A stretch of 37,925 bases of DNA from contig NVWS02000028.1 of the NCBI GenBank assembly GCA_002746295.2, forward strand, positions 1 through 37,925, read 5' to 3'. The stretch is from Zetaproteobacteria bacterium (GTDB taxonomy: Bacteria > Pseudomonadota > Zetaproteobacteria > Mariprofundales > Mariprofundaceae). Below, piece by piece: positions 1 to 37,925 of this stretch (within the stretch, counting starts at the first letter, position 1; each line of letters begins with the position of its first letter). The notes beneath the pieces are model-generated. The model saw nothing but the letters and a program-made list of their open reading frames with translations, made no database searches and had not been told where the DNA came from. The position numbers and the translations under genes are program-made.

Positions 1-16
1 AGGCGAAAAAAAATCA

Positions 17-39
17 GCTCGGGAGGCGCACTCCCGAGC
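17..39 (-). terminator. Perfect hairpin with U-run on the minus strand
   Basis: A 9-bp perfect inverted repeat (GCTCGGGAG / CTCCCGAGC) encloses a 5-nt loop. An A-run at 6-13 on the plus strand becomes a U-run after the stem on the minus strand, so this looks like a Rho-independent terminator reading right to left. No minus-strand gene was found immediately to its right, so its client is unknown. It may act bidirectionally for a plus-strand gene that ends left of the window. Confidence 0.6.
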
Positions 40-191
40 CAATAAACGATAACAAATGTCTCTGCATTTATTTCAACCGTCATGAAAAGTGTAAAGCAAG
101 CGTCTTGCCAAAGGTAAGTTCAAGCATTGTTCCTCATATATTCACTGCTCGACTATTTCATCCGCTTCATAATATAAGTAGGCTTCCAAGT

Positions 192-701
192 ATGAAATAC
201 ATCCATATTCAATATGAAAAAACTAAAATAGGTGAGCTAATATTGGGTGCTTATGACAAACAACTGTGCCTTCTTGATTTCAGGCACAGAAAAACGCGCA
301 TGACCATTGATAACAGGCTTAAAAAAGGTCTTCATGCTGAATTTATCGAACAAGATGATGAAATTTTAACACAAACAAAGCAGCAGTTGGGCGAATATCT
401 TAATGGCGACCGAAGAAAATTTGATCTTCCCATGCTTATGATCGGTACCGATTTCCAAAAACGTGTTTGGCATGCGTTAATGAACATACCCTATGGCGTG
501 ACCTCAACCTACCTGCAATTGGCAAAAAATATTCATCATAAAAAAGCAGTGCGTGCCGTTGCGAATGCCAATGGGGCAAACGCCATGAGTCTCATCATCC
601 CTTGTCACCGTATCATTGGCAGCAATGGAAAACTTGTCGGTTATGCTGGTGGCTTGGCTGCAAAAAAACAGCTATTGATACTAGAAGCCTGTCGAATTTA
701 G
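192..701 (+). CDS. ogt: Methylated-DNA--protein-cysteine methyltransferase (Ogt/MGMT)
   Basis: This is a suicide DNA-repair protein that moves the alkyl group from O6-alkylguanine or O4-alkylthymine in DNA to its own cysteine. The C-terminal half carries the family signature IIPCHRIIG with acceptor Cys138, preceded by the helix-turn-helix-like segment containing TSTYLQLAK and AVRAVANANGAN, and followed by GYAGGLAAKKQLL. The ATG at 192 gives 169 residues, normal for Ogt. An upstream TTG at 105 would add 29 residues with no resemblance to the family, so it was rejected. There is no AraC-type regulatory domain, so it is not Ada. The gene stands alone ahead of the exporter at 756, and no shared role is evident. 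Confidence 0.93.
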   Translation: MKYIHIQYEKTKIGELILGAYDKQLCLLDFRHRKTRMTIDNRLKKGLHAEFIEQDDEILTQTKQQLGEYLNGDRRKFDLPMLMIGTDFQKRVWHALMNIPYGVTSTYLQLAKNIHHKKAVRAVANANGANAMSLIIPCHRIIGSNGKLVGYAGGLAAKKQLLILEACRI

Positions 702-755
702 TGCAAGAGACGGCTCAAAAGTAAGAATCTCACCCAAATACAGACCCATTAGCCT

Positions 756-1631
756 ATGCCTACAACTATTCTCACCAGCCTTGCCCTGCTTGCTTTTGCT
801 GCCAACGCCATCCTTTGCCGCTTTGCCTTGGGCGAAAGCGACATTGATCCTGCAAGTTTCACCAGTATTCGCTTGCTCTCAGGTGCTTTTAGCTTATTCA
901 TGATTATCAACCTTCAACGACAAAAAACACCACGCCTCAGTTCATCCTCCATCCATGCCTCCACTTCCCATTCATCCATCACAAGTATATACCCACCACT
1001 CATGCTTTTCACCTATGCCAGCACATTTTCCTTTGCATATATGAGTTTAAACACAGGTACAGGTGCCTTGATTCTTTATGGTGCCGTACAAATTAGCATG
1101 TTAAGTTTATCCATCATCAACGGGCATCGGCCACAAATGTCAGAATGGTTGGGCATGAGCCTCGCTTTTACAGGCTTTGTTTATTTGATGTTGCCAGGTG
1201 CCGACATGCCATCCTTGCAAGGCTTTATATTGATGAGTTTATCAGGCATCGCATGGGGCATTTACAGCATATTGGGCAAACAATCCCAATCCCCCTTGTT
1301 CGATACCCAGCGTAATTTTTTGTATGCCCTGCCGTTAACGCTGATACTCAGCCTATCGTTTATCAGCCAAAGTCATCTTTCCAGCCAAGGGATATTACTT
1401 GCCATCACTTCGGGTGCTTTGGCATCAGGTGTTGGTTATGTGTTGTGGTATGCCGCTTTGACAGGCTTATCAGGCAGTCTTGCAGCAGCCGTTCAACTTC
1501 TGGTACCCATATTTGCAGCACTCGGTGGTGTCTTATGGATGAATGAAAGCATCAGCACCCGTTTTATCACGGCTGCAATCATGGTTTTGGGTGGTATTTT
1601 TCTGATTTCCTATCGTCCACAAAGCAAGTGA
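756..1631 (+). CDS. DMT-superfamily (EamA) permease
   Basis: This 291-residue protein is almost entirely hydrophobic and can be divided into about ten membrane helices in two halves, as in EamA/RhaT drug/metabolite transporters of the inner membrane. The first half contains the family-like segment ILCRFALGESDIDPASFTSI, and the second half has the EamA-like SGALASGVGYVLWYAALTG. These proteins usually export amino acids or other small metabolites, but the substrate cannot be read from sequence. It runs in the same direction as the PLP decarboxylase, ATP-grasp ligase and second PLP enzyme that follow, so it could export their product. That link is inferred from position only. No strong ribosome-binding site precedes the ATG. 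Confidence 0.85.
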   Translation: MPTTILTSLALLAFAANAILCRFALGESDIDPASFTSIRLLSGAFSLFMIINLQRQKTPRLSSSSIHASTSHSSITSIYPPLMLFTYASTFSFAYMSLNTGTGALILYGAVQISMLSLSIINGHRPQMSEWLGMSLAFTGFVYLMLPGADMPSLQGFILMSLSGIAWGIYSILGKQSQSPLFDTQRNFLYALPLTLILSLSFISQSHLSSQGILLAITSGALASGVGYVLWYAALTGLSGSLAAAVQLLVPIFAALGGVLWMNESISTRFITAAIMVLGGIFLISYRPQSK

Positions 1632-1706
1632 GTGCTTGACCCACGCTTTCGCTTTTTTAGTTTCAATGCATGTATCTTTTTTTATTTTCTTATTTTTCAA
1701 CCCAGC

Positions 1707-3119
1707 ATGATGCTTGATCCCAATGATTGGTCTAATCTTCGCAAGCAAGGTCATCAGATGTTGGATGATATGTTTGATTACTTGCAAAACATTCGTGAAA
1801 AGCCTGTTTGGCAACAGGCTCCAGCATCGGTTCAAGCTGAATTCACCGAAGGGTTAAGTCAGCAAGGTAAGCCACTTTCCCAATTGCATGAAACATTTAT
1901 GCAACAAATTTTACCGTACAGTGTCGGCAATGCTCACCCTGGTTTTATGGGCTGGGTACATGGTGGTGGCACACCCGTAGGCATGTTGGCAGAGATGTTG
2001 GCCGCAGGATTGAATGCCAACTTGGGTGGTCGCAACCAAATCCCCATTGATGTGGAGTGGCAGGTCGTGGGTTGGATGCGGGATTTATTCGGTTTTCCGC
2101 AAAGTAGCAGTGGTATTTTGACCACAGGCACATCCTCCGCCACCATCATCGCTTTCACCACCGCTCGACATGCGCTACAAAAACCCGCATCCAAAAATCT
2201 CGCCGTCTATGCTTCCTGTGAGGCGCATGGCTGCATCACTCGCGCATTAAAAATTATGGGTATGCATGCATCCATTGTGCGTAAAATACCAAGCAATGCT
2301 CAACATCAAATGGATGTCGATGTCCTTCTCACTCACATTCAACATGACCAACAACAAGCCACCATACCTTGGCTGATTGTGGGTACTGCTGGCAGTGTCA
2401 ATACAGGTGCCATGGATGATTTATCCACCCTTGCCAAGATCGCCAAAGAAGTCGGCGCTTGGCTACATATTGATGGTGCTTTGGGCGCACTTGCCATGCT
2501 TTCCCCCTCCCTTGCACCCCGTCTGCAAGGTATCGAACATGCCAATTCGTTGGCCATGGATTTTCATAAGTGGGGGCAAGTGCCTTACGATGCTGGTTTG
2601 GTATTGATACGTGATGGCGAACTACACCGTCAATGTTTTGCCGCTGGTGATGCTTATTTGCAACGGGAAGCCGAAGGTTTGGCGGCTCACTCACCTTGGC
2701 CTTGTGATTATGGCATGGACTTATCACGTGGATTTCGTGCTTTAAAAGTTTGGTTCACTTTCAAACACTTTGGCAAACAACGTTTGGGCGAAATGATCGA
2801 ACACAGTTGTCATCTCGCCCAATCACTCGCAAAACAGATCCAAAATATCGACACCTTGGAGTTGATGGCGGTCGTATCTCTCAATGTTGTCTGCTTTCGT
2901 TATATCGGCAATGGTTCACGCTCAGATGAAGCTTATAACACACTTAATCGCGCCATGCTTTGTCATATACAAGCCTCAGGTTTGGCTGCCCCATCGTTAA
3001 CGTACTTGGATGGTCGGGCTGTGATTCGTGCTGCAATTGTTAACCACCGAAGCCAAGAAGAAGACATTGGCAAACTCCTTGCAGCAGTGCAGAAAGCAGC
3101 ACAAGCCTGCGATAATTAG
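1707..3119 (+). CDS. Group II PLP-dependent amino-acid decarboxylase
   Basis: This is a member of the aromatic-L-amino-acid/glutamate/diaminobutyrate decarboxylase family (fold type I, cytosolic). Visible signatures are HPGFMGWVHGGG near the N-terminus, TTGTSSATIIAFTTAR, the cofactor Asp in WLHIDGALGA and the Schiff-base Lys288 in MDFHKWGQVPYD. At 470 residues it has the normal length. An in-frame GTG at 1632 would add a 25-residue Phe-rich leader unlike the family, so the ATG at 1707 (or 1710) is preferred, although neither has a clear Shine-Dalgarno. The substrate is unresolved. The stop codon TAG coincides with the degraded left end of a dispersed repeat that separates this gene from the ATP-grasp gene. 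Group II decarboxylase identity is secure, the specific amino acid is not. Confidence 0.9.
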   Translation: MMLDPNDWSNLRKQGHQMLDDMFDYLQNIREKPVWQQAPASVQAEFTEGLSQQGKPLSQLHETFMQQILPYSVGNAHPGFMGWVHGGGTPVGMLAEMLAAGLNANLGGRNQIPIDVEWQVVGWMRDLFGFPQSSSGILTTGTSSATIIAFTTARHALQKPASKNLAVYASCEAHGCITRALKIMGMHASIVRKIPSNAQHQMDVDVLLTHIQHDQQQATIPWLIVGTAGSVNTGAMDDLSTLAKIAKEVGAWLHIDGALGALAMLSPSLAPRLQGIEHANSLAMDFHKWGQVPYDAGLVLIRDGELHRQCFAAGDAYLQREAEGLAAHSPWPCDYGMDLSRGFRALKVWFTFKHFGKQRLGEMIEHSCHLAQSLAKQIQNIDTLELMAVVSLNVVCFRYIGNGSRSDEAYNTLNRAMLCHIQASGLAAPSLTYLDGRAVIRAAIVNHRSQEEDIGKLLAAVQKAAQACDN

Positions 3120-3275
3120 TCGGTATCGAACTAACCTTTCATTCATCATCCGAATCGTCACCCTCGAGTGCTTGTGTCGAGGGTCTAGATCCCCGATAAA
3201 AGATTTCGGGGATGACGAGCTGGAGCGAATTCGAGAATGTGGGAGAGGGCGTACATTGATACTTAAACGACTATA
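3117..3275 (-). repeat. Dispersed hairpin repeat, copy 1
   Basis: The core at 3156-3217 has CGTCA/TGACG ends enclosing two hairpins. The CCCTCGA/TCGAGGG hairpin comes first, then an ATCCCCGA/TCGGGGAT hairpin. It is read here in the reverse orientation relative to copies 3, 4, 5, 8 and 9. The right end ATACTTAAACGACTATA (3259-3275) is a clear type I terminal repeat. The left end is diverged but alignable with the subterminal arm of copy 5. About 40 nt between core and right end is longer than in other copies. The element fills the gap between the decarboxylase and the ATP-grasp gene. Confidence 0.8.
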
Positions 3276-3300
3276 TTTCTGTGTAACGACGGGAGTTTTC

Positions 3301-4506
3301 ATGCCAGATATTTTAGATTCAAGTGGTCATACTCCTTTGATGGGGTTGGTTAAGCTTGCACGCCATGCTTTTTCAGGTGCCGATTTAACCCCCATTGCCC
3401 AACAATTGGCAACGCGCTTTGAACATCGAGACAACGATGCCAGCGCTTTGATGGATTTGGCAACCATCCACTTCCTCATGCACATCCCTGAAACGGCCCT
3501 AGAATTTCAACATCATGCCATGCAATTACAATTACGTTATACCCTTTCCAGCTCTCCAATGACAGCAAATATGCGTTTACTTGCCTTGCATGGTGATGGG
3601 GATTTGATGGATAACTTACCCGTAGAGTTTTTACTTATTGGTAGCCAATCCATCAGCATGGATGCCCACTACATCGCCTTGGGCGATGAACTTCCCGATG
3701 ACCTGAATGATTACGATATAATACTTATCGCCGTTGGTGAATCTGACCGTAACAAACCTTTGCTACGGCAACTCAACAGCCAACTCCAAGCCTGCCCCAT
3801 CCCTATCATCAATCATCCTGAATACATCATGCAAACCACCCGTGAAGGTGCGGCAGAAGCATTAAAAAATTGCCAGGACGTGATGATGCCGATGTCCACA
3901 CGCATGACCCGTGAAAATATCCAAGCCATGCGCATGGCAACACAAAATCATTGCACATTCCCCATCATTATTCGCCCAATTGAATCCCATGCTGGACATG
4001 GACTTGCACGTTTGGATAGCCCGAAAAACATCCCTGCCTACCTTGCCGAACAGACCCAAGATACGATGTTTTATATTTCTCCCTATGTCGATTACAGCTC
4101 CGAAGATAGGCAGTTCCGTAAATATCGGGTGGTGTTGATCGAAGGTCGCCCATTTCTGGCACACTTGGCTATTTCATCGCACTGGATTGTGCATTATCTC
4201 AATGCCGACATGCTCGGTGATATGCAAAAATGTGTCGAAGAAGCCGAGACCATGCAATACTTTGATGATGGCTTTGGAAAAAAACATACCTCTGCTTTTC
4301 AAGCCATATATGAAGCATTACCTCTGGATTATTTAATTCTTGATTGTGCTGAAAGCCATGAAGGGAAGTTGCTGGTGTTTGAAGTGGATACCAGTGCCAT
4401 TGTACATGACATGGATCCCATTGATTTATTTCCCTACAAACAACCGCAAATGCATAAGATATTCCATGCGTTTCAAGCCATGCTGACAACCCGCGTTAAC
4501 ACTTGA
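3301..4506 (+). CDS. ATP-grasp ligase with TPR-like N-terminus
   Basis: This 401-residue protein starts at an ATG with a good GGGAG ribosome-binding site; a longer open frame runs back through the repeat but is not coding. Residues 1-90 are helical and TPR-like (ASALMDLATIHFLM, ALEFQHHAMQLQLRY). The middle has a Rossmann-like pre-ATP-grasp part (VEFLLIGSQSI, YDIILIAVGE, IPIINHPEYIMQTTREG). The C-terminal half looks like an ATP-grasp fold: FPIIIRPIESHAGHGL as the glycine-rich ATP loop, RKYRVVLIEGRPFLAHLAIS, and a metal-binding-like LLVFEVDTSAIVHDMDP. ATP-grasp enzymes join a carboxylate to an amine or thiol through an acyl phosphate. It overlaps the next PLP gene by 4 nt (TTGA), implying a joint function. 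Substrates are unknown. Confidence 0.8.
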   Translation: MPDILDSSGHTPLMGLVKLARHAFSGADLTPIAQQLATRFEHRDNDASALMDLATIHFLMHIPETALEFQHHAMQLQLRYTLSSSPMTANMRLLALHGDGDLMDNLPVEFLLIGSQSISMDAHYIALGDELPDDLNDYDIILIAVGESDRNKPLLRQLNSQLQACPIPIINHPEYIMQTTREGAAEALKNCQDVMMPMSTRMTRENIQAMRMATQNHCTFPIIIRPIESHAGHGLARLDSPKNIPAYLAEQTQDTMFYISPYVDYSSEDRQFRKYRVVLIEGRPFLAHLAISSHWIVHYLNADMLGDMQKCVEEAETMQYFDDGFGKKHTSAFQAIYEALPLDYLILDCAESHEGKLLVFEVDTSAIVHDMDPIDLFPYKQPQMHKIFHAFQAMLTTRVNT

Positions 4507-5819
4507 GTCGTTTTCCATCCTTAAAATCTCTGCTCATTCAAGGCAACGACCAGCGCCTAACATTGGATGAACAGGGCAACAATGCCTATTTTTGTCAACC
4601 CAAAGTCAATCCAAAACTGCTTCGCTTGGGTTCATCCACGGCCAGCAGTATATCAGCTGAACAATGGCAGCTTGCCAAAAATATCCATGCAAGCATGAAG
4701 CAAGCCTCACAACACACAGAGATGCACGATGTTCAATATCAACAGACCGACATGGTCGTGCAAGGCTTACGTGATGCCTGTCATCTCCCTCAAAATACAC
4801 ATATTCAATTGGCGGACTCTGGCACCGATGCCCATCGCCTTGCCATGCAATATTTTTATAACAAAAAGCCGAAAGCAGCATGGCATGTCATCATGGTGGA
4901 TGCTTCCGAAACAGGACGCGGTGTACCGCAAGCCTTACAACTTGAAGGCATGTCCATCCGCTGTGAACATATCCCCATTCGCCAAGCATCGGGGGAGCCT
5001 TTATCCCCACATATCATCGATAATTCCATAAAACACGCTGTTAAATCGGGCATTCAACAGGGATGGGAAGTGGTTTTATTGTTGGTCGATGTAAGCAAAA
5101 CAGGATGTATCGCTCCCAGTTTGGATATTGCCTTACAACTTCGCCAACAACACCCAAAACAGCTTCACCTTTTGCTGGATGCTTGTCAGTTTCGTTTGGG
5201 TTATGAAACCCTGAACCACTATTTACAACACGGTATTCCTATCGCCATTACGGGGTCAAAATTTCTCGCTGCTCCTAGTTTTTGCGCGGCTCTTCTGATG
5301 CCACATCACGTTCAGAAAATGCAAACGCCTCAAGCACTTGGTGTTCTCCTACGTTGGCAACTGGCTTTGCATCATTTACAAGCCTTGAATCAACTGCCTG
5401 CACACGCCTGTGCAACATTTACAAAGAACTTTGCAACACAGATCAACCATGTATTACAACATCATGATGCTTTTTTCCGCTTACCCACGCCCGTGATTCA
5501 ACGTCAGAATCAACCTGAAAAACATTGGCAAAACCACCCCACTATTTTCCCTTTTTCCCTCAAAACAAAACAAGGTCTTGTTTCACACCAACAGGCACTA
5601 AGCCTTTTTAAACATCTACAATGTGATGTTGATAACCCCATTCAGTTGGGTCGACCCATGCCCTTGCATGCTCATCCCAGCACTGAAAGCATCGGTATTT
5701 TTCGTTTGTGTGTCAGTGCGCCCATGATGGTTGATGCTATTCAGCATAAACAACAACAAGCCATCATCCAACAAGCCATTGACAGCCTACAGCACTGTTG
5801 TTCGTTGAGCCTGTCTTGA
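4503..5819 (+). CDS. Fold-type I PLP enzyme, class V aminotransferase/desulfurase-like
   Basis: This 438-residue protein resembles class V PLP enzymes (cysteine desulfurases, kynureninases, serine aminotransferases) in its active-site layout. It has LADSGTDAHRLAMQYF for the cofactor phosphate region, LLLDACQFRLG with the Asp and Gln that contact the pyridine ring, and ITGSKFLAAPSFCAALL with the probable Schiff-base Lys253. I do not recognise a named family. It starts at TTG inside the stop of the ATP-grasp gene (ACTTGAG, 4-nt overlap), a strong sign of translational coupling. A frame-internal ATG further in would remove conserved N-terminal sequence. Possible roles are transamination, C-S or C-C cleavage, or decarboxylation of an intermediate. 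It is the last gene of the run and faces the phosphate symporter gene tail to tail. Confidence 0.75.
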   Translation: MSRFPSLKSLLIQGNDQRLTLDEQGNNAYFCQPKVNPKLLRLGSSTASSISAEQWQLAKNIHASMKQASQHTEMHDVQYQQTDMVVQGLRDACHLPQNTHIQLADSGTDAHRLAMQYFYNKKPKAAWHVIMVDASETGRGVPQALQLEGMSIRCEHIPIRQASGEPLSPHIIDNSIKHAVKSGIQQGWEVVLLLVDVSKTGCIAPSLDIALQLRQQHPKQLHLLLDACQFRLGYETLNHYLQHGIPIAITGSKFLAAPSFCAALLMPHHVQKMQTPQALGVLLRWQLALHHLQALNQLPAHACATFTKNFATQINHVLQHHDAFFRLPTPVIQRQNQPEKHWQNHPTIFPFSLKTKQGLVSHQQALSLFKHLQCDVDNPIQLGRPMPLHAHPSTESIGIFRLCVSAPMMVDAIQHKQQQAIIQQAIDSLQHCCSLSLS

Positions 5820-5829
5820 CACAGACTAA

Positions 5830-5920
5830 ATTTATATCATCGAATCGTCACCCCCGAGTGCTTGTGTCGAGGGTCTATCATTAGATTCCTGATAAAATAT
5901 TTCGGGGATGACGGGGGGGG
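5830..5920 (-). repeat. Dispersed hairpin repeat, copy 2
   Basis: The core at 5846-5913 lies between two convergent genes, in the same orientation as copy 1. The first hairpin has one C/A mismatch (ACCCCCGA against TCGAGGGT), and the second is also imperfect (ATTCCTGA against TCGGGGAT), so this copy looks decayed. No terminal inverted repeat is clear, although the left flank TTTATATCATCGAATCGTCA matches the subterminal arm of other copies. It ends in a run of eight G at 5913-5920. Confidence 0.75.
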
Positions 5921-5925
5921 TGAAT

Positions 5926-7674
5926 TTAAGCCTCGACCCCATTTTTTATTTGACCGTCAGGTAATATCAGCCTTCGGTTAATCTCAATTAAATTACCAAT
6001 AATATTATGGGCATAGTTGCTATCATTCATCAAAGATATTGCCATATCGGCTGTAATTTGACCGTGACGAATCATTTTATCGAGTCTCCGATGTAGAAAT
6101 TCATTATTTTTTTTCAGCATACTATCCAAGGCATCATGAGTAAGTAGCGATTGTTCACCTTCTCTTATTTTTTCTAACCGACGCAGTACCTTGGCGATAC
6201 GCCTTCGAATTTGATTGTACTCTTTACGTATATCTGGATTGGTAGATACCATAAATTTTAGCATATTTTTTTGTAAATGTTTTACATCTTTCAAGGTCAG
6301 AATAATCGCCTGATTACAGAAACGGACATTATCAACTTGTGGTAATACATGACTATGCGAAGGCATCCGGCTGATAAATTGGAGTAAGGCAGCATATAAA
6401 CTTTTAATATAATGATCATAAGCATCATTCACATCGTATTCACCCCGTGTGTTACGCCCATTGATAACATGTTTCAATTTTTTATTGGAAAAAATATCAT
6501 GTTTTTTCAATAACAATCCGTGAGCAATGATTTCAGTCCCTTTACTGTAGATATGTAACGTCTCCATGCGCAGGGCTTCCAGTGCCGTATCGCTGAATTC
6601 AAGTGCTGAATCATTCAGATATTTAGGTTTGGCAAAATGGTCAGGGACTTTAGGAATAAGCCTTTCAAGAAAAACCACTAAACGATCAACAAACGGCAGC
6701 ATGACAAGGATACCAATCAGATTAAAAAAGGTATGAAAGACAGCTAGTTTGAGTGTATAATTCTTCGCCCCGATACCAACATATACACTCATGATATCCA
6801 CCGCCTGCATTAAAGGCTGCATCAAAATGATCGCGATAAGACCTGTAACTGCATTAAATATAAGGTGAGCACCAGCCAGACGTTTGCCTTGCTCATTTGA
6901 ACTAAGCGAGCCTAAAATAGCTGTAATTGTCGTACCAATATTGGCACCAATGGCTAACGCGAGGGCATTTTCGTAAGTGATTTGTTGGGCTGCCAATGCC
7001 GTGATAATTAATACCAGCGTTGCATGGCTTGATTGCATAATGACTGTCGCCACAACACCAATGAGTACGAATAAAAACAACCCACGATAACCAGGCACTG
7101 CATATTCAGCTAGGTTGATGGTATCTTTAAAGGCTTCAAAACCTTCCTTCATATAATAAATACCAAGGAATAAAAAACCAAGCCCCAGTAGAACATAACC
7201 CATACCTTTCAATTGGCGTGATTTTTGAAACAGAAGCATGACACCAAACACCAACATAGGCATTGCATAAGCTGATATTTTCACCTTCAGACCAAAACCT
7301 GCAACCAGCCATGCCCCAGTTGTTGTCCCTAGGTTTGCTCCGAACACAATGCCAATACCTTGGGCCAGTCCAATAAGCCCAGAGCCTAAAAATGAAATGG
7401 CAATAACACTGACCAGTGAGCTGGATTGCATCATTGTGGTCGTTAAGATACCAAAGCTTACGCTCTTCCAAAGACGGTTCGTTGTTCGTTTGAGAATTTT
7501 TTCAAGAATGCCACCAGTAAAGGTTCTAAAGCCTTCTTCTAGTGAAAGCATTCCAAATAAAAATATAGCGATTCCCGCAGATATCTCTTTAAAACCTGGG
7601 CTAATCCAAAATCCATAAGCCAATATAATAAAAAATAATGGAAGTAAAACTTTAGCAAGCACTGTCTTTAACAC
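5926..7674 (-). CDS. Na+/phosphate cotransporter family protein with PhoU-like tail
   Basis: This 582-residue protein has an N-terminal membrane part of about 340 residues with the two Na/Pi-cotransporter repeats. The first has the motif QSSSLVSVIAISFLGSG and GANLGTTTGAWLVAG, and the second has QSSHATLVLIITALA and GANIGTTITAILGSL. A cytoplasmic helical C-terminus of about 200 residues follows, resembling the PhoU domain found in bacterial NptA/YjbB homologues. These proteins move phosphate with sodium; bacterial YjbB types may export it. The start is GTG with GGAG ten bases upstream; an ATG slightly further upstream is out of frame. It follows the chemoreceptor gene by 77 nt on the same strand and ends tail to tail with the PLP enzyme gene. 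The direction of transport cannot be read from sequence. Confidence 0.9.
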   Translation of the reverse strand: MLKTVLAKVLLPLFFIILAYGFWISPGFKEISAGIAIFLFGMLSLEEGFRTFTGGILEKILKRTTNRLWKSVSFGILTTTMMQSSSLVSVIAISFLGSGLIGLAQGIGIVFGANLGTTTGAWLVAGFGLKVKISAYAMPMLVFGVMLLFQKSRQLKGMGYVLLGLGFLFLGIYYMKEGFEAFKDTINLAEYAVPGYRGLFLFVLIGVVATVIMQSSHATLVLIITALAAQQITYENALALAIGANIGTTITAILGSLSSNEQGKRLAGAHLIFNAVTGLIAIILMQPLMQAVDIMSVYVGIGAKNYTLKLAVFHTFFNLIGILVMLPFVDRLVVFLERLIPKVPDHFAKPKYLNDSALEFSDTALEALRMETLHIYSKGTEIIAHGLLLKKHDIFSNKKLKHVINGRNTRGEYDVNDAYDHYIKSLYAALLQFISRMPSHSHVLPQVDNVRFCNQAIILTLKDVKHLQKNMLKFMVSTNPDIRKEYNQIRRRIAKVLRRLEKIREGEQSLLTHDALDSMLKKNNEFLHRRLDKMIRHGQITADMAISLMNDSNYAHNIIGNLIEINRRLILPDGQIKNGVEA

Positions 7675-7751
7675 CTGTTCATTTCTCCACTTGATTCATA
7701 TATTTCCACCAAGAACGATGGGGGAAAACATCAGCTATTCAAGCCTTACCT

Positions 7752-10379
7752 TTAGCTCAATTTGAAATGACTCACTGTTTTTTGCATGTCACTGGCTTGT
7801 GATTCAAGACGTTGGCTTGCGGCGGCGGTTTCTTCCACCAGTGCTGCATTTTGTTGTGTGGTACTATCCAATGAAGCAATGGCTTGATTGATTTGTTCAA
7901 TACCTTGCGCCTGCTCACTGCCTGCCGCTGCCATTTCAGCAATAATATCACTCACTTTACGCACCGATCCCACAATACCTTGCAGAGCTTCACCCGATTC
8001 ATCCACCAATTTCGAACCTTCATCCACACTGCTCAAACTGGCATTGATTAAACCTTTGATTTCACGCGCAGCTTCAGCACTTCTGCCTGCCAAGGTTCGT
8101 ACTTCACCTGCCACTACTGCAAAACCACGCCCTGCATCGCCAGCTCTTGCTGCCTCCACGGCTGCATTAAGTGCCAACAAATTGGTTTGAAAAGCAATTT
8201 CATCAATGACCGTGATAATATCAGCAATTTTTCGACTACTTTTATTGATGCCTGCCATCGCCTTCACAGCACGATCTGCAACTTCGCCACCATTTTCAGC
8301 TTCTTCTCGTGTTTTCACTGCCAACTGATCGGCCTGACGCGCATTGTCCGCATTTTGCTGCACGGTACTGGTCATTTCTTCAATACTTGCCGCTGTTTCT
8401 TCCAATGCTGCACCTTGTTGCTGCGTACGGTCTGACAATGTGTTGTTACCCCCCGATATTTCAGTCGCTCCTTGCGATACATCATCACCAATCATCCGAA
8501 TATCTTGCATGATACCAGCTAATTTTTCGGCTGTATTATTAGAAGCCTGTTTGATGGTATCAAATGATCCTTCATATGAACGTTGAATTCGATGGGTTAA
8601 ATCACCTGCTTCCAATGCTTTCAAACCTTCCACAGTATCCTGTATCGCTTGCTCCGTGCTTTCCAACAACTGATTCACCGCTTTTCCCAGTTCTTTATAA
8701 AAGCCTTCCTTTCCTTTCAAAATCACCCGTTGACTCAAATCACCCGCTTGAGCGGCTTGCAACACAGGCGCAATTTCTAGGTTCAGAATAAGCTGTAGTT
8801 TCTCTGAAGTATTATTGGCAGCTTGTTTACTATCATCAAAGAGACCTTCATAACTTGCCGTAATCCGATATTCAAGATTACCTTGCTCCAGAGCAGAAAA
8901 AGCAGAGGAGAGATCTGTAAACCCTTGTTCCAAGGTATTATTCAAAGTGTTGGTCACTTCTGCCAGTTGAGCATAGCAACCTTCTTTGCCATCCAATGAC
9001 ACTCGTTTGGTAAAATCACCTTGTTTGGCAGCATCCCAAACGGGTGCCATTTCGTCATTCAACACAGTTGATAAATTACTTCGCATGGCTTCCAAAGAGC
9101 GCATCAATACACCCAGTTCATCTTGGCTGGTACTATGCAAAATATCCGCATTCTTACTCAAATCACCTTTACGAATACGTTCAGCAAGCTTAAGTGCTTG
9201 ATTCAATGGCTGAGTAATACTTTTAATCACCAAAAACAACAAACTACCCAACAATAAAAGCGATATAACAAGAACAATGCCTTCCACCCACTCCATATGA
9301 AGAATTCGTTCTCTGGAAAGGTCAGACATATGCATCACAGCTTCATTCATAGCTTTTAAGGTGCTTATATTCAATTCTGCTACTCTTTGTTGATGTTCAA
9401 TAAAGGATGGTGAGCCAACCTTACTATCACGCAGACCTTGAACGGATGTGCGTAACTGTTTCCACTTAGCTGCTACTTCTTCCAGTTTTGTTAATAAGAC
9501 TGAATCGCTAGAGCCTGCAAGTGTGATGCTCTGAGACATAGCTAAATCAGTAAAGGTTTCACCACCTTGACGCAAAGCAGATAAGGTCAACTCAAATAAT
9601 TTTGCTGTTTTATCCGAAGCCAACACAGCATGGTGAGGATCGGCTTGATTAGCCAGTAACTCCTTCTCCACAGATGGATTGTGTGTAATCGCTGCACTCA
9701 CCACCAAGATACCCATCAAATCACCCACTTTAAAGTTTCTTTTAGCGCTGGCTGAATTTGAATTAGGACAATTAATACAATCTTGTTGGGTCACATACGC
9801 TGTGGCGTATTTGATCAATAGCTCAGAGCCCACTTGCGTTAATTTTGAAAAAGCTTGCTTAGGGTGTTGGCTCAATGCATCCCAAGCCCATCGATCAAAA
9901 TCAGTTTTTAAACCGTTATCTTTGTTTAAATTATATTTACTCAAAAGCTGGTATTGATAACCTGCATCTTCCCCCAAACTCGCTGATACCTCTTGCACAA
10001 ATGTTGTAGAAAATGGAATCGCACCTTTGATGCTCGCATAATGGGTACTTGCTGTAAACTCAGACCGCTCACGTCTTAATTTGCCTACAATATTTTTCGT
10101 GTAATAAGTACGGTCAGCAGTGATTTGAGTGGATGCGACCGATGCCAATGTTTCCGCTGATGCACGCAATTGATCCAGCGATACTTCTTGCATCACTTCT
10201 TTGGCGAACTTTTGTGTCAACATGCGCTCTCGCCCAGCTAGATTGATATTCGTACCATCCAACTCCTGCTGTTTCAATGTCATCACCGTATATACAACAA
10301 TACCCACCAAGGTCAGGGCAAATAAAACGCCAATCAATATTAATTTTTTACCGACTGCCAATTGGTTCAATGCGTTCAT
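7752..10379 (-). CDS. Methyl-accepting chemotaxis protein, DUF3365-like sensor, HAMP array
   Basis: This is an 875-residue inner-membrane chemoreceptor. An N-terminal membrane helix ([20 protein letters not shown]) leads into [12 protein letters not shown], as in PilJ/NarX-type sensors, and a periplasmic DUF3365/Tll0287-like domain containing CINCPN at 201-206 and [12 protein letters not shown] second membrane helix lies near residue 370-390, followed by at least three HAMP or HAMP-like units ([35 protein letters not shown]) alternating with GKEG(C/F)Y units. The C-terminus is the CheA/CheW-contacting domain with the hairpin tip [21 protein letters not shown]3365 domains normally bind haem c through CxxCH; here the histidine is proline. 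Start: ATG with GGGGAAG. No CheR/CheB-tethering pentapeptide is visible at the end (HFKLS). Confidence 0.92.
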
Positions 10380-10411
10380 TTTACTTCCCCTATCTATTTA
10401 TCATTCTTTTA

Positions 10412-10542
10412 ACATAAAAATCACCAGTTCGTCATCCCCAAAATCTTTTATCGGGAATCTAATGATAGACCCTAGATACAAGCACTCGAGGGTGACGGTT
10501 GGATGATGATCGAAACGGTAGTTCCATACTTAAACGACTATA
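10412..10542 (+). repeat. Dispersed hairpin repeat, copy 3
   Basis: The core at 10430-10497 lies between the two chemoreceptor genes. The right arm carries the type I end ATACTTAAACGACTATA (10526-10542). The left end is degraded but AACATAAAAATCACCAG is alignable with the left arm of copy 5. Hairpin 1 has lost some pairing, while hairpin 2 (ACCCTAGA/TCGAGGGT) has one mismatch. Confidence 0.78.
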
Positions 10543-10568
10543 TCACCTATTCATGAACCATCAGGTAT

Positions 10569-13088
10569 TTACGATTGACTATCTTTTCTTAACGATTCAA
10601 TAAATTGTTGAATGCCTTTTTGAACGTCTTCAGTACTGCGGAGCATAGACGATGCCACATTAAGCATTTCACCCGATGATTGCGCGACATTGCTTGCTGA
10701 TTCAGCCATCTGATTTAAAGAATCATTGGCTTCTGACATGCTTAGATTGGCTTGTTGTGCAGCATTGGAAATACCATGTCCTGCACTCGCTTGTTGATCC
10801 ATCGCATGCACAACATGTGAAGTAAAGTCATTGATTTCTTGAATACTTTGACTGATAATATCCATAGCTTCTGTGGCTTGTTCACTCTCCTGTTGAATAC
10901 TATCCACTTGTTCACGAATTTTATTCGTGGCTTGTGAAGTTTGATTCGCCAACTCTTTCACTTCACCAGCGACCACTGAAAAACCACGCCCTGCATCACC
11001 TGCTCGTGCGGCTTCAATACTGGCATTCAATGCCAATAAATTGGTCTGCTCTGCAATATCTGAAATGGTTCCCACAATCGAACCCACTTCATGCACCACA
11101 GATGTCAATTTATGCATCATGACTGCTGCTGCATCCGCCTCTTTCACAGCCTGAATAGATTTGGCTTGTGTATCCAACACTTGCTTCGATACTTGATTGA
11201 TACTCACACTCATTTCTTCCATCGCTGAAGATGTGCTATCCACATGAATACTTCCTCTATCCACACTTTGTACCGTTTGAGAGCTTTGTTGTGTCAAAGA
11301 GGATGCCACTGCATCCAAATCATGGGCGGTACGGTTCACTTGACCCACCGCACTCGACAACCCATGCATCAATGATCCCACATTATCTTCAAACTCCGTT
11401 GCCAAATCAGCCTGCGCCTTGGCTTTATCCATATTGCCTTGACGCTGAACAATCACACTAGATCGTGCCATTTCTTTGCCTTCAAATATTTCATATTGAA
11501 GAATAGATTGCATCGTTTTCATCGCATCAACAATCGCTCCCATTTCATCAGCACCATGTTTCACAGGTAATGTGCCATAATCACCTTCAACAATACGTTG
11601 CATACCCTCCACAATCTCTTGCAGAGGTTTGAATGTTTTTAGCATCATCAATAGCGATAATAGCAAGGATCCTAAAACACCAAATAGCGTTAACACCACA
11701 GCAAACATATAGGTTTCAGACACTTTTTTTTCTTCTGCATTTAATAAGCGGATTAAACTTTGATCCATGGCATCGTATAAAACCAAGGATGCTGCAATGG
11801 ATTGCGTTCCTTCAGAAAAATACTGACTACTATCCACATGAATACTCTCTGCATCCAACAGTTTTTGTTTAACCGATGCTAAATAAATGTGACTGGTCGC
11901 CTCAAGTTTGGACATCGGTGATGCCAAGCTTTCTTTTAACGTTGGGTTGTAGACTTGAATCACATGCATCGCATCTTGCAAAAGCTGCTGACTTTGCATT
12001 TTTGTTTTCACATACAGTTCCAACATCATGTCATGCTCTGAATTTGTGATGGTGTGACGCACTGCAATACCACTACCTAAACCTCGCAAACGCCCCATAT
12101 ATTCATTCAACATAGGAATGGTTTCCGATATAAACTCTGAAAGGTGAGCAATGGCAAGGGATGGATCTGTACTTAATTTTCCGCGATGCATGAGATCTGA
12201 AGATACCGACATCAAACCTTCAATAATTTCACTATGTGAACGAAAGCTTTCCTTGGCAGTCTCACGTTGCCATTGTTTTTCAACATTCAACCACTGCTGT
12301 TGAATAGAGCGAATTTTCTCATATTGATCTACAAAAGCCGAAGCTTTGGCAAGCTTGAGTAATGCTTGAAACGAGGTATCAACTTTTCCCTCATTCCCCA
12401 TAATTTTACCGATTAAATTTTTATTGCCCTGCAAGTAAGCATTGCCCATGCCGCGATGTTGCGGTAAATATTCCAACACATTACGAATGGAAGCAATCAA
12501 TGGCACAGCTGTAACCCGTAATTCTGTGGCACCTTTTTCCGCTCTTAAAACAGTAATAAACATGCTCCCCAATAAAAACAGTGTCAGCAAAGAAATACTT
12601 GCCGCTGCTAAAATAATGGTCTTGAGCTTGAGTGTTTTAAGAAACGAATACTTCAAGGAAGATGGAAACGTGGCAGTGCCTGCATTCACCTGCTTATAGA
12701 GACTATCAGCAGCATTAATTTGGGCTTGAGTTGGCTTGGTACGCACAGAAATATAACCTGAAACCTTGCCTTGCTTATCATATTCAGGCGAAACATTGGC
12801 AATCACCCAATAGTAATCACCATTTTTACAACGATTTTTCACCAAACCTGTCCAAGGTTTCTCCGCAGAAATCGTATCCCATAAATCTTGAAAAGCTGGG
12901 GATGGCATATCAGGATGACGTACGGTATTGTGTGCTTTCTGCTTCAATTCAATCGCACTAAAGCCTGCAAGATCACAAAAGGCTTGATTGGCATAAACAA
13001 TTCGACCTTTTAAATCTGTTCGTGAAACCAAAATATCTGTGTCATTCATTTTGTGTTCTATCTGAGTAACAGGCTGGTTATTGCGCAT
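10569..13088 (-). CDS. Aer-like PAS chemoreceptor for energy/redox taxis
   Basis: This is an 839-residue receptor. Residues 1-125 form a PAS domain very like Escherichia coli Aer: the segments [36 protein letters not shown] and [10 protein letters not shown] match the FAD-binding PAS of that protein. A membrane helix ([20 protein letters not shown]) follows, then an extended region of about 300 residues, probably periplasmic, a second helix ([19 protein letters not shown]), a HAMP domain ([18 protein letters not shown]) and the signalling domain with the tip [18 protein letters not shown]. It probably reports cell redox or respiratory state to CheA. Unlike E. coli Aer it has a large second sensor region between two membrane helices. 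ATG start with AAGGA upstream. It belongs with the neighbouring receptor but is separated from it by repeat copy 3. Confidence 0.93.
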
Positions 13089-13163
13089 AGGTATCCTTTA
13101 AACCATGACCCTATTTCAACAGGAGGGTTTTAAATCTAAAGAAAGTTTGATGCCAGTTTATTA

Positions 13164-13336
13164 ACTGATGTTACGCACTCCGTCATCCTATGCTTCCACC
13201 TGCTCGTCATACCCGAAATCTTTTATCGGGTATTACCCATAGACCCTCGATACAAGCATTCGAGGGTGACGTGATGCAGACTCGTGGATGACCAGTCCGC
13301 ATGACGACATATTTCAAGCGAATGCGTAACATCAGT
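13164..13336 (+). repeat. Dispersed hairpin repeat, copy 4 (type II ends)
   Basis: This 173-bp element has perfect 14-bp terminal inverted repeats, ACTGATGTTACGCA at 13164-13177 and its complement at 13323-13336. Inside is the common core (13205-13271). Hairpin 1 is ATACCCGA/TCGGGTAT, a compensatory variant of ATTCCCGA/TCGGGAAT. These ends differ from the TATAGT ends of type I copies. The right end stops 3 nt from the stop codon of the flavoprotein gene at 13340. Confidence 0.85.
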
Positions 13337-13339
13337 AAC

Positions 13340-14761
13340 CTAAAACCAACGCATCAGAAAACGCACCAGCTTTTTCGTGCCTGCTGAAAAGAGTTTTCCC
13401 GTATAAAAACTACCTGCCACACGTTTATTGGCCTCTGAAAGGGTGGGATATGGTGCAATCATGGATGTCATCGCCCCAATTTTCATTTTTTGACTCATCG
13501 CCAACACCCAAGGTTGCAATAACTCACCTGCATGCAAGCCGACAATGGTTGCGCCAAGAATCTTACCCTTCTTTTCCGTCACAATCTTTATCATACCTTC
13601 AGTGCGATGTTCAGCCTGAGCGCGATCATTTTCAGCAAATTTCCAGCGTAAAATACGAATATTTTTGCCTGCTTTGTTGGCATCATCTTCTGTCATGCCC
13701 ACATGTGCCAATTCAGGATCAGTGTATGTCACCCAAGGCACGGCTGAATAATCCACTTTAGCGGGTATTTTGAACAAAATATTGCGAATCACGATACCTG
13801 CTTGATACGCTGCCATGTGGGTAAACTGATAGGGACCTGCCACATCACCAATGGCAAACACGCGTTTGTTGGAGCTTCTTAAACGCGCATCCACTGCCAC
13901 ACCGCGTGGTGAGTAATCAATACCTGCCGCTTCTAAATTCAAACCATTCACATTGGCGCGGCGACCTGTGGCAATCAATAAATGAGAGCCTTGAATACAT
14001 GCCTGTTCACCTGACAGCTCACAATACACCGCCATACCCTGCGCTGTTTTTTCAATGCGTAAATTTCGACCTCCCTCATAAAAGTCCATACCTTCTGAGG
14101 AGAGTCTATCAATGACGATTTGTGCCAATTCCCTATCATCTTTCATCAAAAGTTTTGCCACTTCCATGACCGTAACTTTTGCACCCAAACGCCGATGGGC
14201 TTGTGCCATTTCAATGCCAATGGGGCCGCCGCCAATGACAATCAAATGCTCAATCGAATCGCGATTGTCAAAAATATTTTCATTGGTGAAATAGTCCACC
14301 GTATCCAAACCTTCAATGGGCGGTACAAAGGCAGACGACCCCGTTGCCACCACAAAATACTTGGCTTGCACCTGCACATCCCCTGCTTGCACTGTTTTTT
14401 CATCGACAAAACTTGCCGCAGCTTGAATGACCTTTACACCCAAACCTTCAAAACGATCCACAGAGTCATTGGGGGCAATGGCAGCAATCACACCTTGAAC
14501 ATGGTCGTTCACTTTTGCCCAATCCACCTCAGGGCAAACAGGCTTGATACCAAATCCTTCCGCTTCACGCATGGTTTGTGCGACATGTCCTGCGGCTAAG
14601 ATGGCTTTAGAAGGTACACAACCTGTATTCAAGCAGTCACCACCCATGGCAGATTTTTCAATCAATACCACGTCAGCCCCCATTTGTGAAGCACCTGCCG
14701 CCACAGATAAACCACCTGAACCGCCACCAATCACACAAATATCTGTTTGAATCGTTTTCAT
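13340..14761 (-). CDS. FAD-dependent pyridine-nucleotide disulfide oxidoreductase (MerA/Lpd-like)
   Basis: This 473-residue flavoprotein belongs to the group I disulfide reductases. It has the FAD-binding GGGSGGLSVAAGA at the N-terminus, the redox-active pair in GGDCLNTGCVPSK (Cys43, Cys48), the NAD(P)H-binding VIGGGPIGIEMAQAHRRLGA and the FAD motif VFAIGDVAG. Near the C-terminus the dehydrogenase active-site His is replaced (APYPTLSE rather than HAHPTLSE), so it is probably not a true lipoamide dehydrogenase. There is no N-terminal metal-binding domain and no C-terminal Cys pair as in mercuric reductase. The ATG at 14761 with AAGGGGTGAAGGC upstream is preferred to a start 11 codons earlier. 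It is next to a TVP38/TMEM64 gene, a pairing widely seen in bacteria, but with a terminator-like hairpin between them. The substrate is unknown. Confidence 0.88.
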   Translation of the reverse strand: MKTIQTDICVIGGGSGGLSVAAGASQMGADVVLIEKSAMGGDCLNTGCVPSKAILAAGHVAQTMREAEGFGIKPVCPEVDWAKVNDHVQGVIAAIAPNDSVDRFEGLGVKVIQAAASFVDEKTVQAGDVQVQAKYFVVATGSSAFVPPIEGLDTVDYFTNENIFDNRDSIEHLIVIGGGPIGIEMAQAHRRLGAKVTVMEVAKLLMKDDRELAQIVIDRLSSEGMDFYEGGRNLRIEKTAQGMAVYCELSGEQACIQGSHLLIATGRRANVNGLNLEAAGIDYSPRGVAVDARLRSSNKRVFAIGDVAGPYQFTHMAAYQAGIVIRNILFKIPAKVDYSAVPWVTYTDPELAHVGMTEDDANKAGKNIRILRWKFAENDRAQAEHRTEGMIKIVTEKKGKILGATIVGLHAGELLQPWVLAMSQKMKIGAMTSMIAPYPTLSEANKRVAGSFYTGKLFSAGTKKLVRFLMRWF

Positions 14762-14801
14762 GCCTTCACCCCTTTTTGACTGTTTTTTTATCATGGTTCA
14801 A

Positions 14802-14824
14802 TTTTCTTTGTGTCTCTCTGGTTA
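14802..14824 (-). repeat. AACCAGAGAGACACAAAG dispersed motif, copy A
   Basis: On the minus strand this reads TAACCAGAGAGACACAAAG followed by AAAAT. A near-identical motif lies at 15822-15850. It resembles the AACCACAGAGACACAGAG-type sequence that recurs between genes in many bacterial genomes. It sits in the leader of the flavoprotein gene. Confidence 0.5.
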
Positions 14825-14859
14825 AAAAAGTTCTCGTTCCCACCTAGGACGTGAAGAAC
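14824..14859 (-). terminator. Terminator-like hairpin downstream of the TVP38 gene
   Basis: On the minus strand, GTTCTTCAC pairs with GTGGGAAC with one bulge, and an outer GTTCT/AGAAC pairing is an alternative. A U-run from the A-run at 14824-14829 follows directly. It lies 13 nt after the stop of the TVP38 gene, so the flavoprotein gene downstream probably has its own promoter or depends on read-through. Confidence 0.5.
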
Positions 14860-14871
14860 GGGTCAATGGGT

Positions 14872-15567
14872 TTAACTCTTACCTTTCTGTTTCCATTTCT
14901 TATAGACGACAGGCACAAGTGCCAACACACCCAAACCAAACAATGCACCCATCATGGTCGGAGTCATAATGTTGGCAGCAGAAAAAGTGCCGCCTTGATC
15001 AAACATTTGACCCAAACCGCTACCAGCCAAGGCATAAACAAAGGTTCCAGGGATAATGCCGAAAAATGTTGCCACCACATACACGCGCAATGGCACACCC
15101 AAGAAAGCAGGGGCTAAGTTCACCAAAAAGAAGGGAAATATTGGAACAACACGCAAAATAAACATATAGCTCCACACATCTTCTTCAAAACCTGCTTGTA
15201 ATTTTTTGATGGTATTGCCTGCTTTGGCAAGTAAAAAATCACCCAAGGATGTTTTGGCAATGAGAAATAAAATCGTCGCTCCCAATGTTGCGCCTGTCAC
15301 TGCCATCGCAGCGCCCCAAACTGCACCAAAGAGAAAACCACCTGTGAGTGTCATGACCATGCCACCTGGTAATGAAAAGGCGACAACGGCAATATAAATT
15401 CCCAAATAAATCAAGGATGCCAACAAAGCATGGGCTTCAACGTATGTTGCTAAAGTGTGACGATGTTCTGCCAGTGTATCAAAACTTAAATAATGCCCCA
15501 AATCGAAAAAAAAGAAGGCGGCAACAGCTGCGGCAATGAGCATGATGGGTAGTATTCGTTTTAACAT
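14872..15567 (-). CDS. TVP38/TMEM64 family (SNARE-associated/DedA-like) membrane protein
   Basis: This 231-residue inner-membrane protein has an N-terminal helix (ILPIMLIAAAVAAFFFF), then hydrophobic segments with the typical family core: FSLPGGMVMTLTGGFLFGAVWG, then GATLGATILFLIAK, then ILRVVPIFPFFLVNLAPAFLGV with the conserved R..P.FP..N pattern, then FFGIIPGTFVYALAGSGLG. Members share the VTT fold with DedA proteins, which include lipid scramblases and proton-coupled transporters. The bacterial TVP38 role is not established. It is on the same strand just upstream of the disulfide-oxidoreductase gene, and fusions of these two families are known, suggesting a membrane-associated redox partner. 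The length is normal. Confidence 0.9.
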   Translation of the reverse strand: MLKRILPIMLIAAAVAAFFFFDLGHYLSFDTLAEHRHTLATYVEAHALLASLIYLGIYIAVVAFSLPGGMVMTLTGGFLFGAVWGAAMAVTGATLGATILFLIAKTSLGDFLLAKAGNTIKKLQAGFEEDVWSYMFILRVVPIFPFFLVNLAPAFLGVPLRVYVVATFFGIIPGTFVYALAGSGLGQMFDQGGTFSAANIMTPTMMGALFGLGVLALVPVVYKKWKQKGKS

Positions 15568-15629
15568 GTTTAAAATCCCTTATTTTATTGATGTTACGGA
15601 CGTGATGAAGAACAAGCGTTATTTCCAAA

Positions 15630-15766
15630 TATAGTGATTCAAGTATTAAATCACCACGTCATTCCCGAAATCTTTTATCGGGAATCTAATGATAGACCCT
15701 CGACACAAGCACTCGAGGGTGACGATTGGGTGATAGAAATGATAGTTCTATGCTTGAATCACTATA
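15630..15766 (+). repeat. Dispersed hairpin repeat, copy 5 (best type I element)
   Basis: This is the most complete copy, 137 bp. Its left end TATAGTGATTCAAG and right end CTTGAATCACTATA are perfect 14-bp inverted repeats beginning and ending in TA. The core (15657-15724) has CGTCA/TGACG ends, hairpin ATTCCCGA/TCGGGAAT with loop AATCTTTTA, and hairpin ACCCTCGA/TCGAGGGT. There is no internal reading frame. The structure is that of a non-autonomous IS630/Tc1-like MITE, with a TA target inferred from the ends. Confidence 0.88.
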
Positions 15767-15821
15767 TATATTCCCGCGCAGAAGCATGGTAACGAGATTA
15801 TTTTATCACGACTTTAAATGC

Positions 15822-15850
15822 TTTTCTTTGTGTCTCTGTACTCTGTGGTT
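15822..15850 (-). repeat. AACCACAGAG dispersed motif, copy B
   Basis: The minus strand reads AACCACAGAGTACAGAGACA followed by CAAAGAAAAG, the same motif as at 14802-14824 with a 6-nt insertion. It lies just downstream of the cupredoxin-like gene. Confidence 0.5.
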
Positions 15851-15871
15851 GTTTCTTTCGTGTAACATCAG

Positions 15872-16321
15872 TTACTTCACGATGAGTGTATAATCAAGTG
15901 TGGGGTTAAGCGGGCAAGAATAATAATATGCCCCCTTTTTTAAGGTAATGGCATAATCTTTACGCTCACCCTGATGAATCCCACCGCCTGAAACAGAAGG
16001 TAGCGTTAAACGTCCAAAACCTTGCCCTCGCAACCAAAAACCTAAATCATAGGGTACATCACGGTTATGAATTCGGAAAATATAATCCCCCACTGAAAGC
16101 GTGAGTACCTTGGCTTTAAAGAGGCGTTCTTTCTGAGTTTTTGCATTGATTGTTTTGCAAGCATCTGAGTTTTTTGCGTTAAACTGGTAATCTTTATGTT
16201 CAGCCTCAAGAAATTGGCAAGCCGTTTGGGTCAATGTGATGATATGGGGTGAAGCATTGACCAAGCCACTATAACCCGTAAATATCAGCATCATGCCTAT
16301 CATATATTTCCACATACACAC
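15872..16321 (-). CDS. Small exported cupredoxin-like protein of unknown function
   Basis: This 149-residue protein has an N-terminal signal peptide of about 23 residues (MIGMMLIFTGYSGLVNASP), so it is probably periplasmic. The second half resembles a cupredoxin beta-sandwich: VLTLSVGDYIFRIHNRDVPYDLGF near the first ligand position, HQGERKDYAITLKKGAYYYSCPLNP near the Cys, and DYTLIV as the last strand. The usual cupredoxin pattern Cys-Pro-x-His is not met, since the residues after Cys are PLNP and no histidine follows. Copper binding of the classical type is therefore doubtful. Two additional cysteines lie in the N-terminal part (TACQFLE, DACKTI) and may form a disulfide. I do not recognise a named family. 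It has its own upstream gap with a terminator belonging to the next operon. Confidence 0.6.
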   Translation of the reverse strand: MCMWKYMIGMMLIFTGYSGLVNASPHIITLTQTACQFLEAEHKDYQFNAKNSDACKTINAKTQKERLFKAKVLTLSVGDYIFRIHNRDVPYDLGFWLRGQGFGRLTLPSVSGGGIHQGERKDYAITLKKGAYYYSCPLNPTLDYTLIVK

Positions 16322-16462
16322 TCCCCAAACCTTTTATTATACTATGGCGGTTTGGTCGCAGCGGTGAAAAGTAACTTACAAATCAACTCGAACCATACGG
16401 TTTATCAGCATATTTCATGTTCATAAACACCTGAATTCAAGCGATAAATTAAATTTCCACAT

Positions 16463-16494
16463 AAAAAAAGGCAGGAGAATGACCCCCTGCCTTT
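16463..16494 (-). terminator. Rho-independent terminator after the cyclophilin gene
   Basis: A perfect 9-bp stem, AAAGGCAGG (16467-16475) with CCTGCCTTT (16486-16494), has a 10-nt loop. On the minus strand it is followed by seven U. It lies about 75 nt past the cyclophilin stop codon and should end the long rimP-to-cyclophilin transcript. The rest of the 16322-16570 gap holds only a solo repeat end. Confidence 0.85.
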
Positions 16495-16533
16495 GCATCT
16501 TTATTTAGTTTTTTGAGTCTGAAGACCCCTTTA

Positions 16534-16550
16534 AGATTTAAACGACTATA
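16534..16550. repeat. Solo type I repeat end
   Basis: AGATTTAAACGACTATA matches the right terminal repeat of copies 1, 3 and 9 (ATACTTAAACGACTATA) with few changes, but no core lies beside it. It is probably a remnant of a deleted element. It lies 20 nt downstream of the cyclophilin stop. Confidence 0.5.
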
Positions 16551-16570
16551 GCTAAATTTTTCGATATTTC

Positions 16571-17149
16571 CTAAGGTTCTACGGATACCTTTTCCATCAC
16601 ATCGCCTTGCTTGATTTGATCCAACACATCCAAACCTTCTGTGATTTTACCAAAAATAGTATATTGACCGTCCAAATGTGGTGTTGGTGCAAAACAAATA
16701 TAAAACTGACTGCCTGCTGAATCTTTATCTTGCGAACGCGCCATCGCCAAGGTTCCACGTTCATGGTGACGGTCATTAAATTCGGCCTTCACTTTATAAC
16801 CAGGACCACCCATACCTGTCCCATCGGGATCTCCACCTTGTGCCATAAAGCCTGCAATCACTCGGTGAAACGTAAGCCCATCATAAAACCCTTTGCCTGT
16901 CAAAGCCTTGAAATTTGCCACAGTATTGGGTGCCGTATCCGCATATAGTTCCAAAACCATATCACCATGTTTGGTTGTGATTCGAATATGATTCCCTTCT
17001 GGAATACCAGCATCACCTGCTTGAGGTGCTTTTGTAAACAAACCCATCTTACTCTCCTTACCACTTTCTTGATTCGCACATGCAGTTTGCCCTATTGCCA
17101 TACATAAGAGCAATAAAATAGCACATATATGCATACGTTTTGCAAGCAT
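16571..17149 (-). CDS. Cyclophilin-type peptidyl-prolyl isomerase, exported
   Basis: This enzyme catalyses cis-trans isomerisation of Xaa-Pro bonds and assists protein folding. The 192-residue precursor has a hydrophobic leader ending QTAC at Cys24, which could be a weak lipobox, so a periplasmic lipoprotein or secreted form is likely. The cyclophilin domain is complete: FHRVIAGFMAQGGDPDGTG with the catalytic Arg, GTLAMARSQDKDSAGSQFYI, and LDGQYTIFGKI. It begins one base into the truB stop codon (TAATG), so it is translated with truB. In many proteobacteria rpsO and pnp follow truB; here this gene takes that place, followed by a terminator. Confidence 0.92.
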   Translation of the reverse strand: MLAKRMHICAILLLLCMAIGQTACANQESGKESKMGLFTKAPQAGDAGIPEGNHIRITTKHGDMVLELYADTAPNTVANFKALTGKGFYDGLTFHRVIAGFMAQGGDPDGTGMGGPGYKVKAEFNDRHHERGTLAMARSQDKDSAGSQFYICFAPTPHLDGQYTIFGKITEGLDVLDQIKQGDVMEKVSVEP

Positions 17150-18069
17150 TATTCACTCCCTTTGCTGTTTAACATCAGGTGTTGAGCCGAAGGTAAAATA
17201 CGAATCGGATGCAGCACCTGACGATGTTGCCCAGCTTTTAAACACGCTGTTCCCAACAATATATCACCGTACATGACCACAACATCACCCGACATTTTCA
17301 TATCCATTTGAATACGCTGACCATTAAGAAAACGTTTCGTTTCATGTTCTGAAAGTTGAATATCCGAAAAATCACGCAACCATTGCCTTAACGGTAATAC
17401 CGCTGAGGCAGCATCCGCTTGCACTTGCTCCATGCTCACCATCATCGCTTCAGGCCAAGCACCCGTAGACGTTCTACGCAACATGGTCACGCAACCACCC
17501 AAGCCCAAGGCTTGCCCTATATCCCTTGCCAAAGAGCGAATATACGTTCCTTTGGAGCAATGCACATCCAAGGTCACCGTGGGAAAATCAAAACCAAGAA
17601 GTTCAATCCTGTGAATACAAATACTACGTGCTGCCAACACCACATCACCACCTTCTCTGGCAATCGCATGCGCCCGCTTACCATTCACACGAATGGCAGA
17701 GTATAAGGGAGGTACTTGTTGCTGCTCCCCCACAAATGTAGGTATCAATGTTTTTATATCATTCAAGTTGGCAGATGATTTGAAACGCTCCAATACATCG
17801 CCTTCACAATCCAAGGTATCGGTTTGATAACTTAAATCAAAGCTTACCGTATAACGTTTTTCAGCATGCAAGCCGAGTTCAGCAAAGCGTGTCGCTTCAC
17901 CCAATAAAATAGGTAACATCCCCGTTGCCAAAGGGTCTAGGGTTCCGCCATGCCCTGCCTTGATGCGTTTTTTTCCAGCTTTAGAAAACAAACGCATCAT
18001 TTCATTGACAGCTCGTCGTGATGTCCATCCCAGTGGTTTATCTAAAAACACAACACCCGATACACTCAT
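17149..18069 (-). CDS. truB: tRNA pseudouridine(55) synthase
   Basis: TruB makes pseudouridine 55 in the T-loop of nearly all tRNAs and also acts as a tRNA chaperone. The 306-residue protein has the N-terminal GVVFLDKPLGWTSRRAVNE, the catalytic-Asp motif KAGHGGTLDPLATGMLPI, PPLYSAIRVNGKRAHAIARE and SKGTYIRSLARDIG. It retains a C-terminal PUA-like extension of about 70 residues. The ATG at 18069 overlaps the nrnA stop as ATGA; an ATG four codons upstream is possible but would enlarge the overlap. It sits between nrnA and the cyclophilin gene in the translation operon. Confidence 0.96.
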   Translation of the reverse strand: MSVSGVVFLDKPLGWTSRRAVNEMMRLFSKAGKKRIKAGHGGTLDPLATGMLPILLGEATRFAELGLHAEKRYTVSFDLSYQTDTLDCEGDVLERFKSSANLNDIKTLIPTFVGEQQQVPPLYSAIRVNGKRAHAIAREGGDVVLAARSICIHRIELLGFDFPTVTLDVHCSKGTYIRSLARDIGQALGLGGCVTMLRRTSTGAWPEAMMVSMEQVQADAASAVLPLRQWLRDFSDIQLSEHETKRFLNGQRIQMDMKMSGDVVVMYGDILLGTACLKAGQHRQVLHPIRILPSAQHLMLNSKGSE

Positions 18070-19052
18070 GTCTGTAAACATACACTCACAGCATCAAAGA
18101 CTTGCGTGCTTACCTGTTCAAGTGAGCCGTTTAAAGAACAACCTGAAGCATATTTATGACCACCGCCTCCCAATGAGGCTGCCAATGCACCGACATCATA
18201 CGGGTATTGTCCGCGTAAACTTAGTTTCCATATATTGGGTGATTCTTCACGCAAAAACACCGCCACACAGACACCTGCAATACTGCGGGCATAATCAATA
18301 AATCCCTCACTATCTTCCGCGCCCATGCCTGTTTTTTCATACATCACATAAGGCACAGAAATCCATGCCGAGCAGCCATGGTGTTTTACGTCCAAAGAAT
18401 CCAAGGCATACTTTAATAAATCAAAACGTTGTTTGGGAAAGTTTTGATAAATTTCACGTGATGCCTGCTCTGTAGAAGCTCCTGCTTCTAAAAGATTAGC
18501 AACCATGCGGTGCGTATCTGCGGTAACAGTACTCAAACGAAAACTCGCTGTATCGGTTAAAACAGCCGCATAAATGGGCGATGCCATCGCTTCATTGAAG
18601 GATAAATCATAACTCTGAATCAAATCGTACACCATTGCACCCGTGGCACAGTAACGCGCATCCACGACATTGATGTCACCATACAGTGTATTACTCGCAT
18701 GATGGTCAATATTAATCAATGTTTTGCCTTCAACATAAGAAGAAAGCATACCCAAGCGAGAAAATGCTCCCGCATCGACGGCCACAATGGTATCGCAACC
18801 ATCCAATGCAGAAAAATCTTCACCATGCGTAATCAGCTCTGAACCCTGTAAGTAACGACAAATACGTGGAACAGGATCAATATTATGCATCACGACATCA
18901 AAACCTTTCGATGTAAAAGCATGATACAACGCAATTTGTGAACCTATGGTATCACTATCAGGACTCACATGTGCAATGACATGAATTTTATTTGCCACAC
19001 ACAAAGCATCTTTCACAGTTTGCCAGTTCACATCTTCATAAAGGAACTTCAA
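18066..19052 (-). CDS. nrnA: DHH-family nanoRNase/pAp phosphatase
   Basis: NrnA degrades very short RNA oligonucleotides and can dephosphorylate 3'-phosphoadenosine 5'-phosphate. The 328-residue protein shows the RecJ-like DHH phosphoesterase motifs: HVSPDSDTIGSQIAL, VAVDAGAFSRLG and NIDHHASN, and the C-terminal DHHA1 motif GGGGHKYASGC. The start is TTG, placed inside the rbfA stop as TTGA (4-nt overlap); the next in-frame start would cut into the first motif. The position between rbfA and truB is common in Firmicutes and some proteobacterial lineages, and a DHH NrnA often replaces Orn. Whether this organism also has Orn cannot be seen here. Confidence 0.93.
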   Translation of the reverse strand: MKFLYEDVNWQTVKDALCVANKIHVIAHVSPDSDTIGSQIALYHAFTSKGFDVVMHNIDPVPRICRYLQGSELITHGEDFSALDGCDTIVAVDAGAFSRLGMLSSYVEGKTLINIDHHASNTLYGDINVVDARYCATGAMVYDLIQSYDLSFNEAMASPIYAAVLTDTASFRLSTVTADTHRMVANLLEAGASTEQASREIYQNFPKQRFDLLKYALDSLDVKHHGCSAWISVPYVMYEKTGMGAEDSEGFIDYARSIAGVCVAVFLREESPNIWKLSLRGQYPYDVGALAASLGGGGHKYASGCSLNGSLEQVSTQVFDAVSVCLQT

Positions 19053-19399
19053 GCGCGATGCAACTTATTCAAAAGTTCAACCATATCATTGCCTTGATCC
19101 AAATTACTATCCCAAGAAAATTTCAAATGAGGTATACGCTTACGTTGCATGGCACGGCGCAATTCATATTCAAAATGCGAGGCAAGACGCATCAAGCGTT
19201 CCGTTACCAAGTCTGCTTCTTCACGCTTCATACCATGCACTTTAATCACTGCACTTTGATTATCACGCGATACATCCACCGAAGTAATGACCGTGCCTAA
19301 AAGGCACGGATCATTGATGTCACGTTGTAACAACGTCGTCAGAAGATGTTGTATATCGGACTCCATCCGATGCTTGGATGGCTTTTTGAAACTTTTCAT
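19049..19399 (-). CDS. rbfA: 30S ribosome-binding factor A
   Basis: RbfA is a small KH-fold protein that helps mature the 5' end of 16S rRNA and late 30S assembly. The 116-residue length is normal. Recognisable segments are RMESDIQHLLTTLLQRDIND, ITSVDVSRDNQSAVIKVHG and the helix HFEYELRRAMQRKRIPHLKF followed by DSNLDQGNDMVELLNKL. It starts 6 nt after infB and overlaps nrnA by 4 nt, the standard infB-rbfA order. Confidence 0.96.
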   Translation of the reverse strand: MKSFKKPSKHRMESDIQHLLTTLLQRDINDPCLLGTVITSVDVSRDNQSAVIKVHGMKREEADLVTERLMRLASHFEYELRRAMQRKRIPHLKFSWDSNLDQGNDMVELLNKLHRA

Positions 19400-19405
19400 C
19401 AGCAG

Positions 19406-22400
19406 TTATAGTGTCGCAGCGATTTCTTCAATGATGTAAAATTCAAAGGTATCACCTTCTTTCACATCATTGAATTTCTCAACACCAATACCACATTCAT
19501 AACCTGATTTCACTTCTTTCACATCATCTTTAAAGCGACGCAAAGAAGCCAACTCACCATCATGAATCAAGACATTATCACGCAATACACGCACTTTCGA
19601 TGCACGCATCACATAACCTTCGGTGACATAAGCACCAGCAATCGCACCGATTTTCGGTACAGTAATCACTTGGCGAACTTCGGCTTCACCCGTCACTTTC
19701 TCAACTTGATCAGGTGATAATTCGCCTGCCATCGCAGCTCTCACATCATCAATCGCATCATAAATCACTTTATAAAAACGAACATCAATCTTGTGATCCG
19801 AAGCCAAACGCTTGGCCTTAGTTTCAGGGCGAACATTAAAACCAATCATCATGGCACTGGATGCTTGTGCCAACATAACATCCGATTCCGTAATCGCACC
19901 AATGCCTTTATGGACAATTTTCACCTTGACTTCATCGGTACCCAATTTCACCAAAGATTCAGCCATCGCATCCACAGAACCCGATACATCACCCTTAATA
20001 ATCACAGGCACTTCTGCCATATCACTCTTCACGGCTGCAAATAAATCATCAAAACTAGCACGTTTGGTGGATGCTTCTTTCAACTGACGGGCTTGTTCTT
20101 TACGATAGGATATAATATCACGTGCCTGACGGTCATTCTTCACAGAAACAATTTTAGCACCCGCTTCAGGAACCGATTCTAGCCCCAACAACTCAAACGG
20201 AACCGAAGGACCTGCTGTACGATGTTGTACGGCATTTTCATCGACAATCGCACGAATACGACCTGTTACAGTGCCAACAACGACAATATCACCCTTCTTA
20301 AAGGTACCATTTTGTACCAATACAGTCGCCACAGGACCACGACCACGATCCAAGCGTGATTCAACCACCACACCACGACCCACACCTTCAGGGTTGGCAC
20401 GTAATTCCAAAATTTCTGTTTGCAAGGCCAACATTTCTAACAAGTCATCCAAGCCTTGTCCTGTATGGGCAGAGACTTCAACAAAGATGGTATCTCCCCC
20501 CCACTCTTCAGGAAGAATACCATGCTCGGATAATTGACGTTTTACATTTTCAGGATTGGCACCATCTTTATCCATTTTATTGATGGCAACAATAATGGGT
20601 ACACCCGCAGATTTCGCATGGTTCAATGCTTCCACAGTTTGCGGCATCACACCATCATCGGCTGCGACCACAAGGACGGCCACATCGGTCAATTTTGCAC
20701 CACGAGCACGCAAACTGGTAAAGGCTTCATGACCTGGTGTATCGACAAAAACAACCCGTTCACCACCCGTTAGTTTCACCATATAAGCACCAATATGTTG
20801 GGTGATACCACCTGCTTCACCAGCCGCAACCGTGGCTTTCCGCAATGCATCAAGAATCGATGTTTTACCATGATCCACATGTCCCATAACCACAACAACA
20901 GGTGGACGTGGTGTTAATAATTCTTCATCCACACCTGTTTCTTCTACCAGAATATCTTCAACTGCCGCTTCATTGATGACTTTGGCTTTATGACCAAATT
21001 CTTCCACCACAAGCATGGCAGTATCACTGTCAAGATTATCATTGGATGTCACGATTGTGCCCATATTCATCAATTGTTTGACGACTTCAATGGTCTTGAT
21101 CGCCATGCGACTTGCCAATTCTGACACGATAATTGGATTGGTAATTTCAACTTCACGAACAACAAAGTTTTCATCATCCTTGGTGATGTTTTTCTTCATA
21201 AAACGACGGCGGTCACCCTTCGCCAAACGTGCCATGCGTTCTTCTTGTTGCGGTGTCAATACTTCATGGCGCTTGCTAGAGTAAGAACGACGTGCCGCTT
21301 TTTCAGCAGGTGTTAAACGACGTTGGGTTTGGCGTTGTTGACCTGGACCACCAGCAAAACGACGTTTGACTGCTGTCGGTGCTGTCACAGGTTCTGTCGG
21401 CCCTACACCAATGTTTGGTGTGGTACGACGCGCACCCATTGCTTGCCCTGGACGCTGTTGTGCGCCTGCGGCTTGTCCTGGACGACGGTTGTTACGCGCC
21501 GCATTCTCACGACGACGATCATTCCGTTCTTTGGTGATTTTTGCTTCTATCTGTTTGATAGAAGACTTGGGGGCTTTAGCAGCCGCAATTTGTGCAGGTG
21601 TTAAGCCTTTACGAATGGTTGTGCGCGGACCTGTCGTTGTACGCCCTTGCTGACCTCCAGGACGATTCGGGTTCGGACGCTGTCCTAGGCGATTCGGGTT
21701 CGGACGCTGTCCTAGGCGATTCGGATTCGGACGTTGCTGCCCTGCTGGGCGATTCGGGTTCGGACGCTGTTGCCCTGCTGGACGGTTTGGGTTTGGACGT
21801 TGTTGCCCTGCTGGACGATTTGGATTTGGACGTTGTTGACCTGCGGCGAGGCGATTCGGGTTCGGACGCTGTTGACCTGCTGGACGGTTTGGGTTTGGTC
21901 GAGGTTGATTCACACCCGATGTACTGCGTGCAGCCAAACGTTTTGTTTTTTCTTCCATCACCAATTTCTCAGCATCTTGTTTTTTCTTTTCCAAGGCTTG
22001 AGCTGCCATTTGTGCTGGTGATAATTTACTACGGGCAGGTGCTGGTGACGTTTTTTTCACAGCAACCTTGGTCGCACCCATAGGTTTCTTAACAATAGGC
22101 GGTTTCGGAGTTTGGCTTGGTTTGGCTTTGACGACTTCAGCCTTCTTCTGCACCTCATTTTTTTGCACCACTTCAACTTTCTTTGCTGCTTCAGCCTTCA
22201 CAGCTTCTTTCACCACAGTTGTTGGCGCAGACGTATCGACAGTAGCCTGTTTTAAGGAAAGTGTGGATTCTCCTGAAGTATTGGATGCTTGGGCGGCGGC
22301 GCTAGGCTTTGAACGACGACGACGTACTGCAACCTGAACGGTATGACCCCGACCATCGGATGTTGAGCTGCGTCCTGCACCTGAGCGAGGAGACAATGTC

Positions 22401-22582
22401 TTGCCTGAACCTGTAGCAGAATCGGATTGACTCATTGCCGCCTTGATGCGACGACTATCGTCATCATTTAACATTGCTGTTGGACTATTTACAGCCACAC
22501 CGCAACGGGAAGCAGCTTTTTTAATCTCTGCTACTTCTACTTTTAGTTCTTTTGCTAATTCGAGCACGCGTTTATTCGCCAT
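19406..22582 (-). CDS. infB: Translation initiation factor IF-2
   Basis: IF-2 is the GTPase that brings initiator tRNA to the 30S subunit. The 1058-residue protein is longer than the E. coli form because of its linker. Residues 1-50 are an IF2-N domain ([19 protein letters not shown]). A basic Ala/Lys/Pro-rich linker follows, with eight tandem RPNPNR-type units at about 225-310. A second IF2-N domain is at about 475-525. The G domain has [24 protein letters not shown] and SAHTGQG, followed by domain II, domain III and the C-terminal tRNA-binding domain. It starts with ATG inside the ylxR stop region (11-nt overlap) with AAGGT upstream. The linker repeat is unusual; the rest is typical. Confidence 0.98.
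21655..21910 (-). repeat. In-frame minisatellite in infB (eight RPNPNR units)
   Basis: The minus strand encodes eight consecutive units beginning RPNPNR and continuing PAGQQ, LAAGQQ, LGQ or PGGQQ. Units differ in length by whole codons (9-12 codons), so copy-number changes keep the frame. It lies in the disordered linker ahead of the second IF2-N domain. Confidence 0.9.
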
Positions 22583-23168
22583 CGCTTACCTTACATCCTT
22601 TTAAATGCCCGTGCCAAACACACCATTGTTGCAGCTTTTCTGTTTGTCGAGAAACAGGTAAAGTCACCACAGACACTTTCTCACGTTGAAAAACACGCAT
22701 CAGCCAAGCTTCAGACACATCATTCAACGGTATAGTTTTTAATCCCAACTCTTGACGCTTTTCAACGGCACTCATGACTTGCCTTTGCAAAGCTTGCCCC
22801 GATTTATTGACCAAGATCAATAAGAGCGGCGCATTCTTCCACATTTGATGCATCACTGCATCCCTTCCCACACTTGCCAATGATTTTAAACGTATCATTT
22901 GACCCAAAACAGCCTGTTCTATGGTTGCATTCAGACGTTTTTCAAGCCCAGACCATTGTGGCAATGAAATATGACATTTGCGATACAACACACCCAAACG
23001 TTTATCACTCATCCCAGAAAAACACCCGCCCCGCATACATAAATATGAACCACGACCGGGTGCTTTTTGCAATATATCGGGCCATAACAAACCCAAATCA
23101 TCCACAACCAAACGCAACATCTGGCTTTTATCCATTTTTTGACGACATGCAAAGCACGTCCTCTCCAT
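22572..23168 (-). CDS. YlxR (DUF448) RNA-binding protein with L7Ae-like C-terminal region
   Basis: Residues 1-85 match the YlxR/DUF448 family: MERTCFACRQKMDKSQMLRL near the N-terminus, then APGRGSYLCMRGGCF, a helix with the cysteines expected of the family, and KRLGVLYRKC. YlxR (RnpM) binds RNA and modulates RNase P in Firmicutes. The remaining residues, with LLILVNKSGQALQRQVMSAV and AWLMRVFQREKVSVVTLPVS, look like a degenerate L7Ae/YlxQ-type RNA-binding domain; such fusions are known between nusA and infB. The ATG at 23168 lies 20 nt after the nusA stop with AAGG upstream; a GTG at 23213 would overlap nusA. The L7Ae assignment is less certain than the YlxR one. Confidence 0.85.
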   Translation of the reverse strand: MERTCFACRQKMDKSQMLRLVVDDLGLLWPDILQKAPGRGSYLCMRGGCFSGMSDKRLGVLYRKCHISLPQWSGLEKRLNATIEQAVLGQMIRLKSLASVGRDAVMHQMWKNAPLLLILVNKSGQALQRQVMSAVEKRQELGLKTIPLNDVSEAWLMRVFQREKVSVVTLPVSRQTEKLQQWCVWHGHLKGCKVSDGE

Positions 23169-23187
23169 GTTGCGTTTAACCTTTATA

Positions 23188-24648
23188 TCAGGCAAACCAG
23201 CCACAAGCCTCACGGGCTGCGATAATTAAATCTTCGGGTTTTTCAAGACCTTCAATGCCTTGCATATCAGCCAAAGAAGCATCAGCCAAAGCTTCCGCAG
23301 TTAACACTTTTCTTTCTGCCAATTGTGATGCAATTTCACGTGTCATATTGGGCAAATCCAACAATGACACTTCATCCTCATCCTTTTTGGCAGCTTGTAA
23401 GGCTTGATCCAACAAACTATTACGCGCACGTTTTTGAATTTCTTGCGCCAAGGTTTCATCCAGCCCCTCAACCACTTGCAAATCTGATATTTCACAATAC
23501 GCCAAATCATCCAGTGATAAAAACCCTTCAGCTACCAGTAAATTGGCAAAATCTTCATCCACATCCAAACTCGAAATAAATGATTCTTTGGCTGACGTTG
23601 TTTCTTCTGCACGTTTTTCAGCTTCTTGCCCTGTTGTCATCAATTCAATATGCCAGCCTGTTAATTCAGAAGCCAAACGCACATTCTGCCCGCGTTTACC
23701 AATGGCAATCGCCAAGTTTTCTTCATTCACAGCCACTTCAATGGTGTTGTTTTCTTCATCCACCAAAACACGTTCAATTTCAGCAGGTGACAATGCATTG
23801 ACCACAAATTCTGCTGGGTTTTCTGTCCATTCAATAATATCCACACGTTCACCGTGCAATTCATTGACAATCGCTTGCACGCGCGCACCACGCATACCTA
23901 CACAAGCACCCACAGGATCAATGCCAGGCTCCATTGAAATCACAGCGATTTTACTGCGTGAACCCGGATCACGCGAAATTGCCTGAATGGTGACCAAATT
24001 ATCTTGAATTTCAGGCACTTCCTGTTCAAAAAGCTTCAACACCATACCCGCATCTGCACGGGATACAAACACCAATGCACCTTTGGGTTGATTACGAACT
24101 TCTCGCAAATAAGCGCGCACACGATCACCTTGACGATATGACTCACGCGGCAATAAATCTTCACGGTACATGACTGCTTCACCACGACCCAAATCAACAT
24201 ACACATTGCCACGTTCCACCCGCTTGACAATACCCGTAATAATTTCACCCACACGCGGTTCATATTCTGCCACCACGCGGTTCCGCTCAGCTTCACGGAT
24301 TTTTTGATTGATGACTTGCTTGGCAGTTTGTGCTGCGATGCGACCCAACTCAATCGGTGCCAAAGCCTCACGAAATTCCGTGCCAATTTCAGCATCAGCT
24401 TGCATTTCCACAGCTTCTGCCAACGTTAATTCATTTTCCTCATCTTCAACTTCTTCCACAACTGTACGAACATGAAATAAACCAATCTCACCTGATGCTT
24501 GATCCATCTTAGCATCCAATGTTTTATGACTATAAGTACGACGAGCAGCAGTCTTAATGGCTTGTTCCATCGCATCAATAACAAGCTCACGATCCACTGA
24601 CTTCTCACGTGCAACCGCATCAGCAACCTGCATCATATCAACACCCAT
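23188..24648 (-). CDS. nusA: Transcription termination/antitermination factor NusA
   Basis: NusA binds RNA polymerase and nascent RNA, and affects pausing, termination and rRNA antitermination. The 486-residue protein has the N-terminal RNAP-binding domain (VADAVAREKSVDRELVIDAM), the S1 domain (GEIITGIVKRVERGNVYVDLG), two KH domains (DPVGACVGMRGARVQAIVNE and IAIGKRGQNVRLASELTGW) and two C-terminal helix-hairpin-helix acidic repeats. The ATG at 24648 is preceded by GCGAGG at good spacing; a TTG three codons upstream is less likely. It follows rimP by 28 nt. Confidence 0.97.
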   Translation of the reverse strand: MGVDMMQVADAVAREKSVDRELVIDAMEQAIKTAARRTYSHKTLDAKMDQASGEIGLFHVRTVVEEVEDEENELTLAEAVEMQADAEIGTEFREALAPIELGRIAAQTAKQVINQKIREAERNRVVAEYEPRVGEIITGIVKRVERGNVYVDLGRGEAVMYREDLLPRESYRQGDRVRAYLREVRNQPKGALVFVSRADAGMVLKLFEQEVPEIQDNLVTIQAISRDPGSRSKIAVISMEPGIDPVGACVGMRGARVQAIVNELHGERVDIIEWTENPAEFVVNALSPAEIERVLVDEENNTIEVAVNEENLAIAIGKRGQNVRLASELTGWHIELMTTGQEAEKRAEETTSAKESFISSLDVDEDFANLLVAEGFLSLDDLAYCEISDLQVVEGLDETLAQEIQKRARNSLLDQALQAAKKDEDEVSLLDLPNMTREIASQLAERKVLTAEALADASLADMQGIEGLEKPEDLIIAAREACGWFA

Positions 24649-24676
24649 TGTTATCAACCTCGCTAAGAATCATCTC

Positions 24677-25150
24677 TTATTTTTTCTTCTGTGCTTTGGA
24701 AATAGCTTTCCAGTTAATCGCTCGCGTGACTTTCACCACATCCTTCACCCCAAAGCGATGCACCACACCTTTCTCATCACGCACAGAAAAAGCATCACCA
24801 TCCAGACCAAGGTTTTCACCTTCAATGGCAGGTGGATTCTCTTGCACAATCTTCAGCCAGTCACCCAAATAACGATCAAAATCAGCTTGATTCTGTAAAT
24901 GCCAGTCAAACCCTGGCGTGGTCACTTCCAAATGATACTTTCCCACCACCACATCTTCGACATCCATTTGTAAACTTAAACCGCGACTGATACGCACCAA
25001 TTCATCGGATGACACACCACCGCGACGATCGACGATAACTTTCACCAAACGGCTACGTGATCCACCATCCATCACCACATTCAGAATTTCAATGGACAAT
25101 TCATTGGCAATTGGTGTTGCAAGTTGTTGAACTTGATCTTCTAGGCTCAT
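24677..25150 (-). CDS. rimP: Ribosome maturation factor RimP
   Basis: RimP is needed for 30S assembly around uS12 and uS19. The 157-residue protein has the N-terminal alpha/beta domain (LVKVIVDRRGGVSSDELVRISRGL), the conserved YHLEVTTPGFDWHL and the SH3-like C-terminal domain (GVKDVVKVTRAINW). In E. coli the same operon head is under NusA feedback control. The ATG has GGGG seven bases upstream. The gene follows a hairpin leader with a U-run, described separately. Confidence 0.96.
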   Translation of the reverse strand: MSLEDQVQQLATPIANELSIEILNVVMDGGSRSRLVKVIVDRRGGVSSDELVRISRGLSLQMDVEDVVVGKYHLEVTTPGFDWHLQNQADFDRYLGDWLKIVQENPPAIEGENLGLDGDAFSVRDEKGVVHRFGVKDVVKVTRAINWKAISKAQKKK

Positions 25151-25167
25151 TCACTACCCCATAAAAC

Positions 25168-25225
25168 AAAAAAAAGCGAGCCTCGGCTCACTTTCACGGC
25201 GGCGAACCATAGGGTTCAGCCCCGC
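25168..25225 (-). promoter_or_regulatory. Two-hairpin leader with terminator ahead of rimP
   Basis: Read on the minus strand, a first hairpin (25225 to 25199) has an outer GCGG/CCGC stem and an inner GAACC/GGTTC stem with a 4-nt loop. A second hairpin, GTGAGC and GCTCGC around a short loop (25192 to 25175), leads straight into eight U. The rimP start codon is 18 nt further on. GGGG-CTGAACCC can alternatively pair within itself (GGG/CCC), competing with the inner GAACC/GGTTC stem. It is either a double terminator for the preceding lipoprotein genes or an attenuator controlling the rimP-nusA-infB operon. Confidence 0.6.
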
Positions 25226-25266
25226 AACTTGCAAGATTTATCCCAAAACCTACCATTGTTTTAGAT

Positions 25267-25686
25267 TTATAGCCCTGCTGTCACTTTCCAAACATCGCCT
25301 TTTTTCTGCAACATCAATTGCTCTCGACGTGTCATCACACGCCACTGACCATCGGCATACGCCTTGAGTGTATAGCTTTGTTCACATTCCGCATGACCAT
25401 GCGGTAACACACGAACCGTACGATCATGTGTTACCATCTCAATTTTATCAAAGGTTTGAAATAGGTGCTGCACATCATCAACCACCTTGTTCTTATCACG
25501 TCCTAAAGCAATATAATCATTGGCAATCAATGCTGCGTAATGTTGTATGTTTTTTTCATGCATGGCTTGACTGCGTTGATTCAACACCTGTTCAACCGCC
25601 TCATGTTCATTGGCTGAACAGCCCACGAACATAGCCATGAAAAAAGCATAAAGGCTAAAGCGAAGCAGCTTTTTCACTCCAGCCAC
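25267..25686 (-). CDS. NTF2-like (SnoaL/DUF4440-type) small lipoprotein
   Basis: This 139-residue protein has a hydrophobic leader ending FVGC at Cys23, so it is probably an envelope lipoprotein. The mature part resembles the NTF2-like fold: EAVEQVLNQRSQAMHEKN, HYAALIANDYIALGRDK, a central helix with VDDVQHLFQTF, then strands through EQSYTLKAY, WRVMTRREQLMLQK and DVWKVTAGL. NTF2-like folds serve as enzymes or binding modules; no catalytic set is evident. The GTG start overlaps the bamD end by 32 nt; a second GTG at 25677 is possible. It ends upstream of the rimP leader. Confidence 0.7.
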   Translation of the reverse strand: MAGVKKLLRFSLYAFFMAMFVGCSANEHEAVEQVLNQRSQAMHEKNIQHYAALIANDYIALGRDKNKVVDDVQHLFQTFDKIEMVTHDRTVRVLPHGHAECEQSYTLKAYADGQWRVMTRREQLMLQKKGDVWKVTAGL

Positions 25687-26395
25687 TGTTTGGAAAATTA
25701 TGTCTCAAAATTGCCGCAACATCCTTTGCATTTTGAGTCAACTTCAATTGCATATAACTGGCAGATAAATAATACAAGGCTTCTTCAATCGCAGGGCTGG
25801 TTTGATATTTGTTCATGACCACCTGAAAGCGATTGGCAGCGGCAACATAGCGTTCATATTGATAGTAAAATTGACCCACATACAACTCATGTTGCGCCAG
25901 TTTATTGCGCATTTTTTGCAAGTATTGCGCTGCCTCTGCTGTATATTTTGAATCAGGATATTTTTTCAACAACCTTTTCAATGCATCCATCGCATGGTGG
26001 GTTGCCGTTTGATCCCGTTCTGAATCTCCCGATTCCTTGATATAACTCATGGCCAACATGTATTGCACATATGCCAAATCGGCATGACGTGGGTGCTGTT
26101 TCAGAAAGCGTATCGCCAAGGTTTCACTTAAAATATATTCCTCATCCTTGTATGCTGCATATAACCGTAACATCTCTGCTTTGGCTGCATACTCACTATA
26201 CGGGTGTTTACCCGAAAATTTCTCAAGAAATACCGTAGCACGCGCATAATCATTATTATCCATCAAGCCTTGGGCATATTGATAATCATCTTTGGGTGAA
26301 TTTGACATACGTTCCTGCGTTTTAGCGCATGCGGACAGCAAACTTATCATGACGATACATAAAGAAAAATATTTCATGCGCAGCATCATAGCCAT
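25655..26395 (-). CDS. bamD: Outer-membrane protein assembly factor BamD (ComL-like lipoprotein)
   Basis: BamD is the essential lipoprotein of the BAM complex, which folds beta-barrels into the outer membrane. From the ATG at 26395 the 246-residue protein has a signal peptide with lipobox LLSAC, then TPR repeats typical of BamD: GLMDNNDYARATVFLEKF, HPYSEYAAKAEMLRLYAAYK, ETLAIRFLKQHPRHADLAYV, the RLLKKYPDSKYTAEAAQY segment, and LAQHELYVGQFYYQYERYVA with AANRFQVV. Upstream in-frame starts would put a non-signal sequence before the lipobox; the chosen ATG has GGAAAG ten bases upstream, with further ATGs at 26386 and 26377. It is divergent from the cytochrome c gene and overlaps the NTF2-like gene. 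Confidence 0.9.
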   Translation of the reverse strand: MAMMLRMKYFSLCIVMISLLSACAKTQERMSNSPKDDYQYAQGLMDNNDYARATVFLEKFSGKHPYSEYAAKAEMLRLYAAYKDEEYILSETLAIRFLKQHPRHADLAYVQYMLAMSYIKESGDSERDQTATHHAMDALKRLLKKYPDSKYTAEAAQYLQKMRNKLAQHELYVGQFYYQYERYVAAANRFQVVMNKYQTSPAIEEALYYLSASYMQLKLTQNAKDVAAILRHNFPNSGWSEKAASL

Positions 26396-26485
26396 GCAAG
26401 CAAAGCTTTCCAAGAAATCTATCATAGATTTGCTATCGCATATTGATGCCATATATTTGGAGATTCGCACGCCACAGGAGACTTT

Positions 26486-26839
26486 ATGCGCATTTTCCAA
26501 CTTACATTTTTCTTTTCCATCATGTTTGCTCTGCTTCCCTCAACATGGGCATCGGATATCAAACAAGGTGAACATATCTTTAAATCTATTTGCATTCATT
26601 GCCATGGCATGGGTGGGGAGCAGAAGTTTGCGCCCGACTTAACGGGTATTGGCACACGTCGCGATGTTGCTTGGCTGAATGCATGGTTAAAAAACCCCAG
26701 TGAAGTTCTCAAGCATGACCGTTACGCCCAAGCATTGTTGGGTAAAAACAAATATGGCATTCACATGCCACAAATACCTGATATGCAGGATGATGAAAAA
26801 CGCGCGAATGTGATTGCCTACCTACTGACTGAATTTTAA
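26486..26839 (+). CDS. Small monohaem c-type cytochrome
   Basis: This 117-residue precursor has a Sec signal (FFFSIMFALLPSTWAS) and a single haem-binding CIHCH motif (Cys36, Cys39, His40), so it is a periplasmic class I cytochrome c. A Met axial ligand is plausible in GIHMPQIPDM. The pattern FAPDLTGIGTRRDVAWLNAWLKNPSEV and the final DEKRANVIAYLLTEF helix are standard for this class. It probably shuttles electrons between respiratory complexes; the partner is not visible here. It shares a 90-nt divergent promoter region with bamD. Confidence 0.9.
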   Translation: MRIFQLTFFFSIMFALLPSTWASDIKQGEHIFKSICIHCHGMGGEQKFAPDLTGIGTRRDVAWLNAWLKNPSEVLKHDRYAQALLGKNKYGIHMPQIPDMQDDEKRANVIAYLLTEF

Positions 26840-26891
26840 CAAACAAAAAAACATAACTTTTTGGCATTGAGTGCTTTACGTCTTTACAAAA

Positions 26892-26923
26892 GATCCCCGA
26901 TACAAGCATTCGGGGGAGGGACG
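26892..26923 (+). repeat. Half-core fragment of the dispersed repeat
   Basis: The sequence GATCCCCGATACAAGCATTC then GGGGGAGGGACG matches only the second hairpin half of the core (GACCCTCGATACAAGCATTC then GAGGGTGACG), with CCCCGA/TCGGGG pairing retained. It lies 20 nt from copy 6 and is probably a decayed remnant. Confidence 0.6.
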
Positions 26924-26942
26924 CAATAAGGGTAAATAAGCA

Positions 26943-27106
26943 ACTAATGTTACGCATTTTCTTGAAATTATGTCGTCATCCGCCCTGATCATCCACGCAG
27001 TCTGTCACCATGTCACCCTCGAATGCTTGTATCTAGGGTCTATGGGGAGATACCCGATAAAAGATTTCGGGGATTCATGGCTCTTAATCAAGCGCGCAAC
27101 ATTAGT
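26943..27106 (-). repeat. Dispersed hairpin repeat, copy 6 (type II ends)
   Basis: The left end ACTAATGTTACGCA and the right end CGCGCAACATTAGT are imperfect inverted repeats. The left 40 nt align with the right arm of copy 4 read backwards (TGTCGTCATCCGC after CTTGAAAT), placing both in one subfamily. The core (about 27011-27076) has hairpin ACCCTCGA/TCTAGGGT and a weakened second hairpin, and the closing TGACG is lost. Confidence 0.78.
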
Positions 27107-27149
27107 GAATAATGAATATAATACATTTACATTCATTTTTTATAGTTTT

Positions 27150-27740
27150 ATGGTTTGCCAGATGAATCAAGTCACCCATCAAATATTGAAGTCAGCACGG
27201 CAGCGTTTTTCTGATTATGGCCCTAGCAAAACAACGATGGCAGAAATCGCTGCGGATTGTGGCATGAGTGTGGGTAACCTTTACCGCCACTTTAAAAATA
27301 AAGATGCCATGATGGTGGCATGCATGGAACAACAGCTGCAAGAAAAGCTGGATGCAGGGCAAGCGGCGGCAGCGGAAGAAAGCCAAGCCTTGGATGCACT
27401 GCGTGCTTTTTTACAAACACGTTTAGGCATGGCTTATACCCAATTTTCAGATACCCGACATTTGTTTGATTTCATCCAATACATTCAGAGTAAACATATC
27501 CGTGTCTTGTTGACATACGAGGAAAAAGTGATTGCCAGCATGGCAAACATCCTTAAGCAAGGGCTTGAACAAGGAAGTTTTACGTGTTCGAATTGTCAAC
27601 AAACGGCATACGATATTCATCAAGCAACCTTGCGTTATAACAGTCCGATTGCCTTGCAAAATAATTCTTTGGAAATATTAACTGTGGATCTTAATCGCCT
27701 GATAGACCTGTTATACACAGGCTTAAGCAGCCATACATGA
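27150..27740 (+). CDS. TetR/AcrR-family transcriptional regulator
   Basis: From the ATG at 27150 (or 27162) this is a repressor-type protein of 196 residues. Residues 5-60 form the TetR helix-turn-helix: QILKSARQRFSDYGPSKTTM, then AEIAADCGMSVGNLYRHFKN. The C-terminal helical domain is a ligand-binding and dimerisation part of unknown effector, with a cysteine pair CSNCQ near its end that could be redox- or metal-responsive (inference). It is the first gene of a four-gene run and overlaps the cytochrome b561 gene by ATGA, so it probably autoregulates the operon. No operator palindrome could be assigned with confidence; repeat copy 6 lies just upstream. Confidence 0.88.
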   Translation: MVCQMNQVTHQILKSARQRFSDYGPSKTTMAEIAADCGMSVGNLYRHFKNKDAMMVACMEQQLQEKLDAGQAAAAEESQALDALRAFLQTRLGMAYTQFSDTRHLFDFIQYIQSKHIRVLLTYEEKVIASMANILKQGLEQGSFTCSNCQQTAYDIHQATLRYNSPIALQNNSLEILTVDLNRLIDLLYTGLSSHT

Positions 27741-28294
27741 CACCGTTATTCAATCAAACAGACCGTTATGGCTGGGTGGCCATCGTCATTCACTGGCTGA
27801 TGGCATCGGCTGTGGTTGGGATGTTTGCTTTGGGTGTGTGGATGCGCACCCTTGGTTATTATGATAGTTGGTATCACCATGCACCTGAACTGCATAAATC
27901 CATCGGCATGTTATTGTTGGCTTTGTTGTTGTTTCGTTGGCTATGGCGGTTGCTCAATATTCGTCCTGAGTTGATGGGCGAAGCTTGGGAGCAAGTGGTC
28001 GCACTGTCCGTCCACCGTTTACATTATGTGTTATTGTTTTTGTTGATGGTGACAGGCTATCTGATTCCCACCGAAGAAGGCGTGGGCATTGATGTGTTTG
28101 GCTGGTTTACCGTGCCTGCGTTGATGTCATTGGATAAAGACACTGCCGATTTGATGGGAATGATGCACCGTTACCTTGCATGGTCAGCCATAGCTTTGGC
28201 ATGTTTGCATGGCGCAGCGGCATTAAAGCATCACCTCATCGATAAAGATCATACCTTACGGCGTATGCTGGGTTTAAAATCAAAGAAAAACTAA
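27737..28294 (+). CDS. Cytochrome b561 family membrane protein
   Basis: This 185-residue protein has four membrane helices with histidines expected to ligate two b haems: VAIVIHWLMASAVVGMFALG, ELHKSIGMLLLALLLFRWLW, VHRLHYVLLFLLMVTGYLIP and MHRYLAWSAIALACLHGAAA. Proteins of this type (YodB/YceJ/CybB) are di-haem quinone-interacting electron carriers in the inner membrane. It overlaps the TetR gene by 4 nt and is followed 10 nt later by yceI, the same pairing as yceJ-yceI of E. coli. It may pass electrons between quinone and a periplasmic partner. Confidence 0.92.
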   Translation: MTPLFNQTDRYGWVAIVIHWLMASAVVGMFALGVWMRTLGYYDSWYHHAPELHKSIGMLLLALLLFRWLWRLLNIRPELMGEAWEQVVALSVHRLHYVLLFLLMVTGYLIPTEEGVGIDVFGWFTVPALMSLDKDTADLMGMMHRYLAWSAIALACLHGAAALKHHLIDKDHTLRRMLGLKSKKN

Positions 28295-28304
28295 AGGGGA
28301 GTCT

Positions 28305-28913
28305 ATGAAACTTAAGTCTATAAAACTCAAACAATATGTGGCCACGGCTGCTTTATTATGCACTGGCTTGATGGCTTCTACTGCCATGGCTAGCGAAGAG
28401 CATTACCAGTTCGATATCAAGGGGCAACATGCCTTTATTCAATTTAAGGTGAAACACTTGGGTTATAGCTGGCTTTATGGCGAATTTCGTAAGTTCAATG
28501 GCAATTTTACCTTTGATGCTGCCAATGCCAAACATAACAGTATACATGTGACCATTGATGCAATGAGTATCGATACCAACCATGCCGAACGTAACAAACA
28601 CCTGCGCAGCCCTGATTTTTTTGCGGCAAAAAAGTTCCCTGTGATAACATATAACAGCACATCTTATGAAGATAAGGGCAACGGTCATGGTATCATGCAT
28701 GGCATGCTGACTATGCGCGGTGTAAGTAAAGCAGTCGATCTTGATGTGAATCAAATTGGTACGGGCAAAGATCCTTGGGGTGGCTATCGCCGTGGTTTTG
28801 AAGCCCATACCACCTTGCATTTGTCCGATTACAACATGCCGTTTGCCCCCAAACTTGGTCCAGTGTCGGACAGTGTTGAACTAAATATATCCATTGAAGG
28901 AATCAGGGAGTAA
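28305..28913 (+). CDS. yceI: YceI-like periplasmic lipocalin-fold protein
   Basis: This 202-residue precursor has a Sec signal (ATAALLCTGLMASTAMAS), then a full YceI domain: YQFDIKGQHAFIQFKVKHLG, GEFRKFNGNFTFD, HVTIDAMSIDTNHAERNKHL, then SPDFFAAKKFPVITYNST, LTMRGVSKAVDLDV and GFEAHTTLHLSDYNMPF. YceI proteins bind polyisoprenoid or quinone-like lipids in a lipocalin-like barrel. The gene has a strong GGGGAG site. With the b561 upstream it suggests a quinone-related envelope redox function. Confidence 0.94.
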   Translation: MKLKSIKLKQYVATAALLCTGLMASTAMASEEHYQFDIKGQHAFIQFKVKHLGYSWLYGEFRKFNGNFTFDAANAKHNSIHVTIDAMSIDTNHAERNKHLRSPDFFAAKKFPVITYNSTSYEDKGNGHGIMHGMLTMRGVSKAVDLDVNQIGTGKDPWGGYRRGFEAHTTLHLSDYNMPFAPKLGPVSDSVELNISIEGIRE

Positions 28914-28919
28914 TATAAT

Positions 28920-29156
28920 ATGAGTGAACCTACAATCATCGCCAAACAACCCATCGTCTTGAGCTTAGAACCTGGCACTTACTACTGGTGCAGCTGCGGG
29001 AAATCTGCCAAGCAACCCTTTTGTGACGGCTCACATGCTGGCACAGAATTCACACCTGAAGTCATAGAAATTGCCGAAAAGAAAACGGTGGCTCTATGTC
29101 AATGCAAACACAGTAAAAAAGGTGCGTTTTGTGATGGCTCACACCAAACACTGTAA
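28920..29156 (+). CDS. CDGSH-type iron-sulfur protein with two motifs
   Basis: This 78-residue protein has two CDGSH clusters: CSCGKSAKQPFCDGSH (residues 24-39) and CQCKHSKKGAFCDGSH (60-75), each offering three Cys and one His for a [2Fe-2S] centre. Tandem-motif members are small soluble or periplasm-facing redox carriers; no signal peptide is seen, so it is probably cytoplasmic. It starts 6 nt after yceI with a GGGAG site and is the last gene of the TetR operon. The two clusters could act as electron carrier or sensor for the b561/YceI module. Confidence 0.93.
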   Translation: MSEPTIIAKQPIVLSLEPGTYYWCSCGKSAKQPFCDGSHAGTEFTPEVIEIAEKKTVALCQCKHSKKGAFCDGSHQTL

Positions 29157-29171
29157 GCATAGCACATTGGA

Positions 29172-29312
29172 TATATCCTGTTTTAAGTATGAAACGATCA
29201 TTTCTATATCCCCCAATCGTCATCCTCGAATGCTTGTATCGAGGATCTACCATTAGATTCCCGATAAAAGATTTCGGGAATGACGTGCTGATTTAATACT
29301 TGAATTACTATA
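29172..29312 (-). repeat. Dispersed hairpin repeat, copy 7
   Basis: This element is 141 bp with right end ACTTGAATTACTATA and a diverged left end (TATATCCTGTTTTAAGTATG). The core is 29218-29285. Hairpin ATCCTCGA/TCGAGGAT is a compensatory variant of ACCCTCGA/TCGAGGGT, and the second hairpin ATTCCCGA/TCGGGAAT is perfect. A near-exact copy of its own left end (TATATCCTGTTTTAAGTATG) follows directly at 29311-29330, a remnant of a second element or a partial duplication. Confidence 0.85.
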
Positions 29313-29335
29313 TATCCTGTTTTAAGTATGGAACC
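29311..29335. repeat. Solo duplicate of the copy 7 left end
   Basis: TATATCCTGTTTTAAGTATG is repeated exactly from 29172-29191 and continues as GGAAC where copy 7 has AAAC. No core follows. It lies about 50 nt upstream of the nemA-like start codon. Confidence 0.7.
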
Positions 29336-29386
29336 AATCTTTAGCTCATTTGATACTTCAACGACAATAACCAAGAGGACACAACG

Positions 29387-30460
29387 ATGAATGACAAAAT
29401 TTTTTCAAGCTATGGCTTGGGTTCAGTAAACCTTAGCAATCGCATGGTGATGGCGCCCATGACACGCAATCGTGCGCCAGACGGAACAGCGACAGCGTTG
29501 ATGACTGAATATTACAATCAACGTGCATCGGCTGGATTGATCATTACCGAAGGTGCACAAATTTCAACGCAAGGTGTGGGTTATCCTGCAACACCTGGTA
29601 TTTATAATGATGCACAGGTGGAAAGTTGGAAAAATGTCACCCAAGCAGTGCATAATCAAGGTGGTAAAATATTTATTCAATTGTGGCATTGCGGGCGGAT
29701 TTCACACCCTGATTTTCATGCTGGAAGCTTGCCTGTTGCACCGTCAGCCATTCAAGCACAAGGGCAGGCCTTCACCTACGAAGGTATGAAAGATTTTGTC
29801 ACACCACGTGTTTTATCGGTGGATGAAATCGCAAGTATTGTTGATGATTATCGCCATGCCGCAGCCAGTGCCATACAAGCTGGTTTTGATGGTGTTGAAA
29901 TTCATGCTGCCAATGGTTACCTGATTGATCAATTCTTGCGCGATGGCAGCAATCAACGCAAAGATTTATATGGTGGTAGCCTTGAAAATCGCACCCGTTT
30001 TTTATTGGAAGTCACCACCGCCGTGATCGGAGAAATTGGCAGCGATAAAGTGGGGGTACGTATTTCCCCCATCAATGCCTTCAATGATATGCAAGATTCT
30101 GCACCACAAGCCTTGTTTGAACATATTGCCATGGCGTTATCTGCGCTCAAGCCTGTATATTTGCACGTGGTGGAAGTATCGATGATCGGTGAGGGCGGTG
30201 GTAATGTCGATATGTCATCGTTACGCAAGGCTTTCGCGGGCTGTTATATTGCCAATGGCGGTTATGACAAAGCGCGTGGCAATATGATATTAAGCGATGG
30301 TAAGGCGGATTTGGTGGCTTATGGCATCCCCTTTTTAGCCAATCCTGATCTGCCCGAGCGTTTCAAACAAGATGCAGCCTTAAATGACGTCGATCAAGCC
30401 ACATTTTATGGTGGGGATGCGCATGGTTATACCGATTATCCAACTCTGGCAGCCAACTAA
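29387..30460 (+). CDS. nemA: Old yellow enzyme family ene-reductase (NemA-like)
   Basis: This is an FMN flavoprotein that uses NADPH to reduce activated C=C bonds and electrophiles such as N-ethylmaleimide. The 357-residue protein is a complete TIM-barrel OYE: NRMVMAPMTRNRAPDGTATA at the N-terminus, ITEGAQISTQGVGYPATPGI, FIQLWHCGRISHPDF, the active-site HAANGYLIDQFLRDGSNQR and YGGSLENRTRF for FMN. ATG with AGAGGA upstream. It overlaps the next gene by 1 nt (TAATG). With the following glutathionyl-hydroquinone reductase it forms an electrophile- and quinone-detoxification pair. It is not obviously tied to the TetR gene further upstream, since repeat copy 7 lies between. Confidence 0.94.
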   Translation: MNDKIFSSYGLGSVNLSNRMVMAPMTRNRAPDGTATALMTEYYNQRASAGLIITEGAQISTQGVGYPATPGIYNDAQVESWKNVTQAVHNQGGKIFIQLWHCGRISHPDFHAGSLPVAPSAIQAQGQAFTYEGMKDFVTPRVLSVDEIASIVDDYRHAAASAIQAGFDGVEIHAANGYLIDQFLRDGSNQRKDLYGGSLENRTRFLLEVTTAVIGEIGSDKVGVRISPINAFNDMQDSAPQALFEHIAMALSALKPVYLHVVEVSMIGEGGGNVDMSSLRKAFAGCYIANGGYDKARGNMILSDGKADLVAYGIPFLANPDLPERFKQDAALNDVDQATFYGGDAHGYTDYPTLAAN

Positions 30461-31407
30461 TGGGTTTGCTGGTGGATGGAGTCTGGCATGATCAATGGTA
30501 TGACACGGCATCGACGGGTGGAAAATTTGAGCGCAAAGCCTCTCAATTTCTCAATCATATTTCAGTTGATGGCGAATTTCCTCCTGAAGCAGGGCGTTAT
30601 CATTTGTATGTTTCGTTGGCATGCCCATGGGCGCACCGCACGCTTATTTTCCGCAAACTCAAAAGCTTGGAATCACTGATTGGCGTGAGTGTGATGAGCC
30701 CTGATATGTTGACATCGGGTTGGCAGTTTGATGTGCCTGAACCGCTGTATGGCTTTGAATATGCCCATCAGCTTTATACCCTTGCAGATGCCAATTATTC
30801 TGGGCGCGTCACAGTGCCAATTTTGTGGGATAAACAACGTAAAACCATCGTTTCCAATGAATCCGCAGAGATTATCCGCATGTTCAATACAGAATTTGAT
30901 GCACTCACAGGCAATACCAAGGATTTTTACCCTGAAGAATTACACAGTGACATTGATGCTACCAATGATTTTGTTTACACGAACATCAACAATGGTGTGT
31001 ACCGCTGTGGTTTTGCCACCACGCAAGCGGCGTATGAAGAAGCATTTGATCGTTTGTTTTCTACGTTGGATACCTTGGAAAAACGTTTAAGCCAACAGCG
31101 TTATCTGGTCGGTCATCGCTTGACTGAGGCGGATTGGCGTTTGTTTACCACGCTGATTCGTTTTGATGCGGTGTATGTTGGGCATTTCAAATGCAATCGC
31201 CAACGTATTGCCGATTATCCAAATTTATCGCATTATCTTCGTGAATTGTATCAATATGACCATGTACGAGAAACCGTGAATATGAGGCATATCAAGCAAC
31301 ATTATTATGGCAGTCATGAAAACATCAATCCAACACGCATTGTACCCAAAGGACCAAGTCTAGATTTCAATGCACCCCATGATCGCATTGAAAAGTTTAA
31401 GTATTAG
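30460..31407 (+). CDS. yqjG: Glutathionyl-hydroquinone reductase (Xi-class GST, YqjG-like)
   Basis: This enzyme reductively removes glutathione from glutathionyl-hydroquinones. The 315-residue protein has the Xi-class active site SLACPWAHRT with Cys55, the GSH-site segment TVPILWDKQRKTIVSNESAE and the C-terminal helical domain with RYLVGHRLTEADWRLFTTLI and RFDAVYVGHFKCN, all diagnostic. Length is normal. It starts within the nemA stop codon, so the two are co-translated. DUF2461 follows after 2 nt. Confidence 0.95.
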   Translation: MGLLVDGVWHDQWYDTASTGGKFERKASQFLNHISVDGEFPPEAGRYHLYVSLACPWAHRTLIFRKLKSLESLIGVSVMSPDMLTSGWQFDVPEPLYGFEYAHQLYTLADANYSGRVTVPILWDKQRKTIVSNESAEIIRMFNTEFDALTGNTKDFYPEELHSDIDATNDFVYTNINNGVYRCGFATTQAAYEEAFDRLFSTLDTLEKRLSQQRYLVGHRLTEADWRLFTTLIRFDAVYVGHFKCNRQRIADYPNLSHYLRELYQYDHVRETVNMRHIKQHYYGSHENINPTRIVPKGPSLDFNAPHDRIEKFKY

Positions 31408-31409
31408 CC

Positions 31410-32102
31410 ATGCCTGAATTTTTTACAGAAGACACCTTTGATTTTTTGAATCGATTGGGGGCCAACAACAACCGTGATTGGTTTCATGCGCATAAATCTG
31501 AATATGAGACCTTGGTTCGTGAACCTGCATTGGACTTTATTCGTGCCATGCAACCAGAGTTATCACGTTTTGCGCCGTACTTTGTGGCTTCGGATAAAAA
31601 AGTTGGTGGTTCGTTGATGCGGATTTATCGAGATGTACGTTTTGGTAAAAATAAAGCACCATACAAAACCAATATTGGCATTCAATTTCGTCATGAAGTC
31701 GGCAAAGACATCCATGCGCCTGGATTTTATCTGCATATTGAAGCGCATGAAGTCTTTGTGGGTGCAGGAATTTGGCACCCTGATAGTCCAACCCTTAAGA
31801 AAATCCGTGCTTATATTGATGCCCATCCGACGCGCTGGAATGATGCCATTCACGATGTACAATTTTGCAAAAGTTTTCATTTATCGGGAGATACTTTGAA
31901 ACGTGCGCCCAAAGGTTATCCGATGGATCACCCCATGATTGAAGAATTGAAGCGCAAAAATTTTATTGCCATCGCACCGTTAATACCTGAATTGATTGTA
32001 CAAGATGATTTGACAGGGCTTATTGCAGGGTGTTTTGAAGTGAGTGTGCCTTTGATGCAACAATTATGTCGAGCGGTGGGTGTGCGCTACGCATTGGAAT
32101 GA
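31410..32102 (+). CDS. DUF2461 family protein
   Basis: This 230-residue protein belongs to DUF2461 (TIGR02453). Recognisable segments are FLNRLGANNNRDWFHAHKSE, then RIYRDVRFGKNKAPYKTNIG, FYLHIEAHEVFVGAGIWHPD and HLSGDTLKRAPKGYPMDHPM. No function is established for the family. It is 2 nt after yqjG in the same operon, but in other genomes the family appears in varied contexts, so I do not infer a role. No signal peptide or membrane helix is seen. Confidence 0.9.
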   Translation: MPEFFTEDTFDFLNRLGANNNRDWFHAHKSEYETLVREPALDFIRAMQPELSRFAPYFVASDKKVGGSLMRIYRDVRFGKNKAPYKTNIGIQFRHEVGKDIHAPGFYLHIEAHEVFVGAGIWHPDSPTLKKIRAYIDAHPTRWNDAIHDVQFCKSFHLSGDTLKRAPKGYPMDHPMIEELKRKNFIAIAPLIPELIVQDDLTGLIAGCFEVSVPLMQQLCRAVGVRYALE

Positions 32103-32147
32103 CAGATGAGCTGCCCACCCAACTTTTTTCCCTAAAAATTTCATCGC

Positions 32148-33365
32148 ATGCATAAACCCAATACGGTGGTTTACTTTCGGCTGACGTTGATTGCAGCGCT
32201 ACTTTCCATGCTCGGGCCTTTTTCTGTGGACACGTATTTACCATCTTTTCCAGCCATTGAGTCTGAATTTTTGGTGTCGCGGGCTGTTTTGTCTCAAAGC
32301 TTGGGTGTGTACTTGTTTGCATTTGCAATATCCACATTGTTCTGGGGACCGCTTGCCGATGCTTGGGGTCGCAAGCGAGTCATCTGGCTTGGTTTATCGG
32401 TGTATAGTCTGGCATCCATAGGCTGTGCCTTGGCACAAAATATAGATGTTTTCTTGGCTTTTCGAGTGTTACAAGGTTTGGCTGCCAGTGGCGGTATGAT
32501 TGCAGGACGTGCCATGGTTCGTGATGCCCATGATGAGACATCAGCCCATCAAGCGATGGCTCAAGTAACCATGCTGTTTGCATTGGCACCTGCTGTAGCA
32601 CCAATTTTAGGTGGTTGGCTGCATGAAATGTGGGGGTGGCGTAGTGTATTTTGGTTTTTGCTGTCTTTTTCGGTGCTATTGATGTTGATGGTTGTCGGCG
32701 TTGAGGAAACATTGCCCAAAAAATACCGCCATGCTTGCCACCCTATGCAGGTCATCAAACATTATTCTGACATGCTTCATCATCGACAGTTTATGGCTCG
32801 GGTATTGAGCATGTCCTTTGCCTTTGCAGGTATTTTTCTTTACATCGCAGGTGCGCCGACGGTTGTGTATGATTTTTTGGACTTGGGTAGTCGTCAATTT
32901 CAGTGGTTATTTATACCCATGGTGGGCGGCATGATGTTGGGTGCTTGGGTATCATCATATTTGGCTGGACGCTGGCAAATACAGCAAATTTTGACATTAA
33001 GTTTTGTGTTGCTGGGTGTGGCATGGTTGTTGAATATGCTACAAGCATGTTGGCTTGAAGCCTCATGGTTATCGGTTGTGGGGCCGATGATGTTGTATGC
33101 CATTGCTTTATCTATCGGTATGCCTGCCTTGATTGTTTTGTCCTTGGACTGTTTTCCTCAGCACCGTGGAACCTGTGCTTCGATACAAGGATTTTTTCAA
33201 ATGATGATTAGTGCTGTTGTGGCAAGTGTTTTTGTGCCACTTTTGCATGGTGGACGTTTGGATTTTGTGCTGGGTCAAGGTGTTTTTTTGGCTTTGGCTT
33301 GTTACTTATGGTGGCAATATGATATGCCTTTACAAGAACATAAACTGCCATCGTCATGCACTTGA
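32148..33365 (+). CDS. Bcr/CflA-family multidrug MFS exporter
   Basis: This 405-residue inner-membrane protein has about twelve membrane helices. The first loop and helix 1 contain the Bcr/CflA hallmark GPFSVDTYLPSFPAIESEF; the MFS loop 2-3 signature is FWGPLADAWGRKRVIWLGL, and motif C-like sequence is in ALAPAVAPILGGWLHEMWGW. Such proteins export bicyclomycin, sulfonamides, chloramphenicol or cysteine by proton antiport. It follows DUF2461 by 45 nt, and no clear Shine-Dalgarno is seen. Confidence 0.92.
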   Translation: MHKPNTVVYFRLTLIAALLSMLGPFSVDTYLPSFPAIESEFLVSRAVLSQSLGVYLFAFAISTLFWGPLADAWGRKRVIWLGLSVYSLASIGCALAQNIDVFLAFRVLQGLAASGGMIAGRAMVRDAHDETSAHQAMAQVTMLFALAPAVAPILGGWLHEMWGWRSVFWFLLSFSVLLMLMVVGVEETLPKKYRHACHPMQVIKHYSDMLHHRQFMARVLSMSFAFAGIFLYIAGAPTVVYDFLDLGSRQFQWLFIPMVGGMMLGAWVSSYLAGRWQIQQILTLSFVLLGVAWLLNMLQACWLEASWLSVVGPMMLYAIALSIGMPALIVLSLDCFPQHRGTCASIQGFFQMMISAVVASVFVPLLHGGRLDFVLGQGVFLALACYLWWQYDMPLQEHKLPSSCT

Positions 33366-33404
33366 AAGATTGATTTTGATATGCTTTTTTGGCATGTTGT
33401 CAGC

Positions 33405-34613
33405 ATGACTATTCAATTATCCAACCGCGTTCAACGTGTTAAACCATCGGCGACACTTGCCATTACTGCCAAGGCTGCTGAATTGCGTGCTTCAGGACGC
33501 AATATCATTTCACTTTCTGTGGGTGAACCCGATTTTGATACGCCACAAGCAGCATCTGAGGCGGGTATTGAAGCGATTCGTAGCGGTTTTACCCGTTATA
33601 CCGCTGTACCGGGGATTCCTGAATTACGTCAAGAAGTGGCTGATAAATTCAAACGGGACAATGACTTGGATTATGAATCTGAAAATATTTTGGTTTCCAC
33701 AGGTGGCAAACAGTGTATTTTTAACCTGTTGATGGCGATGATTGATGCGGGTGATGAAGTCATTATTCCTGCACCTTATTGGGTTTCCTATCCTGATATG
33801 GTGTTGTTGGCAGAAGGTAAGCCTGTGATTGTAGCTTGTCTTTCTGAAGCTGATTTCAAGTTGACTGCGGCACAGTTGGAAGCAGCGATTACGCCAAAAA
33901 CCAAGTTGTTATTCTTAAATTCACCCTCCAACCCAACAGGTATGGCATATTCTTGGGATGATTTGGCTGCCTTGGGTGAAGTGTTGAGAAAACACCCGCA
34001 TGTGGCTGTGGCAAGCGATGATATGTATGAAAAAATTATTTTTAATGGTAAAAAGTTCGTAACCTTTGCCCAAGTGAATCCTGACTTAAAAGAGCGTACC
34101 ATTACCTTCAATGGTGTCTCCAAAGCTTATTGTATGACGGGCTGGCGCATTGGTTTTTGTGCCGCTTCCGTACAACTGATTAAAGCGATGAGTAAAATTC
34201 AGGGGCAATCTACATCCAACCCGTCATCAATTGCACAAAAAGCAGCCTTGGCTGCATTGCAAGGTCCAACGGGTGCATTGGATGAGATGGTGGAAACGTA
34301 TGCAAAACGTCGGACATGGTTGGTGAAGGCGCTGAATAATATGGACGGTGTTGATTGTTTGATGCCCGACGGTGCTTTTTATGTATTTCCATCCATTTCA
34401 GGTTGGCTTGGGAAAACAACGGCAGATGGTGTTGTGCTGGAAGATGATGTGATGGTATGCGAATGGTTGCTCGATGCCGCAGGCGTAGCATTGGTGCCTG
34501 GTACTGCATTCGGTTCAGCAGGACAGGTTCGTTTTTCGTATGCAGTGGCACAAGAAACACTGGAAGATGCCATCAAGCGCATTGCAGATGCAGTGAAAAC
34601 ACTTATCACTTGA
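33405..34613 (+). CDS. aspC: Aspartate aminotransferase (class I, subgroup Ib)
   Basis: This enzyme exchanges amino groups between aspartate and 2-oxoglutarate; Ib members may accept aromatic or prephenate substrates. From the ATG at 33405 the 402-residue protein has all class I marks: ISLSVGEPDFDTPQAASEAG, STGGKQCIFNLLMAMI, IPAPYWVSYPDMV, NSPSNPTGMAYSW, the Asp in VASDDMYEKI, and the Schiff-base Lys240 in FNGVSKAYCMTGWRIGF. The ATG 8 codons upstream adds MLFWHVVS, not typical of the family. It converges on trmD with repeat copy 8 between them. Confidence 0.94.
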   Translation: MTIQLSNRVQRVKPSATLAITAKAAELRASGRNIISLSVGEPDFDTPQAASEAGIEAIRSGFTRYTAVPGIPELRQEVADKFKRDNDLDYESENILVSTGGKQCIFNLLMAMIDAGDEVIIPAPYWVSYPDMVLLAEGKPVIVACLSEADFKLTAAQLEAAITPKTKLLFLNSPSNPTGMAYSWDDLAALGEVLRKHPHVAVASDDMYEKIIFNGKKFVTFAQVNPDLKERTITFNGVSKAYCMTGWRIGFCAASVQLIKAMSKIQGQSTSNPSSIAQKAALAALQGPTGALDEMVETYAKRRTWLVKALNNMDGVDCLMPDGAFYVFPSISGWLGKTTADGVVLEDDVMVCEWLLDAAGVALVPGTAFGSAGQVRFSYAVAQETLEDAIKRIADAVKTLIT

Positions 34614-34770
34614 ATTCAGCTACCTCTTCGTTCGTCATTCTCGAAATCTTTTATCGAGAATCTAATGATAGACCCTCGATACAACCCATCGATACAAGCA
34701 TTCGAGGGTGACGTACTCGAGGGTGACGATTGGTTGATAGAAATGATAGTTCTATAGTTGAATGACTATA
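34614..34770 (+). repeat. Dispersed hairpin repeat, copy 8 (expanded core)
   Basis: The core is 34633-34728, about 28 nt longer than other copies because of internal duplication: CGATACAA occurs twice and TCGAGGGTGACG occurs twice. Hairpin 1 is ATTCTCGA/TCGAGAAT, a compensatory variant. The right end GTTGAATGACTATA (34757-34770) is a type I end; the left end is degraded next to the aspC stop. It lies between the convergent aspC and trmD genes, where rplS would normally follow trmD. Confidence 0.83.
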
Positions 34771-34782
34771 TACACCTATTTT

Positions 34783-35451
34783 TCAGCTTAAATGGCGTGA
34801 TTTGGATCGAATAGCAGCCTGTTCTTTTCGCCAAGCATCAATCTTGGCATGATCACCTGAAAGCAAGACTTTGGGTACTGACTTACCTTCAAAGATTTCG
34901 GGGCGGGTATAATGCGGCCAATCAAGCATTCCTTCTTCGGTAAAAGAATCCAACAGCGCTGATTCTGGAGACCCCAACACACCAGGTAACAGTCGAATCA
35001 AGGCATCCAAAACAGATAGTGCCGCAGGTTCACCACCCGACAACACATAGTCACCCAATGATAGTTGCTCATCCACCTCATCACAAATACGTTCATCAAA
35101 GCCTTCATAACGTCCGCAAAGCAAGGTAATGTGACGTTTTTCAACATATTCAAGGGCTTTGGCTTGATTAAAAGGAACACCCGATGGGGTTAACATGACC
35201 ACATGGGTTTGTGGGTCACGCTTACGAGCTTCACGAATCGAACCCACCACAGGTTCAGCCTTCATGAGCATACCTGGTCCACCGCCATAAGGTTTATCAT
35301 CGACATTGTGGTGTTTATCGGTAGAAAAATCGCGAATTTGAAGGCAGTCCACTTGAGCCAAGCCCGCTTCAATCGCACGCTTGGGAATAGAACATGCCAA
35401 TGGCGATGTGAAAAATTCAGGGAATAAGGTTAAAATTTGGGCGTGAAACAA
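34783..35451 (-). CDS. trmD: tRNA (guanine-37-N1)-methyltransferase
   Basis: TrmD methylates G37 next to the anticodon and prevents frameshifting. The 222-residue protein is a SPOUT knot enzyme: ILTLFPEFFTSPLACSIPKR, then DDKPYGGGPGMLMKAEPV and the knot LLCGRYEGFDERICDE with YVLSGGEPAALSVLDALIRL, then the linker LDWPHYTRPEIFEG. The start is TTG overlapping rimM by 22 nt, with GAGGG eight bases upstream; there is no in-frame ATG nearby. The C-terminal domain is slightly short. rplS does not follow. Confidence 0.96.
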   Translation of the reverse strand: MFHAQILTLFPEFFTSPLACSIPKRAIEAGLAQVDCLQIRDFSTDKHHNVDDKPYGGGPGMLMKAEPVVGSIREARKRDPQTHVVMLTPSGVPFNQAKALEYVEKRHITLLCGRYEGFDERICDEVDEQLSLGDYVLSGGEPAALSVLDALIRLLPGVLGSPESALLDSFTEEGMLDWPHYTRPEIFEGKSVPKVLLSGDHAKIDAWRKEQAAIRSKSRHLS

Positions 35452-35969
35452 GCGTCCATACCCTCGATCAATTCAATATCAATACGCTTGCCATCTACAT
35501 CCAATGACAAGATGGTATCTTCTATAAATGGAAGCATCCACTCACCTTGTTTTTCCATATCAGGAAGACTTTTTACACATAAAATATCTTGCGCGCCATA
35601 AGCTTCCAATGCTTTGACCTCACCCAACAACACATCGGAGGCATACACATGACAGCCCACCAAATCTTCCCACAAATATTCATCATCATCGACATCCACT
35701 TCATCGCGTGACACATAAATATTCTGTTTTTTCAACGATTCTGCCTGCTCACGTGTGCTCACTTCGGCCAAATCAACCAACATACCTTTACCATGCTGCC
35801 AACAACGTTCCACAGCATAAGGCTTTACCATATCAGGAGAGAAGCCAATAGACCAAGAAGAATACCCAGCGATGCCAGAGGCAGGCCGGGTATCTGAATA
35901 AATAGAAAAGGTTCCTTTCAAGCCATGCGGCGAAAGAACCGTACCAACATATAGTAAATCTTTTGACAT
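35430..35969 (-). CDS. rimM: 16S rRNA processing protein RimM
   Basis: RimM binds uS19 and helps mature the 30S head. The 179-residue protein has the N-terminal barrel (LLYVGTVLSPHGLKGTFSIY, LVDLAEVSTREQAESLKKQN) and the PRC-barrel C-terminal half (EYLWEDLVGCHVYASDVLLG, MLPFIEDTILSLDVDGKRI). The ATG at 35969 is preceded by GAGG six bases upstream; an ATG six codons further upstream has no site. The order rpsP-rimM-trmD is standard. Confidence 0.96.
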   Translation of the reverse strand: MSKDLLYVGTVLSPHGLKGTFSIYSDTRPASGIAGYSSWSIGFSPDMVKPYAVERCWQHGKGMLVDLAEVSTREQAESLKKQNIYVSRDEVDVDDDEYLWEDLVGCHVYASDVLLGEVKALEAYGAQDILCVKSLPDMEKQGEWMLPFIEDTILSLDVDGKRIDIELIEGMDACFTPKF

Positions 35970-36023
35970 ATCAGCCTCTACATGCACCTATCCACGAATA
36001 CGTGCATCCATACTTCAAAATGG

Positions 36024-36263
36024 TTAAGCAGAAACCTTGGCAATCAAACTTGCGACACGATCAGAAGGTTGCGCACCTTTATCAGTCCAAGATTTGATGC
36101 TTTCAAGATCCAATTCAATCACTTCTGGTTCTTTACAAGGATCATAATAACCCACTTTTTCAATGAAAGCGCCATCACGACGTTTGCGTTCATCCATGAC
36201 TACAACTGCATAAAAAGGGCGTTTCTTACGTCCACCACGTTGCAAACGAATCACTGCTGCCAT
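36024..36263 (-). CDS. rpsP: 30S ribosomal protein bS16
   Basis: This is a small 30S subunit protein of 79 residues, the normal length. It begins [20 protein letters not shown], the family signature, and continues with [10 protein letters not shown] and [16 protein letters not shown]. The ATG at 36263 has GGAGG nine bases upstream; a longer frame to 36350 is not coding. It is 110 nt downstream of ffh and heads the rpsP-rimM-trmD run. Confidence 0.97.
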
Positions 36264-36373
36264 ATTTCCAAACCTCCGAACGCATGTTACTTTTTCAATT
36301 TCTGAAAAAATCATACGTCTTATTTTCTCATTATCAATGCGGCGGCGCACTATACACAGCCGTTTTCTAAAAT

Positions 36374-37735
36374 CTACATCTTCGGCATGCCAGACATACC
36401 ACCAAAACTGCCCATTTTACCTGCCAATTGAGCCATCATACGTTTGCCTTTGCCGCCCTTCATTTTCTTCATCATCTTCTGCATTTGTGCGAACTGTTTC
36501 AACATACGATTCAAATCAGGCACCGATGTTCCAGAACCTATGGCAATACGCTTCTTGCGACTACCATTGATGAGCTTGGGATATTGACGCTCTTTGGCTG
36601 TCATCGAGTAAACCATTGCTTGCATGCGCTTCATCGGTTTCTCATCAATTTGAGACATCGCTTCTTTGGGAATATTCATACCTGGCAACATTTTCATCAT
36701 GCCTGCCATACCACCCATATTTTGCATTTGTCCCAATTGATCGGCGAAATCCATCAAATCAAATGAACCTTTGTTCATTTTCTTGGCTAAACGGTTGGCA
36801 GTATCTTCATCCACATTGGCCTGGATTTTTTCCACCAAGCCGACCACATCGCCTTGTCCAAGGATACGCCCTGCCATGCGTTGTGGATCAAAGATTTCAA
36901 AGGCTTCAATCTTTTCACCTGTACCCACATAGCGAACAGCTACGCCCGTACTATATGCCACAGAAAGTGCCGCACCACCGCGCACATCGGCATCGGTTTT
37001 GGTCAACACACAGCCAGATAAATTCACAGTTGCATGAAATTGTTCGGCAATTTGCAAGGCTGTTTGCCCTGTCATCGCATCCAATACCAATAAACGTTCA
37101 CTGGCTTGCACTGCATCCGCCACAGACTTGATTTCTTCCATCAAACCATCATCAACCACCTGACGACCCGCTGTATCAAGAATCAAGACATGATGACCAC
37201 CAGTACGCGCCAATTGCAACGCTGATAAAGCCATGGCAGAAGCAGTACTGCCTTCACCTTGCACATAAGGCACACCCACTTGCCCCGCCAAGACTTGCAA
37301 TTGTTCACGCGCCGCTGGACGGGTGGCATCGACACTGGTCAACGCCACTTTCTTACCTTGTGATGTTAGTAAACGCGCCAACTTCCCCGCAGTCGTAGTT
37401 TTACCTGCACCTTGCAAGCCACACAACAAAATAATGGATGGAATTTTGGATAAATTCAAATCACGCCGCTGACCACCCAACACATCAGCCAACACATCAT
37501 GAAGTATTTTTACAATGACCTGACCAGGGTTTAAGCTTTTAGCCACATCCGCACCCAAGGCGCGTTCACGTGCTTCTTGCATCAAATGGCGCGTTACAGG
37601 TAACGCCACATCGGCTTCCAACAATGCCATACGCATGTCACGCAGTGTGACATCCAAATCCGCTTCTGTAATTCGAGCTGAACCACGCAATTTTTCTGCA
37701 ATACTTCCAATTTTTTCACTTAAACGATCAAACAT
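36374..37735 (-). CDS. ffh: Signal recognition particle protein Ffh (SRP54)
   Basis: Ffh binds 4.5S RNA and signal sequences and directs nascent membrane proteins to FtsY. The 453-residue GTPase has the N domain, G1 [34 protein letters not shown], the G4 [13 protein letters not shown] (most Ffh have TKLDGDARGG, a mild variant) and the Met-rich M domain ending [30 protein letters not shown] and a short GMSGMPKM tail. ATG with GGGAG upstream. Confidence 0.97.
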
Positions 37736-37763
37736 GACAAGCTCCCAATCTATCCAACATGTT

Positions 37764-37786
37764 CATACAGTCATACAGTCATACAA
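37764..37786. repeat. Three copies of an 8-nt tandem repeat upstream of ffh
   Basis: The octamer CATACAGT occurs twice in a row followed by a partial third copy (CATACAAA), about 30-50 nt upstream of the ffh start. It is in the probable leader or promoter region; no function is evident. Confidence 0.6.
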
Positions 37787-37797
37787 AAGGGGAGAGC

Positions 37798-37925
37798 TAT
37801 AGTGATTCAAGTATTAAAGCACCGTCATTCCCGAAATATTTTATCGGGAATCTATCCATAGACCCTCGATAAAAGCATTCGAGGGTGACGACAGTATAAT
37901 GTAGTATTCATACTTAAACGACTAT
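37798..37925 (+). repeat. Dispersed hairpin repeat, copy 9 (runs to the window edge)
   Basis: The left end TATAGTGATTCAAGTATTAA is identical to the left end of copy 5. The core is 37823-37890 with perfect hairpins ATTCCCGA/TCGGGAAT and ACCCTCGA/TCGAGGGT. The right end ATACTTAAACGACTAT is cut by the window end, with the last base expected just outside. It lies about 60 nt upstream of the ffh start. Confidence 0.87.

Follow-up and report, generated by a model that had tools for sequence, protein, structure and literature searches.

The element at 15630-15766 is very probably a non-autonomous, Tc1/mariner-like MITE of the IS630 type, which is moved by an IS630 transposase and carries a dimer of CGTC REP palindromes as its passenger. 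For its outer frame, which we call F1, there is good support for the identification as an IS630-type MITE. Of more interest is the heart of the F1 MITE, a CGTC REP dimer common to three MITE frames. The DNA that we analyzed, called the window below, is a whole contig of 37,925 bases (C137) from a genome of 2.09 Mb in 138 contigs (G000). The host is a marine bacterium and a relative of iron oxidisers.

A preliminary description of the window, made from its letters, had listed nine cores of a repeat. All nine were found where it had placed them, and each was matched by a covariance model of a 68-bp core (R1), which we built from 29 aligned cores including eight of the nine in the window. The core begins with CGTCA and closes with TGACG; between them lie two hairpins, each with an 8-bp stem and a loop of 9 nt, joined by a linker TCTA...TAGA. 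Its two halves are inverted relatives of one another. The frame CGTCA...TGACG had been ascribed to all of the copies; it is present in eight, and the core at 27011 has TGTCA...TTCAT. A scan of the window against Rfam at the gathering score gave 0 matches. The features of the window are listed below, with the positions of all cores.

3113..3275, minus strand: copy 1, F1-derived insertion with right end ACGACTATA and decayed left end, core 3156-3217; the congener G005 has GCGATA-ACATTT
5846..5913, minus strand: copy 2, CGTC REP dimer without recognisable ends, core 5846-5913; present in the congener G005 too
7736..7743: empty site; the congener G005 has an F1 copy whose left end is truncated, and the TA case is not clean
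10430..10542, plus strand: copy 3, dimer that has the F1 end on the right side only, core 10430-10497
13165..13335, plus strand: copy 4, F2 element (ends CTGATGTTACGCA) holding the dimer 13205-13271
15588..15871: F2-type ends TGATGTTACGG ... CGTGTAACATCAG, with copy 5 nested within; flanking 8-mers TTATTTTA / TTACTTCA, 6/8 alike
15630..15766, plus strand: copy 5, complete F1 element (very probably an IS630-type MITE), 137 bp, both TATAGTGATTCAAG ends, core 15657-15724; TA target seen at eight other copies
25270..25271: empty TA site; the congener G005 has a 263-bp F1 insertion with a second F1 element nested in it
about 26886..26916, plus strand: single CGTC-type hairpin, half dimer
26944..27105, minus strand: copy 6, F2-like element CTAATGTTACGCA ... 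GCGCAACATTAG holding the dimer 27011-27078; right end by eye
29174..29312, minus strand: copy 7, F1 element with altered left end (TATCCTG), core 29218-29285; absent in the congener G005, junction ambiguous in TATATA
34633..34770, plus strand: copy 8, dimer that has an F1 right end and is internally duplicated, core 34633-34713; the congener G005 copy is without the duplication
37798..37925, plus strand: copy 9, F1 element reaching the contig end, core 37823-37890

Across the entire genome, R1 gave at least 151 matches at E <=0.1 (150 of 1261 candidates scored). A sample of 417,537 bp of G000 contained 96 core places, of which 84 are full-length and 12 partial; this is about one per 4.3 kb, a density biased by the choice of the sample, which is the window plus 20 stretches picked for holding matches. 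The stretches of the comparison genome G005 were picked likewise, and their densities are biased in the same way.

Typical F1 copies are 137-139 bp long and read TATAGT[G/C]ATTCAAGTAT ... ATACTTGAAT[G/C]ACTATA, with ends of 17 bp. F1 is thus short, non-coding, present in many copies and bounded by terminal inverted repeats, as a MITE should be. Its end pattern, allowing at most 2 mismatches, had 169 matches in G000, compared with 2 in a control read backwards. When pairs of F1 ends 60-230 bp apart were chosen by the ends, the core lay inside 26 of 26 in the own-genome stretches and 22 of 22 in 40 stretches of G005. One coreless F1-like element of 117 bp (L047:1564-1680), itself nested in a dimer linker, has ends that resemble those of the IS630 fragments of G000 treated below. 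The perfect ends claimed for copy 5 were confirmed (TATAGTGATTCAAG / CTTGAATCACTATA).

The ends, assigned partly by eye, also showed that the nine copies are not one family as had been proposed, and that they belong to F1, to partial F1, to F2-type ends or to none. TATAGT-type ends stand on both sides of copies 5 and 9, the latter cut by the contig end, and copy 7 has both with the left one altered. Copies 1, 3 and 8 have the right F1 end alone, copy 2 has neither, and copies 4 (13165-13335) and 6 (26944-27105) sit between ends of the CTGATGTTACGCA type. Most of the window copies are intergenic; copy 6 overlaps a 256-aa frame at its predicted start. Copy 1 (3113-3275) is inserted at a gene's 3' end, and the present stop codon of this gene (3117-3119) is within the inserted stretch; at this site the reading frame of the congener G005 runs on. 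The internal duplication of copy 8 is in its second hairpin (window 34633-34713) and is missing from the orthologous G005 copy.

The target of F1 was determined by comparison with G005, a congener whose longer pieces syntenic with the window are 85-97% identical to it. One third or less of each genome entered this presence/absence comparison. Each genome's stretches were searched for empty sites (flank, one TA, flank) of the other's end pairs, which numbered 704 and 648 with accidental pairs included. The script gave 31 and 16 rows, many of which were paralogous repeat matches or accidental pairs, and these rows were sorted by eye. Eight orthologous empty sites had unique flanks and exactly one TA. 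Five of them are occupied in G000 (L102:6875-7005, L108:1123-1261, L112:7164-7302, L005:1504-1642 and L012:426-563) and three in G005 (L146:11956-12084, L151:9558-9759 and L140:15874-16136, the last of which is empty at window 25270-25271). Less clean cases were L102:4180-4316, with a one-base gap at the TA; L105:11103-11443, with one TA base missing; and, in the window, 29174-29312 (ambiguous in TATATA), 3113-3275 (left end decayed) and 7736 (G005 copy truncated). At copy 5, the empty site is not clean, as G005 is without 286 bp there, F2 ends included. The check by empty sites that had been set beforehand was thus passed at eight sites, and the highlighted copy's own site is unclean. Another palindrome, like TTCCCATGC..GCATGGGAA, was seen beside F1 insertions at L108 1262-1290, in L147 after 18992 and in L145 before 12123.

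With regard to the transposase, the statement that the window holds none stands as far as DDE_3 and Y1 domains are concerned, searches for which gave no match on the window contig. In the whole of G000, DDE_3 (PF13358) had three matches. Two of them are 3' pieces, each at the start of a contig, and the third is a gene whose ends are different. The two IS630 3' fragments end in CTTAATCTACTATA, and their end TATAGTAGATTAAG agrees with the MITE end at 10 of 14 positions without a gap; one own-genome IS630 piece (L021) had a score of 89.3 with NF033545, the cut-off being 100. The third DDE_3 gene (C132, L022), with its different ends, was set aside.

Among the congeners, the IS630-family genes L160, L161 and L162 exceeded the NF033545 cut-off, and these genes adjoin MITE-like ends. 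We scored the ends by eye against TATAGTGATTCAAG. The IS630 ends of G008:C121 are TATAGTGATTCAAG (14/14) and TATAGTGAACCAGA (10/14), those of the IS630 of about 950 bp in G008:C143 are TATAGTAATTCAAG (13/14) and TATAGTAGTTTAAG (11/14), and those of the 948-bp IS630 in G005:C29 are TATAGTGAATCAAG (13/14) and TATAGTGAATCAAA (12/14). DDE_3 matches occurred in only 3 of the 11 genomes of the genus, G000 included. From the similar ends and the known chemistry of the family, we infer that an IS630 transposase of the genus moves the F1 MITE. The earlier proposal of an IS630-type MITE with a TA target is thus borne out for the outer frame F1, because eight empty sites have one TA and because IS630-family transposases with similar ends occur in congeners. 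As for the mechanism, an IS630-family transposase encoded elsewhere would recognise the TATAGT[G/C]ATTCAAG ends and excise the element, which would then insert at a TA, the target seen at the empty sites, with duplication of the TA.

The 68-bp core inside F1 is a head-to-head dimer of CGTC-tagged REP palindromes, in a variant with a 9-nt loop. In the alignment of 29 cores the CGTC tag stands at one end of the palindrome, and the core has CGTC at both of its outer ends. The first stem pair is A-T in 26 of 26 distinct rows in both helices (in the later search for units this pair was part of the anchors), and the second is T-A in 89 and C-G in 51 of 157 units. According to the account of the CGTC REP superfamily in PMC3733652, the stem has 8-9 bp, the first pair is A-T and the second almost invariably A-T or T-A; in families 1-4 the loop is 4-5 and the tail CCA, with other loops in some members. 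The dimer is a variant outside the four described CGTC families and, by its tag, within the superfamily. With the repeats treated in that account, which include neisserial dRS3 and rickettsial RPE-4/RPE-6, it shares the outer CGTC, the 8-bp stem with A-T first, the head-to-head dimers and the high copy number. It differs from them, as they are described there, in its loop of 9, in its tail, which is TA and not CCA, in the frequent C-G at the second pair, in the many stem types within one genome and in its packaging in MITEs.

The preliminary description had noticed that both sides of a stem change together between copies, and it took this to suggest that the fold is maintained. To measure such changes, we selected units on their tags and on four letters of the loop, so that seven stem pairs played no part in the choice. 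In the 417,537 bp of G000, 97 of 157 units were fully Watson-Crick paired, whereas 2000 shuffles gave 20.9 on average and 35 at most; the backwards-read control gave 16 units. When distinct arm pairs were counted, 10 of 63 were fully paired (shuffled mean 2.2, maximum 7). The values for G005 were 104 of 158 units (shuffled 20.1, maximum 36) and 11 of 60 distinct pairs (1.8, maximum 7). These results indicate that the paired changes do exceed chance. In the first alignment, which was chosen by BLAST, both-sided changes occurred in 2 of 16 pairs, a number reached by 278 of 500 shuffles, and the 9 cells with both-sided changes and the covariation score exceeded 500 of 500 shuffles.

We also compared five sites common to G000 and G005, picked because their flanks align up to the core; a sixth (o9) differs by a duplication instead. 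At these five sites 19 stem pairs differ, and one of the differences is compensatory. A maintained fold fits the spreading copies (97/157 paired) and fits the copies in place less well (1/19). Our reading is that intact copies spread and settled copies decay. The hairpins would co-vary as intact copies multiply, perhaps with templated repair across the palindrome, and copies in place would decay.

A possible but rather doubtful alternative is that template switching or gene conversion, within copies and from one copy to another, gave rise to the paired changes without any selection on the fold. Strand switching can correct quasi-palindromes to palindromes. In keeping with such a process, the interiors of same-site elements differ between G000 and G005 (o4, o5), and the ends of the element at window 29174-29312 appear exchanged. 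However, the samples of G000 and G005 contain ten and eleven coexisting perfect stem types, respectively, and conversion is here inseparable from the spread of intact copies.

It had been supposed that the hairpins belong to the IS630-type MITE alone. We found that this is not the case, since the CGTC-type REP dimer is present also in two other end frames and without any frame. The ends of the second frame, F2 (CTGATGTTACGCA, at most 1 mismatch), had 84 matches in G000 and 0 in the control. When F2 pairs were chosen by their ends, a core of at least 30 bits was present in 13 of 15 in the own-genome loci and in 7 of 7 in G005; of these 13, one holds the core via a nested F1 copy only and two are at 32-33 bits. 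The flanking 8-mers of F2 were alike at 7 or more of 8 positions in 5 of 15 own-genome and 2 of 7 G005 pairs, and in several further pairs the two flanks have a 7-mer in common at an offset of one base. F2 is a second MITE family with the dimer, has AT-rich duplications of 7-8 bp, and occurs in the window at 13165-13335, 15588-15871 and 26944-27105.

The third frame, F3, was found in congeners, with ends CAGGGCAATCGCATT / CAGGGCAATCGCATTAAAA and 10-bp duplications. By eye, the flanking 10-mers of F3 were identical at L118 (G004), L248 (G002) and L250 (G004; partial core, 17.5 bits), 9/10 alike at L240, L243 and L257, and not alike at L252, L266 and L259, where the element is bare and 70 bp long. 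Among F3 pairs shorter than 420 bp in the loci compared, five of nine held a core of 24-36 bits (L240, L248, L252, L257 and L266); the four coreless ones include the 70-bp bare palindrome and L243, in which one single CGTC palindrome was seen by eye. Long F3 elements of 1244-1255 bp (G005:C22:41299-42542 and G000:C93:1593-2847) are probably the autonomous form. Pieces of the long F3 element of G005 gave 24 bits with DDE_Tnp_1 (cut-off 23) and 25 bits with DDE_Tnp_1_assoc, below its cut-off of 32.3, which would agree with an element of the ISAs1 type.

At the 96 core places of the own-genome sample, F1 ends stood on both sides in 30 and on one side in 30, F2 ends on both sides in 4 and on one side in 8, and mixed ends in 5. 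Of 1920 random places taken as a control, 68 had an F1-like end and 16 an F2-like end. The remaining 19 core places had neither F1 nor F2; 13 of these are full-length, and the partial ones include halves that nesting has split apart.

The dimer is confined to the genus in our search: at E <=1e-6, R1 found cores in 9 of 61 genomes, and all 9 are among the 11 genomes of this genus. At E <=1e-3, all six congeners searched again had matches, among them G001 with 42, which make up at least 17 distinct places among the matches listed, and G009 with 4; these counts, like those in the window and across genomes, may include both strands of one palindrome. The F1 end pattern matched 169 times in G000, 142 times in G005 and 0 to 34 times in the other nine genomes. 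It had no match in G001, a genome that is 68% complete, and five matches in G009 (99% complete), where two cores lie within TATAGT-type ends (L225, L230). We read this as a dimer older than, or independent of, the F1 expansion, a reading weakened by the incompleteness of G001. A scan of named genomes with the exact pattern found only Mariprofundaceae bacterium AMOR20_M1292 (JAUZQO01), with 16 stretches, in a search that possibly excluded records very near the window.

One dimer occurs in three frames, the target duplications of which are 2 bp, 7-8 bp and 10 bp. As a serious possibility, which we offer tentatively, the CGTC REP dimers may be parasites of MITEs without a transposase of their own: one dimer would have been loaded at the palindrome apex of at least three unrelated families, would spread with each of them and would offer its TA linker as a harmless landing site. 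In our main reading, too, the dimer would spread mainly through its place inside MITEs of at least three families. We found no transposase of the dimer's own. The account of 2013 describes CGTC REPs as apparently without a dedicated transposase and leaves their movement open (PMC3733652). Here the CGTC dimer has been found within transposons whose ends are defined and for which orthologous empty sites exist, and riding in three kinds of jumping element may be the route by which this repeat spreads. Moreover, the dimer load differs between close relatives in the genus, which makes the dependence of passenger on vehicle, or of vehicle on passenger, testable.

The opposite relation, which we regard as unlikely, is that the dimer is mobile by itself, as a REPIN-like unit that a RAYT-type tyrosine transposase moves as single-stranded DNA and that lands at palindrome apexes, so that the MITEs are targets and not vehicles. 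The presence of one dimer in three frames and, at 13 full-length places, without F1 or F2 would agree with this, as would the cores of G001, where no F1 end was matched. Y1_Tnp had 11 matches in G000, and the two proteins named by NCBIfam are an IS200/IS605 TnpA and a RAYT-like protein. The gene of the latter has a dimer about 540 bp away; however, it reaches 69 bits with NF047646, the cut-off being 80, and a nearby dimer is unsurprising at about one per 4 kb. This gene was not accepted as the partner of the dimer, and membership in the REPIN/RAYT system was rejected, the tag being CGTC and not GTAG. An array of frameless dimers (C98:361-827, L098) differs by 238 bp from its counterpart in G005 (L147:16454-16682) without clean insertion ends, and this difference is not explained by a clean MITE insertion. 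REP dimers within longer palindromes are described in A. variabilis and H. neapolitanus (PMC3733652), which also fits an independent unit; the same account (Di Nocera et al. 2013) speaks against it, giving CGTC repeats as not associated with transposase genes. Among the clean presence/absence differences between G000 and G005, in the third or less of each genome that was compared, none was the insertion of a bare dimer, and for this reason we favor a dimer that rides over a dimer that inserts. We leave our estimates as they are despite the weakened argument from G001, because they rest on the frames F2 and F3 and on the frameless dimers.

Returning to the dimer as passenger, we examined its linker as a landing site. 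Nesting was scored by joining the flanks and comparing them with the core profile; a test based on the hairpins (0/25 and 2/27 two-sided cases) was replaced because it was judged too strict for decayed stems. Of the complete elements, 6 of 36 in all own-genome loci and 6 of 24 in the G005 stretches lay within the linker of a different core. These 12 nested cases join the eight empty sites as evidence of insertion at TA with duplication of the TA. In addition, a linker that is intact in G000 (L098:3926-3988, a dimer without its last bases) is broken in G005 by an F1-type end, the left side being aligned. Insertion into dimer linkers is thus certain. The TA targets in the TCTA...TAGA linker take further copies in this way and give rise to the nested arrays that are seen. 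A preference for the linker is only suggested: compared with TA sites outside ORFs of at least 100 aa, the excess was 6/24 in G005 (p 3e-5) and 1/24 in the own-genome stretches (p 0.69). For ISY100, a relative of IS630, PMC2170065 gives nearly all insertions at TA and a normal TA duplication in 34 of 39 products, and cites a CTAG preference of an IS630 transposon.

Several known systems resemble these elements. RUP of Streptococcus pneumoniae, the MITE of IS630-Spn1, is about 107 bp long, has IS630-like ends and a TA target, and inserts into mobile elements (PMC2229807). No REP dimer is reported for RUP in that account, and its IS630 is in the same species, whereas the best end match here is in congeners. 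The Correia/NEMIS elements of Neisseria, to which the preliminary description had likened the repeat, are according to PMC2229807 TA-ended MITEs of about 107 and 155 bp, a size similar to that of F1. Neisseria has both Correia elements and dRS3, which is a CGTC REP; here the CGTC REP is inside the MITE. In Anabaena variabilis, GTAG-15 dimers lie in TATAGGA...TCCTATA palindromes, so that a REP dimer in a TATA-ended palindrome is shared with F1; the repeat is of the GTAG and not the CGTC type, and the account in PMC3733652 gives it without empty sites or a transposase. Our literature search found no report of CGTC REPs inside MITEs, nor of MITEs in this group.

Finally, it is very unlikely that selection keeps the hairpins at each site because they act as RNA structures, either terminators or mRNA stabilisers: the dimer fold is stable with DNA parameters (z -7.1), the paired changes are strong and most window copies are intergenic, but nearly paired units show no RNA-strand bias, G-U on the unit strand not exceeding A-C (17 vs 18 in G000, 14 vs 15 in G005), 18 of the 19 stem differences at the five shared sites are not compensatory, and neither a T-run after either stem (by eye) nor an Rfam match in the window was present.

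Two further observations concern repeats and the assembly. Contigs C59, C67, C69, C74 and C92 of G000 have F1 elements at base 1-130, and the assembly seems to be broken at repeats. A coding repeat with units of about 27-36 nt (GATTCGGGTTCGGACG) lies in a 1058-aa reading frame at window 21628-21907.
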